A stretch of DNA of 64,000 nt from Arcticibacter eurypsychrophilus (GTDB taxonomy: Bacteria; Bacteroidota; Bacteroidia; Sphingobacteriales; Sphingobacteriaceae): assembly GCF_001730525.1 (NCBI RefSeq), contig NZ_MDFN01000002.1:124001-188000 (forward strand). Reading direction: 5' to 3'. The notes below the pieces were generated by a model, which searched no databases, had not been told where the DNA came from, and was given only the letters and a program-made list of their open reading frames with translations. Both the position numbers and the translations under genes were made by a program. Of this stretch, positions 1-64,000 are shown piece after piece (position 1 is the first letter of the stretch; each line of letters starts with the position of its first letter).

Positions 1-104
1 AAGCCCAACATGTAAAGGGAAGCCGCATGCATAGAAATCCACACCAACCAGGCTGCCCCGATATAAGAAATAATGCGCGTTGATGAGAATAAGGATACTG
101 ACAC
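1..104 (-). CDS. possible N-terminus of a membrane protein, cut by window edge
   Basis: After the stop of the LiaF-like gene the minus strand stays open to the left edge. A GTG at 104-102 begins a readable stretch of about 34 residues that becomes strongly hydrophobic (ISYIGAAWLVWISMHAASLY). This would fit the first membrane segment of a multi-pass protein. Co-transcription with the LiaF-like gene would suggest a sensor kinase of a cell-envelope system, but that is inference from context only. The start codon is uncertain and the reading could be fortuitous. Confidence 0.35.
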   Translation of the reverse strand, partial: MSVSLFSSTRIISYIGAAWLVWISMHAASLYMLG

Positions 105-113
105 AATTACAAA

Positions 114-947
114 TTAATAGCTTCGAATATCAATTCCTCCAAATATCGAAGTTCCCCTCAATATAAGAACCTTATTGTCGGCCAAATTGATAGACTGTAC
201 CAAAGGCCGTTTATCCTCTATCCCGCCAAAAATAGCAGCCAGATCAGAAGAAACTTTCCATTGCGGAGGAACAATCAATTTAGTTCCACCAAATACCTGG
301 GTAATATCAATCACAATAGTACCATTTATATCGGCCTGAGTAAGATTGATTTCTGCCCCACCCATTATCGTAACGATTTCACCACCTAAAAAATTCTTAG
401 AAACAATGTTCTTTTTGATACCTCCAAAGATAGATACCGTATCCAGATAGTCCTCTGCTCCCCCAGTATGTTGTTCCTTCTGATCAGAAGACGATTCCCC
501 CGTTTCTTTTTCAAGTATAATAGGCTCACCATCCTCCTCTGTAGGAACACGTTTATCCCATACAATAGGGTCTTTCACTACTTTTATATCTTTGTTTAAA
601 AATTGCTTGCTAAACTTCTTTTTACCTAAAATCAGATAAAGACCAATTGCCATAACCAACACAGGAAATACAAAGTTACCCAGATCTACTCCAGGGATAA
701 TCCTGGCTACCAAGAAGACCACTCCTATTACAATTAATATGACAGAAGTTGGATTTCGATAATTTTGACGGTTACCAGTAAAAATACCAACTGCAATCAA
801 AATCATTGGCCAGCTCGTTAGCCAATCGGGTATGAGCACGCCAAGTGATCTTACCAGAAGTACAACACCTATGAACAAGAAAATTAGTCCAGCCCACTTT
901 TTCCCGGAACCTTGTCTTTTATTATATATGGGATTTGAGTTTTCCAT
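114..947 (-). CDS. LiaF-like membrane protein with cell-wall-stress type C-terminal domain
   Basis: This 277-residue protein has four hydrophobic segments near the N-terminus (about residues 18-37, 41-57, 67-84 and 91-107), followed by a charged linker (about 110-165). The C-terminal domain (165-277) has recurring FGG or MGG turns such as IFGGIKKNI, IMGGAEINL, VFGGTKLIV, IFGGIEDKR and IFGGIDIRS. That layout matches the LiaI/LiaF-like transmembrane region plus the YvqF-type cell wall-active antibiotic response domain. In Firmicutes LiaF is an inhibitory partner of a two-component system sensing envelope stress; in Bacteroidota the role is not established, so only the family assignment is firm. 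The ATG at 947 is used. A good promoter lies just upstream. Confidence 0.8.
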   Translation of the reverse strand: MENSNPIYNKRQGSGKKWAGLIFLFIGVVLLVRSLGVLIPDWLTSWPMILIAVGIFTGNRQNYRNPTSVILIVIGVVFLVARIIPGVDLGNFVFPVLVMAIGLYLILGKKKFSKQFLNKDIKVVKDPIVWDKRVPTEEDGEPIILEKETGESSSDQKEQHTGGAEDYLDTVSIFGGIKKNIVSKNFLGGEIVTIMGGAEINLTQADINGTIVIDITQVFGGTKLIVPPQWKVSSDLAAIFGGIEDKRPLVQSINLADNKVLILRGTSIFGGIDIRSY

Positions 948-963
948 TTGTTATTCTTTTTAT

Positions 964-994
964 CAAATATATACCGATGCAGGCATCCCGGCAA
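964..994 (-). promoter_or_regulatory. Bacteroidota-type promoter of the LiaF-like gene
   Basis: On the minus strand a TATATTTG box (971-964) matches the Bacteroidota -7 consensus TAnnTTTG. A TTG (994-992) lies 20 nt upstream as the -33 element. The -7 box is 17 nt from the ATG at 947. Confidence 0.6.
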
Positions 995-1029
995 CAGCTA
1001 TTAGGCTGAACATAACGAAAACTCGGTAA

Positions 1030-1300
1030 ACAGCGGTAAAGGGTCGGTGAAAATTTATTATTTGATATTATTTCACTTCTGAAATTTAGTAAAAACAAAT
1101 GTTAATCTATAAAGCAATCAAACATTTAAGATATGCTAGAATTCTTATTGAATATATTAGATGAATTCCATATGTATTTTATCGCCCATTCCACATACTC
1201 GTATAGTCATAATTATAGTTGCTAGAGCTAGGTGTATTTGCTATAGTATACCTCAATATATATGGAAAGCATGGTTTATGATAAAAAAGAAGGCACTTAA
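1030..1300. other. AT-rich intergenic stretch without recognisable gene
   Basis: I see no intact coding region, RNA or repeat here. The minus strand holds a short open stretch ending near 1180 with a Tyr/Asn/Ser-rich tail, but nothing about it can be assigned. Confidence 0.5.
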
Positions 1301-1612
1301 ATAGAAAGAGGTGGTGTCATCATGTATGGTGATGCGCCAGTCTTAAATTCAGCGACTGCTGCTCTTCAAACTGCTGTATCTGAAGATCGTCAGCCATTGA
1401 CTTATGGTGGTTCTAATACTGCTCATAATGGTGGTTCATTAAAATACGCGAGAGTTGAGTATGCCGGTCAGATCATTACTACAAACAATAAAGAACACGA
1501 TGCTTTTTCATCTTATTCAGTAGGAAGTGGTACCGTTTTGGAAAAGTTAGTTTCTTAGAAAGGTAGTGATTAAGGTTTTGAGTTCTATGCAGTACTGTAA
1601 GTGGAAAAACTT
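1301..1612 (+). pseudogene. fragment of a surface-lipoprotein gene (paralogue of the 5341-6693 gene)
   Basis: One frame reads IERGGVIMYGDAP..., then SLKYARVEYAGQ..., then VGSGTVLEKLVS. It continues past a TAG at 1556-1558 and a TAA at 1571-1573 with KGSD and GFEFY. These blocks follow the intact lipoprotein encoded at 5341-6693 (VVICGKG, MKYVRIEYAG, VGSGTTLENIQVS, DDGFEFFGG) in the same order. The piece lacks the signal peptide, about 120 N-terminal residues and the whole C-terminal half, and carries two in-frame stops. The similarity stops at about 1590, where an IstB relic begins on the opposite strand. An ATG at 1322 could start a 78-residue ORF, but I regard it as decayed. Confidence 0.8.
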
Positions 1613-1620
1613 ATGCAATG

Positions 1621-2030
1621 CTAGAGCAACCGGTCGAGCAGCGCAGTAGCAATAACCTCATCATCAAGTTGTTTACTCCAATCTTTAGGTTTTTTATTTG
1701 TCGTGATCACAATTGATGTAGATTCATAGATCTGGTTAATAAAGTTAAAGAAAGCTACAGCCATATTCTTTTCCAGGGCGAATAGCATGATGTCATCAAT
1801 CACAATCAGATTAGCTTTGAGAAGCCTTTTATATTCATTCTGCTGCGTTTTTAAATATTCTTTTGTCTTGAACATGTTGACCATGTCATCCATCTTGCTG
1901 AAGTAAGCATCGTATCCCGCTTTAACAGCATCCCTGTAGAGTCCTGCCGCTAAAAACTTTTCTCGTTCTGCTTTGGGTCATCATGCCTGTTCTCAGGGAT
2001 AAAAAGTAGTTTATCATAATCTTCAAAAGT
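1621..2030 (-). pseudogene. istB: IS21-family helper ATPase IstB, frameshifted remnant
   Basis: The open part (1893-1621) reads as the middle and C-terminal part of an IstB ATPase: Walker B region ANLIVIDDIMLF, then TSIVITTNKKPKDW, then DDEVIATALLDRLL. Just upstream the same protein continues as FLAAGLYRDAVKAGYDAYFSK. One missing T then separates it from an upstream frame ending NEKSF, where the P-loop should be. The glycine-rich Walker A loop is not recognisable (DPKQNEKS instead of GPxGxGKS). A TAG replaces the Tyr-like codon that normally follows LLDRLL, and the short tail runs into the lipoprotein fragment. The transposase gene istA and the terminal repeats are absent, so the element is dead. 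Confidence 0.82.
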
Positions 2031-2371
2031 TGCTATTGAAAACTAAGATGAGCCGTATTGACGGTACCATTTATAAGTTTTTTGACAATCTTACGAAAGC
2101 AGACTCCCAGGGTAAGACAATCCGCTTTCTAAGGATGTGGCCTCTGTATTTACGTGTTGATGTTTTGTGCAGTATCGGGTTTTTGTTTGTTGTGCAACAT
2201 CACCCACATCATCCCGCCTTATATAGTGTTTCTGTTCGTAAGCCCACATATTTGCCGCCAGCTTCCTTCAGATTCGCAGCCGCCCGCGACACCCTTACTC
2301 CTGGCTAACCCTTCTACTGCAAAGTGGGTTCGGGACTTCCTCCCTATAGCTGATCGCCATGCCTGGACCAC
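2030..2371 (-). mobile_element. 5' remnant of a group II intron (domain I region, no reverse transcriptase)
   Basis: Read on the minus strand from about 2371, the sequence carries the block series typical of the 5' end of bacterial LtrA-type group II introns: GGCATGG near the start, CTATAGGG-AGGAAGTCCCGAAC, GTTAGCC, AAGGGTGTC, GAATCTGAAGGAAG, GGCGGCAAA, a TATATAAGGC block, a GATGTTGCACAACAAAC block, TGTCTTACCCTGGGAG and finally CCGTCAATACGGCTCATC. The first bases GTGGT resemble the GUGYG intron start. The sequence breaks at about 2030 against the IstB relic, before any reverse-transcriptase ORF; domains V and VI are not found. It is an inert intron fragment, recognised from memory of the family rather than by a covariance search. 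Confidence 0.8.
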
Positions 2372-2378
2372 AAAAAGA

Positions 2379-2405
2379 GGGTGATCATAATTTATGATAC
2401 ACCCT
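2379..2405. repeat. imperfect inverted repeat at the intron 5' boundary
   Basis: GGGTGATCATAA and TTTATGATACACCC can fold into a hairpin immediately outside the presumed 5' end of the group II intron fragment. It may be a former transcription terminator used as an insertion site, a habit known for some group II introns. That reading is inference. Confidence 0.4.
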
Positions 2406-2602
2406 CAATGCATAGCGCCTACATTTTCCTTTACCTGACAACGTGAAAAAATTATACGAAACCAAATCTAAAAGATCTACCGCTTCAAGCTTGTGGTACT
2501 GTCGGAAGCTTCCCATACACAGTACATTTTTTACAAGGAGACTAAGTATTGCCTAAGCCCGCATAAACAAAATGACGATCTGAGCCGATACTTGCCAGTA
2601 CG

Positions 2603-2654
2603 AGTATTTTATTAGCTGTTCTTTTAAAATAAAATAACAAGCTAATAAAATACT
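2603..2654 (-). terminator. hairpin downstream of the secreted-protein gene
   Basis: The 15-nt arms 2603-2617 and 2640-2654 are perfect reverse complements (AGTATTTTATTAGCT), separated by an AT-rich 22-nt loop. The hairpin begins 7 nt beyond the stop codon at 2661. It is AT-rich and has no clear U-run, so termination strength is uncertain. Confidence 0.55.
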
Positions 2655-2660
2655 ATATTC

Positions 2661-3548
2661 TTATTGGTTTGGATATACATAGCATACGATCTCGTTTTGT
2701 ATAAACGAACTTGCAACGTCTCCTGTAGCAGAATAGGTAAACATATTTTTAGAAGTATCGTCATAGCTATATCTATATAAGGGAACAGTACCTGGTACTT
2801 GAGTTGCATAGGCGTAGAAAGCAACTTTCGGTGGTGTTGTATCCCAGAGACTTCCTGCATTATACAACGGAACAGTTGGAAGTTGATTTGAACGTGAATA
2901 ATGCCGAACTACACCTTGGAGTCCTGGAGTTCCATCTGAATCGAATGCTTTACCAGTAAATTCATAAATTGGGATTATACCGAGCGAAACCCATGGTTGG
3001 TTGTAAGCTTTAAATGCAATCCCTCTATTTGACCAACCGCCTGACGTTGATCCATCGGTTGACAAATAAGTTTCAGAATTATATACGCCTCCTTGAACAA
3101 GATAAATAGGCACCGATTGAGGAGTCGCAGGCGCAGGATTAATCGTCACTGTAACGTACTTCCATTCAGAAAGTACATTTGATAAATTTCCTTTCGCATC
3201 ATATATCGACATGGTCAATAGAAATTTCAGCACCACAGTTTTAGCTACTGAATTAGTGTTTGTTAATGTATAAGTAAATTGCCCCCCTACATGATTTTCA
3301 TTAAAATAATTGGTGGTATACAGCCAGCATTGTACACCAGATTCAAGCGAGTTGTTAACAGTGGCGTCCGGATTTCTAGGAACAGTTCCAATGAATTTCC
3401 TTGCAGTTTCACCTGTCGCGGTAAAAACAAATCTTGTTCCAGACGCTACGTCTGTTGTCGGCCCCGAAAAGCCGATAGTTTGCGCACTAACTTTATCAGT
3501 GAAAAGGAAGCTTAAAATAAAGCCGAATATTAAGAAGATATTTTTCAT
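2661..3548 (-). CDS. secreted protein of unknown function with DUF5648-like repeats
   Basis: The 295-residue product starts with a clear signal peptide (MKNIFLIFGFILSFLF..., cleavage probably after KVSAQ). I prefer the ATG at 3548 over a TTG four codons upstream. The N-terminal half (to about residue 155) is Ser/Thr-rich and beta-like. The C-terminal half shows three related units built around VPIYLVQGG, VPIYEFTGKAF...VVRHYSRS and VPLYRYSYDD...MFTYSATGD. Such VPLYRY...FTYS repeats resemble the lectin-like DUF5648 family; this is my reading and was not searched. It lies 30 nt downstream of the small lipoprotein gene and probably shares its transcript. Export to the periplasm or cell surface is likely; function is unknown. 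Confidence 0.7.
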   Translation of the reverse strand: MKNIFLIFGFILSFLFTDKVSAQTIGFSGPTTDVASGTRFVFTATGETARKFIGTVPRNPDATVNNSLESGVQCWLYTTNYFNENHVGGQFTYTLTNTNSVAKTVVLKFLLTMSIYDAKGNLSNVLSEWKYVTVTINPAPATPQSVPIYLVQGGVYNSETYLSTDGSTSGGWSNRGIAFKAYNQPWVSLGIIPIYEFTGKAFDSDGTPGLQGVVRHYSRSNQLPTVPLYNAGSLWDTTPPKVAFYAYATQVPGTVPLYRYSYDDTSKNMFTYSATGDVASSFIQNEIVCYVYPNQ

Positions 3549-3578
3549 TTTTTTATTCAATATTAAATGGGAAAGGTA

Positions 3579-3896
3579 TTATTTATTTGATACAGGCACA
3601 CCATTTTTATAATGAAGGACTGGATGATTTTCAGAAAGCTCCTCTAGCTTTTCTCTACTTATTTGGTCTACCCCATTTATTTGATACATTTGAGTAACTG
3701 CATTATAAGATATGGCTGCAGCATCGGTTCCGGTCAAATCACTTAGATAATTTACTAACAACTCAACTTTGAGATCCTTTGGAGATTGATCACCCTCAGG
3801 GTTTACATCTTCTCGTTTACAACTTAAAGTCATAACTGTTATTACAATGGGAAAAAGCCATCTGATGGCCTGCGCTACTTTAAATTTTTTTTTCAT
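3579..3896 (-). CDS. small hypothetical lipoprotein
   Basis: This encodes 105 residues with a basic start, a hydrophobic core (WLFPIVITVMT) and a lipobox LSC with Cys at about residue 26, so it should be lipidated. The mature part is short and charged (EDVNPEGDQSPKDLKVELL...) and I recognise no domain. It is the first gene of a two-gene unit with the secreted protein at 2661-3548. Both sit inside a mobile-element graveyard, so recent acquisition is possible. The ATG at 3896 follows an A/T-rich leader without a clear ribosome binding site. Confidence 0.6.
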   Translation of the reverse strand: MKKKFKVAQAIRWLFPIVITVMTLSCKREDVNPEGDQSPKDLKVELLVNYLSDLTGTDAAAISYNAVTQMYQINGVDQISREKLEELSENHPVLHYKNGVPVSNK

Positions 3897-4279
3897 TTTT
3901 TTTAATAATTTAGTGCGTCAATAATACTTAATATACCTTACACTGTGTTGTTATACTTAATTTTTTTATCAACACTTCGGATGCTTAACCTTAGTTGTAT
4001 TTATGTCGTAAAAAACTTTGATAACTATAACACTCCCCTAAATCAGGGCCATTAGTTTAATTAAAAAATTCTTAATTAAACTAAAGAGATGAGCAAGCAA
4101 ACCCGACGCAAATTCGTGTTTTCCAACCAATAAACACAATTATTTAAATGATCACATACGCTAAACCGTATTAAAATATTGGATAATGAAATTATAAGGC
4201 GGGAAATTTTTACCACTCTAAGTCATCAGAAACAAGTATGCAATGCCGACAAAAGGTAGGCACTTATGAGGTCCTTTTT
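3897..4279. other. gene-free stretch with one inverted repeat
   Basis: No coding region is supported. The one structural element is a perfect 13-bp inverted repeat, TTAGTTTAATTAA at 4052-4064 and its complement at 4072-4084, with a 7-nt loop. It could be a weak terminator or the trace of an element end. Confidence 0.5.
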
Positions 4280-4620
4280 ATGAGTAGAAAGATCAAGCAA
4301 AGCTTAGAATATAAAGTAGCTATTATGCAACAAACTAACAGCCATAAAGTCTATCAATAGAAAGCAGAAGATTCACCTGATTCACTTCAAGATGCCGAAC
4401 GTTGAGTTTAATTTTATAAATGGATTGGTAACGTTGGGCTTATATGCCCTCAGACAAATAGATATTCTTTAGAACCTAAGCTTAATGTTATGAATTGCAT
4501 AATGGACAACAATTTATTTTTAGGTAAAACTTACCTCCAATTTACTATCGATCCACAGGTGTTCTACAAAGTGATTGTATATATCAACCCGAAGGGATAA
4601 AAAGTTTAGGTTATTTTGCA
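4280..4620 (+). pseudogene. IS3-type transposase OrfA, decayed
   Basis: From the ATG at 4280 one frame gives MSRKIKQSLEYKVAIM..., a TAG at 4358-4360, KAEDSPDSLQDAER, stops at 4403 and 4409, then FYKWIGNVGLICPQTNRYS and LEPKLNVMNCIMDNNLFL, ending at 4600. After a one-base shift the frame YQPEGIKSLG continues to about 4620. The order matches the double helix-turn-helix OrfA of IS3/IS150-like elements (a charged start, FYKxxG..GL, then a second ..YSLEFKL..). No OrfB integrase and no terminal repeats were found. The pattern of three in-frame stops plus one frameshift indicates an old relic. Confidence 0.72.
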
Positions 4621-4642
4621 ATAGAAAGCTTCAGTAAAATTT

Positions 4643-4710
4643 TGTTTAACACTAATTGTATCAATAGGTATATCATCTACAGTACCTATTGATACAATTA
4701 GTGTTAAACA
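4643..4710. repeat. perfect 28-bp inverted repeat with 12-bp spacer
   Basis: Positions 4643-4670 (starting TGTTTAACACTAATTGTATC) are the exact reverse complement of 4683-4710. The spacer is 4671-4682. The arms contain no G/C-rich core and no flanking T-run suited to termination. It lies just past the IS3 relic. It may be a fold-back duplication or a large hairpin; the function is unknown. Confidence 0.85.
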
Positions 4711-4905
4711 TCCATTTTCCATATTCTTCTTTTACACCTTTAATTAAGCCGTCAATAATATCATAGGAACCAAATTACTGCAAGCACAAGAATTATGAAA
4801 TACAATACTTCCATCTTGGATATTTTGTTTATTCAATGAAAACGAACGACTCTCTAATGGCGCCTTTATTAATAACTCATCCACTACGTCACAATATTCA
4901 ATGTT
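4673..4905 (-). pseudogene. possible coding relic in two frames, unidentified
   Basis: Two neighbouring minus-strand open stretches look protein-like. The first (4905-4744) reads NIEYCDVVDELLIKAPLESR..., then SIVFHNSCACSNLVPMILLTA. The second (4774-4673) reads FGSYDIIDGLIKGVKEEYGK, then WMFNTNCINRY. Neither has a convincing start or ribosome binding site, and the second overlaps the inverted repeat. They may be parts of one frameshifted gene. I do not recognise the family. Confidence 0.25.
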
Positions 4906-5274
4906 TTACTCTGGTTAAAGAAAACACAAGAAACTATTTTTTAATTACAGTAAATGAATCCCTAATATCCGCTTTGTTATAAAATTTAGTTTAAATTCAA
5001 CGTATTTCTCACATGCAGTTAGCTAATATTTATCAATATTGCAATCATTATTCTCTGAGCAAGAAGAATAAAAAAAGGGGTAAAGGCTTACGATTAAGAT
5101 AAGTTTCTAACTTTTCATAAAAAATTTAGTTTATTCGAATTACGTTAATTGATAACTCATCTTAAAAATTTGTGCAAGAATAAACTATCTAATGACCCAT
5201 AAAGCAATAGCCCTTTATCGAGAAACATTTTTTTTAAACATAATTAGTCTCGAAAGAAACTATTTATAAATAAA
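4906..5274. other. AT-rich stretch without recognisable gene
   Basis: I find no ORF, RNA or repeat that I can support between the relic and the terminator of the lipoprotein gene. Confidence 0.5.
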
Positions 5275-5314
5275 AAATGGACCTATCCGTATAGAAATAC
5301 AGATAGGTCCATTT
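5275..5314 (-). terminator. rho-independent terminator of the TonB receptor/lipoprotein operon
   Basis: Arms 5275-5287 (AAATGGACCTATC) and 5302-5314 are perfect complements. The stem extends past one mismatch by four more pairs to a small loop. On the minus strand it is followed by a U-rich tract (plus-strand A-run 5270-5277). It lies 27 nt beyond the stop at 5341. Confidence 0.85.
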
Positions 5315-5340
5315 AAGTAAATGATTTTTTCTAAAAAATC

Positions 5341-6693
5341 TTAGTAAACATTAGTTCCTGGAGTCCAGCTAGCCCAACCAGTTGACCAGTCAGTTGTATT
5401 CATCGCACCACGATAAGTTACAACATCAAATCCTGTTAATCCTGTAAAACTTGCACCTGTTTTAGCAGGAGATGTAGAAGTCAAAAGCAAGTTAGGAGCA
5501 GTAAGAATTGTACTTGTAATTCCAGCTGCAGCTGTATTAGCTAAAGTCACATTTGCATTTGTTGAATTAGTTGCAAATGCAGTAAGAATAGCTGCTGTAG
5601 TAAAGGTAGTTCCAAGTGTACCACTTACCTTGTAAGGCATTTCATTTCCAAAAACAAGATTGTTTTTAAAATCTGATTCACCAGTAGCTAAACGGTCACT
5701 TGCTACTGAAGTAGTCAATTCAAAACCAGCTTTCAAATGATCAACTATGATTGAATTACGCAATACAAATGCTGTACCTTTTCTGAAAAGTACACCTGAA
5801 TTGTGTTTTGCATTTGCACCAACACCTGGACCAATAAAAGTAAAGTTAGATAGTAACGGTTTATTAACCGGAGTTACTACTTCAGTACTTCCATTGTCAC
5901 ACTCAATACCGTTTGATGCACCACTAGAAGAGTTATCAAAGATTAATGGATCTTTAATAGACACTGCATATTGTATGTGACCAGAATATCCGTACTCAAA
6001 ATCAAAATCATCATCAGTACATCTGTAAGCTATTAGATTCTTAGCATTCACAGAGCCACCAAAAAACTCAAAACCATCATCACCACCATAAGAAACCTGA
6101 ATATTTTCTAAAGTAGTTCCAGATCCAACAGCTGCTAAAGTTAAGCTGTTAATTTCTTTATCAGCAGCATAAGCAATACCTGCATATTCAATACGAACAT
6201 ATTTCATTGTTCCTGAATTATCAGCAGCATCAGTACCACCGTAATTAGCCACATCTGCTCCTAAAATACCACCTTCATATTGTGATGTTCCACCAGCTTG
6301 ATTTATAATTCCTTTACCACAAATAACCACACCGGCCCAATCTCCAATACCACGTGTATTTACTGCTTGGTTAGATGTAAATACTATAGGCGCATTTGCT
6401 GTACCAATAGCGTTAATTTTTCCACCTCTTTCAATAATTAAAGCTGCTTTAGATGCTTTGTCTCCTCTAATTGTAGTACCAGCTGCTATATTAAGAACAC
6501 CACCATCCATCACTCTTACTGTACCACTCAAGATCCAAACTTTATCTGCTGTCAAGTTAGTAGTAGTTGTAATATTACCCGTAAGGGTTTCCGGAGCTAA
6601 AACAATAGGCTCATCACTATCATCACTGCTACATGAAGTAACAATTGTCGCTAGACACAACATTGCTATTGCAAGAAAATTTAATTTTTTCAT
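5341..6693 (-). CDS. surface lipoprotein paired with TonB receptor (family of unknown function)
   Basis: The 450-residue product begins MKKLNFLAIAMLCLATIVTSC, a typical SPII signal with Cys in TSCSS. I choose the ATG at 6693 over an in-frame ATG at 6735 because it gives a proper signal. The mature part has Gly/Asn-rich repeating strands suggesting a right-handed beta-helix (ALIIERGGKINAIG, WAGVVICGKG, MKYVRIEYAG). It also has conserved acidic blocks, GGDDGFEFFGG and CTDDDFDFEYGY, which could bind metal. Such proteins are sometimes labelled multidrug transporter, which has no support here. The gene follows the TonB receptor gene by about 80 nt and ends in a strong terminator, so the pair is likely one operon in which this lipoprotein captures or covers the ligand. 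A broken paralogue lies at 1301-1612. Confidence 0.75.
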   Translation of the reverse strand: MKKLNFLAIAMLCLATIVTSCSSDDSDEPIVLAPETLTGNITTTTNLTADKVWILSGTVRVMDGGVLNIAAGTTIRGDKASKAALIIERGGKINAIGTANAPIVFTSNQAVNTRGIGDWAGVVICGKGIINQAGGTSQYEGGILGADVANYGGTDAADNSGTMKYVRIEYAGIAYAADKEINSLTLAAVGSGTTLENIQVSYGGDDGFEFFGGSVNAKNLIAYRCTDDDFDFEYGYSGHIQYAVSIKDPLIFDNSSSGASNGIECDNGSTEVVTPVNKPLLSNFTFIGPGVGANAKHNSGVLFRKGTAFVLRNSIIVDHLKAGFELTTSVASDRLATGESDFKNNLVFGNEMPYKVSGTLGTTFTTAAILTAFATNSTNANVTLANTAAAGITSTILTAPNLLLTSTSPAKTGASFTGLTGFDVVTYRGAMNTTDWSTGWASWTPGTNVY

Positions 6694-6774
6694 CTTTTTC
6701 TGTATTTGTATTACTTTGTAAAAATATCGTCCCAATATTGCCTTAGATTAAAGACAGTATTAAGTAATTGTTAA

Positions 6775-9618
6775 TTAAAAATTATATCCCAGGGACAACA
6801 TATAATTAGATCCGTACTTAATGCTTCTATTGGATTGATCCACTCCTTTATTATATTTCTTATCATTATTTGTATCCTGGTAAAGGATAGACTCCTGATT
6901 AAGAATATCGCCAAAATTGAATTTTATCTCAGCACGACTATTAAACAATCTACGGGAAACCTGTAAGTCAATCACATCACGTGGATTTTCATAAATATCA
7001 GGGTAATCAGATTGGAAGACATCGTTTATGTATGATCCGAAGCCTACTATGTTAATACGTCTGCCTATTCGGTTATACAATACATTAAAGCCCCATTTGT
7101 TATCGTTATATTGAAAACCTGAATTAATTACATAAGGCGATTGTCCCTGAAGTGCACGACTAGAATTTACATTGTCAAAATCATCTCCCTCAAGCGTTAC
7201 ATCCGATTTCATAAATGCCAGGTTAGTATAAACAGAAAGATTAGAAAGAAAATCAGTCTGAGCTATAAAACTTAGCTTCTGCCTAAGTTCCATTTCTACC
7301 CCAAATAAAGTAGATTTCGTTGCATTTTTATACGTTGCAGTTTTACTTGCAGCTACAGAACCTTCCTGAAATACTTGTTCAATAGGATTTTTAAATTGCT
7401 TGTAAAAAGTAGTAAAGGATATAATCTGGCCTCCCGGGGAGAAATGTTCAAAACGGAGATCATAGTTATTTATTCTTGATCTTTTTAAAGTATTACTTCC
7501 TATTATAACATTGCCACTTTCGAAATCATAGAATGGAAATGCAGCCAATTCTCTAAACTCGGCGCGCCCTACTGTATTGGAGTAACTAGCACGCAAATTA
7601 GTTTGATCATTCAAACTATAGATCAAATTTGCAGAAGGTAACAGGTCTAAGTAATTATTATCTACATGTACAGCAGTACCCTGCAAATTCCTAGAGTTTA
7701 ATTTTTCCTGATAAGATTCAACTCTTAGCCCCCAATTAAACTTCAATTTTGATGATAACTCATTCGTTAACATCATGTATCCTGCATTCAAAAATACATT
7801 AGCATCATAAAAATTTCCTGGATTCGATATCTCATCGAATATAAACCCCGTACTACTAATATATGGAGACGAAAATATCTCACCCTGAGGGAGGGATAGA
7901 TAGTCTTCACTTTCTTGATTTGGCTGAGCCCTAGCATATCCTAGTTCTCTAGCACTGAAATCACGGGTTCTGTATTGAGACCATAATCCAACTTTAATGG
8001 TATGGCTTAGGTCCTTGAACTTAAAAGGTTTTGTATAATTGACCGTTCCAGCATATATATAATCCTGAAGCTCCGAATAAAAACGACCTGCGTTTTTTGT
8101 ACTTGCTGATCCACTACTGACACTTGCCTTTATAGGATCAGTCGAGCCTACTGGTCTTGAATAATAAATTCTTCGCAAATCCGGCTGATCCTGACTACTT
8201 GAGCTAAAGGAGGTGCTCCAGTCTAATTTACTTTTATTTTCAAATGAATGCTCTCCTTCTAGTATAGAACTTAAAAGTGATTTCTCTAACAATTGGAATT
8301 GAGAATTTATATTTTCTTGATTAGGTTCTTCCAATGCAAAACCAGTTCTGTCTGTATAGGAGTCTTCGAATACACGATTATAAATATTCTTAAAAGCAAT
8401 TTTTGAATTCTTAAAAGCATAAGCGAAATTGGCTAATCCACCTATATTCACACTATGCCTATATACGTCATCCTGAAAATTAAAGGATTCATCACCAACA
8501 GTTTCGATATCTGCTCTGGTTTGATCCGTTATATTCATTCCATCACGGTATGTTAAAGCAGCGATGAACCCAAACTTATTATTATTCTCTTTCTGATAAG
8601 AATTACCGTACGTAAATTGAAAACTTTGATTTGGTAGTGCCTGGCCAAGGTCTTGAACAGCCCATGTATTCTTAAAAGCCTTTGAATATGCAACTCTTTG
8701 GTCTATCGATGAATTCGTATAATTTGTCCGGTTAGAAGGAAACGAAGATGGTAATTTTCTTGTTCCATCGTCAAAGCCCAGAAAATCGTACTTTCCTCTT
8801 TCACTTCCCTTAAAATCTTTGAAAGTTGATTCTGTATTGTAAGTTGTACTATAATTTAAGCTAATAATTTTTTTCTCTGGAAAATCGCGTGTCTTGATCT
8901 GAATCACACCACCAGCGAAATCTCCAGGAAGATCCGCAGCTGCCGTTTTATTAATAACGATTTGATCAACTAGATTTGCTGGAATAATATCAAAGGAGAA
9001 TGCCTTTCTATCTGGCTCTGAACTTGGCAAAGGAGCATTGTTCAATAATGTAGTGTTATATCGGTCACTCAATCCACGGATGATAATAAATTTATTGTCC
9101 TGAATACTCGCGCCACTCACTCTTTTCAATACATCACTGGTATTCCTGTCAGGCGATCTTCGAATCTGTTCAGCAGAGATACCATCAGAAACCCGGACAC
9201 TGGCTTTTTGTATCGCATATAACGCACCAACACTCTCTTGTCTTGCAGTAGCAGTAATAACTACCTCAGATAGGCTCTGTCCTCCCTCTGCTTCTTCCAT
9301 CACAATATCTGCGTTAGTTACCTGAGATTCTCTTACTATAATGTCAGATACATTTTTAGTAGAAAATCCTACATAAGAGAAAACCAATGTGTATTTCCCA
9401 GCTGCAAGTCCGGATATGGTATAGCGGCCTTCCACATCGGTAGAGGTTGCTTTAACAGCTCCTTGTACTTTTACAGTTAATCCTATTAATGTTTCACCCG
9501 TTTTTTTATCAGTTACTTTACCAGTTATTTTTCCAACAGACTGTGCTGAAACTGTAAATAGGTGAAGCGTTAAGAATATAAGTAATCCTGTAATCTTTAA
9601 AATAAAATAGTTTTTCAC
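6775..9618 (-). CDS. TonB-dependent outer membrane receptor with carboxypeptidase-like N-terminal domain
   Basis: This 947-residue protein has a signal peptide ending near SAQ, then a carboxypeptidase-regulatory-like beta-sandwich (about residues 28-112: GKITGKVTDKKTGETLIGL, YTLVFSYVGFSTKNV). A plug domain follows (about 130-250, with SDGISAEQIRRSPDRNTSDV and FIIIRGLSDRYNTTLLNN), then a large beta barrel closing with aromatic SLGYNF. It lacks the SusC signature and a SusD partner. The partner is instead the beta-helix-like lipoprotein downstream. Transport is TonB/ExbBD-energised; the ligand is unknown. The start is GTG (9618-9616), and no better ATG lies upstream. The 103-nt upstream gap to the DUF962 gene suggests its own promoter. 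Confidence 0.88.
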   Translation of the reverse strand: MKNYFILKITGLLIFLTLHLFTVSAQSVGKITGKVTDKKTGETLIGLTVKVQGAVKATSTDVEGRYTISGLAAGKYTLVFSYVGFSTKNVSDIIVRESQVTNADIVMEEAEGGQSLSEVVITATARQESVGALYAIQKASVRVSDGISAEQIRRSPDRNTSDVLKRVSGASIQDNKFIIIRGLSDRYNTTLLNNAPLPSSEPDRKAFSFDIIPANLVDQIVINKTAAADLPGDFAGGVIQIKTRDFPEKKIISLNYSTTYNTESTFKDFKGSERGKYDFLGFDDGTRKLPSSFPSNRTNYTNSSIDQRVAYSKAFKNTWAVQDLGQALPNQSFQFTYGNSYQKENNNKFGFIAALTYRDGMNITDQTRADIETVGDESFNFQDDVYRHSVNIGGLANFAYAFKNSKIAFKNIYNRVFEDSYTDRTGFALEEPNQENINSQFQLLEKSLLSSILEGEHSFENKSKLDWSTSFSSSSQDQPDLRRIYYSRPVGSTDPIKASVSSGSASTKNAGRFYSELQDYIYAGTVNYTKPFKFKDLSHTIKVGLWSQYRTRDFSARELGYARAQPNQESEDYLSLPQGEIFSSPYISSTGFIFDEISNPGNFYDANVFLNAGYMMLTNELSSKLKFNWGLRVESYQEKLNSRNLQGTAVHVDNNYLDLLPSANLIYSLNDQTNLRASYSNTVGRAEFRELAAFPFYDFESGNVIIGSNTLKRSRINNYDLRFEHFSPGGQIISFTTFYKQFKNPIEQVFQEGSVAASKTATYKNATKSTLFGVEMELRQKLSFIAQTDFLSNLSVYTNLAFMKSDVTLEGDDFDNVNSSRALQGQSPYVINSGFQYNDNKWGFNVLYNRIGRRINIVGFGSYINDVFQSDYPDIYENPRDVIDLQVSRRLFNSRAEIKFNFGDILNQESILYQDTNNDKKYNKGVDQSNRSIKYGSNYMLSLGYNF

Positions 9619-9721
9619 TTTTGCGTCGTTTAACTAACCACAAAAGTATTACCACAGTGTTAACATGAGGTTAACAACCCATCAACAATACATCACTTAA
9701 ATGTTAACTTAATGTTACCCG

Positions 9722-10231
9722 CTATTTTATTATCCTTAATCTTCTAAAAAGAGCATTCATAACCCACAGTGGGCCATCCATTAACGATCGGATACTCGAT
9801 GAAGCAGAAGGGATAGCCCTTTCTGAACGATGACCAGCAACCTGAGCCAAAAGCGCAGGTAGCAAAATCAATAGAGGAATAATATGCATTTGTGGACCGC
9901 CTCCCTGAATATGGAATTTCTCCAAAGAAACAATGAGCCCTGAAAAAGCAAAAATCATTATTAATATCCCATAAGATAATAAAGGAGACACCCTGTAATA
10001 ATAATAAACCGCAAACCCGATCAGGATCGATGCCCAATTAATAAACCCATTATACCGTCCCAAAAAAGAAAGCGAAGGAAAAGGGATAGCCCAAACAAGC
10101 GCTAATACCGAAAAACTGACAAGAGGAATAGTAATATAATGGATGAGCTTGTTTACAGCAGTAGAATGACTCGCTGAAAATTGACCTAAAATTTTTCCTA
10201 TTGGATTGGGCGAACTCGTCTTTTGGCTCAT
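9722..10231 (-). CDS. DUF962/Mpo1-like multi-pass membrane protein
   Basis: The 169-residue protein has a polar N-terminus, the family-like pattern HSTAVNKLIHYITIPLVSFS (about residues 21-40), and three to four further hydrophobic stretches to residue 130. Mpo1, the yeast member of this family, is an Fe(II)-dependent dioxygenase in fatty-acid alpha-oxidation, with conserved histidines in the first helix and later; here histidines appear in ASHSTAVNKLIH and in FHIQGGGPQMHIIP. Bacterial function is not established. It lies downstream of rny with a strong terminator between, so it is probably a separate unit. Confidence 0.7.
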   Translation of the reverse strand: MSQKTSSPNPIGKILGQFSASHSTAVNKLIHYITIPLVSFSVLALVWAIPFPSLSFLGRYNGFINWASILIGFAVYYYYRVSPLLSYGILIMIFAFSGLIVSLEKFHIQGGGPQMHIIPLLILLPALLAQVAGHRSERAIPSASSSIRSLMDGPLWVMNALFRRLRIIK

Positions 10232-10244
10232 GTAAAAAAATAAA

Positions 10245-10272
10245 ACCTATCCCTTCAAAAGAAGAGATAGGT
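10245..10272 (-). terminator. rho-independent terminator of rny
   Basis: ACCTATCCCTTC (10245-10256) pairs with GAAGAGATAGGT (10261-10272) with one C-A mismatch and a 4-nt loop. Minus-strand reading then enters a U-rich run (plus-strand A-run 10233-10244). It lies 9 nt past the rny stop. Confidence 0.85.
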
Positions 10273-10280
10273 CAATAAAT

Positions 10281-11834
10281 TTATTTCGCGTAAGACACAG
10301 AACGTGTCTCACGAATTACTGTTACTTTAATCTGTCCCGGATAAGTCATCTCCGTTTGAATCCGGTTAGAAATATCGGCAGCTAGAATCTCAGACTGTGC
10401 ATCAGTGATCCGTTCACTTTCAACAACAACACGTAACTCACGACCCGCTTGGATCGCAAACGTTTTTTCAACCCCAGGATAAGAAAGCGCCAATGCCTCT
10501 AAATCCTTAAGTCGTTTGATATAACTTTCCACTACCTCACGACGTGCACCGGGGCGCGCTCCAGAAATAGCATCACAAGCCTGAACTATCGGGGAAATCA
10601 TAGAAGTCATTTCCACTTCATCATGATGGGCTCCAATCGCATTACATACTTCAGGATGCTCTTTATACTTTTCAGCAAGTTGCATACCCAATATAGCATG
10701 TGGCAATTCAGGATTGTCATCCGGCACCTTACCAATATCATGAAGCAATCCTGCACGCTTAGCCAACTTGACATTTAAACCCAGTTCAGAAGCCATAGTT
10801 GCACAAAAATTAGCAACCTCTCTTGAATGCTGCAATAGATTCTGACCATAAGAAGACCGGTAACGCATCCGTCCAATCATCCTGATTAATTCAGGATGTA
10901 AACCATGGATACCTAAATCAATCACAGTACGCTCACCAATTTCAACTATTTCGTCCTCAATTTGCTTTTTAGTTTTAGCAACAACCTCTTCAATACGGGC
11001 AGGATGGATACGACCATCCGTTACCAAACGATGAAGTGCTAATCGGGCAATTTCCCGACGTACCGGATCAAAACCGGAAAGAATAATTGCCTCTGGCGTA
11101 TCATCTACAATGATTTCAACACCCGTTGCTGCTTCCAACGCACGGATATTACGACCTTCACGACCAATTACCCTACCCTTTATTTCGTCATTTTCAATGT
11201 TAAATATGGATACTGTATTTTCAATTGCCGATTCTGTAGCCGTACGTTGAATAGTCTGGATCACTACCTTTTTCGCTTCTTTACTAGCGGTAAGCTTTGC
11301 TTCATCCACAATGTCCTTAATCTGGATCATTGCCTTCGAACGGGCCTCTTCACGCAAACTATCCACCAGTTGATTTTTCGCCTCTTCAGCAGAAAGTCCG
11401 GCAATAGCTTCCAGTTTAGATTGATGCTGTAACCGTACCACTTCAACCTCTTCCTGTTTAAGCTTGGAAGTTTCAATCTGCTTTTCCAAAGTCTTCTTCA
11501 ATGTTTCCGACTCCAGCTCCTTTTTATTCGCATTTTCAAGCTTTTGATTCAGCGACTGCTCTTTTTGCTTAATCGAATTCTCGCGTTGATTGATGGTATT
11601 GTTACGCGTGTTCACTTCCTGATCGTACTCAGCCTTCAATTGTAAAAACTTTTCCTTTGCCTCCAGAAGTTTGTTTTTCTTTAAAATCTCCGCATTATTT
11701 TCAGCGTCTTTTAAAATCTTTTTTACTTTGTTCTGTGCCGATACTTCCTGGCCTTTCAATAATTTGCGGAGCATGAATCTCCCAATTACCACACCGGCAG
11801 CTATTCCTAATAAAACGTAAAGTACTATATCCAT
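10281..11834 (-). CDS. rny: ribonuclease Y
   Basis: This 517-residue membrane-anchored endoribonuclease initiates mRNA decay. Visible parts in order are an N-terminal membrane helix (about 1-20), a long Lys/Glu-rich coiled coil (about 25-175), a KH RNA-binding domain (about 216-262, [19 protein letters not shown]) and an HD phosphohydrolase domain with [14 protein letters not shown] at 365-369 and the later HHDE. The length matches the family (about 520). It lies at the end of a conserved division/translation run (pheT, coiled-coil, zapA, 6S RNA) and has its own terminator. Confidence 0.97.
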
Positions 11835-11846
11835 ATCTGTTTTAAA

Positions 11847-12022
11847 TAAAAAAAACCGCAGTTAAAAACTTGAACCCCATGTACTGTAAAACTTCATCAA
11901 ATAAAGATTAGAGTATTAATCATAATCAAGTAGACAAGCTAAGTGATTTACATTTTTTAACTCTTTTGATATTGAAGTGTTAAGTTTATTACAATAGTGA
12001 AACTCAAGAATTAACTGCGGTT
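11847..12022 (-). ncRNA. ssrS: probable 6S RNA between zapA and rny
   Basis: On the minus strand the transcript would start near 12022 with AACCGCAGTTAA and end near 11854 with the exact complement TTAACTGCGGTT, followed at once by a run of eight U residues. Inside, CTTGA pairs with TCAAG, and further in ACTTC..ATCAAA pairs with TTTGAT-GAAGT and AGAGT with ACTCT. This gives a rod of about 175 nt with bulges, the shape of 6S RNA. Location next to zapA is the classic position of ssrS in many bacteria. The stretch has no ORF. 6S RNA binds the housekeeping RNA polymerase and mimics an open promoter. The assignment rests on structure and synteny, not on a covariance match. Confidence 0.72.
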
Positions 12023-12066
12023 AAGTCTTAATGTAATGCCCATATTTATATAAAGAACGTATACTA

Positions 12067-12357
12067 CTACTTCGAAAAAAAGTTACCAAGCAACTGATCC
12101 AATTTATAAACAGTATCAGAGGCTTCTATATCTCCCTCTGATAATTTCTTTTCTGCCCTTAATGTAGCTGTAGCATAATGCAGCACACTCATAGATAGCA
12201 AATCCTGTTTATCCCTGACCGCATAATTGTCCTGGTACTCTTTTATACGATCATTGATCATTTTAGCTGCCTTCCGCACTATTTCTTCCTCTTCCATATT
12301 TATCTTTAAAGGATAAACACGGTCAGCAATATTTATTTTTATGGAGATTTCTCCCAT
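12067..12357 (-). CDS. zapA: cell division protein ZapA
   Basis: The 96-residue protein has the short N-terminal beta part typical of ZapA (ISIKINIADRVYPLKINMEEEE), then the helix VRKAAKMINDRIKEYQ, and a C-terminal coiled coil (about 45-90). ZapA binds FtsZ and bundles protofilaments at midcell. It lies 24 nt downstream of a small coiled-coil gene and upstream of the 6S RNA. Length and order of elements fit the family. Confidence 0.88.
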   Translation of the reverse strand: MGEISIKINIADRVYPLKINMEEEEIVRKAAKMINDRIKEYQDNYAVRDKQDLLSMSVLHYATATLRAEKKLSEGDIEASDTVYKLDQLLGNFFSK

Positions 12358-12380
12358 TGAGCCTTTATTTCAAAATTGAA

Positions 12381-12689
12381 CTACTTTTTCAGTAACACAA
12401 TACATTTATCTATTTCCCGCACAAATTCGCTAATTTTTTGCTTAATATCAAGCGTTTTTTCATTGGGATCTAATTTTTTTGCTGTTATCCCCTCCAATGA
12501 CCGCGCTAGCTTCAGCACATTCATCTTTTCATCCATCTCAACAGCCTTCTTTTTGCCTGTTTCCACCGCCGACTGTAAAGATTGATTTTCAAGCTTTAAC
12601 AAGTCATTTTCCTCCTGTAGAGCCTCACATAACTCAATCAATCGATGAGTTCTATCAAGTACACTATTTAATTGTCCGGCAAGCGACAT
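12381..12689 (-). CDS. small coiled-coil protein in the zapA operon (ZapB-like)
   Basis: The 102-residue product is almost entirely heptad-rich (LNSVLDRTHRLIELCEALQE, then ENDLLKLENQSLQS), with no membrane segment and no enzyme motif. It lies between pheT and zapA with close spacing, so it is likely co-expressed with zapA and acts in division or as a ZapA partner by analogy with ZapB. Similar small proteins are usually annotated hypothetical. The functional link is inference from gene order. Confidence 0.65.
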   Translation of the reverse strand: MSLAGQLNSVLDRTHRLIELCEALQEENDLLKLENQSLQSAVETGKKKAVEMDEKMNVLKLARSLEGITAKKLDPNEKTLDIKQKISEFVREIDKCIVLLKK

Positions 12690-12738
12690 TCTTTTCCAAA
12701 TTTAAAGTATAAAGTTCAAAGTTGCTATCAATTCGTAA

Positions 12739-15138
12739 TTATTTTCTTACTTCTGCTTCTACTTCTTTTCCGAAAGTAAAGATTAATTTATTCATAACCG
12801 AATCTATTTGTTTATCGGTAAGTGTTTTTTCTTCATCCTGCAGAAGAAAGCTGATTGCATATGACTTTTTACCCTCTGGCAACGATTTGCCTTCGTAAAC
12901 ATCAAACACATTTACCTCCTTCAACAAATTCTTTTCAGTACGGAATGCCAGTTGTTTCAATTGACTAAAGGTAACTGCCTTATCCAGCAAAAGCGATAAA
13001 TCTCTACGCACAGCAGGAAACTTGGATACCTCCTTATACGTAATCTTGTTCTTCCGAATACTCTTATTAATCAAATCCCAATCGAAATCAGCATAATAAA
13101 CCGACTGGTCAATATCCAATTTCTTCAGGATTCCTTTAGAGACCATTCCAAAATAAACCAGCGTTTTATCACCCTTTTTATATTGAGAGGCCTGATTGAA
13201 TTGACTCGAATTAAAATCAGTTTCCACCAACCCTGCTACAGCCAACCTCTTTAATACCGCATCTACTACTGCCTTTAAATTGTAAAAAGCAACATCTTTC
13301 ACCTCATGATTCCATTGTGCAGATACCTTTGAACCGGTCATAAATACCGACAAACGTTGTGTTTCTTTAAATCCAGTAAGATTAGTTTCATACACCTTCC
13401 CAAACTCGTAGAACTTCAAATCTACATTCCTTCTGTTCTGGTTATAAACAATCGCTTCCAATCCTGAGTAAAGCAGACTTTGTCGCATTACATCCAGATC
13501 ACTGCTCAAAGGATTAAGAATCCGAACAGCAGTCTCCGGACTTTCCGAATAAACAGACTTAGTAAGCGAGTTCGTTAGAATTTCAGAAAATGCATTTGAA
13601 CTCAACAGCTCAGCAATATGATTTCTTACAGACTCTTTATCCGGCTTAGCACCATAACTTAAAGAAGCTCTGATCTGTGTTGGTATTGCGATATTGTTAT
13701 ACCCATAAATCCGAAGCACCTCTTCAATCACATCTACCTCACGAGTAACATCCACCTTATAACTAGGCACCTCAAGCTCCAAACCTTCAGGAGTTGATTC
13801 CAGCACTTTAATATTTAAAGCTTCAATAATCTCCTTAACCGTCTCCGATGGAATCGAGGCTCCAATCAAACGATTTACATGATGATAAGAAAGAGTTACC
13901 TTGAACGAAGCGATCGGATTTGGATAATAATCATACACCTCTGAAGCAATCTCTCCACCAGCGATCTCCTTAATCAACAATGCAGCCCGCTTAAGCGCAT
14001 AAATAGTCATTTCTGGATCAGTTCCCCTTTCAAAACGAAATGAAGCATCTGTTTTAAGTCCAAAACGCTTAGACGTTTTCCTTACAGCAACCGGACTAAA
14101 ACAAGCACTTTCTAAAAACACAGAAGTCGTACTCAAACTAACCCCTGATTCAGCACCTCCAAAAACCCCTGCAATACACATCGGTTTTTCTGCATTACAA
14201 ATCATCAGATCTTCTATACTGAGTTTCCTTTCTACACCATCAAGCGTTACAAAAACCTCTCCCTCTACTGCATTACGAACAATCACTTTACCACCGGTAA
14301 TAGTTGATGAATCAAAAGCATGTAGCGGTTGTCCCAATTCATGCAATACATAGTTGGTAATATCGACCACATTATTGATAGGCCTGATTCCGATGATTTG
14401 TAGTTTTTCTTTTAACCAGTCCGGCGATTCCTTAACTGTAATCCCGGTTAGTGTCAGGGACGAATAACGCACACAAGCATCATCATTCATCACTTCCACA
14501 GGAATAGGTAATTGAAGATGATCCGGTTTAAACGCCGAAAGGTCAGGCATGGTGATATCCATACGCAAAAATGCCGCAAGATCACGTGCCACACCAAGGT
14601 GAGAAGCCGCATCAGCACGATTTGGTGTAAGTCCAATCTCAAAAAGGAAATCATCCTTCAACTGAAAGTACGACTGAGCAGGCGTACCAGCTACCGCTGT
14701 ATCTTCCAGCACCATAATACCCTCATGAGAGTTGCCAAGACCAATTTCATCCTCCGCACAAATCATCCCTTCGGATACTTCACCCCTTATTTTAGACTTA
14801 TTAATTTTAAAAGGCTCGCCAGCAATCGGATAAACCGTAGTTCCAACAGTTGCCACGATAACCTTTTGTCCCGCTGCCACATTCGCTGCACCGCAAACAA
14901 TCTGAATATCATCCGCGTTCCCTACATTTACCTGAGTAATCCTTAACCGGTCCGCGTTTGGATGCTGAACACAGGTCTTCACATAACCAACAACAAGACC
15001 CTCAAGTCCTCCAGGAATAGCTTGTACTTTTTCCAGACTCTCCACTTCAAGACCTATATCCGTCAGAATCAGAGAGATCTCATCCGGAGTTTTAGTTGTA
15101 TAGATAAACTGACTAAGCCAGTTGTATGATATCTTCAT
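12739..15138 (-). CDS. pheT: phenylalanine--tRNA ligase beta subunit
   Basis: At 799 residues this matches the bacterial PheT length. The N-terminal tRNA-binding OB domain (about 40-150) shows VVGYVKTCVQHPNADRLRIT. The B3/B4 editing domain carries RPINNVVDITNYVLHELGQP and HAFD. The B5 domain and catalytic-like core follow, with SFRFERGTDPE and later VDVTREVDVIEEVLRIYGYN. The C-terminal ferredoxin-fold anticodon-binding domain (about 705-799) begins VSKFPAVRRDLSLLLD. The alpha subunit gene pheS is not in this window. The ATG at 15138 follows a minus-strand TATCTTTG box at 15168-15161, a likely -7 element. Confidence 0.97.
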   Translation of the reverse strand: MKISYNWLSQFIYTTKTPDEISLILTDIGLEVESLEKVQAIPGGLEGLVVGYVKTCVQHPNADRLRITQVNVGNADDIQIVCGAANVAAGQKVIVATVGTTVYPIAGEPFKINKSKIRGEVSEGMICAEDEIGLGNSHEGIMVLEDTAVAGTPAQSYFQLKDDFLFEIGLTPNRADAASHLGVARDLAAFLRMDITMPDLSAFKPDHLQLPIPVEVMNDDACVRYSSLTLTGITVKESPDWLKEKLQIIGIRPINNVVDITNYVLHELGQPLHAFDSSTITGGKVIVRNAVEGEVFVTLDGVERKLSIEDLMICNAEKPMCIAGVFGGAESGVSLSTTSVFLESACFSPVAVRKTSKRFGLKTDASFRFERGTDPEMTIYALKRAALLIKEIAGGEIASEVYDYYPNPIASFKVTLSYHHVNRLIGASIPSETVKEIIEALNIKVLESTPEGLELEVPSYKVDVTREVDVIEEVLRIYGYNNIAIPTQIRASLSYGAKPDKESVRNHIAELLSSNAFSEILTNSLTKSVYSESPETAVRILNPLSSDLDVMRQSLLYSGLEAIVYNQNRRNVDLKFYEFGKVYETNLTGFKETQRLSVFMTGSKVSAQWNHEVKDVAFYNLKAVVDAVLKRLAVAGLVETDFNSSQFNQASQYKKGDKTLVYFGMVSKGILKKLDIDQSVYYADFDWDLINKSIRKNKITYKEVSKFPAVRRDLSLLLDKAVTFSQLKQLAFRTEKNLLKEVNVFDVYEGKSLPEGKKSYAISFLLQDEEKTLTDKQIDSVMNKLIFTFGKEVEAEVRK

Positions 15139-15192
15139 TTAATTTTAGACTAATAAAGCACAAAGATAGAAATTACAGCAAAATAACCGTCA

Positions 15193-15891
15193 TTACATCA
15201 GCCCTTCATCTGCCAAACTTAAATATGCCGTGTCCGTAAAGATCAAATGATCCAATACCCCAATATCAAGAAGAGTTCCTGCATCTTTCAATTTGCGCGT
15301 AAGCTGCAAATCAGCCTGACTTGGTTTCAAACTTCCCGATGGATGGTTATGACTCAGAATAATACTAGCTGAATGATGTTCTAAAGCTGTTTGAAAGATG
15401 ATTTTAGGATCAGCTATCGTTCCAGCCTGTCCGCCCTTACTAATCAAATGCCGGGAGAGAATATGATTGGATCTATTCAGCAACACAATCCAGAACTCCT
15501 CATGGTTCAGATCGGTAAAGTGCCGCTTTAAATAATTATGAACATCCTTACTGGAGGTCACCTGATCCATTTTAGGAGTAGACACATCCCTGCGTCTGCG
15601 TCCAAGCTCTAATGCTGCAATAATACTAATCGCCTTTGCCTCCCCTATCCCTTTAAATTTAGACAGTTCCGGCACCCCCAACTTGCCTAATTTATCCAGA
15701 TCATTTTCCAGGGAAGCCAAAATGCGCATGCTTAACCCTACTGCTGTTTCAGTACGATTTCCAGATCCGATAAGAATAGCAATCAATTCAGCATCCGTGA
15801 GATTCCTCCTGCCCTGAAGCTGCATTTTCTCTCTCGGACGATCCTCTTCTGCCCAGGCTTTTATGGTAATTTTCTTATCGTAGCATTCCAT
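15193..15891 (-). CDS. radC: RadC family JAB-domain protein
   Basis: This 232-residue protein has the RadC layout: an N-terminal region (DRPREKMQLQG), a helix-hairpin-helix part (about 70-100, LSKFKGIGEAKAISIIAALE), then the JAB/MPN metalloprotease-like domain with HNHPSG at 181-186 and a downstream Asp at 194 forming a JAMM zinc motif. The molecular role of RadC is unclear; the original DNA-repair assignment in E. coli was later withdrawn. The gene is upstream of pheT on the same strand with a 54-nt gap and likely separate transcription. Confidence 0.92.
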   Translation of the reverse strand: MECYDKKITIKAWAEEDRPREKMQLQGRRNLTDAELIAILIGSGNRTETAVGLSMRILASLENDLDKLGKLGVPELSKFKGIGEAKAISIIAALELGRRRRDVSTPKMDQVTSSKDVHNYLKRHFTDLNHEEFWIVLLNRSNHILSRHLISKGGQAGTIADPKIIFQTALEHHSASIILSHNHPSGSLKPSQADLQLTRKLKDAGTLLDIGVLDHLIFTDTAYLSLADEGLM

Positions 15892-16033
15892 TTGGAAAGC
15901 TACTCAATGAGGTGCCAACAAAAAGTGATGTAACGCATTATTGAAACAATATTAACACTAAAAAGAATTAATTAAAATTTTAGCACTAATACTGTTCAAT
16001 TCCCCCAAAGATTACCTATTAAATATTTTCAAA

Positions 16034-18397
16034 TTATTGCACTGAAGGTGGCGGTACTTCGATGCCCCAATTCATATTGGGCCTGCTACCCATTACAAAA
16101 GTCAACTTTCCACCCTGCATCAATTCATCACGATACAACCAGCAATTATTTAACACTTTGGCATTAAATTGTGCAGATTGGATATAAACGTTTTCTGTCG
16201 AATTATTTTTAGTTTCAATTACCAAATTCTTTCCATTACCAAGTTTAATTGACGCTTTGATAAAAACAGGACTTCCGAGTTCTACAATTGGTCTCAAATC
16301 AGTAAAGCCCTTTACGTCAAACAAACCCAGAGATGACATCACATACCAGGAACCCAACTGTCCCTGATCCTCATCTTGCCCATACCCGTAACCATGAATA
16401 CTTTCAGTACCATAAAATTCATCACCAATCGCACGAGTCCATTTTTGAGTTAACCAGGGTTTACCCGAAAAATTAAAGAGCCAGCTAATATGTAAGTTCG
16501 GCTGATTGCCATGATTATAAACAGACTTAACACCTGCAAAAGCATCTATTTCTTTACCGCCACCAAAGCTGTTTTTCTGAGCAGTTTCAAAGATCTTATT
16601 AAGCCGGTCATTGAACTCATCTTTACCAATAGTGGCAACCAGCAATGCAGGATTTTGAGGAACGAAAAAAGTATACTGCACTGCGTTACCTTCCTGAAAA
16701 CCTCTCCATGGCTCATATGGATCGAATTTGTCAATAAAACTACCATTTGCATCCTTCGGTTGGATCAATTTAGACTCCGGATTAAAAAGTTTTTTCCAGC
16801 CGTTTGAATACTGTATAAGTTTCTTATAATCCTCATCTTTACTTAAAGACTTTGCCAGTTGTGCAGCAGCAAAGGCACTAAAGCTGTACTCCAACGTATG
16901 TGATGCAGAAAAATGTGCACCAGTTGAATCATTTTTATCGTTCTCCAGGTAGGGCACAAAACCCAATTTCACAAAGGCCTTGACATCTGTCTTTCCTGCC
17001 CCTACTTTTCTGTTTTCTCCGCTTAATTCATTATCCCTGATCGCTTTGTAGGCCAAATCTATATCATAATCCCTGATCCCAACATGATATGCAGCGGCGA
17101 TGGCTAAACCAACGAAGTTGGTTCCCACACCTGACACAAAATTGCTGTTTACGATGCCGTCGCCAAACCAGCCCCTTTCTTTATAAACCTGTAACTGGGT
17201 TTGAACGAAATCATTATACTGTTGAGGATAAGACATCGCCCACAACTGAGTTAAATTCCAGTATCCTCCCCAAATGGCATCTGTATTTATAAAGTGATGT
17301 GTTTGATTACCATCTTTATCCAGTGGTAACTGCCCAATGGAGCCATCATGTTTTGGAAAAGCTCCATTTGCATCACTGGCAACACCTCTACCCAACAAGG
17401 CGTGATACAACCCGGTATAGAATTTAATCTTATTTTGATCAGCCCCTTCTACGTAAAGTTTACTTAGCTCGCGTTGCCATACCGCTTGAGCCAGTTTTTT
17501 AGCCTGGTCAAATGAAAGACCCTTTGCCTCTACCTCCAGATTAGCCTTTGCATTATCCACTGAAGTATAAGAAAGTCCTACTTTGATTTCTATCGCCTCT
17601 TTGTCATGGGTTCCATATTCCAGAAAAAGCCCTGCACCCTTTCCTTTCGCTTCATTTGCCTTCATTTGAATACCGCTAGCTGTAAACGACCCTATATTAT
17701 CCGGCTTTCTACTTATTTCTCCGAAAAAGTACATAGACACCTGCCCATCCGGATCATTGGTCTTTAAATATTTAGGAAATGTAGTTACAAAACCCTCAAA
17801 ATGCGTAGCATCAATCATGCGCACAGATGCATTTCTTACCTCTCCACTTTCACCTTGTGTATTTCCAATATCTAAAATGACTCTTGATTGTTTGTTCTTA
17901 GGAAATGTATACCGATGAAAACCAACATGTTTAGTAGCCGTTAACTCAGCGGTGATCTTATAATCATCAAGCAACACCTTATAATAACCAGGTTCTGCAA
18001 TCTCATTTTTTCTGTCAAAGCGGGAACGGTACCCACTTTCTGGTTTCTCAAGCTCTCCAGGTTTCACTTTTAGTTCGCCTGTAGCTGGCATAAAACTCAC
18101 TCCCCCAGCCTGCCATTCGTGAAAATGCACGAAACCTTCAATAGAATTATGCCGGGTATCGTAACCCACAGCCTCCCATCCTTGTGGATTACCATAATGT
18201 GCATTAGTGGAGGGAGCAAGCTTAGCCATACCATAAGGCAATGCTGCCGGAGTATAAAAGAACCATCGGCTGTGCGCAGTGCCGATATTAGGATTCACAT
18301 ATTTTAAAACGTTTTCACGTTTTATGCTGCAGGACGAAAGCATACCAATTAGTAGAAAAATAATAGTACTGGCACTCTTTATCATTTTTAAGTTCAT
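16034..18397 (-). CDS. GH92 family alpha-mannosidase, lipoprotein
   Basis: The 787-residue product begins MNLKMIKSASTIIFLLIG, followed by LSSC, an SPII lipobox; I prefer the ATG at 18397 over 18436 because it gives a proper signal. It is a single GH92 protein: YVNPNIGTAHSRWFFYTPAALP near the N-terminus and GFVHFHEWQAGGVSFMPATG. The catalytic (alpha/alpha)6 domain has IWGGYWNLTQLWAMSYPQ and the late DEDQGQLGSWYVMSSLGLF block with the usual catalytic acids. GH92 enzymes are calcium-dependent inverting exo-alpha-mannosidases. It is the last gene of the mannan operon, 78 nt after the second GH92 gene. Linkage specificity (1,2 / 1,3 / 1,4 / 1,6) cannot be read from sequence here. Confidence 0.93.
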   Translation of the reverse strand: MNLKMIKSASTIIFLLIGMLSSCSIKRENVLKYVNPNIGTAHSRWFFYTPAALPYGMAKLAPSTNAHYGNPQGWEAVGYDTRHNSIEGFVHFHEWQAGGVSFMPATGELKVKPGELEKPESGYRSRFDRKNEIAEPGYYKVLLDDYKITAELTATKHVGFHRYTFPKNKQSRVILDIGNTQGESGEVRNASVRMIDATHFEGFVTTFPKYLKTNDPDGQVSMYFFGEISRKPDNIGSFTASGIQMKANEAKGKGAGLFLEYGTHDKEAIEIKVGLSYTSVDNAKANLEVEAKGLSFDQAKKLAQAVWQRELSKLYVEGADQNKIKFYTGLYHALLGRGVASDANGAFPKHDGSIGQLPLDKDGNQTHHFINTDAIWGGYWNLTQLWAMSYPQQYNDFVQTQLQVYKERGWFGDGIVNSNFVSGVGTNFVGLAIAAAYHVGIRDYDIDLAYKAIRDNELSGENRKVGAGKTDVKAFVKLGFVPYLENDKNDSTGAHFSASHTLEYSFSAFAAAQLAKSLSKDEDYKKLIQYSNGWKKLFNPESKLIQPKDANGSFIDKFDPYEPWRGFQEGNAVQYTFFVPQNPALLVATIGKDEFNDRLNKIFETAQKNSFGGGKEIDAFAGVKSVYNHGNQPNLHISWLFNFSGKPWLTQKWTRAIGDEFYGTESIHGYGYGQDEDQGQLGSWYVMSSLGLFDVKGFTDLRPIVELGSPVFIKASIKLGNGKNLVIETKNNSTENVYIQSAQFNAKVLNNCWLYRDELMQGGKLTFVMGSRPNMNWGIEVPPPSVQ

Positions 18398-18474
18398 TTT
18401 ACTTTTTTTAGAAAAAATACAAATTCGCATATTCAAGACTTAGGCGACTAAAGCAATTAACAGGCATTAATTAG

Positions 18475-21400
18475 TTATGGCATAACTGGAAGATCTTCAA
18501 TACCCCAGTTTCTATTTGGTTCAGCACTCATTTCTAGAATCAATGATCCCCCCTTTAACAATTCGGATGATTTAAACCAGAAATTATTCAACGGTTTCCC
18601 ATTCAGTGTAGCCTTTTTGATATAGATATTTTTCCGGCTGACATGGTTAGCCGTAATGATGAACTTTTCACCTCTTCCATATAAAGAACCCAAATTGATA
18701 ACGACTTTTTTAAATATAGGACTACCAATCTCATATATTGGATCTACTCGTGTTCCTCCATCAGTTTGAAATAACCCTAATGCATTCATAACAAACCAAG
18801 CACTCATTTGACCCTGATCTTCGTCCCCAAGATAGGCATTTGATGTACCATGTCCATAATATCTCTCTGAAATAGCCCTACTCCATTTTTGAGTGAGCCA
18901 TGGTTGCTTTACCCAGTTAAACAGATAGGCAAAATGCATGGATTGTTGGTTTCCTTGTACTACAGGATAGTTCCAATATTGATCATTCGGTCCATTAAAC
19001 CGCCACTTATAGCTCTCTTCAAATCCCGATTCCAGCCTTTTGATAAATGTATTTTCCCCTATCATTTTCGCTAAACCTGGTACATCCTGAGGTACAAAAA
19101 AGGTAAGCTGCCAAGCATTTCCTTCAACGTAATGGTGATTAGCGCCAGACTTAAAAGGATCAAAATCAGGAAACCAATTTCCTTTAGCATTCCGCATTCG
19201 GGCAAACTTAGTTTCAGGGTCTATAGCATTCTTCCACCAGGTTCCTCTATCTTTAAAAATTAAATATTCTGCCTGCTTATTCAAACCTTTTGCAAACTGA
19301 GATACAGTCCAGTCATCAAAACTGTATTCAAGGGAATTCGAGAATCTACCTTCATCATAAGGAACATATTTGTGCTCAAGATAGGTTTTCAGGTCTCTAT
19401 TGCCTGCAAACCCACCTTCTACAGATGAAGGCATTGTCGTTTGCATTTTATAAACTGCTTTAAAGGCTTTCTCTACATCGTAATCCCTTATTCCCATTTG
19501 ATAAGCTCCTACAAGTAATGGTATTTCATGTTCAGCAACCATTACAGGTATATACTCCATACCTGCAGGTCCCTTTGCCAACCAACCGTTTGCATCATAC
19601 ATGGCTAATTGCGACCGAACCCACTTATTGGACCACTCCGGAGTAACCAAATTCCAAAATTGATTAAGATTCCAGAAAGTATTCCAAAAAGCATCTCCTC
19701 CCAAAGCTCTATCCTCTTTGTCCTTAAATTTCCGAATAACCTCATCAGCTGAACGCCAACTGCCATCTACATCATTGAAGGTATTTCTACTAGCCAAAGA
19801 CCGATACATGTTTGTATAGAAGCGTTCTTTTTCTAATAGATTATTGGTGCTAATTTCAACGCGGCTTAATAGCTTATTCCAAGCCGACCTTTGTTCATTT
19901 TTAACCGCATCAAACGACCAGTTAAAAGGTGTAGTTATTTCATTTTGAAGATTTAAAGCCGCATTTTCTACACTGACATAGGAAATTCCAGTCCTAACTT
20001 GTACTGCGCGTTTTTTTTGCAAATCAAATTCAACAAACATACCCGCATTTTGGGCACTATCCGATTTGAGATCATGGTCATTAGTCACCCTATCGTTTAA
20101 CCATGTACCATATTGTTTAATTGGCTGGTCAAATTCAATCACAAAATGGACTATATATTCCTGATCTACCCCTCCCGACCATACATTTTTAGATATTTGC
20201 TTACTATAACCTTCGATACGAAAATCACTCACCTTCTTTATTTCAATAGCCTTTAAATCGTAATCGTATTCAGTCGGAATTTTCAAATCTATCATTATAC
20301 GACCAGTATTCCCTTTATGGTAGGTATATCGTTGGAAACTAGCACGAGTTGTTGCTGTAAGTTCAGCTGTTATATCATAATTTGTCAGCTCTACTTTATA
20401 ATACCCCAAAGCGGCTATTTCAGTTGCCTTATCAATATTTGAGCGATATCCGCTGCTTTTATCCTGTTGGTCACCAATCCTGGTCATTAAAGAACCTGTA
20501 ACAGGAAATGTGCCTAATCCTGCCATTGTCCATTCATGAATATGGCTAAAGGTGCCAACTGATTCAAAAGTGGGGTCATATCCGGCCTGCCAGCCACTAT
20601 TTTGATTGTCCGGACTTAATTTAACCATTCCAAATGGCATCCATGGACCAGGTGCAATCATCCATCTGGAGTGAGCTGCTCCCATCATCGTGTTCACATA
20701 ATCAGCTGGACTTGCAACTTTTTGTTGACTTCGAATCACATCACCAGCCTTGTATTGAATTCCATTGATAAGCACTTCATACTTGCTATCTCTTTGCTTC
20801 TTTACCGCTGGCATTAAAGCTTCTATAATTGCCTTTCCACTATCTAATTGCTGCTTTAAGATAAGCTTTCCATCCAGTTTAACGAGTAGGGTTGAATTAG
20901 CATCTAACGTTTCAATTCCTATCAATAAAGGTTGATAATTGTCTATTTCATTCCTAACCTCATAATTAGCAGGTTTAATTGTTGTTATTAACGCTTGCTT
21001 GGTCTCAACCAACTTTGTACTTAAAGGCCCTGTCAGCTTTAGCTGGTCAAAGGCAATCCATCCCCCAGACAAAGTAGTTAGCAAAATTTCATTAAAACCT
21101 TCCTTCATTAGAGAATGAGGAATATTGATATTAATTTTTTGCTCATCGTTTACACCAAAAGGACCAATAGGATCTTTATTTCCCTTTCCTTTTTCAAGTT
21201 CAAAGAGCCATGGCTTTCCATTAATTGAAACTTTAACTAATGGAGCATGTTCCGAATCAGTACCGAGACAATCTATCACAAATGTCCAATCGTCATTCTT
21301 TGTCAAATTTTTTAATTCAAAATAGATATTAAAAAAATGAGAACGAATACCAGCGGTATTTCCCGTGCCACCCCATTCGTTAGTTGGACCTGGCAAAACA

Positions 21401-21642
21401 TAAGCCCACTCTTTCTCCGCCTGCGATCTTCCAATCAAGAAATAGCGATCTTCATAACCAAAATCATTTGCTAAAAATTCTTTAAAGTTTCCCGGCGATA
21501 AGGCCATACCTTTAGAAGAATTATCATTTTCACCAATTTTCCAATGCGTTGTCTGCTGACCAAAAACAGGAATAGTTATGATCACCATAAAAAGGAGTAA
21601 TCCCAAAAGGGTCTCAGTATTAATTCGATTCGAAAACATCAT
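18475..21642 (-). CDS. GH92 family alpha-mannosidase with extra N-terminal beta domain
   Basis: The product is 1055 residues with a signal peptide ending near VFGQ. Residues about 30-210 form an extra domain with YFLIGRSQAEKEWAYVLPG and the stretch FNEILLTTLSGGWIAFDQLK, resembling the jelly-roll carbohydrate-binding module seen at the end of PL4 rhamnogalacturonan lyases. A linker follows to about 310. GH92 then runs from about 315 to the end (YVNTMMGAAHSRWMIAPGPW, FSHIHEWTMAGLGTFPVTGS, YLGDEDQGQMSAWFVMNALG). Its start codon overlaps the preceding glycosidase stop (ATGA). Compared with the shorter GH92 next to it, it probably targets a different mannoside or has tighter polymer binding. Confidence 0.92.
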   Translation of the reverse strand: MMFSNRINTETLLGLLLFMVIITIPVFGQQTTHWKIGENDNSSKGMALSPGNFKEFLANDFGYEDRYFLIGRSQAEKEWAYVLPGPTNEWGGTGNTAGIRSHFFNIYFELKNLTKNDDWTFVIDCLGTDSEHAPLVKVSINGKPWLFELEKGKGNKDPIGPFGVNDEQKININIPHSLMKEGFNEILLTTLSGGWIAFDQLKLTGPLSTKLVETKQALITTIKPANYEVRNEIDNYQPLLIGIETLDANSTLLVKLDGKLILKQQLDSGKAIIEALMPAVKKQRDSKYEVLINGIQYKAGDVIRSQQKVASPADYVNTMMGAAHSRWMIAPGPWMPFGMVKLSPDNQNSGWQAGYDPTFESVGTFSHIHEWTMAGLGTFPVTGSLMTRIGDQQDKSSGYRSNIDKATEIAALGYYKVELTNYDITAELTATTRASFQRYTYHKGNTGRIMIDLKIPTEYDYDLKAIEIKKVSDFRIEGYSKQISKNVWSGGVDQEYIVHFVIEFDQPIKQYGTWLNDRVTNDHDLKSDSAQNAGMFVEFDLQKKRAVQVRTGISYVSVENAALNLQNEITTPFNWSFDAVKNEQRSAWNKLLSRVEISTNNLLEKERFYTNMYRSLASRNTFNDVDGSWRSADEVIRKFKDKEDRALGGDAFWNTFWNLNQFWNLVTPEWSNKWVRSQLAMYDANGWLAKGPAGMEYIPVMVAEHEIPLLVGAYQMGIRDYDVEKAFKAVYKMQTTMPSSVEGGFAGNRDLKTYLEHKYVPYDEGRFSNSLEYSFDDWTVSQFAKGLNKQAEYLIFKDRGTWWKNAIDPETKFARMRNAKGNWFPDFDPFKSGANHHYVEGNAWQLTFFVPQDVPGLAKMIGENTFIKRLESGFEESYKWRFNGPNDQYWNYPVVQGNQQSMHFAYLFNWVKQPWLTQKWSRAISERYYGHGTSNAYLGDEDQGQMSAWFVMNALGLFQTDGGTRVDPIYEIGSPIFKKVVINLGSLYGRGEKFIITANHVSRKNIYIKKATLNGKPLNNFWFKSSELLKGGSLILEMSAEPNRNWGIEDLPVMP

Positions 21643-22958
21643 TTTTTATTTAAGGATAAAGCTTCCTCTTTTGCAGCCCACTGCTTCAAAAGTTTAATGG
21701 AATCATATAAAACACCAGCCTCACCTCTGAAATTCCCTGATCCCTTTGGAATACCAGTTTGCACATCATACCATTCATAAAAGCCGTTATTGGCAATACT
21801 ACGGTCAATCATCGGCATCAATTCAACATATGCTTCATTAGGCATATTAAAATTCAATAATGCCCCTACCATCCGTCCACCAAACCATGTCCAATCACCA
21901 GCATTTTGATATACATAAGCATGCATATTAGGAAATTCTTCTGTTGGATAGGGTGGATAAACCGTAATTCCAATAGTTGCATATTTCTCCATCGATGCAG
22001 CAGCAACCATCTGTCTATTAATCTCTTTAACTTCTAAAGCGGTATTAAAACCCGCTAATAAGGCACATATTGATCCTCCCGTATACAGCATATTATCTTC
22101 ATCAAGCATTTTTAAAAAAGGACTTCCGTTTAAGTATATGTGTGGTTTATATTTTTGTGCTTCTTGCATCCATAGATACCTTCGAACATTTTTTTTTATA
22201 GCATCAGCAATTTTTTGCCAATTTTCACCTGCATGATATTCTTTAGGCTTCATCGCTAAAAAGTCGTGAATAGCCATCACATACATCGCATTATCATAAA
22301 TATCAATTGCCATTTTGGTTTTATCATTAATAGCAACTCCCCACCCCGTTTCTGGTTGCACATCGCCCCAGTCTATTGTAGTAGCACCCGTAACCAACCC
22401 GTATTTTTGTGACCACCTTTCTTTTCTTATATAATTGAAAGCATCTTCTATTCGTTGTAAAACAGTTTTTCCGCCCACGTCCACTGTCAAGATTGATTTG
22501 TCGTTGGTTATATCAATATACTTCTTTACCGCCTGAACAAGTGATGATTCTTGATCTGTTTCCACCGTATTTTTGTGTGCTGCCCATCCAGGCAGAAGAT
22601 CGGAATAACGATATTGGTATCCTCCCTTTGCTTTTGCACGCTCTACCACTCCATCAACGATGTTGCCATCATTTCCCTGGATTTTAAAAAACATAAGTAA
22701 CATGTTTCTTACTTTTTCTTTAGGATGAACCTCTAATGATCCTTTTATGAAAGTATTGAAATCCCTTATCCACACTTCAGCATAAGAAGTTCCGGCCGAA
22801 AATTCGTTCAAAAGTTTCAGCGCATTTGCCTGAACAGAATCTAAGCGTATGTTAGAAAGTATTTCTTTCGCAAGAACAGAATTATTCTTTTGCTGAGCCC
22901 CCACAAAATAAGGAATTAGATAGACTGCTGAAAAGATAGAAAACAACATCAACTTCAT
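21639..22958 (-). CDS. exported six-hairpin glycosidase of uncertain GH family
   Basis: The 439-residue protein starts MKLMLFSIFSAVYLIPYFVG with a signal peptide ending near GAQ; the ATG at 22958 is preferred to an upstream start at 22997. The mature part is helical with conserved aromatic/acidic blocks: AEVWIRDFNTFIKGSLE, NTVETDQESSLVQAVKKYI, TGATTIDWGDVQPETGWG, IDIYDNAMYVMAIHDF, YVYQNAGDWTWFGGRMVGAL and GNFRGEAGVLYDSI. The pattern fits (alpha/alpha)6 six-hairpin glycosidases. The family was not resolved from the sequence alone; GH125, GH63-type and debranching enzymes are possible relatives. Co-transcription with two GH92 genes and SusCD points to alpha-mannoside or heteromannan breakdown. 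Confidence 0.68.
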   Translation of the reverse strand: MKLMLFSIFSAVYLIPYFVGAQQKNNSVLAKEILSNIRLDSVQANALKLLNEFSAGTSYAEVWIRDFNTFIKGSLEVHPKEKVRNMLLMFFKIQGNDGNIVDGVVERAKAKGGYQYRYSDLLPGWAAHKNTVETDQESSLVQAVKKYIDITNDKSILTVDVGGKTVLQRIEDAFNYIRKERWSQKYGLVTGATTIDWGDVQPETGWGVAINDKTKMAIDIYDNAMYVMAIHDFLAMKPKEYHAGENWQKIADAIKKNVRRYLWMQEAQKYKPHIYLNGSPFLKMLDEDNMLYTGGSICALLAGFNTALEVKEINRQMVAAASMEKYATIGITVYPPYPTEEFPNMHAYVYQNAGDWTWFGGRMVGALLNFNMPNEAYVELMPMIDRSIANNGFYEWYDVQTGIPKGSGNFRGEAGVLYDSIKLLKQWAAKEEALSLNKK

Positions 22959-22995
22959 TACCTGGATTTTTAAATTGATAGTATCAGAACATACC

Positions 22996-23036
22996 AATTT
23001 AAAATGAACCTCTTATTTAGAGGTCCATTTTAAATT
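22996..23036 (-). promoter_or_regulatory. intra-operon hairpin right after susD
   Basis: Arms 22996-23013 (AATTTAAAATGAACCTCT) and 23019-23036 are complementary except one A-C mismatch, giving 17 of 18 pairs with a 5-nt loop. The hairpin begins 3 nt after the susD stop at 23039, and no U-run follows on the minus strand. It could stabilise susCD mRNA or lower expression of downstream enzyme genes. This role is inference. Confidence 0.6.
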
Positions 23037-23038
23037 AC

Positions 23039-24628
23039 TTAGTAGCCTGGATTTTGAATTAAACTAGCATTACGTTGTAATTCATCCGTTGCTATTGGAA
23101 AAAGCAGGTTCTTTTCCTGAATGACGGCACCTGCATTGTTTACATGGCCAATAACAGGTTCAAAAAGAATATTACCGCTTGCATCTCCTACAGGAACCGG
23201 AAAAAGTCTCGTACGCTGAATATCAAACCATATTCGCCCTTCAAAAACCAATTCTCTATAGCGCTCTTTCCATACTTCCTTTATGAAATCATCTTTAGAT
23301 AATTGTGAAAGTTGCAATTTAATTGTAGCCAGATCAGCTTTCCAATAAGCCCTTTCTTTGACTTGCGATAAATAATCAACAGCCTCTGTGGTAACGCCTT
23401 CTGAAAGCGCTATGGCTTCAGCACCAATTAGTAAAGGATCCGAATACGTATAAATAGGAAGATCTTTGCCTGAGCTAGCAGTCGAAAAAGATGCTTTATC
23501 ATCTTGCCATATGTAAGGTGCCCGGGCAAAGTTTAATACAGTACCATTGCTTCTAGTTAAAGATGAATGAAATAATTGCTTCTCTTGTGCCCTTAAATCT
23601 TCTGTCTGATTATATCCCTGAAAGAACTTCGGTGTCGGTGCATAGGTGTTGACAGTAACGGCGAATTTAGTATCTGCTGCTGCAGTAGCAGGAAAAGCCC
23701 ATGCGGAGTAGGCAGAGGTAGCGATCCCCTCAGCATATTCATAATAATAAATATACTCATCTGCGGAGTTATCAGCCAAACGTAATTTATTATAAGCCGT
23801 ATTTGTCAGATCAACAACTCCATTTCCATTTCTATTATGTGCCGTTAAACGATATACATTAGACGTAATCACAGACCTGGCATTTAAAGCAGCTTTGACT
23901 GACATATCCTTCTCTAAAGGATAGCCACTCATGGTCAGGTATACATCTGCCAATAAAGTCGAAACTGCTCCCTTAGTGATACGTCCACCATTATTAATCA
24001 TAGCAACATTAGGTAATCCTCCTTCATTAACCGCAGATTCAAGATCCGCTGTTATGAGGTTATACACTTCTTCTATTGTACTTCTTGCTACTTCAAGATT
24101 TTCCTGATTTTCGTAAGGTTCAGTAATTAATGGTACACCTCCAAACATGCGTACCAGCTGAAAGTATGCATATGCTCTAAAGAATTTTGCTTCAGCAGAT
24201 AGACGTTTCGATTGTTCCTCTGTAACACCTGGAGTAACTGGAATATATTTAATTGCATTGTTTGAACGGGCAATCCCATTATATATACTACTCCAAATGC
24301 TCTGAAGATAGGATGAAAGATTGGTACCATTTAAAGTCAAGTTCTGCGCATACTGTACATGTATTTCCTGTCCTTTAAATTCATTATCTATATAACCAGA
24401 CATGTAAGGGCCGATCATCATTCTCGAACCGGAATAAGCGCTCAGGTTAGATTCATATAATTGAGGTGCACCTGTCCTGTATAAGGCATTTACAGCATTC
24501 ACGGCATGATCGGGTTGTGTAAAATACTGGCCGCTGGCTATTTCATCCTTAGGTACTTCTTCTAAAAATTTTTTGCATGATGTTGTTATCATCATGACTA
24601 CTAATAAACATATGATTGCAAGTCTCAT
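23039..24628 (-). CDS. susD: SusD/RagB family nutrient-binding outer membrane lipoprotein
   Basis: At 529 residues with an SPII signal (MRLAIICLLVVMMITTSC) and the typical start CKKFLEEVPKDEIASGQYF, this is a SusD homologue. It has tetratricopeptide-like helices (RLSAEAKFFRAYAYFQLVRM and GGVPLITEP) and the C-terminal family block FIKEVWKERYRELVFEGRIW followed by FDIQRT. SusD proteins cap the SusC barrel and bind the glycan at the cell surface. It lies 48 nt downstream of susC in the mannan locus. Ligand assignment (alpha-mannoside) comes from the linked enzymes, not from the SusD sequence. Confidence 0.95.
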   Translation of the reverse strand: MRLAIICLLVVMMITTSCKKFLEEVPKDEIASGQYFTQPDHAVNAVNALYRTGAPQLYESNLSAYSGSRMMIGPYMSGYIDNEFKGQEIHVQYAQNLTLNGTNLSSYLQSIWSSIYNGIARSNNAIKYIPVTPGVTEEQSKRLSAEAKFFRAYAYFQLVRMFGGVPLITEPYENQENLEVARSTIEEVYNLITADLESAVNEGGLPNVAMINNGGRITKGAVSTLLADVYLTMSGYPLEKDMSVKAALNARSVITSNVYRLTAHNRNGNGVVDLTNTAYNKLRLADNSADEYIYYYEYAEGIATSAYSAWAFPATAAADTKFAVTVNTYAPTPKFFQGYNQTEDLRAQEKQLFHSSLTRSNGTVLNFARAPYIWQDDKASFSTASSGKDLPIYTYSDPLLIGAEAIALSEGVTTEAVDYLSQVKERAYWKADLATIKLQLSQLSKDDFIKEVWKERYRELVFEGRIWFDIQRTRLFPVPVGDASGNILFEPVIGHVNNAGAVIQEKNLLFPIATDELQRNASLIQNPGY

Positions 24629-24676
24629 ATTCTTGTTCTTTAAATTTAACTAATGTCAATATTCGATCTCATGAAC

Positions 24677-27600
24677 TTAAAATTGAAGAGTAGTGCCAAA
24701 TGTAAAAGTTCGTGGTTTTGGATATTGATGGAAGTAAATATTTTGTCCCCACTGATTATCGCCATATGAAGTAGCTTCCGGATCATATCCTTTAAACTCT
24801 TTGGAACTAATTAAAAAGGCATTCTGAACGCTAAAATAAACGCGCATATTTTTTATGTTATACTTGTTTATCGCTTTTTCTCCCAGGTTGTAACCCAATG
24901 TAATTGCGCTTCCGCGGAGGTACGAACCATTAGCCACCCAATGATCATCAATTTCTGAGCTCTGACCTGAATAAGGACCATTACGAATCTGCTGAATCAT
25001 CGTATTTGTATTTTGTTCGGTCCAGCTTTCATAAAGGGTAGAAGCAAATCCATTTGAATAACCTGTCCTGTCCTCTGTAGAATGAAGAAATTGCTGCAAG
25101 ACATCTACTTTATATACGAATTGCATATCTACATTCAGATCAAGGTTCTTATATCGAAAATTATTAATAAAACTTCCGCTCCAATCTGGCAAACCCTTTC
25201 CTATAACACTCCGTTCAGTACTTCGCTTGGCTGTCCCTGGCACAGCACCTACTAAAGCAGCTTCTGCGGCCTCATCTACACCCCAAATACCTAGCCTTTT
25301 ATATCCATAGAACGAACTTAAACTCTCTCCTACACGTAAAATGGTCTGACTGCCTGACACGAAATTCGGACCAGGAAAGATATCTTCACCATTTGCACCT
25401 AAAGATTTTATCCGATTTTTGTTGTAGCTGAAATTTAAAGTTGATTCCCATTTAAAATCCCTGCCGGCAAAAGGGCTCCCTCCAAATAAAACTTCTACTC
25501 CTTCGTTTAACACAGACCCAATATTATCTCTTACTGATGCAAACCCGGTTGATGTCGGAACTGGTTTGTCCAACAACAGATCAGTAGTCAGCTTATGATA
25601 ATAATCTATACCTAGCGTAAATCTTCTTTGAAAGAGGGCAAGATCAAATCCTATATCAAATTGCTTTGATTTTTCCCATTCTAAATTTGGATTGGGCAAC
25701 CTGTTCACAAAGCTCTGAGATACTCTTGTCCCGTTAAGTAATGTAGTTTCTGAAGAAATAGTACCAAGGGACTGATAAGTAGGTATTTCTGTGTTACCGG
25801 TTATACCATAACTTGCACGTAACTTCAACTCATTAATAGCGGTTACATCTTTCAGGAAGGATTCCTGAGAAACTACCCAACCTAATCCCAAAGATGGAAA
25901 AATTCCATATTTATTGTTTTCTCCAAAACGTGATGATCCGTCTGCCCGACCAGTGAACGTCACCAGGTATTTGTTTTTATAACTATAGCTGCCTCTTAAG
26001 AAATAGGAATTCATAGCCCAACGGTCGTAAGAAGAACCTGGAGCTCCGGGCTGACTAGCTGACTGGATACTGTTGAACCTGAAAAAATTATCAGAAAACC
26101 CCTGAGCTGATGTCCAGCCATTTTCTGCTGTTCTTTCTTGCCAGCTTAATCCTAATACTGCATTTATACGATGATCCCCCAGTTGTTTGTTATAATTCAA
26201 ATAAGTCTCTTCCTGCCAATAAAAGGAGTGCTGATTTTCAATATAAGCATAACCTAATGGTGCTGATATATTGATCAGATCGGTAGGATCGTAATTTTGT
26301 ATCAGGTTATCACGCTTATCAAATCCGAATTGAGTACGTAAATCCATTCCAGGCAACAAATGGAACGTAAGATAAGTATTACCAAAAATCTGATTCCTAT
26401 TCCTAAGCCTATCCTGAGTATTAAGCACATGCACTGGATTTGCAATAGACTCCAGTGAATATGGATCCGTAATCATACTACTATTTGCCCATGAACCATC
26501 AGGAAATTTCACCGGAAATATAGGTGGCATTTCTAGCATTGATCTCCTGGGTGCCTGGTTTCCTCCATCTTCCTGAACCTCATTCCCTTTATTATTATTA
26601 ACCAAAACATTTAAACCTACAGAAAGCCACTTTTTAGGATTGGCATCATAGGCTACTTTACCATTAATCCGATCCAACCAACTATTAAGCATGATCCCTT
26701 CCGTTTTGGCATAATTCATAAAGGCGCCAAATGACGATTTCTCAGATTTTCCTAAAATAGATAACTGGTGATTGTGCGAGATAGCCGTACGCGTTGATTC
26801 CTCCTGCCAGTCGGTATCGTAAAGCGGATTACCACTTGCATCAAATATCCGAGGATCTGTTTTACTAAATATAGGCGGAGTCCCTGTTGGATTGTATTTG
26901 CTGTAGTTCTCAAAACCTCTTTGTATAACCTCCAAAAACTCGCTAGAATTAAGGACATCGAGTTTTTTGGGTAAAACACCCGCACTTACGTAACCATCAT
27001 ATCCTACAGTTACTCCTTCAAGAGTTGCACCTCTTTTAGTAGTTACCAGAACAACACCATTTGCTCCACGGGCACCATATATTGCGGTAGAGGAAGCATC
27101 TTTTAACACTTCCATTCGTTCAATATCATTCGGATTCAGAAACTGTATATCCTCCATCACCACCCCATCTATCACGTATAATGGACTAGAAGATGAATTT
27201 ATTGTACCTAATCCGCGGATCAGCACTTTCGGGCTACCTGTTGGCGATCCTGAATTTAAAAACACATTTACTCCTGAAACTTTACCCTTAAGTCCCTGCA
27301 ATGGATTATTAACCGGGGCATTAAGCAAATCTTTTGCAGAAACCACTCCAACAGATCCCGTCACATCAGATTTCTTCTGTGTTCCATAACCTGTTACAAC
27401 CACTTCCTCCAAAGCTTTGCTGTCAGAAGTTAGATACACATTCAGTTCACGCCTTTCACCAACAGTAACTTCCTGATTCTTCATACCGATATAACTAAAT
27501 ATCAGGACGGATTGAGCAGATGTAATCTCGATCTGAAAAGCTCCATCGACGTCAGTAACTGTTCGCTTATCGCTACCTTTAAGTGCTATACCTACACCTG

Positions 27601-27766
27601 GCAAGCTAACCAACCGGTTGGCCGCATCATAAACAACGCCCTTTATTGGTATGCCCGACTGTGTTTGCGTATAGCCTGATAGGCTGCTTCCTGAAATTAT
27701 CATGAATGACATGAGAAAAATGCATACTCGCATTTTCTTTTGATTAGTACAACACGTTTTTTTCAT
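24677..27766 (-). CDS. susC: SusC/RagA TonB-linked outer membrane importer
   Basis: The 1029-residue protein has a signal peptide (MKKTCCTNQKKMRVCIFL..., ending near GYTQTQS), a carboxypeptidase-like domain (about 38-115, GVVYDAANRLVSLPGVGIAL), and the SusC/RagA entry EEVVVTGYGTQKKSDVTGSV. The plug has VLIRGLGTINSSSSPLYVID and AIYGARGANGVVLVTTKRG. The barrel runs from about 250 and closes with PRTFTFGTTLQF. SusC transports the oligosaccharides bound by SusD into the periplasm using TonB energy. It is the third gene of the minus-strand mannan operon, 50 nt after the sugar porter. Confidence 0.96.
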   Translation of the reverse strand: MKKTCCTNQKKMRVCIFLMSFMIISGSSLSGYTQTQSGIPIKGVVYDAANRLVSLPGVGIALKGSDKRTVTDVDGAFQIEITSAQSVLIFSYIGMKNQEVTVGERRELNVYLTSDSKALEEVVVTGYGTQKKSDVTGSVGVVSAKDLLNAPVNNPLQGLKGKVSGVNVFLNSGSPTGSPKVLIRGLGTINSSSSPLYVIDGVVMEDIQFLNPNDIERMEVLKDASSTAIYGARGANGVVLVTTKRGATLEGVTVGYDGYVSAGVLPKKLDVLNSSEFLEVIQRGFENYSKYNPTGTPPIFSKTDPRIFDASGNPLYDTDWQEESTRTAISHNHQLSILGKSEKSSFGAFMNYAKTEGIMLNSWLDRINGKVAYDANPKKWLSVGLNVLVNNNKGNEVQEDGGNQAPRRSMLEMPPIFPVKFPDGSWANSSMITDPYSLESIANPVHVLNTQDRLRNRNQIFGNTYLTFHLLPGMDLRTQFGFDKRDNLIQNYDPTDLINISAPLGYAYIENQHSFYWQEETYLNYNKQLGDHRINAVLGLSWQERTAENGWTSAQGFSDNFFRFNSIQSASQPGAPGSSYDRWAMNSYFLRGSYSYKNKYLVTFTGRADGSSRFGENNKYGIFPSLGLGWVVSQESFLKDVTAINELKLRASYGITGNTEIPTYQSLGTISSETTLLNGTRVSQSFVNRLPNPNLEWEKSKQFDIGFDLALFQRRFTLGIDYYHKLTTDLLLDKPVPTSTGFASVRDNIGSVLNEGVEVLFGGSPFAGRDFKWESTLNFSYNKNRIKSLGANGEDIFPGPNFVSGSQTILRVGESLSSFYGYKRLGIWGVDEAAEAALVGAVPGTAKRSTERSVIGKGLPDWSGSFINNFRYKNLDLNVDMQFVYKVDVLQQFLHSTEDRTGYSNGFASTLYESWTEQNTNTMIQQIRNGPYSGQSSEIDDHWVANGSYLRGSAITLGYNLGEKAINKYNIKNMRVYFSVQNAFLISSKEFKGYDPEATSYGDNQWGQNIYFHQYPKPRTFTFGTTLQF

Positions 27767-27816
27767 TTCATACGGATTTAGTTAACGGATTTATAATTGG
27801 TATTTAGAAACAATGG

Positions 27817-29202
27817 TTATTTATTCATCCAGCTATGTTCAATGTCCTCCAATGATTTCCCTTTTGTTTCAGGAAGCAAGAGATAGACAGTAATAAAGGC
27901 AACGCAACAAAAAATCGCAAAAATCCAGAATGTACTTGCTACACCCAGCTCTTGTAGGAAAATGGGTGTTAATTGCCCTACAATTGTATCCGCGATCCAC
28001 ATCACCATAATGCTTAAAGCCATGGCACGACCCCGTATCTTAGCAGGAAATATTTCCGAAGCTACTACAAACTTTAAAGGACCAATGGAAAAAGCAAAAC
28101 AGGCAAGAAAAGCCAGCACAGCGACCAGCAAAAACATACTATTGGTCGCACCTGTATAAAAAAACAGGCCAGTAATAAATAAACTAAAGGATGCTCCCGC
28201 AGTTCCAATCAGGTAAAGTGGTCTGCGGCCTAATGCATCAACCTTCCATACTGCAATAAAGGTAAACAACATGTTCGCCAAGCCAAAGATCACCTGGCTT
28301 TGAAAAGAATTACTTAAACTAATTCCGGCACTGTTCAAAATACTGGGACCGTAATATATGATGGCATTAATTCCACTAAATTGAGAAAACAAAGGTAGGA
28401 GTAAGCCCAAAAGCAAGGCTCGCCTCATGCGGGGAGAAAGTAAATCTTTATATGACCCTTCTCCTTCATCCTGGTTGCTTTTTATATTGGCAGCATCTTT
28501 TTCCGCCTCTTCTCTACCTATCAGTTCCGTTAATAGTTTAACACCTTCAGCCTGACGCCTTTTTTGGATTAACCACCTTGGGCTTTCAGGAATAAATATT
28601 AAGCCTACAATGAATAACAAAGCCGGAACAGTACCAATACTGAACATTCCTCTCCAGATCTGTTCTACAAAGAGAAAATGAAGCAGTTGGTTACTGGATT
28701 CAATTGGAGCAAGCAGCGAAAATTTCAACACCGCCGCATTACTTAAATATGCTAGTAGAATTCCGAAGGTAACAGCCAGTTGATAATAAGTAACTAAGCG
28801 TCCGCGTATTTTTGAAGGCGCTATTTCAGATATATACAGGGGTACAATATTAGAAGCAATACCTACACCAATTCCAGCTAAAATCCGGGCAACTATAATC
28901 CAGAAAAAAGTAGCAAACAGCGTACAACCTATTGCCGCAAATAAGAAAAGGATGGCAGAAAGAACCAACATTTTTTTACGCCCCAGACGATCACCTAGTT
29001 CACCTGACATGGCAACACCTGCAATGCAACCTACCAAGGCGGATGACACAAACCAGCCCTCCTGTACCGCAGTAAGGTTAAATTGTTTTTGAACGAAGGG
29101 TAATATGCCAGAAATAACTGCCATATCGAAACCAAAAAGTAATCCTCCTAGTGCTGATATACAACATACCAGGAATAGCATGTACCTTTTTTTCTCTATC
29201 AT
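27817..29202 (-). CDS. sugar porter MFS transporter (hexose:H+ symporter type)
   Basis: The 461-residue protein has 12 predicted membrane segments and the sugar-porter signatures: GGLLFGFDMAVISGILPF in TM1, GDRLGRKKML between TM2 and TM3, PESPRWLIQKRRQAEG after TM6, DALGRRPLYLIG, and the terminal PETKGKSLEDIE. The closest well-known relatives are XylE/GlcP-like proton symporters. Within this operon it likely imports the mannose released in the periplasm. Its start codon overlaps the stop of the isomerase gene (ATGA at 29202-29199). Substrate is inferred from neighbours. Confidence 0.92.
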   Translation of the reverse strand: MIEKKRYMLFLVCCISALGGLLFGFDMAVISGILPFVQKQFNLTAVQEGWFVSSALVGCIAGVAMSGELGDRLGRKKMLVLSAILFLFAAIGCTLFATFFWIIVARILAGIGVGIASNIVPLYISEIAPSKIRGRLVTYYQLAVTFGILLAYLSNAAVLKFSLLAPIESSNQLLHFLFVEQIWRGMFSIGTVPALLFIVGLIFIPESPRWLIQKRRQAEGVKLLTELIGREEAEKDAANIKSNQDEGEGSYKDLLSPRMRRALLLGLLLPLFSQFSGINAIIYYGPSILNSAGISLSNSFQSQVIFGLANMLFTFIAVWKVDALGRRPLYLIGTAGASFSLFITGLFFYTGATNSMFLLVAVLAFLACFAFSIGPLKFVVASEIFPAKIRGRAMALSIMVMWIADTIVGQLTPIFLQELGVASTFWIFAIFCCVAFITVYLLLPETKGKSLEDIEHSWMNK

Positions 29203-30971
29203 CCTGCAGTTTTTAAAAATGCCTTAACTACCTTAGCTATTCCTTCTCCTTTATTAATTAACTTATAACCCTTTGCTGCTGCAGGTACTACAAAAGTTTC
29301 TGCAAAGTTGAACACAGCTTTGGTTCCATCCGCCGTTTCTATGGCAATGCTTGATCCTTCAACCAGCATCAGCACATGGCAAATATTTTCATTGACGACT
29401 ATAAATTCTGATGTAAATTCTATTCGGTGTATATCATAAAAATGTTCAGCATGTGTAGGGAGATGAATCAACTTCCAGTCTATCCCCTCTTCCACTATCA
29501 CTGGCTTCGAAATCAGTTCTTCAACTACCTTTGCTCCTTTTCTGTCGAAGTTCAAGTTTTTAAAGGCATGTTCAATATTTATAGGCCGGGGTTCGCCATC
29601 TAGACCCATACGAAGCCAATCGTAAATTTTAAAAGTAAAAATATAGGGGGTAGCACTAATTTCCAGAACCAGATTGTTTGTACCTGCACTATGAATCGTT
29701 CCGTTAGGTATTAAGAACAGGTCATGCCGTTTTGCCGGATGAATCTGCACATATTGCTCAATATCAACTTCTTTACCATCGGCAACACTTTCCTCCAATA
29801 CTTGTCTGAATTTATCTGGTTCAATACGCTCCTGAAAACCTAGATAAACTACAGCATCCTCCTTGCAATCCAGTATATAATAGGTCTCATCCTGAGTTAT
29901 CGTTTCTCCGAAAGTCTCCTGGATATATTTCAAAGATGGATGACATTGAATGGAAAGATTGCCCCCATCGAAAGTATCCAAAAAGTCAAATCTTATCGGA
30001 AATTCGGTTTTAAATTGCTCTGCGTGTTGCCCTAGTACTGACTGATAGGCACTAAACATTAAAAAATCAAAAGAAATTTCCAACAGATTGCCATCACTTT
30101 CAAAAACTAAACCATTTTCTGGAACAATAAATTCAAAAGACCAGGCATAATTAATTTCATCTTGATTTAATTGTTGGACATGCTTTTTTATCCATTGTCC
30201 GCCCCAAGCTCCTGCATCAAACCATGGACGTACTCTGAATACTGATTTTGAAAGTTTTTGAAGTCCGGAAAACACATTTGCTGATATGGCCCAATTGATT
30301 GAATTTACCCATTGCGCATCAGCAATTACGCTCATCTTCCTTAAAAGACTTTCTTTATGCTTATTTAAGACAACCCAATCAATAAAATAGAATCGCTTGT
30401 ACATGATTACTGGATTTTCAGCGATGGCTTTTCCCAGATTAGTGATAGACCCGGCACGCATTCTATATTGTAGTTCATTCTTCGCGAGATCAATATAAAT
30501 AAGAGGGAAATCCCAATTTACAAGATAGGCCCCAACTCCTATAACAATATTTATATCACACGAATTGTCTGGATTTATCTTTTCCAGTTCGTTAAGCCGA
30601 AAGAAATCATGGAGTTCCAACGTTGTTTTGGTTCCCCATACGCTATGCTGATCACCTAAAAAAGAGTTTGTTAATACCTCTATTTCACTCTCATCTTTCA
30701 AATACTCCGCTGATTCATACCACCGTACCAGTACCTGTTTCTTCTCAAATTCATTAGCTAGACCGGCTTTAATATTATTCCAAAAAACTCCCCCATATCC
30801 ATCAATTACTACTGTTTTTTGTTCAATTATCCAATTTGCAAGAGATTCATATCCACTGAGAACTTTCCCTTCTCCAAGAGAATGAAACGGGTAAATAGTA
30901 TACCCAGACGCCACATGTGCTACATCAATATGTTCAGGCATTAAAGCCATATTTGTTTTTCTGGTCAGCAT
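29199..30971 (-). CDS. class I mannose-6-phosphate isomerase with kinase-like N-terminal domain
   Basis: The product is 590 residues. The C-terminal part (about 245-590) is a type I phosphomannose isomerase cupin with the zinc-site blocks GGNLSIQCHPSLKYI, TQDETYYILDC, HDLFLIPNGTIHSAG and NLVLEISATPYIFTFKIYDW. It interconverts mannose-6-phosphate and fructose-6-phosphate. The N-terminal part (about 45-230) resembles a nucleoside/uridine kinase fold but has VVIDGYGGVFW where GxxGxGK[ST] would be, so it is probably not a kinase. This fused architecture is known from Bacteroidota. It is the first gene of the mannan operon, divergent from the GntR regulator. Confidence 0.9.
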   Translation of the reverse strand: MLTRKTNMALMPEHIDVAHVASGYTIYPFHSLGEGKVLSGYESLANWIIEQKTVVIDGYGGVFWNNIKAGLANEFEKKQVLVRWYESAEYLKDESEIEVLTNSFLGDQHSVWGTKTTLELHDFFRLNELEKINPDNSCDINIVIGVGAYLVNWDFPLIYIDLAKNELQYRMRAGSITNLGKAIAENPVIMYKRFYFIDWVVLNKHKESLLRKMSVIADAQWVNSINWAISANVFSGLQKLSKSVFRVRPWFDAGAWGGQWIKKHVQQLNQDEINYAWSFEFIVPENGLVFESDGNLLEISFDFLMFSAYQSVLGQHAEQFKTEFPIRFDFLDTFDGGNLSIQCHPSLKYIQETFGETITQDETYYILDCKEDAVVYLGFQERIEPDKFRQVLEESVADGKEVDIEQYVQIHPAKRHDLFLIPNGTIHSAGTNNLVLEISATPYIFTFKIYDWLRMGLDGEPRPINIEHAFKNLNFDRKGAKVVEELISKPVIVEEGIDWKLIHLPTHAEHFYDIHRIEFTSEFIVVNENICHVLMLVEGSSIAIETADGTKAVFNFAETFVVPAAAKGYKLINKGEGIAKVVKAFLKTAG

Positions 30972-31313
30972 TTAAGTCTATTTAAAAATATATCATGATG
31001 TGCTAATTATTTTGCACCCATTCTTACACACATTGGTGAGGAAATACTTTTATCCTGAAAGAGACAGTGATGAAAGCAGAATAAGTAAATGTATCGAAGA
31101 TGATAGTAAATGCTCTTTTTCCATAATTAAGGCTAATAAAAGAAACATAAGTTAGTATGTACAAACATAGTATTTTTTATAACAATACCAAATTAATTTA
31201 AATATTATCAACTTACTAATTTTCAATTGATTATATTTTATACATAATTTGAATGTACATACATAAAGATTTATATTATTATCTTTTATTATAATTGTAC
31301 ATCAAACAATACT
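30972..31313. promoter_or_regulatory. divergent control region of the mannan operon and its GntR regulator
   Basis: This 342-nt AT-rich region separates the two divergent starts. TGTACA occurs three times, at 31158-31163, 31254-31259 and 31296-31301, in the contexts TATGTACAAACAT, GAATGTACATACAT and AATTGTACATCAAAC. The last lies 12 nt before the regulator start, where bound protein would block its own expression. These are candidate operators for the adjacent GntR/HutC-type regulator. No second ORF is visible. Confidence 0.6.
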
Positions 31314-32072
31314 ATGAAGCTTTCAATTGATCATAAAAGTCCGGTTCCACTACATATCCAAGCAGAAGAACTATTAAGGCAACTTATTGAAGCTCCTCAG
31401 TACCGGGACGGAAAACTTTTTCCGAAAGAAGTTGAACTATCAAAACAACTTGGCATTGCCAGATCAACCTTAAGACAGGCGCTTAATAAATTAGTCTACG
31501 AAGGATTATTAGTAAGAAAGAAGGGAATAGGCACCAAAGTATCCGAAACAAAAACAATCAGTTCAAAATCTAAAAACTGGCTCAGCTTCTCCCAGGAGAT
31601 GGCAGCCCGTGGAATCCCAATCAAAAACTTTGAACTTCATGTTAAATGGGTGTTTCCCGAGGAAAGGATTGCTAATTTCTTTGAAATCAAAACAGATACT
31701 AAGGTACTAAAACTGGTTCGTCTAAGAGGTCGCGTAGATGGCCCTTTTGTTTACTTTGAGTCTTATTTTCACCCGCGGGTAGCGCTTACTGGTGATGAAG
31801 ATTTTAAACTCCCATTGTATGAGATGCTGGAAAAAGAGCATGGAGTTATAGCTTACATTTCAAAGGAAGAGATCAGTGCCCGTTTAGCGGATAAATTTAT
31901 AGCCGATAAACTGGAATCAGAAATAGGGAGCCCTGTATTATTTCGGAAAAGATTTGTTTATGATATAGAAGAAAGGCCCATTGAATATAATTTAGGTTAT
32001 TATAAGGCCGACAGCTTCGTCTATACTGTTGAAAGCAAACACAAGAATAAGACCTTTATAATCACCCCATAA
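31314..32072 (+). CDS. GntR/HutC family transcriptional regulator (UTRA domain)
   Basis: The 252-residue protein has an N-terminal winged helix (about 1-75) with FPKEVELSKQLGIARSTLRQ and YEGLLVRKKGIGTKV. It is followed by a UTRA ligand-binding domain (about 95-240; LKLVRLRGRVDGPFVYFESY, PIEYNLGYYKADSFVYTV). HutC-type GntR proteins usually repress sugar operons and are released by a phosphosugar. Here mannose-6-phosphate or a manno-oligosaccharide would be a reasonable effector, but that is inference. It is transcribed away from the mannan operon across a shared control region. Most Bacteroidota PULs use SusR, hybrid two-component or ECF control, so a GntR repressor is less usual. Confidence 0.92.
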   Translation: MKLSIDHKSPVPLHIQAEELLRQLIEAPQYRDGKLFPKEVELSKQLGIARSTLRQALNKLVYEGLLVRKKGIGTKVSETKTISSKSKNWLSFSQEMAARGIPIKNFELHVKWVFPEERIANFFEIKTDTKVLKLVRLRGRVDGPFVYFESYFHPRVALTGDEDFKLPLYEMLEKEHGVIAYISKEEISARLADKFIADKLESEIGSPVLFRKRFVYDIEERPIEYNLGYYKADSFVYTVESKHKNKTFIITP

Positions 32073-32116
32073 AATAAAAGATCTTCTTAAAAATTTATGT
32101 CATCGTATTTAAACAC

Positions 32117-32147
32117 CAAAAGCCTGCAAAATAAATTGCAGGCTTTT
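32117..32147. terminator. bidirectional terminator between gntR and rpsT
   Basis: AAAGCCTGCAA pairs with TTGCAGGCTTT across a 6-nt loop, flanked by A-rich and T-rich runs on both sides. It can serve the plus-strand regulator and the minus-strand rpsT gene. Confidence 0.85.
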
Positions 32148-32193
32148 GTATTTCAATCTTATATTTTAAGAAGAGTAAACTATACGTTCAAAC

Positions 32194-32448
32194 TTAGTTT
32201 AATCCGTTAACGAATTTTGTAAGTTTAGACTTATTGTTTGCTGCTTTATTTTTATGAATAACGTTCTTTTTCGCAAGACGATCAAGCATTGAAATAACCT
32301 TAGTCAAAAGAGGTGTTGCTTCTTCTTTTAAAGTTGTACCACGTAAAGTTTTAATAGCTGTACGCGTAGTCTTTGCCTGGTAGCGGTTACGTAAGCGTTT
32401 TGCTGAATTTGATCTAATTCTCTTGATCGATGATTTATGATTTGCCAT
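32194..32448 (-). CDS. rpsT: 30S ribosomal protein S20
   Basis: This 84-residue basic protein starts [20 protein letters not shown] and continues as three helices rich in Lys/Arg, ending [19 protein letters not shown]. It binds the 5' domain of 16S rRNA. Length and composition match S20. It is monocistronic, with a promoter at 32485-32515 and a shared terminator downstream. Confidence 0.96.
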
Positions 32449-32484
32449 TTGTAATGCTTATTTCCGTTCCTGTTTTTGGGATTG

Positions 32485-32515
32485 CAAATATAATCCGATA
32501 TTTTCAATATTCCAA
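32485..32515 (-). promoter_or_regulatory. Bacteroidota-type promoter of rpsT
   Basis: Minus-strand TATATTTG (32492-32485) matches the -7 consensus TAnnTTTG. TTG (32515-32513) lies 20 nt upstream as the -33 element. The -7 box is 37 nt before the rpsT ATG. Confidence 0.65.
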
Positions 32516-32608
32516 CAGATCGAGCAATTATTATCATTATTAATTTTTTATACCCTCCGGATATCAGTACTATTGCATACCCTAAAGCTGCAAATCAAGC
32601 CCCATGAA

Positions 32609-33496
32609 ATGCTATATAAGAACCTGAAAACCTGCTTATTAATTCTGATTGTACTCACTTGTTCTTCCTGGGGATTTTACGCCCATCAGCGCATTAATCG
32701 TATGGCCGTTTTCACCCTCCCTAAAGGCATGATCCGCTTCTATAAAAGCAATGTGGAGTATCTTTCCGAACATGCCGTTGACCCTGATAAACGGCGCTAT
32801 ACTGATCCAAAGGAAGGTCCCACCCATTTCCTCGATACCGAACATTACGGCCTCAGTCCTTTTGATAGTATCCCCGAAAAGTGGACTGATGCAGTACTTA
32901 AATATAGCGCTGACACCCTTATTAAGTATGGCACTGTGCCTTGGAAAATCGAAAGGACCTATTATGCGCTGGTTAAAGCTTTTCAACAAAGAGACTCCTT
33001 AGCTATCCTGCGTCTATCGGCAAATCTGGGACATTATGTAAGCGATGCATCTGTACCACTGCACATGTCCTTAAATTATAACGGGCAGTTTACCAAACAA
33101 ACCGGCATTCATGGATTTTGGGAAAGCAGGATTCCCGAATTGTATTGCGATCACTACAACTTCTTTGTAGGCAAGGCAAAGTACATCCCTAACGCCCTAA
33201 AAGAAGCATGGGCAATTGCAAAAAACTCCCACAGCTTTAAAGACAGCCTATTTATTATTGAGGCACAACTAAGCGCTACCTTTCCTTCTGACAAAAAATA
33301 CAGCTATTCAGAGCGCAAAGGAATTGTATTGAAGCAATACTCCGAAGGATACGCTTACGCCTTTCACAAAGCCTTAAATGGCATGGTAGAACGACAAATG
33401 AGGGCAGCCATCTTCAAGACTGGTTGCTTCTGGTTTTCCGCATGGGTAGATGCCGGACAACCAGACCTATTTCTTTTTCCTCAACACCTCAAATAA
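32609..33496 (+). CDS. secreted zinc-dependent phospholipase C / S1-P1 nuclease-like protein
   Basis: The 295-residue product has a signal peptide (MLYKNLKTCLLILIVLTCSS) and a mature start WGFYAHQRINRMAVFTLP. The Trp and following His match the N-terminal zinc ligand region of the S1/P1 nuclease and phospholipase C superfamily. Further ligand candidates are GPTHFLDTEHYG, NLGHYVSDASVPLHMSLNYNG and GIHGFWESRIPE. I use the ATG at 32609 rather than 32573 because it gives a normal signal. Substrate (phospholipid or nucleic acid) cannot be decided. The 3' end overlaps the convergent dedA gene by 30 nt. Confidence 0.82.
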   Translation: MLYKNLKTCLLILIVLTCSSWGFYAHQRINRMAVFTLPKGMIRFYKSNVEYLSEHAVDPDKRRYTDPKEGPTHFLDTEHYGLSPFDSIPEKWTDAVLKYSADTLIKYGTVPWKIERTYYALVKAFQQRDSLAILRLSANLGHYVSDASVPLHMSLNYNGQFTKQTGIHGFWESRIPELYCDHYNFFVGKAKYIPNALKEAWAIAKNSHSFKDSLFIIEAQLSATFPSDKKYSYSERKGIVLKQYSEGYAYAFHKALNGMVERQMRAAIFKTGCFWFSAWVDAGQPDLFLFPQHLK

Positions 33497-34084
33497 AGGT
33501 GGAATAAGAGAAATCAATATAATGGCAAAAATGACATAAGTGAAATTATCCTTGATTAGAGGAAGTCCCCCAAAGAAATAGCCTAAAAACAAAAAGCTAC
33601 TTACCCAGGCAACACCGCCTACTACATTATAGGAAGCAAATCGCGCATAACTCATCGTGCCGATGCCGGCGATAAATGGTGCGAATGTGCGTACGATAGG
33701 AACGAAACGGGCATAAATAATCGTCTTTCCCCCATGTTTGTCATAAAAGTGCTGCGTCTTTTCCAGGTACTCTTTCTTAAGTAACTTATATTTTCCACTA
33801 AAGGCTTTCGGACCAATATAATCACCAATATGATAATTGGCCATGTCACCCAGTACAGCGGCAGCAATCAGCAAAAGACCCATGAAAAAAATATTTAAGC
33901 CACTCTCAGGACGGGCTATAATAGCACCGGCAGCAAACAATAAAGAATCTCCTGGTAAAAAGGGAGTCACCACAAATCCGGTTTCTGCAAATATGATTAT
34001 AAACAGGATCAGGTAGGTCCAGGTACTATACTCACTAACGATCTCGACAAGATGTTTATCAATGTGGAGAACAAAATCAATCAT
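33467..34084 (-). CDS. DedA family membrane protein
   Basis: The 205-residue protein carries the DedA/VTT signature: FAETGFVVTPFLPGDSLLFAAGA near the N-terminus, GDMANYHIGDYIGPKAF, and KHGGKTIIYARFVPIVRTFAPFIAG. Five to six hydrophobic segments are visible. DedA proteins are linked to undecaprenyl-phosphate and phospholipid recycling across the inner membrane. The ATG at 34084 gives a normal start (MIDFVLHIDKHL); the longer frame begins with TTG at 34123. Convergent with the S1/P1-like gene, overlapping its last 30 nt. Confidence 0.92.
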   Translation of the reverse strand: MIDFVLHIDKHLVEIVSEYSTWTYLILFIIIFAETGFVVTPFLPGDSLLFAAGAIIARPESGLNIFFMGLLLIAAAVLGDMANYHIGDYIGPKAFSGKYKLLKKEYLEKTQHFYDKHGGKTIIYARFVPIVRTFAPFIAGIGTMSYARFASYNVVGGVAWVSSFLFLGYFFGGLPLIKDNFTYVIFAIILISLIPPLFEVLRKKK

Positions 34085-34165
34085 TGTTTGAATAAATTCC
34101 AAAGCATTAAGGGGTTTTAGCAAAAATATAAATATAGAGCAAAAGTAATATTGAATGATATTATT

Positions 34166-34864
34166 TTATTTGACTGGTTGTACAAAATAGCTGATCGCTA
34201 CCGAATCAACGCCTTTGCGCGCAATTAAACCCTTCGTATACATTGTGTAAGTGACACCTGGTGATGGCCTAAAATTTAACGATTTCAATGGTGTTTTTAA
34301 ACTTGCGCTATATACATTGTACTTGCGCATGCCTGTGTCTATCGTAAAATAGGCAGCACTTAAATACTCAAGATTGATAAACTTCCGCGTACTATCAGCA
34401 ATACCAAAATCTATTTTTGCCATATCCGGACTCAGATTAACAAACCGGATCTTTACCTTGCCTGACCTTGCCGATGCCATCGTATCCACAAAAAAGGCCA
34501 TTTTTCCTTCTCCCGTCTTCCCTGTCACGAAACAGGTATATAAAGTATCTGATTTTAAATCCTGACTCACACTGACTACTGCCGATGTTAACCCTTCAGG
34601 AATTGCTGAAAAAGAATGCGTCCCGGAATAAAAGGCATTGTAGGTGTTGATGGAATCGTATAACCTATATCCATAGGTCCATTTCCGGTCATCGACATTA
34701 ATATTCACGCCCTGCGCAGCATCATTATATACATTTACAAATAAGACAGAGGATGTAGTCCTGAAGGAATCATCATCACCTTCCAGGCATGATGTTAAAG
34801 AAAATATCCCCAACAAAAGCAGTCCTGAAATAAAGAAATATAGGAATGACCTTTTCGATTTCAT
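34166..34864 (-). CDS. DUF4397 lipoprotein (copy 1 of 3)
   Basis: The 232-residue protein has an SPII signal (LGIFSLTSC) and an acidic start of the mature part (LEGDDDSF). It shows the DUF4397 pattern: VLFVNVYNDAAQGVNINVDD, then a middle strand with LYTCFVTGKTGEGKMA, and VKIRFVNLSPDMAKIDFGI. DUF4397 domains are beta-rich extracytoplasmic modules of unknown function. It is the last of three tandem copies on the minus strand and the most divergent. Confidence 0.78.
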   Translation of the reverse strand: MKSKRSFLYFFISGLLLLGIFSLTSCLEGDDDSFRTTSSVLFVNVYNDAAQGVNINVDDRKWTYGYRLYDSINTYNAFYSGTHSFSAIPEGLTSAVVSVSQDLKSDTLYTCFVTGKTGEGKMAFFVDTMASARSGKVKIRFVNLSPDMAKIDFGIADSTRKFINLEYLSAAYFTIDTGMRKYNVYSASLKTPLKSLNFRPSPGVTYTMYTKGLIARKGVDSVAISYFVQPVK

Positions 34865-34927
34865 ATAATTTGTATGTTCTGCATAAAGGTAATGATAGGG
34901 GTATATTATGCAAAATTATCTCATAAA

Positions 34928-34950
34928 AAAAGGGCTTTCGCCCCTTCTTT
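34928..34950 (-). terminator. hairpin downstream of DUF4397 copy 2
   Basis: AAGGGC-TTTCG-CCCCTT forms a short G/C stem with A-rich and T-rich flanks, 18 nt beyond the stop at 34968. It suggests the copies are not transcribed as one uninterrupted operon. Confidence 0.65.
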
Positions 34951-34967
34951 TATATTTATTAACGTCT

Positions 34968-35693
34968 CTATTGAGCTACCGTAGCAAATACCTTTAGAGC
35001 CCTGTCTCCTGCTGCATTCTTTTGACCGCTCAAAATAATGGTATAGAAACCGCCTGCTGTGACAGGTACATCCCCTGTAACAGCGACATCAGTTGGTGAA
35101 CCTGCATCTCTAACCGAAAATTTTACGGTACCCGGGTCTACCTCGATATAACTAGATACAGATGAGAACTTTTTGTTAGTAAATAGCGGCGCTGTTATGC
35201 CTGGCTTATATACGTCATATGAGCCTATACCCGGACTTAACTGCGCAAAACGAACTTTAGCTTTTCCAGTAGTAGGTGCAGTCAAAGTATCCTTGACTAA
35301 AATATTCGCAACACTGTCTTTTGTAGTCAACATATTTGCTACAAAAACAGAATAGATTTGATTCTCTTCTAACGTGATAGTTTTGCTCGCTAAAGTAGAA
35401 GAGGTTGTCCCGCCAACCGTTGTAGTAATTAATCTGCTACCTACATCGGCACTATAATACCGTGTAAATTGCGAATATAACAACGCATTGAATGGAGATT
35501 TTCCATCTACAAATATATTGACTGATGGCTGTGATGCTCCTGCATGAGTAAAACTTATAAGTGCTTGAGGCCGCTGAACATAGTCGTCAGAATTATCTTT
35601 TAAACAAGATGTAAGCAATGTGGAAGCCGCAAGTAAAATCAAACCTGCTGTAAGAAAACGATTTTTAAAAGGGAGAAAATAATTGAGTTTCAT
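34968..35693 (-). CDS. DUF4397 lipoprotein (copy 2 of 3)
   Basis: At 241 residues with lipobox LLTSC and mature start LKDNSDD, this follows the family pattern: ALISFTHAGASQPSVNIFVD, VFVANMLTTKDSVANILVKD, then GKAKVRFAQLSPGIGSYDVY and GGFYTIILSGQ. It is closer to copy 3 than to copy 1 in layout. The unit is bounded by terminators on both sides. Expected location is the outer membrane, facing periplasm or surface. Function unknown. Confidence 0.8.
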   Translation of the reverse strand: MKLNYFLPFKNRFLTAGLILLAASTLLTSCLKDNSDDYVQRPQALISFTHAGASQPSVNIFVDGKSPFNALLYSQFTRYYSADVGSRLITTTVGGTTSSTLASKTITLEENQIYSVFVANMLTTKDSVANILVKDTLTAPTTGKAKVRFAQLSPGIGSYDVYKPGITAPLFTNKKFSSVSSYIEVDPGTVKFSVRDAGSPTDVAVTGDVPVTAGGFYTIILSGQKNAAGDRALKVFATVAQ

Positions 35694-35776
35694 AGTGTTT
35701 AATTTTATGCCAGATAATCTATTCTTTTAACCCATACGGATAAATTTGGTTAAACGATACAATGCTTTAAAAAATC

Positions 35777-35808
35777 AAAAGTCCGGTCAAAAAATTGACC
35801 GGACTTTT
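35777..35808 (-). terminator. rho-independent terminator of DUF4397 copy 3
   Basis: AAAAGTCCGGTCAA (35777-35790) pairs exactly with TTGACCGGACTTTT (35795-35808), with a 4-nt loop and adjoining A/T runs. It lies 27 nt beyond the stop at 35835. Confidence 0.88.
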
Positions 35809-35834
35809 TTTTACAAAAATTTAAAATTTCACAC

Positions 35835-36527
35835 TTAGTTATGCGCAATTACATTGGCACTTGCAGTTGTACTGCCATAAATCACTATAGTATAAATTTT
35901 ACCCGCCTCTAAAGCACCAAACGTGATGTTGGTAACAGCAGTGATATTGATGTTGCCGAAGGGAAGTATACCAAATCCTGTAACACCTGCGTTAACGTCC
36001 TGAAAGGCTGTTATCTCATCCCCTCTTTCCAGATCACCAGCAATTTTCACAGTTCCATTATAAATATCAATATCTTCTGCAACGGCACCACTTACATGAA
36101 TGAACCGAACTTTAGCTTTACCGGATGATGGTGCGCTTAGGTCATCTTCGGCTACCTGAATGTCTGCTGAAGAACCTGTTCCTGTTAAAAAAACCGTGTA
36201 ATTTCTATTTTGCCTTAAATCTGTGTCTTCTGATTCATACACATTAGCCGTTCCTGCGGTACGAAATTCAATTCGTCTGTCGTTACCCGAATTCGGCGTA
36301 GTGATATATCCTGTGGATTGAGAATACGCTACTGCCGAACTATTAAGTTTCGTATCATTAATAAACACATCCTGAGCTGGAGATGCTTCTGCGGCATTTA
36401 CTACCTTAATATTAACAGATCCACCTGCTTCGAAACCGTCATCTTTACTACATGAACTAAAGGACAAGGTGAGACCAGCAGCAGCGAATAAGAATAGTTT
36501 ACCTAAAGAATTGTTTGAATTTTTCAT
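35835..36527 (-). CDS. DUF4397 lipoprotein (copy 3 of 3)
   Basis: The 230-residue product has lipobox SFSSC with mature start SKDDGFEAGG. The DUF4397 blocks are VNIKVVNAAEASPAQDVFIN, YTVFLTGTGSSADIQVAEDD, GKAKVRFIHVSGAVAEDIDI and AGKIYTIVIYGS. As first gene in the row and with its own terminator, it is probably transcribed alone. Function unknown; tandem duplication of the family is the notable point. Confidence 0.8.
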   Translation of the reverse strand: MKNSNNSLGKLFLFAAAGLTLSFSSCSKDDGFEAGGSVNIKVVNAAEASPAQDVFINDTKLNSSAVAYSQSTGYITTPNSGNDRRIEFRTAGTANVYESEDTDLRQNRNYTVFLTGTGSSADIQVAEDDLSAPSSGKAKVRFIHVSGAVAEDIDIYNGTVKIAGDLERGDEITAFQDVNAGVTGFGILPFGNINITAVTNITFGALEAGKIYTIVIYGSTTASANVIAHN

Positions 36528-36671
36528 ACTTAATGTGTGTTTAAATGGAATGATTACTCCTATAAGAAGTTCATTACAATGATTTAATTGATGATTATAT
36601 CGATCAATTATCGCTCCATGCCATTAAATTTCCGTTCTCATTAATCTGGTTTAGCCTGATTTTCAACCCCA

Positions 36672-36709
36672 TAAAAAAAGAGGAAACAAATCATGTTTCC
36701 TCTTTTTTT
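36672..36709 (-). terminator. rho-independent terminator of dnaN
   Basis: AAAAAAAGAGGAAACA pairs with TGTTTCCTCTTTTTTT across a 5-nt loop, with A and T runs on either side. It lies about 100 nt beyond the dnaN stop on the minus strand. Confidence 0.82.
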
Positions 36710-36811
36710 ATATTTATCAATCTAAAATTCAAGCTATTATAAAACAAACCTAGCTAATATCTTAGTATCCGCATCTCCTAATACTTTAAAAATCCATTTA
36801 TGTATAGAAAA

Positions 36812-37936
36812 TCAGGCATAAGTGTTTAGCATAACAGGCATAACCAACATTAACACATCTTCATTTTCGTCGTTAGTTTGCGGTACCAATAAACCTGCAC
36901 GATTCGGTGTACTCATTTCAAGAGTTACCTCTTCGCCGCCTAAATTATTCAGCATCTCAATCAGAAAACGAGCATTGAAGCCAATCTCCATATCATCACC
37001 TTCATACTGACAACTCAGACGCTCATGCGCTTCGTTAGAGAAGTCAATATCTTCGGAGGATATATTTAACTCACTTCCTGCAATCTTTAGGCGAACCTGA
37101 TGTGTAGTCTTGTTTGCAAAAATAACCACCCGACGAAGTGAGCTTAAGAACAAGCTCCTGTCAATCGTCATCCTGTTTGTATTATTTTGAGGAATGACCG
37201 CCTCATAATCCGGATAACGCTCATCAATTAACCGGCAGATCAGATTGATATTTCCAAACCGGAAAAACGCACTGGTATTATTGTACTCGATAGCTACCGA
37301 TACGTCATCTGTAGGCAGAGATGATTTAAGTAAAGTAAGTGCTTTTTTCGGCAATATGAAAGAAGCTGACTGTTCCGCTTTTGCATCGTTACGACGGTAA
37401 CGGACTAATTTATGCGCATCAGTAGATACAAAAGTAAAGTTTGAGGAGTTCAGCTGACAATAAACACCTGTCATTGCCGGACGAAGTTCATCGTTACTTA
37501 CCGCAAAGATTGTTTTATTGATCGCCTCTGCCAATACACTTGCTGGAAGACTAACCGCCGAAGCGTTTTCCACACTCGGAATCTTTGGAAAATCATCTCC
37601 ATTTTCACCACTCAACTTATATTTCCCATCACCTGCGTTAATTTCAATGGCAAATGTAGTATCATCCACATTGAATGTAATCGGCTGATCGGGAAGAGTC
37701 TTCAATGTTTCCAGTAAAATCCTGGAGGGTATAGCAATCTTGCCGTCTTCTTTTGATTCTACTGCAAGCGTAGTAGTCATACTGGTTTGTAGATCGGTAG
37801 CAGAGATCGTTAAGATGCCGTCTTTTATCTCAAAAAGAAAATTTTCCAATATCGGGAGAACAGTACTACTGCTTGATGCTCCGTTTACGGCCTGCAATTG
37901 CTTTAATAAGGTTGAAGTCGAAACTATAAATCTCAT
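36812..37936 (-). CDS. dnaN: DNA polymerase III subunit beta (sliding clamp)
   Basis: The 374-residue protein fits the clamp: N-terminal MRFIVSTSTLLKQLQAVNGA, central RPAMTGVYCQLNSSNFTFVS with STDAHKLVRYRR, and the C-terminal end DVLMLVMPVMLNTYA. Three domains of about 120 residues each are expected, forming a dimeric ring around DNA. It is not next to dnaA or recF here, which is normal for Bacteroidota. Upstream is a 448-nt non-coding stretch. Confidence 0.97.
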   Translation of the reverse strand: MRFIVSTSTLLKQLQAVNGASSSSTVLPILENFLFEIKDGILTISATDLQTSMTTTLAVESKEDGKIAIPSRILLETLKTLPDQPITFNVDDTTFAIEINAGDGKYKLSGENGDDFPKIPSVENASAVSLPASVLAEAINKTIFAVSNDELRPAMTGVYCQLNSSNFTFVSTDAHKLVRYRRNDAKAEQSASFILPKKALTLLKSSLPTDDVSVAIEYNNTSAFFRFGNINLICRLIDERYPDYEAVIPQNNTNRMTIDRSLFLSSLRRVVIFANKTTHQVRLKIAGSELNISSEDIDFSNEAHERLSCQYEGDDMEIGFNARFLIEMLNNLGGEEVTLEMSTPNRAGLLVPQTNDENEDVLMLVMPVMLNTYA

Positions 37937-38384
37937 ATATCGTGTGTAAATCTTTTGTATTTTCAGGTTAAAAGCTACAGGATTATTCAGTTTCCCGTAT
38001 TTATCAAAAGTAGAAATAAATTCTATTACCCTCTTGTATTTTCTTTACATAAAAGTGTTTTACATTGAACTTGGGCGAACTCAAAATAATTCAATTAAAA
38101 AAAGCAGTAGGATACTGTTCTTCCTTTAATCTGATTGTTATTTATAGCAAAATTATACGGGTAAGAATCCAGTAAAAGTCCGACTTAAAGACCCTACACT
38201 CGGACTAATACCGGATTCTTATTGCTATCATATTAGCATCATTATAATAAAGGTAACCATTGAATTAATCTATTGTACAGTAATTATCTTGAAAAATACA
38301 AAGACTGATCCATCAATTAAAGGAATAAATAGTTGAAAGGAATCATTTATTCTTGTAAAATCAGAAGGAATGATCGGGATTAAA
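37937..38384. other. 448-nt intergenic stretch with a nested hairpin
   Basis: No coding region is supported. One structured element stands out: outer arms AAGAATCC (38163-38170) and GGATTCTT (38213-38220) enclose inner arms AGTCCGA (38177-38183) and TCGGACT (38200-38206). No U-run follows on either strand, so it is not a clear terminator. It may be a leader structure of dnaN, a terminator of gldG, or a small RNA. Confidence 0.5.
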
Positions 38385-40064
38385 TCAGGAATACTTTCTC
38401 TTTCTGTAGAAGTAAAGTGAGACTCCGGTAATGACTAACAACACCAGCGGTAAGCCTATATTGATAAGCTGCCAAAAAGTGTGATCTTCCTTAATCCTTG
38501 CGCGGTCAAGCAAATGCATTTTTACCTCCTTACTTCGAAGCATAATAATAGCAGGATCGTCAGTCAGATAATCCACTGCATTGAGAAAGAATGTTTTATT
38601 ACCAAACTGCTGCTGGGTATAGCGGTCATAACCGAGTGGAAAAGGCGAGCCATCCTGAGTACTGACCTGGTTTTTCAGCATATCTCCATCGGAAAGGACA
38701 ATCATCTTAGCAGGTTTGGACACTCCTACAGTCGTCATTGGATCCAGAATCCCTTCGGGAACTGGTCTGTTTTTAAATACCTGGGGGAAGACTCCCTCTA
38801 TGGCGACAGCAGTTATTTGTGGCTGTCCTTTAAACTCAGCCGGGTTGGGTGCCTGTTCCACTTGTTGCAAAGAAATTAGTGCCGGAACAGTCAATAGTTT
38901 GCTGTAGGGCGAGGAGCTCAACAATACATCTTTCCTGATCCCGGCAACAGCTAGGGTGTCGATTGACCCCGAAAACTCAGATCGTACTGCATCTATATTT
39001 TTAACTACCGGATGGTTGCTTATTGAAACAAATAGAGGGTAATATATCCAGGGCACCATTTGCATTTGTGCCTGTCCGGCTGCGCCTCCAACCTTTAAAG
39101 GAATTTTTGCACAATTCAAATCAGCAATCAAATTGTAGTTCAACTTTACCCCATAGCGGAATAACATATCATCCAGGTTTAGCGATTTAACAAAGGCAAG
39201 TTGTGTTCCTGCACCGCGCAGACTGTCGAGCTCGGCATTTACCTGGTCTATTGCCCAGAGCACACTTCCACCATGAGCAATAAAATAGTCGATTTTGTAT
39301 TTCTCCAATTCTGTAAATGACTTTTGGGGTTTAGGAATAACGAGTAAGTTCAGTTTGGAGATGCCTTCTAAGGAAATAGTTTGCAGATTAACGCGTCCCG
39401 GTTCAAAGGCACTTTGCAGAGAGCCCATGGCATCTGCCAGCTGCGGGTCCGTCAGTTCATCATGACCTTCAGTAAAACCAATTTTCGGCTTCCCGCCTCT
39501 TTTCAACTTCCTGATGGCGGTAGTAAAGGCATATTCTAAGTTTTGAACCGAATTATTTAATACCTCTTCGGGGGATGCGCCCATGCGGGACTGCAAGAAA
39601 TTGACTGCAATTTCTTTACCCTTATAGGATATAAGAGCTGAAGGGAAAATAATTTTCTGCGTTATTCCCTCTTCGGTTTTCACACTCAGGTTGGTAGCCA
39701 ACAGACCTTTTTCGCTCAGTTGCTGATAAAAGGTTGTAGCCTGTTCTTCCCCGCCTTCGGATGGATTGATGAATTTATAATTGAGTTTGCTTCCTGAATA
39801 GGCTTTATAATCAGATAAAAGGTCACTTACAGCATTTTGAAGGCGTTTGAATCCGGCAGGAAAATCGCCATCAAGGTAAACGGTGACTTGCATTTCGTCA
39901 TCCAGACCTTTCATTTCTGAACGGGTAATGTCGGATAAGGTAAACCGTTTATCGGCAGTAAAGTCTATTCGGGTAAAGTAGATCGAGGATACTAAACTGA
40001 TACCGATAATAATCAGCAGAAAGATCAGGAGTGTTTGAAGATCGGTTTTTTTTCTATTTACCAT
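38385..40064 (-). CDS. gldG: gliding-motility ABC transporter auxiliary protein GldG
   Basis: The 559-residue protein has one membrane helix near each end (LLIFLLIIIGISLVSSIYF at about 13-31, and LINIGLPLVLLVITGVSLYF before the C-terminus). The long extracytoplasmic part between them has GKPKIGFTEGHDELTDPQLA, HGGSVLWAIDQVNAELDSLR and KMIVLSDGDMLKNQ, the GldG/IFT52-like pattern. GldG works with GldF and GldA as an ABC transporter needed for gliding in Flavobacterium; in non-gliding relatives the role is unknown. It overlaps gldF by 7 nt. Confidence 0.92.
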   Translation of the reverse strand: MVNRKKTDLQTLLIFLLIIIGISLVSSIYFTRIDFTADKRFTLSDITRSEMKGLDDEMQVTVYLDGDFPAGFKRLQNAVSDLLSDYKAYSGSKLNYKFINPSEGGEEQATTFYQQLSEKGLLATNLSVKTEEGITQKIIFPSALISYKGKEIAVNFLQSRMGASPEEVLNNSVQNLEYAFTTAIRKLKRGGKPKIGFTEGHDELTDPQLADAMGSLQSAFEPGRVNLQTISLEGISKLNLLVIPKPQKSFTELEKYKIDYFIAHGGSVLWAIDQVNAELDSLRGAGTQLAFVKSLNLDDMLFRYGVKLNYNLIADLNCAKIPLKVGGAAGQAQMQMVPWIYYPLFVSISNHPVVKNIDAVRSEFSGSIDTLAVAGIRKDVLLSSSPYSKLLTVPALISLQQVEQAPNPAEFKGQPQITAVAIEGVFPQVFKNRPVPEGILDPMTTVGVSKPAKMIVLSDGDMLKNQVSTQDGSPFPLGYDRYTQQQFGNKTFFLNAVDYLTDDPAIIMLRSKEVKMHLLDRARIKEDHTFWQLINIGLPLVLLVITGVSLYFYRKRKYS

Positions 40065-40786
40065 TTTCTTGCACCAAGTACAGTTTTAGTCAGCATGAGA
40101 AATAAAGAGGTAAAGGAAAGGAAATAAAATAAATCGCGTGAATCTAGCACCCCTCTGCCTATGGACTGATAATGATCATTGATCCCTATGGCACTTACTA
40201 AGGTATCAACAAATTGAAGGGATATCAGCTGACTCAGGGAATCGAATCCGCTAAAAGCGAAAAAACACAAGAAAACGGAAATGGCAAAGGAGATGATCTG
40301 ATTATTACTTAACGAAGAGGCAAAAATTCCGATTGCGACAAATGAGCCCCCCAATAAAAGTAAACCGATATAAGACCCGGTAATAGCACCGGAATCAATA
40401 TTTCCGGAAGGAATACTTAGTTCTGAGGTGGTGAAATAGTAGATGAGCGTAAGAAATAGGGAGAACAGGACTAATGCGAAACAGGCAAAAAACTTACCTG
40501 CAATAATCTGTCCGTCGCTTACAGGACGAGTAACCAGAAGTTCGAAAGTACCGTCCTTACGTTCTTCGGCGAAGGATCGCATGGTTATTGCCGGGATTAG
40601 GAACATAAATAAATAAGGAACAATGGCAAACAGGGAATCCAGACTGGCATATCCATTTTCTAGAATACTGGAATCAGGAAACACCCAGAGGAATAATCCT
40701 GTCATCAATAAAAACAAACCGATGGCTATATAAGCTACAAGGGAGCTAAAAAAGCCGGATAATTCTTTAATAAAAATAGCGGACAT
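40058..40786 (-). CDS. gldF: gliding-motility ABC transporter permease GldF
   Basis: The 242-residue ABC-2 type permease begins MSAIFIKELSGFFSSLVAYI and has six hydrophobic segments. Motifs include FAEERKDGTFELLVTRPVSD followed by QIIAGKFFA (about 67-97), common to ABC-2 permeases of the Gld/Nos group. It pairs with GldA (ATPase, 41716-42435) and GldG. The gene follows the small outer-membrane protein by 8 nt, so that protein is co-transcribed. Confidence 0.92.
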   Translation of the reverse strand: MSAIFIKELSGFFSSLVAYIAIGLFLLMTGLFLWVFPDSSILENGYASLDSLFAIVPYLFMFLIPAITMRSFAEERKDGTFELLVTRPVSDGQIIAGKFFACFALVLFSLFLTLIYYFTTSELSIPSGNIDSGAITGSYIGLLLLGGSFVAIGIFASSLSNNQIISFAISVFLCFFAFSGFDSLSQLISLQFVDTLVSAIGINDHYQSIGRGVLDSRDLFYFLSFTSLFLMLTKTVLGARKW

Positions 40787-40794
40787 GAGGTTTT

Positions 40795-41304
40795 TTAGAA
40801 TTGATAACCTACTTTAATGCCCAACTGGTTGATGTTGCCACCTTCGCGTGACCATGATTCAAAACGCAGACCTCCGTTGATCGAACTTCGTTTCGTTATT
40901 GGGTAAGAGATCCCCACACCGGGAGCAAAAATGAACGTTACACCGGCACCTTGTTGAATTCCAACACTGGTACCTATTTCAGTTTGGGCATAAAGCATTC
41001 GGGAGAGGTAGTACTTGGCACCCGCTTTCATCGGAATATAGGTACGTGTACTGGAGTTTTTTCTATAAAAAGACATTACCCCTGCTGATCCGGTAGCATA
41101 TAACGCCCGTGTAATTGGGATATCCAATCCTCCTGAACCTCCAAAGCCAACGCCAAATAAGTCTCCATAATCTCCTCCCGGTAATGAAATCTCCAGATCT
41201 ACATTTACTCTTGGTCGTACAGGAAAAGGGGTTTTATGTATATCCTGGGCCTGAGCCTGGGAAACTAAAAATCCGAACAGCAAAACTGCGATTAATCTTT
41301 TCAT
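40795..41304 (-). CDS. small outer membrane beta-barrel protein in the gld cluster
   Basis: The 169-residue product starts MKRLIAVLLFGFLVSQAQAQ, a clear signal peptide; I choose the ATG at 41304 over 41319. The mature part has alternating strands with Gly and aromatic residues and ends in QLGIKVGYQF, a C-terminal aromatic typical for outer-membrane insertion. It looks like an eight-stranded porin-family barrel. Spacing to gldF is 8 nt, so the gld transporter may be coupled with it. Function is unknown. Confidence 0.75.
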   Translation of the reverse strand: MKRLIAVLLFGFLVSQAQAQDIHKTPFPVRPRVNVDLEISLPGGDYGDLFGVGFGGSGGLDIPITRALYATGSAGVMSFYRKNSSTRTYIPMKAGAKYYLSRMLYAQTEIGTSVGIQQGAGVTFIFAPGVGISYPITKRSSINGGLRFESWSREGGNINQLGIKVGYQF

Positions 41305-41421
41305 ATTATTATAGTACAAAGAAAGTCAATCTTATTCTTAATTGCTAATAGTACGAATAGGAGATTTGTTTATTTTATTTTTATTACAAGGAATGGTAAT
41401 CGGGTTGAATAATTAAAAGTT

Positions 41422-41648
41422 TTAATTGTTGTGTTTCAGGACTGAGTTCATTTTGAAATCTTGCTTCAGGTGGTCGAATTGTCTAAAAAGTATTAATAGA
41501 TCTATCATGGAAGGAAAATAGTAATACCTGTTTAGTTGTCCAGGTAGGTAGATATTAAAACCAAGGGTTAATCCTAATCCAGACATATCTGGGCTTAAGC
41601 GAAATATATAGACAAGAATAATGCAAGGGATAAAAATAAATGTTTCAT
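41422..41648 (-). pseudogene. frameshifted relic of an exported protein gene
   Basis: An ATG at 41648 starts MKHLFLSLALFLSIYFA, a good signal peptide, but a TAA follows at 41597-41595. In another frame the next residues read FRLSPDMSGLGLTLGFNIYL followed by PGQLNRYYYFPSMIDLLILF, ending at 41422. The two parts together look like the start of a secreted or outer-membrane protein broken by a frameshift. It lies between gldA and the small barrel gene on the same strand. The relation to the neighbour barrel is not established. Confidence 0.45.
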
Positions 41649-41715
41649 AAAAATAAATTTAGATGTTAAAATATTTTTCAGGTTTTAACACTATTTCCTA
41701 AATTTTGCTGACGAT

Positions 41716-42435
41716 TTATTTTTGAACTGGCTGGACTAGATTCAAGAAAATCTCTTCTAATGTATACTGAGGATACTTTTTCATTAAATCAGGAAGAGTT
41801 TCGTCGCATACGAGATGCCCTTGATTGATAATGATTGCCCGATCACATAGCTGTTCAGCCTCCTGCATTATATGGGTTGAAAAGATAATTGTTTTGGTTT
41901 TTCCAAGTTCCCGAATTAATGCCCGGATACCAACTAACTGAGCAGGATCTAATCCGGATGTAGGTTCATCAAGGATCAATACCTGAGGGTCATGGATCAG
42001 GGATTGAGCAATGCCAACCCGTTGTCTGAATCCTTTGGAAAGCGCATTTAATTTTTTATGTTGTTCCTGTTCGAGACCTGTAAGGGCTATAATTTCTTCT
42101 ATTCGTGCCTTTTTATTTTGGAGCTGATGCAGATCGGCAATAAAACCAAGCGACTCCTTTACATACATTTCCAGGTAGAGGGGATTATGCTCAGGGAGGT
42201 AACCAAGCTGACGGCGGACTTCCATAGGGTTTTTGATCACATCAAAGCCTGCCACCTCCGCTGTTCCGGATGTTTGAGGAATGAAACAGGAAAGAATTTT
42301 CATGGTAGTAGACTTACCGGCACCGTTAGGTCCTAGAAAGCCAAGAATCTCGCCCTGATGGGCTGTAAAGGAGATGTTATCTATTGCTTTCTGATGATTG
42401 TAAACTTTTGTCAGGTTTGTGACTACTATACTCAT
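41716..42435 (-). CDS. gldA: gliding-motility ABC transporter ATP-binding protein GldA
   Basis: The 239-residue ATPase has Walker A GFLGPNGAGKSTTMKIL, an ABC signature-like NALSKGFRQRVGIAQSLI, Walker B VLILDEPTSGLDP and the switch His in IIFSTHIMQEAEQL. It is the ATPase of the GldAFG transporter. I prefer the ATG at 42435 (MSIVVTNLTKVY); the longer frame adds nine unlikely residues. Upstream of the other gld genes on the same strand but 400 nt away, with a relic between, so co-transcription is possible but not certain. Confidence 0.9.
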   Translation of the reverse strand: MSIVVTNLTKVYNHQKAIDNISFTAHQGEILGFLGPNGAGKSTTMKILSCFIPQTSGTAEVAGFDVIKNPMEVRRQLGYLPEHNPLYLEMYVKESLGFIADLHQLQNKKARIEEIIALTGLEQEQHKKLNALSKGFRQRVGIAQSLIHDPQVLILDEPTSGLDPAQLVGIRALIRELGKTKTIIFSTHIMQEAEQLCDRAIIINQGHLVCDETLPDLMKKYPQYTLEEIFLNLVQPVQK

Positions 42436-42501
42436 GTTTAGCAAAACTACTGAATATATCACAGTGATATATTTTGTTAAATTATTTAAGTTTGCACCAT
42501 C

Positions 42502-43980
42502 ATGAGTAAAAACAATGACGAGATCTTCAAAAATGTGATCTCACATGCCAAAGAATATGGCTTTGTATTCCAATCCAGCGAAATATATGACGGATTGAGC
42601 GCTGTTTACGATTATGGACAGTTGGGTGCTGAATTAAAAAACAACATCAAAGCTTATTGGTGGAAATCAATGGTACAAATGCATGAAAACATTGTAGGCA
42701 TTGATTCTGCAATATTTATGCATCCCAAGGTATGGAAGGCAAGTGGTCACGTGGATGGTTTTAATGATCCCATGATCGATAATAAAGACTCAAAAAAACG
42801 CTATAGAGCCGATCAGCTCTTAGAAGATAAAATTACCCGTTACGAAAAGGACGGTAAAACAGATAAAGCGAATCAGCTTCAAGAAGCAATGGATACTGCG
42901 CTGAAAGCTGAGGATATGACCGCTTTGCGTGACTTGATTGTGGAGCATGAAATAGCTTGTCCGGTTTCGGGTACGCGTAACTGGACAGATGTCCGTCAGT
43001 TTAATCTGATGTTCAGCACACAGTTTGGCGCAATGGCTGAAGGCAGTGAAGAAGTTTATTTACGTCCTGAAACGGCACAGGGAATCTTCGTAAACTTTCT
43101 GAATGTGCAAAAATCGGGCAGGATGAAAATACCTTTCGGTATTGCACAGATCGGTAAAGCATTTAGAAATGAAGTGATTGCACGTCAGTTTATCATGCGG
43201 ATGCGTGAGTTTGAACAAATGGAAATGCAATTTTTTGTGCGTCCAGGTGAAGATAAGAAGTGGTTTGATTACTGGAAGATTGCCCGCTTAAAATGGCATA
43301 CGGCTTTAGGTACTTCTCCTGAGAAATACAGGTTTCATGACCACGTTAAGTTGGCTCATTATGCCAATGCGGCTACTGATATTGAATTTGATTTCCCTTT
43401 TGGATTTAAAGAAGTGGAGGGTATTCATAGCCGTACAGACTTTGACTTAACGCAACATCAAGAGTTTTCGGGTAAGAAACTGCAATATTTTGACAATGAT
43501 CTGAATGAGGAAGGTAAGCCTTATGGCAATTATGTGCCTTATGTGATTGAAACTTCTATTGGTTTAGACCGTATGTTTCTGTTAACGATGATCAATGCTT
43601 TTGAAGAGCAAGATTTAAGTACAGCAGAAAAGAAAGATAGCCGTACGCTTCTTCGTCTGCATCCCTGCCTTGCTCCTATTAAAGTAGCGATATTTCCATT
43701 AACTAAAAAAGATGGGTTGCCTGAGAAAGCACGTGAAATCATGAATAGTTTAAAGATCGACTTTAATTGTATCTATGAAGAAAAGGATGCTATAGGAAAA
43801 CGTTACCGCCGTCAGGATGCTATTGGTACTCCTTTTTGTCTAACGGTAGATCATCAGAGTTTAGAGGACAATACCGTTACGATCCGTCACCGTGATTCCA
43901 TGGAGCAGGAACGGGTTGCTATTGCTGATTTAGAACAAATTATTAGTAAACGTGTGAGCTGGAGAAACTTGCTCGTTTAA
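42502..43980 (+). CDS. glyQS: glycine--tRNA ligase (homodimeric type)
   Basis: At 492 residues this is the single-chain GlyRS of the class II fold. The N-terminal catalytic part has FVFQSSEIYDGLSAVYDYG, then FNLMFSTQFG and the motif 2 region EVYLRPETAQGIFVNFLNV followed by FGIAQIGKAFRNE. Motif 3 is YVIETSIGLDRMFLLTM. The C-terminal anticodon domain (about 385-492) has HPCLAPIKVAIFPLTKKDGL. It is divergent from gldA and ends with a strong terminator. Confidence 0.96.
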   Translation: MSKNNDEIFKNVISHAKEYGFVFQSSEIYDGLSAVYDYGQLGAELKNNIKAYWWKSMVQMHENIVGIDSAIFMHPKVWKASGHVDGFNDPMIDNKDSKKRYRADQLLEDKITRYEKDGKTDKANQLQEAMDTALKAEDMTALRDLIVEHEIACPVSGTRNWTDVRQFNLMFSTQFGAMAEGSEEVYLRPETAQGIFVNFLNVQKSGRMKIPFGIAQIGKAFRNEVIARQFIMRMREFEQMEMQFFVRPGEDKKWFDYWKIARLKWHTALGTSPEKYRFHDHVKLAHYANAATDIEFDFPFGFKEVEGIHSRTDFDLTQHQEFSGKKLQYFDNDLNEEGKPYGNYVPYVIETSIGLDRMFLLTMINAFEEQDLSTAEKKDSRTLLRLHPCLAPIKVAIFPLTKKDGLPEKAREIMNSLKIDFNCIYEEKDAIGKRYRRQDAIGTPFCLTVDHQSLEDNTVTIRHRDSMEQERVAIADLEQIISKRVSWRNLLV

Positions 43981-43984
43981 AACA

Positions 43985-44013
43985 TAACAGGGTCATTATT
44001 AGACCCTGTTGTT
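43985..44013 (+). terminator. rho-independent terminator of the glycyl-tRNA ligase gene
   Basis: AACAGGGTC and GACCCTGTT form a perfect stem with a 7-nt loop, followed by GTTTC. It lies a few nt past the stop at 43980. Confidence 0.85.
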
Positions 44014-44020
44014 TCAAATC

Positions 44021-44050
44021 TTGACATTTATAGAAACTTTTTTATCTTTG
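44021..44050 (+). promoter_or_regulatory. Bacteroidota-type promoter of the L,D-transpeptidase gene
   Basis: TTG at 44021-44023 and TATCTTTG at 44043-44050 are separated by 19 nt and match the -33/-7 pattern. This is the clearest promoter in the window. Confidence 0.75.
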
Positions 44051-44118
44051 TAGGCGTAAACACTTTAATAAAACGAATTTTATAGAGAACAACTTACTTA
44101 AACATCACCTACGGATAT

Positions 44119-44940
44119 ATGAAGAACAGGATTTTAAGAGGAGCAACTTATATCATTTTAGCACTTAGCTTTCCGGCAATTGGATGGGGACTCAAGACAG
44201 ATCATTCTCATCTTGACCATTCGAATACAACAAATCAAAGCCTTACTAAAGAAACAAAAGCGAATTCAGCCTCTGTTTTATTTGATCAATACATTTCCGG
44301 TATTTATACGAAGTCAGGATTAGCCCTTACATCTCTGGATTATGCGGTATTTAAAAAAGCGTTTACTGGTTACTATAATTTAAAAAATGCAGGTCTGATC
44401 AGCAAAGACAAACAAATTATTTCTATAGTTGATTTCAATAAGCCGAGTACGGAGAAAAGATTATGGATAGTTGATCTGGCAGAAGCGAAATTATTATTTA
44501 ATACTTTCGTGGCGCATGGAAGAGGAAGTGGTGATAATTTTGCAACTACCTTTTCAAATGTATCTGAGTCTAACCAAAGCAGTTTGGGTTTTTATATTAC
44601 AGATAATACGTATTCGGGAAAACATGGTATGTCCTTGCGCATTAATGGTATGGACCGCAAGTTCAACAGCAATGCACTCAACCGTGCTGTTGTAATTCAT
44701 GGTGCTCCCTATGTGAGTCAGGAATTCGTTAATCAACATGGTCGTTTAGGACGCAGTTTAGGTTGTCCTGCCTTACCTGAAGCATTAACGCCAGCTATTA
44801 TCAATACAATTAAGAATAGAACAACTCTTTATATTAATGGCCCTGCATCTACAAACTATGCTTCAGACTATTTAAATGAAGAATCTGCTCTTCATCAGTT
44901 TCTTCCGAGTGAAGAGCAGATTCTTGCAGCAGGCGTTTAA
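44119..44940 (+). CDS. exported murein L,D-transpeptidase catalytic-domain protein
   Basis: The 273-residue protein has a signal-like start (RILRGATYIILALSFPAIGW) and a YkuD_2-type domain (about 100-250) with KRLWIVDLAEAKLLFNTFVA, HGRGSGDNFATTFSN, VVIHGAPYVSQEFVN and the catalytic block GRLGRSLGCPALP (Cys nucleophile, His in VIHGA). It would cross-link or modify peptidoglycan in the periplasm. Some members of this family have only hydrolase-like or untested activity. Its last 4 nt overlap the convergent flavin oxidoreductase gene. Confidence 0.9.
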   Translation: MKNRILRGATYIILALSFPAIGWGLKTDHSHLDHSNTTNQSLTKETKANSASVLFDQYISGIYTKSGLALTSLDYAVFKKAFTGYYNLKNAGLISKDKQIISIVDFNKPSTEKRLWIVDLAEAKLLFNTFVAHGRGSGDNFATTFSNVSESNQSSLGFYITDNTYSGKHGMSLRINGMDRKFNSNALNRAVVIHGAPYVSQEFVNQHGRLGRSLGCPALPEALTPAIINTIKNRTTLYINGPASTNYASDYLNEESALHQFLPSEEQILAAGV

Positions 44941-46004
44941 CCTCTTTTTGCCCGCTCGTACTGTTCAGGCCACTTTAGCGTGTCTCCCAATGTTTGAGCT
45001 GCATGCATAGGAAAGTAAGGATCCCTTAACATTTCCCTGGCAAGTAAGATAAAATCAGCCTGTCCTTTTTGCAAAATTTCTTCTGCCTGTTCAGGCTTAG
45101 TGATAATACCAACAGCGCCGGTTATGATATCTGCCTCTTTTTTAATTTTTTCGGCAAACAGCACCTGATAATTAGGCCCTGTCGGAATAACAGCGTCAGG
45201 TACGTTTCCGCCTGATGAACAATCTATGACATCAACTCCTTTTTCTTTCAGGATGAGGGAGAGCTTTACAGAATCATCTACATTCCAGCCACCTTCTACC
45301 CAATCCGTAGAAGAGATCCGCACAAATAGGGGGTACTCTTCCGGCCATGCCTGACGTACACCCTCAACCACTTCAATCAAGAGACGAATTCTATTTTCAA
45401 ACGATCCTCCATAATTGTCAGTTCTGAAGTTTGACAAGGGGGAGAAAAACTCATGTAAAAGGTATCCATGTGCAGCATGAATTTCCAGCACTTTAAACCC
45501 GGCTTTTACGGCACGTTTAGCGGCGGAATGGAAATCAATAATGATATTTTCAATCCCCGTTGGACTTAGTGCATGGGGTAATTCATCGTCTTTTGAGAAA
45601 GGAAGTGCAGAAGGACCTACCGTTTTCCATCCTTGTTCATGTTCAGATAAGAAAGTCCCGCCTTTCCAGGGGGCACTGCGACTTGCTTTTCTTCCGGCAT
45701 GAGCTAGTTGGATTCCTGCTACAGCACCTTGGTCATGAATAAATTCAGTAATCCGCTTAAGGGGATCAATATGCTCGTCAGACCAAATACCAAGGTCTCC
45801 AGGAGAAATCCGGCCTTCAGGAGATACAGCAGTTGCTTCTGTGATGATCAGACCGGCACCACCGACAGCTCTGCTGCCTAAGTGAACTAGGTGCCAATCA
45901 TTTGCGAAACCATCTTCTGCGGAATATTGACACATAGGTGAGACTACTATCCGGTTACGAAAGGTAATCTTTCTTATTTTTATAGATTGAAATAAAAGTG
46001 ACAT
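44937..46004 (-). CDS. NADH:flavin oxidoreductase, old yellow enzyme family (YqjM-like)
   Basis: The 355-residue TIM barrel has the YqjM-type features RNRIVVSPMCQYSAEDGFAN (with the Cys that tunes the FMN), DWHLVHLGSRAVGGAGLIIT, GIQLAHAGRKAS, then LEIHAAHGYLLHEFFSPLSN and NYGGSFENRIRLL. It reduces activated C=C bonds of enones using NAD(P)H. The gene is convergent with the L,D-transpeptidase. Upstream is a truncated luciferase-like gene on the other strand, another flavoenzyme. Confidence 0.93.
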   Translation of the reverse strand: MSLLFQSIKIRKITFRNRIVVSPMCQYSAEDGFANDWHLVHLGSRAVGGAGLIITEATAVSPEGRISPGDLGIWSDEHIDPLKRITEFIHDQGAVAGIQLAHAGRKASRSAPWKGGTFLSEHEQGWKTVGPSALPFSKDDELPHALSPTGIENIIIDFHSAAKRAVKAGFKVLEIHAAHGYLLHEFFSPLSNFRTDNYGGSFENRIRLLIEVVEGVRQAWPEEYPLFVRISSTDWVEGGWNVDDSVKLSLILKEKGVDVIDCSSGGNVPDAVIPTGPNYQVLFAEKIKKEADIITGAVGIITKPEQAEEILQKGQADFILLAREMLRDPYFPMHAAQTLGDTLKWPEQYERAKRG

Positions 46005-46057
46005 GTTAGTTTTATTTTAAGAACAGTGCTAAGGTACATGTGTTTGTTTTATCCTAG

Positions 46058-46318
46058 TCAAATAGCTGTCAATATAGTGCTGAAGGAACGAGTTCTTATG
46101 AAGAGATAAAAGACTACCCGTATAATGAAGCAGAAGAACAACATATTGCCTATAATCGGCAGCGCATGGTTTATGGTAATCCAGAGCAGGTAAAAGCTAA
46201 ATTAACTGCGCTGGCTGACCGTTATAAGGTGAATGAAATTATGGCGGCTACCATAACCTATGATTTTAAAGACCGGATTCACTCCTATGAGTTACTGGCT
46301 AAAGAGTTTGGACTTTAG
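46058..46318 (+). pseudogene. 3' end of a luciferase-like (LLM class) flavin monooxygenase gene
   Basis: After a TAG at 46055 the frame reads QYSAEGTSSYEEIKDYPYN, then EAEEQHIAYNRQRMVYGNP, EQVKAKLTALADRYKVNEIM and AATITYDFKDRIHSYELLAK, ending EFGL-stop at 46318. This is the typical C-terminus of an LLM class flavin-dependent oxidoreductase, in which RMVYGNPEQV...L..L is conserved. The first three quarters, including the flavin-binding core, are missing. No start codon or ribosome site is present, so it is a relic. Confidence 0.82.
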
Positions 46319-46809
46319 AGTCCAAACTTAACCCAACCCTGACCTTCGTATCCGAAGGTAAACTGCTTTGAATTCAGTATTTCAGCAATCATTTCTATTG
46401 TATCAACCACGCCGTTTTCAGACCCATTGAAGTAGCGTGATGCATCTGCGATGTACAGGTTTCCGTTTTTAATGGCATCCAGCTCATTGCAGCCGGGAAG
46501 ATCAAGCAGCAGGTTGATTTGGCTGAGCGTTTGTTCAATGGTATGTCCTTTTAGGGCCACAATAATGTAAGCGGGATTGGAACCCGTTAAATCCGTTTGC
46601 TCTACAGGGGTCCCACCGGCAATACGGATTAACTCAGGCATCCAGTTACCTGCTAACTGCATGGGATCGAGATTCTCCAGGCAAGCCACTGTAGGTTTCA
46701 GCTCAACAAACATCAATTTATGTCTCACTATATCAATACGATCCTGGAGTTCTTCCAATTCAGACTCATTTGATGCAGGTAAATACGACAGGATATTTTG
46801 CTCAGCCAT
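46315..46809 (-). CDS. short BtuF-like substrate-binding protein, one lobe missing
   Basis: The 164-residue protein starts MAEQNILSYLPASNE, like the first strand of BtuF/cobalamin-binding proteins (IISLLPAATE), but jumps almost at once to a linker helix. It then gives the second lobe: VACLENLDPMQLAGNWMPEL, IRIAGGTP, YIIVALKGHTIEQT and ADASRYFNGSENGVVDTIEM. About 100 residues of the first lobe are absent. It has no signal peptide. It could be a decayed gene that keeps an open frame, or a reduced cytoplasmic domain protein. Its stop overlaps the relic of the LLM gene by 4 nt. Confidence 0.6.
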   Translation of the reverse strand: MAEQNILSYLPASNESELEELQDRIDIVRHKLMFVELKPTVACLENLDPMQLAGNWMPELIRIAGGTPVEQTDLTGSNPAYIIVALKGHTIEQTLSQINLLLDLPGCNELDAIKNGNLYIADASRYFNGSENGVVDTIEMIAEILNSKQFTFGYEGQGWVKFGL

Positions 46810-46841
46810 TAGAAATTAATTTTGTCCAAAGGTACAAAAAA

Positions 46842-47912
46842 TCAATTCCCTGTACCTTGTTGACCTGAATCTTGCTTTAAATCATCGTTATTAACACCTC
46901 TTTTCTTTTTGGGCTGTGGGTTAAAATTAGTCTTCCCAAACTGATAACTAAAATTTAAGCCTACGGAACGGAATGGAATACCAAAATCTGATTGCTGAGT
47001 AAGCTCTGCACTCTTAATACTCGACTTAAAATGTTTCGTTTCATTGAATGGATCCACTACGTTTATCCCAATCTTCGCTTTCTTGTTTAGGAACTGCCTG
47101 TTTAATGATAGCTGCCACATATTAAAGGAAGGATTTCTACCCTGAAAGGTTCTTCGGGGAGAGTTCAATATAAAAAAGGTCTCCGCAATTAAGTTATTAG
47201 GCAATGTAAATGAACCACTGACGAATGCTTTATATAAGGCATAGGTTTTCGCTTCACCTGCAAGTTCGGTAAAAGAGCTTCCTGTACTAGGCTTATAGGT
47301 AAATATATCAAAATTCCCTCTTAGGGTTGCCCCTTTAAGCGGAACAATAGATCCAAATAAACTGGTGCCAATGGAATTATTGTTCCCGATATTGTCGAAG
47401 GTAGTTAGCGTAACCGGCTTTCCTTCATAGGTATCGGGACGGGCAATACTTTCGATGATATCCGTGGTATGGCGGAAATAAACGGAGGTATTGATCATCG
47501 ACTTTTTAATCATGGTAGAAAAACCAAGCTCCACTGTTTGAGATATTTCAGGAGATAAGTTTGGGTTTCCTTGTCTTTGGAAACGGTCATTGCTTATATC
47601 TTTGAAGGGATTTAAGTATTGTAAACTAGGGCGTTGAATTCTTTTACTGTAGCTTAAACGCAAGGTTTGCACTGGAGAGAGGTTCTTTGAGATAGCAAAA
47701 CTTGGAATAAAGTTGGTATAATTATTCTTTACAGATAATTGCTCAGCGTTTCCTGCACCTGAATTACCATCAATGTTGGTATGCTCCATTCTTCCACCTA
47801 CTTGCAGACCTACGCTTTTACTTGCCTGAATACTCAATACGGCATAGCCTGATAGAACATCCTGGTTGTACACGTAGGTGTTTGATAATAAAGGGTTAGA
47901 TAGAAGTTTCAT
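46842..47912 (-). pseudogene. C-terminal half of a TonB-dependent receptor barrel (5'-truncated)
   Basis: The 356-residue open frame (ATG at 47912; a TTG extends it to 47930) is pure barrel: NTYVYNQDVLSGYAVLSIQA, LQVGGRMEHTNIDG, LRLSYSKRIQRPSLQYLNPF, GNPNLSPEISQTVELGFST and the terminal SVGLNFSYQFGKTNFNPQPK. This pattern is that of the OMP_b-brl_3 group, whose members are usually around 800 residues with a carboxypeptidase-like domain and a plug. No signal peptide, plug or promoter is found up to the leuS terminator at 48091. It probably cannot reach the outer membrane. Confidence 0.78.
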
Positions 47913-48048
47913 TAATAAATTTTTATTCAACGCTAGAAGTCTGAAAAGGCGATTTTGTTACATGTAAAGAATTGTAACATTTTGCGCACAGTACAGGATG
48001 CAAGGCTACATGCGAAACAAATTGGCGGGATTAAAAGGAAGGTCTTAA

Positions 48049-48091
48049 ATACACGAGCTGCTGAGAGAAACCGATTCAGCAGCTCGTGTAT
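48049..48091 (-). terminator. rho-independent terminator of leuS
   Basis: ATACACGAGCTGCTGA (48049-48064) is the exact complement of 48076-48091, with an 11-nt loop. It lies directly beyond the leuS stop at 48093. Minus-strand reading then continues TTTAAGACC, a weak U tract. Confidence 0.82.
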
Positions 48092-48092
48092 A

Positions 48093-50888
48093 TTACACTA
48101 CAATATTTACGATTCTTCCCTTAACCACAATCACCTTTTTAGGGCTTTTACCCGCTAAGTATTTTTGAACATCAGCGTTTTCTAAAACCAACCGTTCTAC
48201 ATCAGCAGGTTCCAGGGATAGCGAAAATGTCAGGTTCATTCTCATTTTACCATTCACAGAAACCGGATAGGCAAACTCATCCTCTACCAGGTAAGCTGGA
48301 ACAAATTCGGGGAATTTTGCAAAAGAAAGCGTTCCTTCTGTATTTCCTAATAAGGTCCACAGCTCTTCAGTAATATGCGGGGCATAAGAAGTAAGCACGA
48401 TAACAAGATCCTGTAAGATGCTCCTTTTATTACATTTGAGATCGGTAAGTTCATTAACGCAGATCATAAAGCTGGAAACGGAGGTATTGAAGGAGAAACG
48501 TTCCACATCATCCTCCACCTTACGGATAATTTTATGCAAGGCCTTGAGCTCCGCTTTCGTAGGTTCTGCATCAGATACCTGAAACTCAAACTGATCGTTA
48601 TGGTACAACTTCCAGTATTTACGCAGAAACTTAAACACACCTTCTATTCCATTGGTATTCCATGGCTTACTTTGTTCAAGCGGGCCGAGGAACATTTCAT
48701 AAAGTCGAAGTGTATCCGCTCCGTAGCGTTCAATGATGTCATCCGGGTTCACCACATTGAACTTAGACTTAGACATTTTTTCTACCTCTACACCACAACT
48801 ATATTTCCCGTTTTCAAGGATAAATTCTGCCGTGCTGTATTCTGCTCTGGATGTTTTAAACTTTTCCAGATCGAGCATATCGTTCTCCACAATATTCACG
48901 TCAACGTGTAAGGCTTTAGTTTTATACTGCTCTTTTAGTCCATGAGAGACAAAAGTGTCGGTATCCCCACCGTCGTCGTTTAAAACGCGATAAATAAAGT
49001 TAGATCTTCCCTGGATCATTCCCTGGTTGATCAGCTTTTTAAAGGGTTCTTCCTCATTTACATAACCAAGATCTTTCAGAAACTTGTTCCAAAAGCGGCT
49101 ATATAAAAGATGGCCGGTTGCATGTTCAGAGCCTCCAATATATAAATCGACATCTTTCCAGTATTCAATAGCTTGTTTAGGGGCAAAAACAGATTCTTTT
49201 CTATCTTCCGGAGAGGCCATATAACGGTACCAATACCAGCTGGATCCTGCCCAACCAGGCATGGTGCTCAATTCATAAGCGTAGGTTCCTTTGTACTTCC
49301 AATCTGCTGCTCTTCCTAATGGTGGGTCTCCTGCTTCTGTAGGCAGATATTTATCTATTTCGGGTAATACAAGAGGAAGTTCTGATTCATCGATCAAATA
49401 AGGTAATCCGTCTTTAAAATAAACTGGAACCGGCTCTCCCCAATAGCGTTGGCGACCAAAAATGGCATCACGCATCCGGTATTGTACCTTAGCTTTACCG
49501 GCATTCAGCTCTTCGAGCTTTTTAACCAGAACGGGTACTGCTTCAGCATAGGTCAGACCATTGATTATATCAGAGTTGATATATAATCCTTCCTTTGTTG
49601 GATCGGCTTCTGTTTCTAAATTTTTCTGTCCGTCTATTACCGGGATAATAGGCAGATTATATTGCTTGGCAAAAAGCCAGTCACGCTGATCTCCTGATGG
49701 CACAGCCATTACTGCACCGGTTCCATATCCTGCAAGAACATAATCGGCGATCCAAACGGGAATCTTCTCTCCGTTGAGGGGATTTAAAGCGTAGGTTCCA
49801 GTGAATGCACCAGATACTGTTTTAATATCTGACATCCTGTCTAGTTCCGACTTCTTCTTCGTTTTCGCTATATAATCATCAATATCAGCTTTCTGTTCTG
49901 GAGTGGTAAGGGCAGATACGAGCTCATGTTCCGGGGCAATAACCACGAAACTTACTCCATATAAGGTGTCGGCACGGGTAGTGAATACTTCAATGATCTC
50001 TTCCCGGTTCTCTACATTAAACTTAATCGATGCACCGATACTTTTACCAATCCAGTTGCGCTGCATTTCTTTAAGCGGATCGGGCCAATCTACTACATCC
50101 AGACCTTTTAAAAGGCGATCGGCATACGCAGTGATGCGCATACTCCATTGCCACATTTTCTTCTGCTCTACAGGATAACCGCCACGTTCGGATAAACCTT
50201 CTTTCACCTCATCGTTGGCTAGTACGGTTCCTAATGCCGCGCACCAGTTCACGGTACTTTCTTTAAGGAAAGTTAAACGGTATTTTAAAAGTTCTGTTTG
50301 TTGGGTTTGTTCGGACATGTTCGTCCATTCTTCAGCAGTAAACGTATTGATATCTTCGTCGCAGACAGCAAAAACACCTGCACTTCCTTGTGTTTTAAAA
50401 TGATCCTTTAGTTTTTCAATAGGTTGCGCTTTGTCTAATTCCCTGGAATACCAGGAATTGAACAACTGCATAAAGATCCACTGTGTCCATTTGTAATATT
50501 CGGGATCACTGGTACGTACTTCTCTGCTCCAGTCAAATGAAAAACCGATCTGATCGAGCTGACGACGGTAGGTTGCAATGTTATCTACGGTAGTGATAGC
50601 AGGATGTTGTCCGGTTTGAATGGCATACTGTTCGGCAGGAAGTCCAAAAGAATCATATCCCATGGGATGCAATACATTGAACCCATGCAATCTTTTAAAC
50701 CGGGCATAAATATCAGATGCAATGTAACCAAGCGGATGCCCTACATGTAGCCCTGCTCCCGAAGGATAAGGAAACATGTCCAATACATAATATTTGGGTT
50801 TATCGGACGCATTATCTACTTTATAAGTTTGATTTTTCGCCCAAAACTGCTGCCACTTATTTTCAATGTCTCTAAACTGGTAATCCAT
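48093..50888 (-). CDS. leuS: leucine--tRNA ligase
   Basis: At 931 residues this matches bacterial LeuRS of the longer Bacteroidota type. The HIGH-like motif is in [20 protein letters not shown] (about 38-57). The CP1 editing domain runs about 230-440 with [20 protein letters not shown]. The catalytic KMSKS motif appears as [17 protein letters not shown]. The anticodon-binding helical part and a C-terminal extension follow. The gene is divergent from ftsX and ends in a strong hairpin. Confidence 0.97.
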
Positions 50889-51000
50889 GTGATTTAAATT
50901 CTTTGGATTGCGAAAATAGCAAAATTGGTTTACAGTCGTGCGGACAATGCTTCCATACTACCAAACTATTTCCTATTTTCGCATATCTTTAAAAAGTATT

Positions 51001-51879
51001 ATGGAAGAATTTGAGAGCAGCGCTTATTCGAAAAAGACAAAGCCTGTGTACATATCTACAGTAATCAGCATCGCTTTGGTGCTGTTAATGATTGGTCTCC
51101 TGGGACTTATACTGGTTCATGCCCGCAACTTGTCTAATTACGTAAAAGAGAATATTGTATTAAATATCATTGTGAATGATGGTGCGAAAGAGGTTGATGT
51201 CCTAGCATTACAGAAGCAACTTGATGTTAATCCTTACATTTTAAAAACACAATATGTAAGTAAGGAGCTAGCAGCCAGAAATTTACAGAAGGATCTTGGT
51301 GAAGAATTTGTTCAATTTTTAGGATATAATCCCTTGTTGTCATCTATAGATGTTTACATGAAAGCAGATTACGCCAATAACGCGAGCATTGAAAAACTAA
51401 GCGGACAATTGTCAAAGAACACACTTGTTAAAGAAGTGATCTATCAGAAATCATTAATCGACATGGTAAATCAAAACCTAAAAGTGATTGGCTTCGTTAT
51501 TTTAGCATTTGCTGCCATTTTGATGATCATAGCGGTGGCACTTATTAATAATACAATCCGTTTAGTGATCTATTCGCAACGTTTTTTGATCAAAAGCATG
51601 CAATTAGTTGGGGCGACAAAAGGATTTATACGCAAACCTTTTATTGGATATGGTCTTTTACATGGGTTTATAGGAGGTCTGATTGCAGTCATTCTTCTTC
51701 TTTTAGCGCTCTATGTGGCGCAGCAACAAATACCGGAACTCATCATCCTGACAAACTGGTTTGAGTTTGGCATTGTATTCCTAATCGTTATTGGTGCGGG
51801 GATGTTAATATCAACAATGAGTACCTGGTTTGCAGTGAGCAAATATTTGGGTTTAAAAATTTACGATCTTTATAAATAA
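51001..51879 (+). CDS. ftsX: cell division protein FtsX
   Basis: The 292-residue protein has a first membrane helix (about 20-42, YISTVISIALVLLMIGLLGL), a periplasmic domain (about 50-170) and three more helices near the C-terminus, the FtsX/FtsE permease layout. In Bacteroidota FtsX activates peptidoglycan hydrolases at division. I use the ATG at 51001 (MEEFESSAYSKK) rather than the frame start 21 codons upstream, because homologues begin near this point. It heads an operon: its stop overlaps the next start (TAATG). Confidence 0.9.
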   Translation: MEEFESSAYSKKTKPVYISTVISIALVLLMIGLLGLILVHARNLSNYVKENIVLNIIVNDGAKEVDVLALQKQLDVNPYILKTQYVSKELAARNLQKDLGEEFVQFLGYNPLLSSIDVYMKADYANNASIEKLSGQLSKNTLVKEVIYQKSLIDMVNQNLKVIGFVILAFAAILMIIAVALINNTIRLVIYSQRFLIKSMQLVGATKGFIRKPFIGYGLLHGFIGGLIAVILLLLALYVAQQQIPELIILTNWFEFGIVFLIVIGAGMLISTMSTWFAVSKYLGLKIYDLYK

Positions 51880-52109
51880 TGGCAAAGAAAACTATACTGG
51901 AAACTTCAGAAAACAAACAGGCACAGTTTATTTTCGACAAAAATAATTACCGTCTGCTCATTCTGAGCATTGTTGTAGTAGCATTTGGCTTTCTACTGAT
52001 GAGCGGTACTACTGATATATACGACTTTCGTAAAATAGTTGTAGCCCCTATCGTTGTGATTATCGGTTTTGTAATCGGCTTTTTTGCCATTCTGAAAAAG
52101 CGTAAATAA
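51879..52109 (+). CDS. DUF3098 small membrane protein
   Basis: This encodes 76 residues: a polar N-terminus (MAKKTILETSENKQAQFIFD) and two hydrophobic segments (about 26-44 and 54-71) with a basic tail LKKRK. DUF3098 proteins are found between ftsX and uppP in Bacteroidota, as here, so a link to envelope biogenesis is likely, but no function is known. The start overlaps the ftsX stop by one base (TAATG). Confidence 0.88.
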   Translation: MAKKTILETSENKQAQFIFDKNNYRLLILSIVVVAFGFLLMSGTTDIYDFRKIVVAPIVVIIGFVIGFFAILKKRK

Positions 52110-52115
52110 TCACAG

Positions 52116-52910
52116 ATGAAACTTATTGAAGCAATCATACTGGCTGTCATAGAGGGCCTGACGGAGTTTTTGCCTGTATCTTCCACAGGGCACATGATCA
52201 TCGGTTCTTCGTTAATGGGAATTGAACAGGATGAATTTGTTAAATTATTCACCATTGTGATTCAATTGGGAACCATTTTATCTGTAATCGTACTCTATTT
52301 TAAAAGGTTCTTTCAAAGCTTCGACTTTTACTTTAAACTTATCGTAGCTTTTATACCGGCTGTCATTTTCGGCTTGTTGCTGAGTGACACCATTGATAAA
52401 TTGCTTGAAAGTCCGATGACTGTAGCCATATCTCTGGTACTTGGAGGTGTAATTTTGCTATTTGCTGATAAATGGTTTAATAACCCTACAATTGAATCTT
52501 CAAATGATATAAGCTATGGTACAGCTTTAAAGATCGGTTTATTCCAATGTCTGGCTATGATTCCGGGAGTTTCCCGTTCAGGCGCAAGCATTGTGGGAGG
52601 TATGACTCAGAAATTATCACGGAAGGCGGCTGCTGAATTTTCTTTTTTTCTTGCCGTACCGACCATGTTTGGTGCTACCGCAAAAAAACTTTACGATTTC
52701 TATAAGAGCGGTTATCATCTCAGTTCGGAAGAAGTTAACCTTCTTCTTGTTGGGAATATCATTGGATTTATTGTCGCAATCATCGCCATTAAAAGCTTTA
52801 TTGGGTTTGTTACCAAACATGGTTTTCGAGCATTTGGATGGTATCGGATTGTAGTTGGCGGGATTATTGTAATTTTGCTACTCGCAGGTATCGACCTGCA
52901 GGTGATGTAA
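52116..52910 (+). CDS. uppP: undecaprenyl-diphosphate phosphatase
   Basis: The 264-residue integral membrane protein has the two BacA/UppP signatures: [20 protein letters not shown] near the N-terminus and [20 protein letters not shown] in the second half (about 150-170). It dephosphorylates undecaprenyl pyrophosphate to recycle the carrier for peptidoglycan and O-antigen. It is 6 nt after the DUF3098 gene and its stop overlaps the truB start (TAATG). Confidence 0.95.
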
Positions 52911-53638
52911 TGGATATAATAGAAGAAAGAAAAACTGAATTCCCTGCCTTCAACTTTATTGATGGTGAGTTACTCCTGGTGAATAAACCTTATCGCTGGA
53001 CCAGTTTTGATGTGGTCAGTAAAATCAGGAATTCGTTAAAACCACTGAAATTGAAAGTTGGTCATGCAGGTACATTAGATCCATTGGCAACCGGTTTACT
53101 CATCATCTGTACCGGAAAACTGACCAAGAAGATTGACGACTATCAGGCTCAGGAAAAAGAATACACTGGCACGATGGTGCTGGGCGCTACTACCCCATCT
53201 TATGATCTGGAAACAGAAGTAAACGAAACTTTTGCTATTGACGCAATAACAGAAACGGACATTTACCTGACTTGCCAGTCTTTCATTGGCGAAATAGCTC
53301 AATTTCCACCTGCATTTTCAGCATTAAAAGTGGATGGAGAACGGGTTTACAATAAAGCAAGAAGAGGCGAAACTGTAGAACTTAAGGCACGGGAGATTAC
53401 CATTACTTCTTTTGAAATTACACGGATCGAATTGCCCGAAGTAGACTTTAAGGTGGTTTGCAGTAAAGGAACGTATATCAGGTCGCTGGTGTACGATTTC
53501 GGCAGAAAATTGAATAATGGAGCCTATTTATCCAGACTAAGAAGAACAAGAAGCGGGGATTTCTGTATTGAAAAAGCATTTGAAGTAATGGAGCTTTCCG
53601 GACATATCAAAAGCCTGAGAGAGCATGAAAGTCTATAA
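52910..53638 (+). CDS. truB: tRNA pseudouridine(55) synthase
   Basis: The 242-residue protein carries the TruB motifs GELLLVNKPYRWTSFDVVSK, then GHAGTLDPLATGLLIICTGK with the catalytic Asp, YTGTMVLGATTPSYD, AFSALKVDGERVYNKARRGE, and VCSKGTYIRSLVYDFGRKL. It makes pseudouridine 55 in the T-arm of tRNAs. The ATG at 52910 is chosen because it overlaps the uppP stop and gives the normal N-terminus ([20 protein letters not shown]); an earlier frame start is out of place. It overlaps ribF by 14 nt. Confidence 0.95.
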   Translation: MDIIEERKTEFPAFNFIDGELLLVNKPYRWTSFDVVSKIRNSLKPLKLKVGHAGTLDPLATGLLIICTGKLTKKIDDYQAQEKEYTGTMVLGATTPSYDLETEVNETFAIDAITETDIYLTCQSFIGEIAQFPPAFSALKVDGERVYNKARRGETVELKAREITITSFEITRIELPEVDFKVVCSKGTYIRSLVYDFGRKLNNGAYLSRLRRTRSGDFCIEKAFEVMELSGHIKSLREHESL

Positions 53639-54557
53639 ACATATTGATGAGTTTGTAAAGCTTGAAAACGCTATTGTTACCATCGGGACATTTGATGGTG
53701 TTCATTTAGGACATCGTAAAATCATTTCCAGATTGGTGGAAGAAGCAAAACGTCTGGATGGCGAAAGTGTAATTCTTACTTTTTTCCCTCATCCTCGAAT
53801 GATTCTTCATCCTGAAGATCAAAGTTTAAAGTTGATCACTACGATTGATGAAAAGATAGATCAGATGAAAAAATTGGGTGTAGACCACCTGATTATCACT
53901 CCCTTTACACGAGATTTTTCTAATCTGTCGCCCGACGAATACATTAAGCAGATCCTGGTAGATAAGATCGGAACCAAAAAAATTATTATTGGATATGATC
54001 ATCATTTTGGAAAAGACCGTCAGGGCAATTTTTTAAAACTGGAAGAATGTGCAGCCATCTATCATTTTAAGGTTGAGGAAATTCTGGAACAGGATATTCA
54101 TGATGTTGCGGTAAGTTCGACAAAAGTACGACAAGCACTTACAGCAGGAGATGTAAAAACGGCAGAAGAGTTTTTAGGGTATGCTTTTCAGCTAACCGGT
54201 TTGGTTATAAAAGGAGATCAGATAGGCAGAACCATAGGATTTCCTACTGCCAACTTATATGTGGAAGAAACCTATAAATTGATCCCTGCCGATGGAATCT
54301 ACGCTGTTTTAATTGAATTTCCTAAGGAAGGCGTAATACTTCAGGGAATGGGATATATTGGCACCAGGCCCACTATAAATGGCATGAGTCGCAATATAGA
54401 AGTAAATATCTTTGACTTTAATAAAGACATCTATGGGAAGATGATCCGAATTCATTTTTCACACTTTATTCGGGGAGATTTAAAGTTTCATTCGCTGCAG
54501 AAACTGACTGAGCAGATCAAACAGGATCAGATCACCGCTCTTCAATTATTAAATTAG
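53625..54557 (+). CDS. ribF: bifunctional riboflavin kinase / FAD synthetase
   Basis: The 310-residue enzyme has an N-terminal FMN adenylyltransferase (about 14-155; VTIGTFDGVHLGHRKIISRL and the later AVSSTKVRQALTAGDVKTAE) and a C-terminal riboflavin kinase (about 185-310; GDQIGRTIGFPTANLYVE, GMGYIGTRPTIN, VNIFDFNKDIYGKMIRIHF). It converts riboflavin to FMN and then FAD. It overlaps truB by 14 nt, so translational coupling is likely. Confidence 0.95.
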   Translation: MKVYKHIDEFVKLENAIVTIGTFDGVHLGHRKIISRLVEEAKRLDGESVILTFFPHPRMILHPEDQSLKLITTIDEKIDQMKKLGVDHLIITPFTRDFSNLSPDEYIKQILVDKIGTKKIIIGYDHHFGKDRQGNFLKLEECAAIYHFKVEEILEQDIHDVAVSSTKVRQALTAGDVKTAEEFLGYAFQLTGLVIKGDQIGRTIGFPTANLYVEETYKLIPADGIYAVLIEFPKEGVILQGMGYIGTRPTINGMSRNIEVNIFDFNKDIYGKMIRIHFSHFIRGDLKFHSLQKLTEQIKQDQITALQLLN

Positions 54558-54571
54558 TTTTTTTATTGGAT

Positions 54572-55606
54572 ATGAATAACCTTAATGTTGATAAACAGGA
54601 GGCTCAATTCCTTGATGAAACCATCAGCTATTGGGAAAAAGAGGGCCTGATTGATCAGGATAAAGCAGCTGGCTTAAGATCATCTTATGACGTTAAACAA
54701 TTTGATTGGCGCCGACTGGCTCAATACTCTTTCTGGATTGCGCTGGCTTGCGGACTGATTGCTGTGGCTTCCCTGGTTATCAATGATGCCATTATCAACC
54801 TCTTACAAAATCTTTACAATACTCCTGATGTATTAATTAGTGCTATAGCGGCAGGAATAGCCGCATGGATGTATTACTATGGGCAAAGGCAAAAAAGAAA
54901 GTTTCCGGAACGTTTGTTCAGCAATGAAGCCACCTTGTTTTCGGGTGTACTTTTTACGGCCATCAGTATTGCATTTTTAGGGAAGGCACTGGACAATGGT
55001 TCGGGCCATTTTTCTACTTTATTTTTACTCTCCGTTTTTATATATGGAATTCTTGCTTTAAAGTTTCAATCTAAGCTAATCTGGGCCTTTGCACTAATTT
55101 CGTTAGGGAGTTGGTTTGGAACAGAAACTGGGTATCAGACCAATTGGAGCAATTATTTCCTGGGACTTAACTACCCACTTCGCTTTGTTGTTTTTGGTGC
55201 GGTGCTTACTGCGGTAGGGCTAATATTGGAAAAACTAAAAAAGCTGGATGGGTTTAATACATTGACGTATATAATGGGCTTGTTCTATTTTTTCATCTCT
55301 TTATGGATTCTCTCGATCTTTGGAAATCTGGGCACTATTGAAGATTGGTTAAAGACGAGTCAGGTTTCGCTGATTTATTGGGGAATATTATCATCAGGTG
55401 CAGCACTTTTGGTCATGCTGTATGGATTAAAGCAGAAAGATGAAATAGCCCGTGAATTCGGGATCACCTTTCTGCTGATAAATATCTATACCCGATATTT
55501 TGAATATATGTGGGACCGAACTGATAAAGCTATATTCTTTGGAATACTAGCGGTATCCTTTTGGCTTATCGGTCGGAAAGCCGAAAAAATATGGAACCTA
55601 AAATAA
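54572..55606 (+). CDS. DUF2157 multi-pass membrane protein
   Basis: The 344-residue protein begins with a soluble start (about 1-50, NNLNVDKQEAQFLDETISYW and KEGLIDQDKAAGLRSSYDV), the DUF2157 N-terminal pattern. It is followed by 9 to 10 hydrophobic segments to the C-terminus. Function is unknown; it ends the ftsX-ribF run, 15 nt after ribF. I choose the ATG at 54572 over a TTG two codons upstream. Confidence 0.8.
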   Translation: MNNLNVDKQEAQFLDETISYWEKEGLIDQDKAAGLRSSYDVKQFDWRRLAQYSFWIALACGLIAVASLVINDAIINLLQNLYNTPDVLISAIAAGIAAWMYYYGQRQKRKFPERLFSNEATLFSGVLFTAISIAFLGKALDNGSGHFSTLFLLSVFIYGILALKFQSKLIWAFALISLGSWFGTETGYQTNWSNYFLGLNYPLRFVVFGAVLTAVGLILEKLKKLDGFNTLTYIMGLFYFFISLWILSIFGNLGTIEDWLKTSQVSLIYWGILSSGAALLVMLYGLKQKDEIAREFGITFLLINIYTRYFEYMWDRTDKAIFFGILAVSFWLIGRKAEKIWNLK

Positions 55607-55608
55607 GG

Positions 55609-56025
55609 TTATTGGATATTGATGGTATAGCTGATCTTCACTCCACCTGCAGCTAACATATTATGTACTGAACAGTACTTTTTAACTGCTAGTTCTGCTG
55701 CTTTTTCCGCTTTTGCCGGATCTATAGTACCTTTTAGGTTAAATGTCATACGGATAGCCGTAAATACCGCTGGTACAGCATCTGTACGGTCAGCCTCTAC
55801 TGATACAGAGATATCCTGAATATCCTGACGTTGCTTTTTTAGTATTGAAATAAGATCAAAAGAACTGCAAGAGCCTAGCGCCATTAAAATCAGCTCCATT
55901 GGACGTACGCCTAAACCCTGACCACCTATTTCCGGTGATCCATCAATATGAACCTTTACAGTAGATGAAGGTGCAACTGCTTCCAGATGCACGGCATCAT
56001 TTACCCGGTTAATTTCTATCTTCAT
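55609..56025 (-). CDS. OsmC family peroxide-reducing protein
   Basis: The 138-residue protein has the OsmC/Ohr fold pattern. GEIGG-like turn IDGSPEIGGQGLGVRPMELI is followed by LGSCSSFDLISILKKQ with one active-site Cys. A second Cys lies in AVKKYCSVHNMLAAGGVKIS. Two such cysteines reduce organic peroxides in this family. It lies 4 nt past the metZ stop and could be co-transcribed with the sulfur genes, reading minus. Convergent with the DUF2157 gene with almost no gap. Confidence 0.88.
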   Translation of the reverse strand: MKIEINRVNDAVHLEAVAPSSTVKVHIDGSPEIGGQGLGVRPMELILMALGSCSSFDLISILKKQRQDIQDISVSVEADRTDAVPAVFTAIRMTFNLKGTIDPAKAEKAAELAVKKYCSVHNMLAAGGVKISYTINIQ

Positions 56026-56029
56026 CGTG

Positions 56030-57217
56030 TTATTTTGAACGCTCTAAGGCTTGTTTTACATCATTAAGAATATCGTCAATATCTTCTAATCCTACAGAAA
56101 TACGAATAGACCCTGGATATATTCCTATGGCTTGTCTTTCCTGTTCAGTCAGTTTAGAGTGAGTGGTAGAGGCCGGATGGGTACCTATTGTACGGGAGTC
56201 GCCGAGATTTGAAGTAATCAGGATCATTTCGAGTGCATCAAGGAATTTCTTAGCACGGTCAAAGCCTCCTTTAACGATAAAGGTTACAATTCCTCCGCCC
56301 TGCTTCATCTGTCTTTTCGCTAATTCGTATTGCGGATGTGAGGGTAAATGCGGATACCGTACCACTTCAATTTCTTCGTGATCATCAAGTAACTGGGCGA
56401 GCTTAAGCGCTGAACTGCAATGCCTGTCCATACGAATAGGTAATGTTTCCAGACTCTTTGAAAAGATCCAGGCGTTGAATGCAGACATGGCAGGACCGGT
56501 ATGCCGGATAAAAAACATCAGTTCTTTAATCAGATCGGCTCTTCCAGCAACTAATCCGCCGAGAACACGACCTTGTCCGTCCATATATTTCGTTGCAGAA
56601 TGAGATACAAGATCAATGCCATACAGTAGCGGTTTTTGCAGGTAGGGTGTTGCAAAGCAATTATCAACGTTCAGGATGATGTGAGGATATTTCTTCTTTA
56701 AACTACCAAGCCATTCCAGATCAACTAGTTCCAGTCCGGGGTTAGAAGGAGTTTCCAAAAAGATCATCTTGGTCTCAGGACGTATTGCGGCTTCCCAAGT
56801 TTCAGGTTCCAGTGCATCCACATACGAACTGGTAATTCCCCAGCGAGGTAGGAGCTGTGTAAGCAACTGGTGTGTGGATCCGAAAATAGACCGGCATGCC
56901 AGCACATGATCGCCACTTTTAAGTAACCCGGCTAAGGATGCAAAAACAGCAGCCATCCCGGATGAAAAAGCTAAACCAGCTTCTGCTCCTTCGAGCATAC
57001 ATACTTTGTCAATAAATTCTGTTGTGTTCGGATTAGAATAACGGGAATAGATAATTCCTTCTTCTTCGTCAGCAAATACAGCTCTTCCTTGTTCTGCATC
57101 ATCAAATACAAAGCTTGAAGTAAGATATAACGGAACAGAATGTTCTCTGTTTTGGCTACGTTTAGCCTGGATACGAATTAATTTAGATTGTTCGTTCATT
57201 TCGAATTTGTCGATCAT
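56030..57217 (-). CDS. metZ: trans-sulfuration family PLP enzyme, probable O-succinylhomoserine sulfhydrylase
   Basis: The 395-residue enzyme is a Cys/Met metabolism PLP protein: IYSRYSNPNTTEFIDKVCML, AFSSGMAAVFASLAGLLKSG, then NVDNCFATPYLQKPLLYGID and the PLP lysine in LVSHSATKYMDGQGRVLGG. Length and the GDSRTIGTHPASTTHSKLTE block point to MetZ, which uses sulfide and an O-acylhomoserine to make homocysteine; cystathionine synthase or lyase activity cannot be excluded. Its start overlaps the stop of the TSUP gene by one base. Confidence 0.85.
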   Translation of the reverse strand: MIDKFEMNEQSKLIRIQAKRSQNREHSVPLYLTSSFVFDDAEQGRAVFADEEEGIIYSRYSNPNTTEFIDKVCMLEGAEAGLAFSSGMAAVFASLAGLLKSGDHVLACRSIFGSTHQLLTQLLPRWGITSSYVDALEPETWEAAIRPETKMIFLETPSNPGLELVDLEWLGSLKKKYPHIILNVDNCFATPYLQKPLLYGIDLVSHSATKYMDGQGRVLGGLVAGRADLIKELMFFIRHTGPAMSAFNAWIFSKSLETLPIRMDRHCSSALKLAQLLDDHEEIEVVRYPHLPSHPQYELAKRQMKQGGGIVTFIVKGGFDRAKKFLDALEMILITSNLGDSRTIGTHPASTTHSKLTEQERQAIGIYPGSIRISVGLEDIDDILNDVKQALERSK

Positions 57218-58179
57218 TAAAATAAAATTCTGATTAAATCGCTCAGAAATCCAACAATACTTTTTAGAGAAGCCAATATAACGATTATTCCCACAGCTAC
57301 CATAATGGTCTTAGCTGATATTCGATTGGCCACCCTGGCAGCAATAGGAGATGCAATGGCACTTCCTAACACTAATCCACCTACGGCTTCCCAATGCAAT
57401 CCCTTGAGCATAGTTACAAAAGTAAGAGAACTCATAAATGCAATAAAAAAGCGGGAAAACTTAACGGCACCGAGAGAGAAACGAGCATTCCGACCTCCTG
57501 CAATCAGTGTAGACAGTACAATTGAGCCCCAGCCTCCACCTCCAACAGCATCAATAAATCCGCCAAAGAGGCCTAATGTCCTGATATTTTTTATTTTTTT
57601 AGGCGCCACTCCCTTTTTTCTCTTACGGGAGATATCAAATGATTTTTTAAGAATTACGATCCCTAGTATTAAAGTATATAGTGAAATAAAAGGTTTAGTA
57701 TAGTGACTGTACTGTTCAAGAGAGGATAGCAAATAAGCACCTGTTACGGAACCGATTATACCAGGAACAACAAGTAATCTAAATAATTTCATATTGACAT
57801 TACCCATTCTGTAATGCATAACTCCTGCGATTCCATTACTTAGAATTTCGGATAAATGCACCGCAGTACTTGCCGATGCGGGAGGGATGCCCATAGCCAT
57901 ACTAAAGGTTGTTGATGTAACTCCATAAGACATGCCTATAGCCCCATCAATCATGGCAAAAATGAATCCTGCTATCAGAAAATAATAAAATGTTGTTGGT
58001 ATTTCTTCGAAACTCGCTTTGAAAGCAGGGACATAGTGCCATAGTAGAAAAAAACTAATTGCTATGATGGGAAGTGAAAACAGCCAGTACAACCACTTTA
58101 AAGAGGTATTTTCTTTAGGAGGACTATCAAGTGTATTTAATTCGTCGGCGAAGTCCCCCTCTTCAGTCTTTAAATTCAT
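57217..58179 (-). CDS. TauE/SafE (TSUP) family membrane permease
   Basis: The 320-residue protein has about eight hydrophobic segments and the TSUP signature blocks GFIFAMIDGAIGMSYGVTST and RTLGLFGGFIDAVGGGGWGS. Members export or import sulfite, sulfoacetate or related sulfur compounds. The direct overlap with metZ (1 nt) suggests it serves methionine or sulfur assimilation here, perhaps sulfite or sulfate handling; the substrate is inference. Acidic N-terminal tail (GDFADELNTLD) is cytoplasmic. Confidence 0.88.
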   Translation of the reverse strand: MNLKTEEGDFADELNTLDSPPKENTSLKWLYWLFSLPIIAISFFLLWHYVPAFKASFEEIPTTFYYFLIAGFIFAMIDGAIGMSYGVTSTTFSMAMGIPPASASTAVHLSEILSNGIAGVMHYRMGNVNMKLFRLLVVPGIIGSVTGAYLLSSLEQYSHYTKPFISLYTLILGIVILKKSFDISRKRKKGVAPKKIKNIRTLGLFGGFIDAVGGGGWGSIVLSTLIAGGRNARFSLGAVKFSRFFIAFMSSLTFVTMLKGLHWEAVGGLVLGSAIASPIAARVANRISAKTIMVAVGIIVILASLKSIVGFLSDLIRILF

Positions 58180-58233
58180 TTATGAATGGATCAAATAAGA
58201 ATTTCAAATATACCAATACTCTATCAAATCTAT

Positions 58234-61035
58234 CTATTTTAAAACACCTTTTAAAAAGGCCCCAGTATACGATCCTTTCACTTCTGCCAAATCTTCTGGT
58301 GTGCCCTCAAATACAAGGTTACCACCCCTGTCTCCACCTTCGGGACCGATATCGATAACCCAGTCCGCACACTTAATAACATCCACATTATGTTCAATCA
58401 CCAGGATCGTATTTCCCTGATTCAGGAGTGCATTGAAGGACTTTAAAAGCTTCTTGATATCATGAAAATGAAGACCTGTAGTAGGTTCATCAAATACAAA
58501 AAGCGTACTGCTTCTGTTATTTCCTTTAATGAGAAACGAGGCCAGTTTGATTCGCTGGGCTTCACCACCGGATAATGTATTGGACGACTGACCCAAATGA
58601 ACATAACCAAGGCCAACGTCCATTAGCGGCTGAAGTTTAGCTGCTAGCTTAGGTTCGTCTTTGAAGAATTCCAATGCCTCTTCAATTGTTAGAGCAAGGA
58701 TGTCTGAGATATTCTTCTCCTTGTATTCAATATCAAGGATATCTTGTTTGAAACGTTTACCCTGGCAGGCTTCACAAGGCAAAAAGATATCAGCCATGAA
58801 CTGCATTTCGATTTTAACCTCCCCTTCACCCTGACAAACATCACATCGCCCGCCTTCCACATTGAAGGAAAAAGCAGAGGGTTTTAAACCTGTAGCTTTA
58901 GCTGCTGACTGAGATGCAAATAAATTTCGGATATCATCGTATGCCTTGACATAAGTCACTGGATTTGAACGGGAAGAACGTCCTATAGGGTTTTGATCTA
59001 CGAGTTCGACATGTTCGATCTTATCAAAACTTCCTTCCAGAGAATCATAGGCACCTGTTTGTTCTCCCGAATAGTTACCGATGACTTTTTGCAATGCTGG
59101 TTGAAGTATCCGTTTTACCAATGATGTTTTACCTGATCCGGATACACCTGTTACACAGGTAAATACATTCAAAGGAAATTTTACATCAATACCTTTGAGG
59201 TTATTTTCCCTGGCTCCTTTGATTTCGATAAAGTCAGTCCACTTCCTCCTGCTGGTGGGCACTTCTATTTTCTCTTTACCACTTAAATACTTTCCGGTAA
59301 GGCTATTTTCGTCTTTGAGTATCTGCTCATAATTGCCAGCAAATACCAGGTTTCCACCATGCGTTCCAGCTTCAGGACCTATATCGATCAGGTAGTCGGC
59401 AGCCTTCATCATTTCTTCTTCATGTTCTACCACGAGCACGGTATTGCCAACATCTCTCAGGGACTTCAGCACACCAATAAGGCGATGAGTATCCCTGGGA
59501 TGAAGTCCTATGCTGGGTTCATCTAGAACGTAGACAGAACCAACCAGGGAACTTCCTAAAGAGGTGGCCAAATTGATCCGTTGGGATTCGCCTCCTGACA
59601 ATGTATTGGACAAACGATTGAGGGTAAGATAGCCAAGACCCACTTCATTTAAAAAGCTAATACGGCTTGTTATTTCTGCAAGCAAACGTTTAGCGATCGT
59701 TGCTTCATTGCCTTCAAGATGCAGTGTATTAAAAAACCCAAGTGCCTCATCTAATGGAATTAATACCAGATCGGTGATTGACTTATCAGCAACTTTAACA
59801 TAGGTTGCATCTTTGCGGAGTCGGCTTCCCTTACATTCCGGACAGTTTGTTTTTCCTCTGTAACGAGAGAGCATCACGCGATACTGTATTTTATACGACT
59901 GTGATTCTAATTCTTTAAAAAAGTCATCAAGACCTTGAAAATATTTATTACCCTTCCAGATTAGTTCACGCTGTTTATCAGTAAGCTGATTAAAGGAGCG
60001 ATGAACAGGAAAATCAAATTTTAACGCATTTTTAAGAAAGACTTGTAACCAGGTACCCATTTTCTCTCCTCTCCAGGGAGCTATTGCGCCATCATAAATA
60101 GACTTTCCTTTATCGGGAATAACCAGATCCTCGTCAATTCCTATTACTTTTCCAAATCCTTCACAACGTTTACAAGCGCCGTAAGGGTTATTAAAGCTAA
60201 AGAAGTTGGGTGTAGGATCCTCAAACCGGATCCCATCTAATTCAAAGCGATCGCAAAAGAAATGGAGCACATCCTGATGCTCAATATAACAATCTCCCTT
60301 ACCTTCAAAAAATGAAGTTTGAATGGAATCGCCCAGACGGCTTAATGTTTCCTCTTCCTGGTTGACGGTTATGCGGTCAATGACAATTTTGACAAGATCA
60401 CTTGTTGTTAGCTTTTCATTTTTAACAGTTGGATCCTCTAAAATGTCTTCAATTTTAAATAACGCATTATCTTTAAATACCCGCACAAAACCCTTTTGTA
60501 GTAATACTGCAAGTTCTTCTTTTAGTGTACGGTTGTTATGGGGATGGAGGGGGCATAAAATCGTGATCTGTTCCCCTTCAGGCAGCTTTGTAATAAAATC
60601 AATGACAGAAGTTACAGAATCACGCTTAACTTCCTGACCTGAAATAGGTGAGATCGTTTTACCAACTCTGGAGAACAGCAGTTTTAGGTAGTCGTAAATC
60701 TCAGTTGAAGTACCTACTGTAGACCGGGGATTGCTTGAAATAACCTTTTGTTCAATGGCTATCGCAGGCGCAATTCCTTTGATATAATCCACATCTGGCT
60801 TGTTCATTCGCCCCATAAATTGACGCGCATAGGAAGAAAGGCTCTCAACATATCGCCGTTGACCTTCAGCGTAAAGGGTATCAAATGCTAAGGAAGATTT
60901 ACCGGAACCTGATAGCCCGGTAATCACCACTAATTTATTTTTAGGAATATTAACGTCTATATTCTTTAAGTTATGTACCCGGGCACCCTTAATTATTATG
61001 TTATTTTTAGGGTCCTGTTCTGATTCAATATTCAT
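58234..61035 (-). CDS. uvrA: excinuclease ABC subunit UvrA
   Basis: The 933-residue ATPase has two ABC modules. The first has GLSGSGKSSLAFDTLYAEG and the second GVSGSGKTSLVKRILQPALQ. Two zinc-binding regions are CKRCEGFGKV/CPECKGSRLR and CDVCQGEGEVKIEMQFM/CEACQGKRF. ABC signatures are RLSNTLSGGESQRINLA and QSSNTLSGGEAQRIKLASF. UvrA finds bulky DNA damage and loads UvrB. A minus-strand TACCTTTG box (61066-61059) lies 24 nt upstream as a likely -7 element. Confidence 0.98.
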   Translation of the reverse strand: MNIESEQDPKNNIIIKGARVHNLKNIDVNIPKNKLVVITGLSGSGKSSLAFDTLYAEGQRRYVESLSSYARQFMGRMNKPDVDYIKGIAPAIAIEQKVISSNPRSTVGTSTEIYDYLKLLFSRVGKTISPISGQEVKRDSVTSVIDFITKLPEGEQITILCPLHPHNNRTLKEELAVLLQKGFVRVFKDNALFKIEDILEDPTVKNEKLTTSDLVKIVIDRITVNQEEETLSRLGDSIQTSFFEGKGDCYIEHQDVLHFFCDRFELDGIRFEDPTPNFFSFNNPYGACKRCEGFGKVIGIDEDLVIPDKGKSIYDGAIAPWRGEKMGTWLQVFLKNALKFDFPVHRSFNQLTDKQRELIWKGNKYFQGLDDFFKELESQSYKIQYRVMLSRYRGKTNCPECKGSRLRKDATYVKVADKSITDLVLIPLDEALGFFNTLHLEGNEATIAKRLLAEITSRISFLNEVGLGYLTLNRLSNTLSGGESQRINLATSLGSSLVGSVYVLDEPSIGLHPRDTHRLIGVLKSLRDVGNTVLVVEHEEEMMKAADYLIDIGPEAGTHGGNLVFAGNYEQILKDENSLTGKYLSGKEKIEVPTSRRKWTDFIEIKGARENNLKGIDVKFPLNVFTCVTGVSGSGKTSLVKRILQPALQKVIGNYSGEQTGAYDSLEGSFDKIEHVELVDQNPIGRSSRSNPVTYVKAYDDIRNLFASQSAAKATGLKPSAFSFNVEGGRCDVCQGEGEVKIEMQFMADIFLPCEACQGKRFKQDILDIEYKEKNISDILALTIEEALEFFKDEPKLAAKLQPLMDVGLGYVHLGQSSNTLSGGEAQRIKLASFLIKGNNRSSTLFVFDEPTTGLHFHDIKKLLKSFNALLNQGNTILVIEHNVDVIKCADWVIDIGPEGGDRGGNLVFEGTPEDLAEVKGSYTGAFLKGVLK

Positions 61036-61066
61036 GAAACCGATTATCGTTTAAAACACAAAGGTA

Positions 61067-61364
61067 AGGCTTAATAATTCAACGTTAAATCAGGAATTTA
61101 ACATAAATTAACAATTTAATTAAAACCGGATATGAATTATGTGCGTATATTTATAAAATAACTAATCGTAAAGCTGATTACATAGAAGCATGTGATTATT
61201 AAACTTGTTAGTTACATTATTATTGTTAAATTTCGAATAATATTTATTTATATTTGACATCATTAACTCTGATAAGCGAATAAACACACATAAACAAAGA
61301 TAATTTGGCAACACTCTACTCTACTATTTAGTATTTATTTAAATCAAAATTAAGAGGGAGTCCT
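61067..61364. other. intergenic region between uvrA and the sigma-factor gene
   Basis: No coding region is supported. A plus-strand TATATTTG at 61249-61256 is a candidate -7 box for the sigma-factor gene, giving a leader of about 100 nt. The rest is AT-rich without clear repeats. Confidence 0.5.
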
Positions 61365-61952
61365 ATGAAGCTTCAAGAGAAAAGTGACCAAGAACTTATA
61401 CATTTGTATATAGAAGGTCAAGAGACGGGTTTGGAAAAATTAGTGAGCAGACACAAATCCAAAATTTACACATCTATTTATATGCTGGTTAAGGACCAGT
61501 ATTTGGCTGAAGATATTTTTCAAGATACCTTTATCAAGGTAATCAATACGCTTAAAACTGGTAAATATAATGAAGAAGGCAAGTTCCTGCCTTGGGTTTT
61601 ACGGATTGCACATAACCTGGTAATCGATTATTTCCGTAAAGAAAAACGTACCCCGGTTATTACAAATGGCGATGGCTTCGATATATTCGATGTACTAGGA
61701 TTCTATGATGAAAGCATTGAGGATCAAATGGTGAGAGAGCAAACGCATCAGGATTTACGTAAAATGATACAGCTTTTACCTTCAGAACAAAAAGAGGTTT
61801 TAATTATGCGCCATTACGGCGATATGAGTTTTAAAGAGATTGCAGACATTACAAATGTGAGCATCAATACGGCTTTAGGACGCATGCGCTATGCTTTAAA
61901 TAATCTTAGGAAAATGTTTGAAACTAAGGAAATGAGCATCAAATTATTTTAA
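61365..61952 (+). CDS. ECF-type RNA polymerase sigma factor
   Basis: The 195-residue protein has sigma region 2 (about 25-95: HKSKIYTSIYMLVKDQYLAE, DIFQDTFIKVINTLKTG, WVLRIAHNLVIDYFRKEKR) and region 4 (about 132-180: LPSEQKEVLIMRHYGDMSFK, EIADITNVSINTALGRMRYA). It lacks regions 1 and 3. No FecR-type anti-sigma gene follows; instead there is a small protein of unknown function. Constitutive or general-stress roles are possible. The start ATG at 61365 follows GAGGGAG, an unusually good ribosome binding site for this genome. Confidence 0.93.
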   Translation: MKLQEKSDQELIHLYIEGQETGLEKLVSRHKSKIYTSIYMLVKDQYLAEDIFQDTFIKVINTLKTGKYNEEGKFLPWVLRIAHNLVIDYFRKEKRTPVITNGDGFDIFDVLGFYDESIEDQMVREQTHQDLRKMIQLLPSEQKEVLIMRHYGDMSFKEIADITNVSINTALGRMRYALNNLRKMFETKEMSIKLF

Positions 61953-61991
61953 TCAAAATAAAGTTTTATTTCCTTAAAATAATTCATCAAT

Positions 61992-62028
61992 CCAAACCGT
62001 TAGTTTAAAATAATAACTAATGGTTTGG
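61992..62028 (+). terminator. hairpin after the sigma-factor gene
   Basis: CCAAACCGTTAG (61992-62003) pairs with CTAATGGTTTGG (62017-62028), 12 pairs including one G-U, with a 13-nt loop. No U-run follows, so it may be a weak terminator or a translational control element. It covers the first possible ATG (62020) of the following small gene. Confidence 0.5.
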
Positions 62029-62031
62029 CTT

Positions 62032-62226
62032 ATGATACAATTTTCTACCCTTTCCTCCGGCTTGTATGCAGCCGATGACTTTGACGACAAAGTGTCTGAA
62101 AATCTTGATGAAACAGATCTATTCTTCTATCAGATGATTAAAAAAAATCTAAACAAAGAACTGAAGGACCCTTCCCCTGAATCAATCCTTTTCATAAAAG
62201 CATATTCTTTAACGTTAAGAGCTTAA
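62032..62226 (+). CDS. small acidic protein of unknown function downstream of the sigma factor
   Basis: The product is 64 residues from the ATG at 62032 (MIQFSTLSSGLYAADDFDDK, then VSENLDETDLFFYQMIKK). A longer frame from 62020 starts inside a hairpin, so I prefer 62032. No membrane segment, Cys or known motif is seen; the middle is acidic, the C-terminal part helical. It follows the ECF sigma gene by 79 nt in the place where an anti-sigma factor might stand, but it has no anti-sigma fold that I recognise. Confidence 0.5.
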   Translation: MIQFSTLSSGLYAADDFDDKVSENLDETDLFFYQMIKKNLNKELKDPSPESILFIKAYSLTLRA

Positions 62227-62250
62227 AGCAGTATTTTCTTATTTTTGTAC

Positions 62251-62910
62251 ATGCTGAAAAAAGATCGGTTCAAGGCGTTTGTAGAATATTTTTCATCACA
62301 TCAACCCGAGGCTAAGACAGAACTTCATTATTCAAATCCATACGAACTGCTTGTAGCAGTTATTTTATCGGCACAATGCACTGATAAGCGGATTAATTTG
62401 ATAACACCTGCACTATTCGAGCGGTTTCCGAACGCTTATGCGCTTTCTATATCCACAACTGATGAGATATACAACTATATCAGAACAGTAAGCTATCCTA
62501 ATAATAAGGCTAAACACTTGCTCGGTATGGCTCAAATGCTTGTTTCTGATTTTACAGGAGTGATTCCATCTGATATAGAAGAACTACAAAAGCTACCTGG
62601 AGTAGGGCGAAAAACAGCTAATGTGATCGCCTCTGTTGTTTATGCCACTCCTGCAATTGCTGTCGACACGCATGTGTTTAGAGTAGCGAATCGTTTAGGC
62701 CTTACTAATAAAGCCACTACTCCCCTTGCTGTTGAAAAACAATTAGTTCAGTTTTTACCTAAATATACGCTAGCTATTGCGCATCATTGGCTAATCTTAC
62801 ATGGTAGATATATCTGTGTAGCTAGAAATCCTAAATGTACTATTTGTCCATTGACTTCTTTTTGTAAGTATTACGAGCAAATAAATCGCATTCAACAAAA
62901 ATTGCCGTAA
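62251..62910 (+). CDS. nth: endonuclease III
   Basis: The 219-residue enzyme has the helix-hairpin-helix LQKLPGVGRKTANVIASVVY with the catalytic Lys, the Asp in AVDTHVFRVANRLGL, and a [4Fe-4S] cluster motif C-x6-C-x2-C-x5-C in ICVARNPKCTICPLTSFCKY. It is a DNA glycosylase/AP lyase removing oxidised pyrimidines. The ATG at 62251 is preferred to an upstream TTG at 62245. It lies 24 nt after the small protein gene. Confidence 0.96.
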   Translation: MLKKDRFKAFVEYFSSHQPEAKTELHYSNPYELLVAVILSAQCTDKRINLITPALFERFPNAYALSISTTDEIYNYIRTVSYPNNKAKHLLGMAQMLVSDFTGVIPSDIEELQKLPGVGRKTANVIASVVYATPAIAVDTHVFRVANRLGLTNKATTPLAVEKQLVQFLPKYTLAIAHHWLILHGRYICVARNPKCTICPLTSFCKYYEQINRIQQKLP

Positions 62911-63031
62911 TGTAATTAATTACATGTTATGTGAATTCATTTACAGATACTTGTATGACCATTATATAATCTGAATAGTTATCCTTTTAAGATAACTTAT
63001 TGATAATATTTTTAGCATTAAAATATTTTAT

Positions 63032-63039
63032 TATCTTTG
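63032..63039 (+). promoter_or_regulatory. -7 box of recA
   Basis: TATCTTTG matches the Bacteroidota -7 consensus TAnnTTTG exactly and lies 23 nt before the recA ATG. I found no clear -33 element at the right spacing and no obvious LexA-type palindrome. Confidence 0.5.
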
Positions 63040-63062
63040 ATACACTATATAAAACTAAATAA

Positions 63063-64000
63063 ATGAGCAACGTAGATAAATTGAAAGCACTTCAGTTAAC
63101 CCTTGATAAACTTGAAAAGTCTTATGGAAAAGGCACGATAATGAAGCTAGGGGATAAAGCGGTAGAGTCAGTTGAAACCATATCAACTGGTTCAATCGGA
63201 TTGGATATTGCTTTAGGGATTGGTGGACTTCCTAAAGGCCGTGTTATTGAAATATATGGTCCTGAGTCATCTGGTAAAACAACGTTAGCAATACATGCAA
63301 TAGCTGAAAGTCAAAAAAAGGGTGGAATTGCTGCCTTTATTGACGCAGAGCATGCATTTGATAAATTTTACGCCCAGAAATTAGGTGTAGATGTGGAGAA
63401 CTTACTAATTTCACAACCAGACAATGGCGAGCAAGCACTAGAAATAGCAGATAACCTAATAAGATCAGGTGCGATTGACATCATTGTAATTGATTCTGTA
63501 GCTGCTTTGGTACCTAAAGCGGAGATAGAAGGTGAAATGGGTGAGTCAAAAATGGGACTACAGGCCCGGTTAATGTCACAGGCTTTAAGAAAACTAACTG
63601 GAACCATCTCCAAAACAGGATGTTGCTGCATTTTCATCAATCAGTTGCGTGAGAAGATTGGTGTAATGTTCGGAAATCCAGAAACAACAACAGGTGGCAA
63701 TGCCCTTAAGTTTTATGCTTCTATACGTTTAGATGTGCGACGTATTTCTCAGATTAAAGATTCTGATGAAGTGTCTGGTAACAGAACTAAAGTTAAAATT
63801 GTAAAAAACAAAGTTGCTCCCCCTTTCCGTATTGCCGAATTTGATATTATGTTCGGACTAGGTATTTCAAAAATCGGTGAAATTATAGATCTAGGAGTTG
63901 AATATGAAATTATTAAAAAGTCCGGATCTTGGTTTAGCTACAAAGAAACTAAACTAGGACAAGGCAGAGACGCTGTTAAACAATTATTAACAGATAATGT
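63063..64000 (+). CDS. recA: recombinase RecA (3' end beyond window)
   Basis: Codons for 312 residues are present; the frame is open at the right edge, so only the last 20 to 40 residues are missing. Walker A is [14 protein letters not shown] (66-79), Walker B region is [20 protein letters not shown], the L1 loop [20 protein letters not shown] and the L2 loop [20 protein letters not shown] with [16 protein letters not shown]. It catalyses strand exchange and self-cleavage of LexA-like proteins. The ATG at 63063 gives the normal start [20 protein letters not shown]. Confidence 0.98.

Follow-up and report, generated by a model that had tools for sequence, protein, structure and literature searches.

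The window analysed here, a stretch of 64,000 nucleotides from Arcticibacter eurypsychrophilus, contains zapA and rny (RNase Y) on the minus strand, separated by a gap of 232 nt. In an ORF scan, no frame of at least 60 aa overlapped this gap, which agrees with the original prediction that no ORF lies there. Judged from its sequence, the minus-strand segment 11848–12024 (about 175 nt), whose ends were placed from an outer stem and a U-run, is a 6S-like RNA gene of the 6S-Flavo type. 6S RNA is a small bacterial RNA that restrains RNA polymerase and serves as a global brake on transcription. The features are given below in the order in which the minus strand is read; R1 is a covariance model built from Sphingobacteriaceae only.

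12067–12357, minus strand: zapA, the upstream neighbour (PF05164, 63 bits)
11848–12024, minus strand: predicted 6S-like RNA gene, assigned from the R1 match at 11851–12024, the fold and a sub-threshold RF01685 match inside
12011–12022, minus strand: 5′ arm of the closing stem, AACCGCAGUUAA, with compensatory changes in relatives
11998–12009, minus strand: 5′ arm of the second rod helix, UCUUGAGUUUCA, assigned from structure and position
11968–11987, minus strand: AAACUU helix and 5′ strand of the central bubble, AACACUUCAAUAUC, in nearly invariant alignment columns
11910–11964, minus strand: apical arm, consisting of the AGAGU/ACUCU helix and an inner hairpin (helices 4–6)
11895–11909, minus strand: 3′ strand of the central bubble, AAUCUUUAUUUGAUG, between helices 3 and 4
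11878–11894, minus strand: AAGUUU helix partner and the conserved ...UACAUG, assigned from alignment columns
11869–11879, minus strand: 3′ arm of the second rod helix, UGGGGUUCAAG, assigned from structure and position
11854–11865, minus strand: 3′ arm of the closing stem, UUAACUGCGGUU, pairing exactly with AACCGCAGUUAA
11848–11855, minus strand: U8 run directly 3′ of the stem, a terminator-like 3′ end; in the relatives examined, too, the stem is followed by a U-run
10281–11834, minus strand: rny (RNase Y), the downstream neighbour (PF12072, 133 bits, plus KH and HD domains)

The closest named relative is Arcticibacter svalbardensis, whose strain MN12-7 has an RNase Y 99% identical to the one encoded in the window; Pedobacter, Mucilaginibacter, Daejeonella, Olivibacter, Parapedobacter and Sphingobacterium are the other close relatives, which places the window in Sphingobacteriaceae. 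Upstream of zapA lies a 102-aa ORF without a Pfam match (12381–12689, minus strand), which is conserved in the corresponding location in flavobacteria and stands where ZapB does in proteobacterial zapB-zapA-ssrS arrays. Elsewhere in the window, a group II intron domain (RF02001) is strongly matched at 2117–2289 on the minus strand (122 bits), with no ORF of at least 100 aa between 947 and 2661 around it; it may be what is left of an intron, or an intron that lacks its reverse transcriptase.

The zapA stop codon is followed immediately, at 12049–12059 on the minus strand, by a conserved element, CGTTCTTTATA (CGTTCTT). Of 117 family gaps, 98 have it in this location, often together with RGAGC, a putative partner for a hairpin. 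A role as promoter of the RNA was considered and rejected: in Pedobacter-type gaps, where extra sequence lies between the element and the RNA, the element remains beside zapA, and its position is thus independent of the RNA start. A sigma-70-type scan recognised no minus-strand promoter, although Bacteroidota promoters differ from that consensus.

The predicted RNA is closed by an exact 12-bp stem; an imperfect rod, an open centre and an apical arm follow, and U8 forms its end. Both terminal elements were found just as originally described, with AACCGCAGTTAA (5′ to 3′ on the minus strand) at 12022–12011, its exact complement TTAACTGCGGTT 157 nt away at 11865–11854, and the eight U residues at 11855–11848. 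The minus strand folds into a rod at −42.5 kcal/mol (z −3.71), a value equalled by none of 200 shuffled sequences, and the opposite strand folds more weakly (z −3.30); the rod-like minus-strand structure originally observed is confirmed. 6S RNAs in general are rods of about 160–200 nt with a closing stem, a large central bubble and an apical arm (PMC8876501), and all of these parts are present here, as six covariation-supported helices around an open centre. The most conserved sequence of the RNA is AACACUUCAAUAUC, from which, by analogy, product RNA would be templated. An additional short pairing that would bridge the central bubble was also considered (mean −2.77 versus −2.14 kcal/mol for swapped partners, 0 of 200), and is not claimed because the relatedness of the sequences was uncontrolled in this comparison. 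Among Markov sequences with the composition of the gap, 0.7% contain an exact 12-bp inverted repeat; such repeats are not rare in the window as a whole, which holds 51 of them, and the repeat alone is therefore weak to modest evidence. The strong evidence for the RNA is comparative.

At curated cut-offs, no Rfam family matched the locus. In a relaxed search the best match was 6S-Flavo (RF01685), with 27.6 bits over all 108 model positions and exactly at the locus; this was the highest 6S-Flavo score in the 4.7-Mb genome, of which 9.4 Mb of strand were searched; the second-best match reached 22 bits. The covariance hit anticipated by the original prediction therefore exists for 6S-Flavo, but it falls below the gathering cut-off of 85 bits and is not accompanied by a match to the general 6S model (RF00013), which found nothing at E ≤ 10 in the genome and hence offered no competing locus. 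The Flavo-1 model that had been suggested gave no match, the relevant Rfam family being 6S-Flavo. The RNA has gone unannotated because the standard family model scores it so much lower than its cut-off, which misses the RNA in every one of the 61 Sphingobacteriaceae genomes sampled. Within the family, two of three weak RF01685 matches fell in the zapA-rny gap (G055, 34.2 bits; G038, 26.7 bits). Across the phylum, 17 of 148 genomes contained an RF01685 match at E ≤ 0.01, seven of them above the cut-off, and 16 of the 17, including all seven, lay between zapA and rny in the same orientation, the position occupied by the window locus; near the remaining match (L069) there was neither zapA nor rny. 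Several flavobacterial copies in the zapA-rny gap are likewise below the cut-off, at 49–84 bits. Because of its 27.6 bits, and because flavobacterial copies also fall short, we name the locus a diverged orthologue rather than a curated RF01685 member.

The search was then reversed with R1. This model scores 144.6 bits at 11851–12024, a figure to which the window's own sequence, being part of the model, contributes, and on the opposite strand it scores 21 bits versus 145. It recovers 13 of the 16 zapA-rny copies of 6S-Flavo at the same place, with E values from 1e-6 to 9e-4; under strict whole-genome filters it did not detect the flavobacterial copies. Since RF01685 matches the window locus and R1 recovers flavobacterial 6S-Flavo, the homology runs both ways, and synteny agrees; the reciprocal matches show homology to a recognised 6S family even with the direct match below the curated cut-off. 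We also considered another polymerase-binding RNA, such as one resembling Ms1, which would bind core polymerase lacking sigma. Ms1, described from Actinobacteria, has a structural relationship to 6S RNA (PMC9130861). The homology of the window RNA is to 6S-Flavo, however, and the relaxed Rfam search found no other polymerase-binding RNA family at the locus, so that we assign this alternative next to no probability.

In a more distant Bacteroidota family, one zapA-rny gap (L189, 1298–1487, plus strand) contains a full-length, sub-threshold RF00013 match of 19.5 bits. As a lead only, this suggests that the zapA-rny arrangement is old in the phylum, extending beyond flavobacteria and Sphingobacteriaceae.

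The zapA-rny gap was read in 50 Sphingobacteriaceae loci, 38 of which contain a full-length RNA of about 160–180 nt with a single layout. Its internal core, AAACUUAAC[AG]CUUCAAUAU, is near-invariant, as is the partner AAGUUU...AAUACAUG, and the strict core pattern occurs in 86 of 129 distinct gap sequences. In a sequence-only alignment of 27 members, read against a 41-pair structure, 90.9% of cells were paired, a percentage that leans towards the structure because the latter was drawn by hand from these same 27 sequences. The informative part of this test is the two-sided changes, which affect 22 pairs and supply the compensatory changes among relatives that the original prediction called for; compensatory change was seen in all six helices, and the covariation score was 0.328 versus 0.203 after shuffling and no more than 0.143 after sliding. 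A joint alignment with the flavobacterial copies (sense rows only), which leans towards the structure because it was fitted to the model, was 93.6% paired and contained 173 two-sided cells versus a shuffle maximum of 68; in this fitted alignment most positions of the closing stem differ between Sphingobacteriaceae and flavobacterial copies while pairing is kept. A structure that is nothing but a terminator, its loop drawn out into a long rod, or else a structured RNA unrelated to 6S and similar to it by chance, could account for the terminator-like outer stem and U8 and for a 6S-Flavo match that stays below the cut-off. Neither is easily reconciled with compensatory change in every helix around a near-invariant internal core, with the independent recovery of flavobacterial 6S-Flavo by a Sphingobacteriaceae model, or with the best RF01685 hit in all the strand searched being this locus, and we regard explanations of this kind as extremely improbable.

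The proximity of the RNA to rny raises a different question, namely whether the stem and U-run form a cis-acting rny leader, an attenuator or an RNase Y target through which rny regulates itself without any trans-acting RNA. In the window, 13 nt separate the end of the U-run from the rny start codon, and in relatives the spacing is usually 11–30 nt; the short forms of the RNA described below retain the outer stem and U-run without the core. This spacing, however, varies between 11 and about 207 nt at a steady RNA length of about 160–180 nt, the RNA's most conserved letters lie in the unpaired core, and it is homologous to 6S-Flavo. A leader alone is thus a very unlikely account of the locus.

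The covariance matches, the zapA-rny position and the recovery of flavobacterial copies by R1 together point to an orthologous, diverged 6S RNA. We put at roughly 0.93 the probability that the locus encodes this organism's 6S RNA, orthologous to Rfam 6S-Flavo but diverged from it, in the order zapA - 6S - rny. What had been proposed from shape and neighbourhood is borne out by the RF01685 match, the shared gap, the R1 recovery and the compensatory changes, and the RNA adds a formerly unannotated member to a known kind. Against the 6S reading stand the lack of a match at any curated cut-off or to RF00013, the flavobacterial copies that R1 misses under strict filters, the promoter scan that recognised nothing, and the absence of the conserved core from the syntenic RNA in several Sphingobacteriaceae lineages. 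In these lineages, the zapA-rny RNA is shortened to about 80–155 nt, mostly 80–140, with the outer stem and U-run kept and the standard core absent. The shortened loci are:

Group g5: L049, L051, L052
Group g6 (genomes of 1.7–1.8 Mb): L030, L031, L032, L038
Mucilaginibacter group g3 (part of Mucilaginibacter): L020, L021, L024
Single others: L034; L019

The R1 family model found no second good copy elsewhere in 13 short-form genomes. To judge from these sequences, 6S RNA may be reduced in such lineages, or it may have been lost there and the terminator before rny kept. A dual role, in which the zapA-rny RNA is both 6S and an rny leader and some Sphingobacteriaceae lineages retain the outer stem and terminator after loss of the 6S core, seems to us rather unlikely; if true, it would couple RNase Y expression to the global control of polymerase and provide natural cases of 6S loss or minimisation. 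The short-core lineages would be useful for probing which parts a 6S RNA requires. The conserved zapA-6S-rny order offers a simple way to find 6S, and the family alignment provides a model that works in Sphingobacteriaceae.

6S RNAs are rods whose open centre mimics an open promoter; they bind RNA polymerase and are freed after templating product RNAs (PMC8876501). In the Bacteroidota, 6S RNA and product RNAs have been seen in Bacteroides thetaiotaomicron (PMC7366714), and 6S RNA has been detected in Flavobacterium psychrophilum (PMC9723704). By homology and architecture, the window RNA would probably occupy polymerase and be released through product RNAs in the same manner. Its conserved rod, built from the closing stem, the second helix and the AAACUU/AAGUUU helix, leads into an open centre with a near-invariant 5′ strand and then into the apical arm. 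We propose that the rod with its open middle would imitate an open promoter and, once cells cease to grow, would occupy the polymerase that carries the primary sigma factor. On outgrowth, this polymerase would copy the 5′ bubble strand into short product RNAs, and the 6S RNA would be released. The closing stem and U-run would act as the 3′ terminator, and some transcription may read through into rny.

The closest parallels are other 6S RNAs. With 6S/SsrS (RF00013; E. coli ssrS), the window RNA shares the rod with a central bubble and the location downstream of zapA; the adjacency of zapA and ssrS invoked by the original prediction is documented, a ZapB-ZapA-ssrS order having been described for beta- and gamma-proteobacteria (PMC7641849). 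It differs in having no RF00013 match and in being followed by rny, whereas fau/ygfA or EVE follows ssrS. Bacteroidales-1 (RF01693), which Rfam annotates as '6S-Bacteroidales RNA suggested', overlaps a 6S-Flavo match at zapA-rny in three other Bacteroidota genomes (G071, G112 and G153), whereas the window locus has no match to it; three chance-level matches occur elsewhere in the genome, the best at 18.3 bits. From 6S-Flavo RNA (RF01685; Weinberg et al. 2010, PMC2864571) the window RNA differs in the sequence of its closing stem (CCGCAGUUAA versus GCCUACAUUAGU), in its added second rod helix and in its score, the Rfam model spanning only the 108-nt core. The two nevertheless share the zapA-rny position and strand, the core ACUYAAC[AG]CU ... 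GRAGUUU and the apical arrangement, and their covariance models recover each other's copies in both directions.
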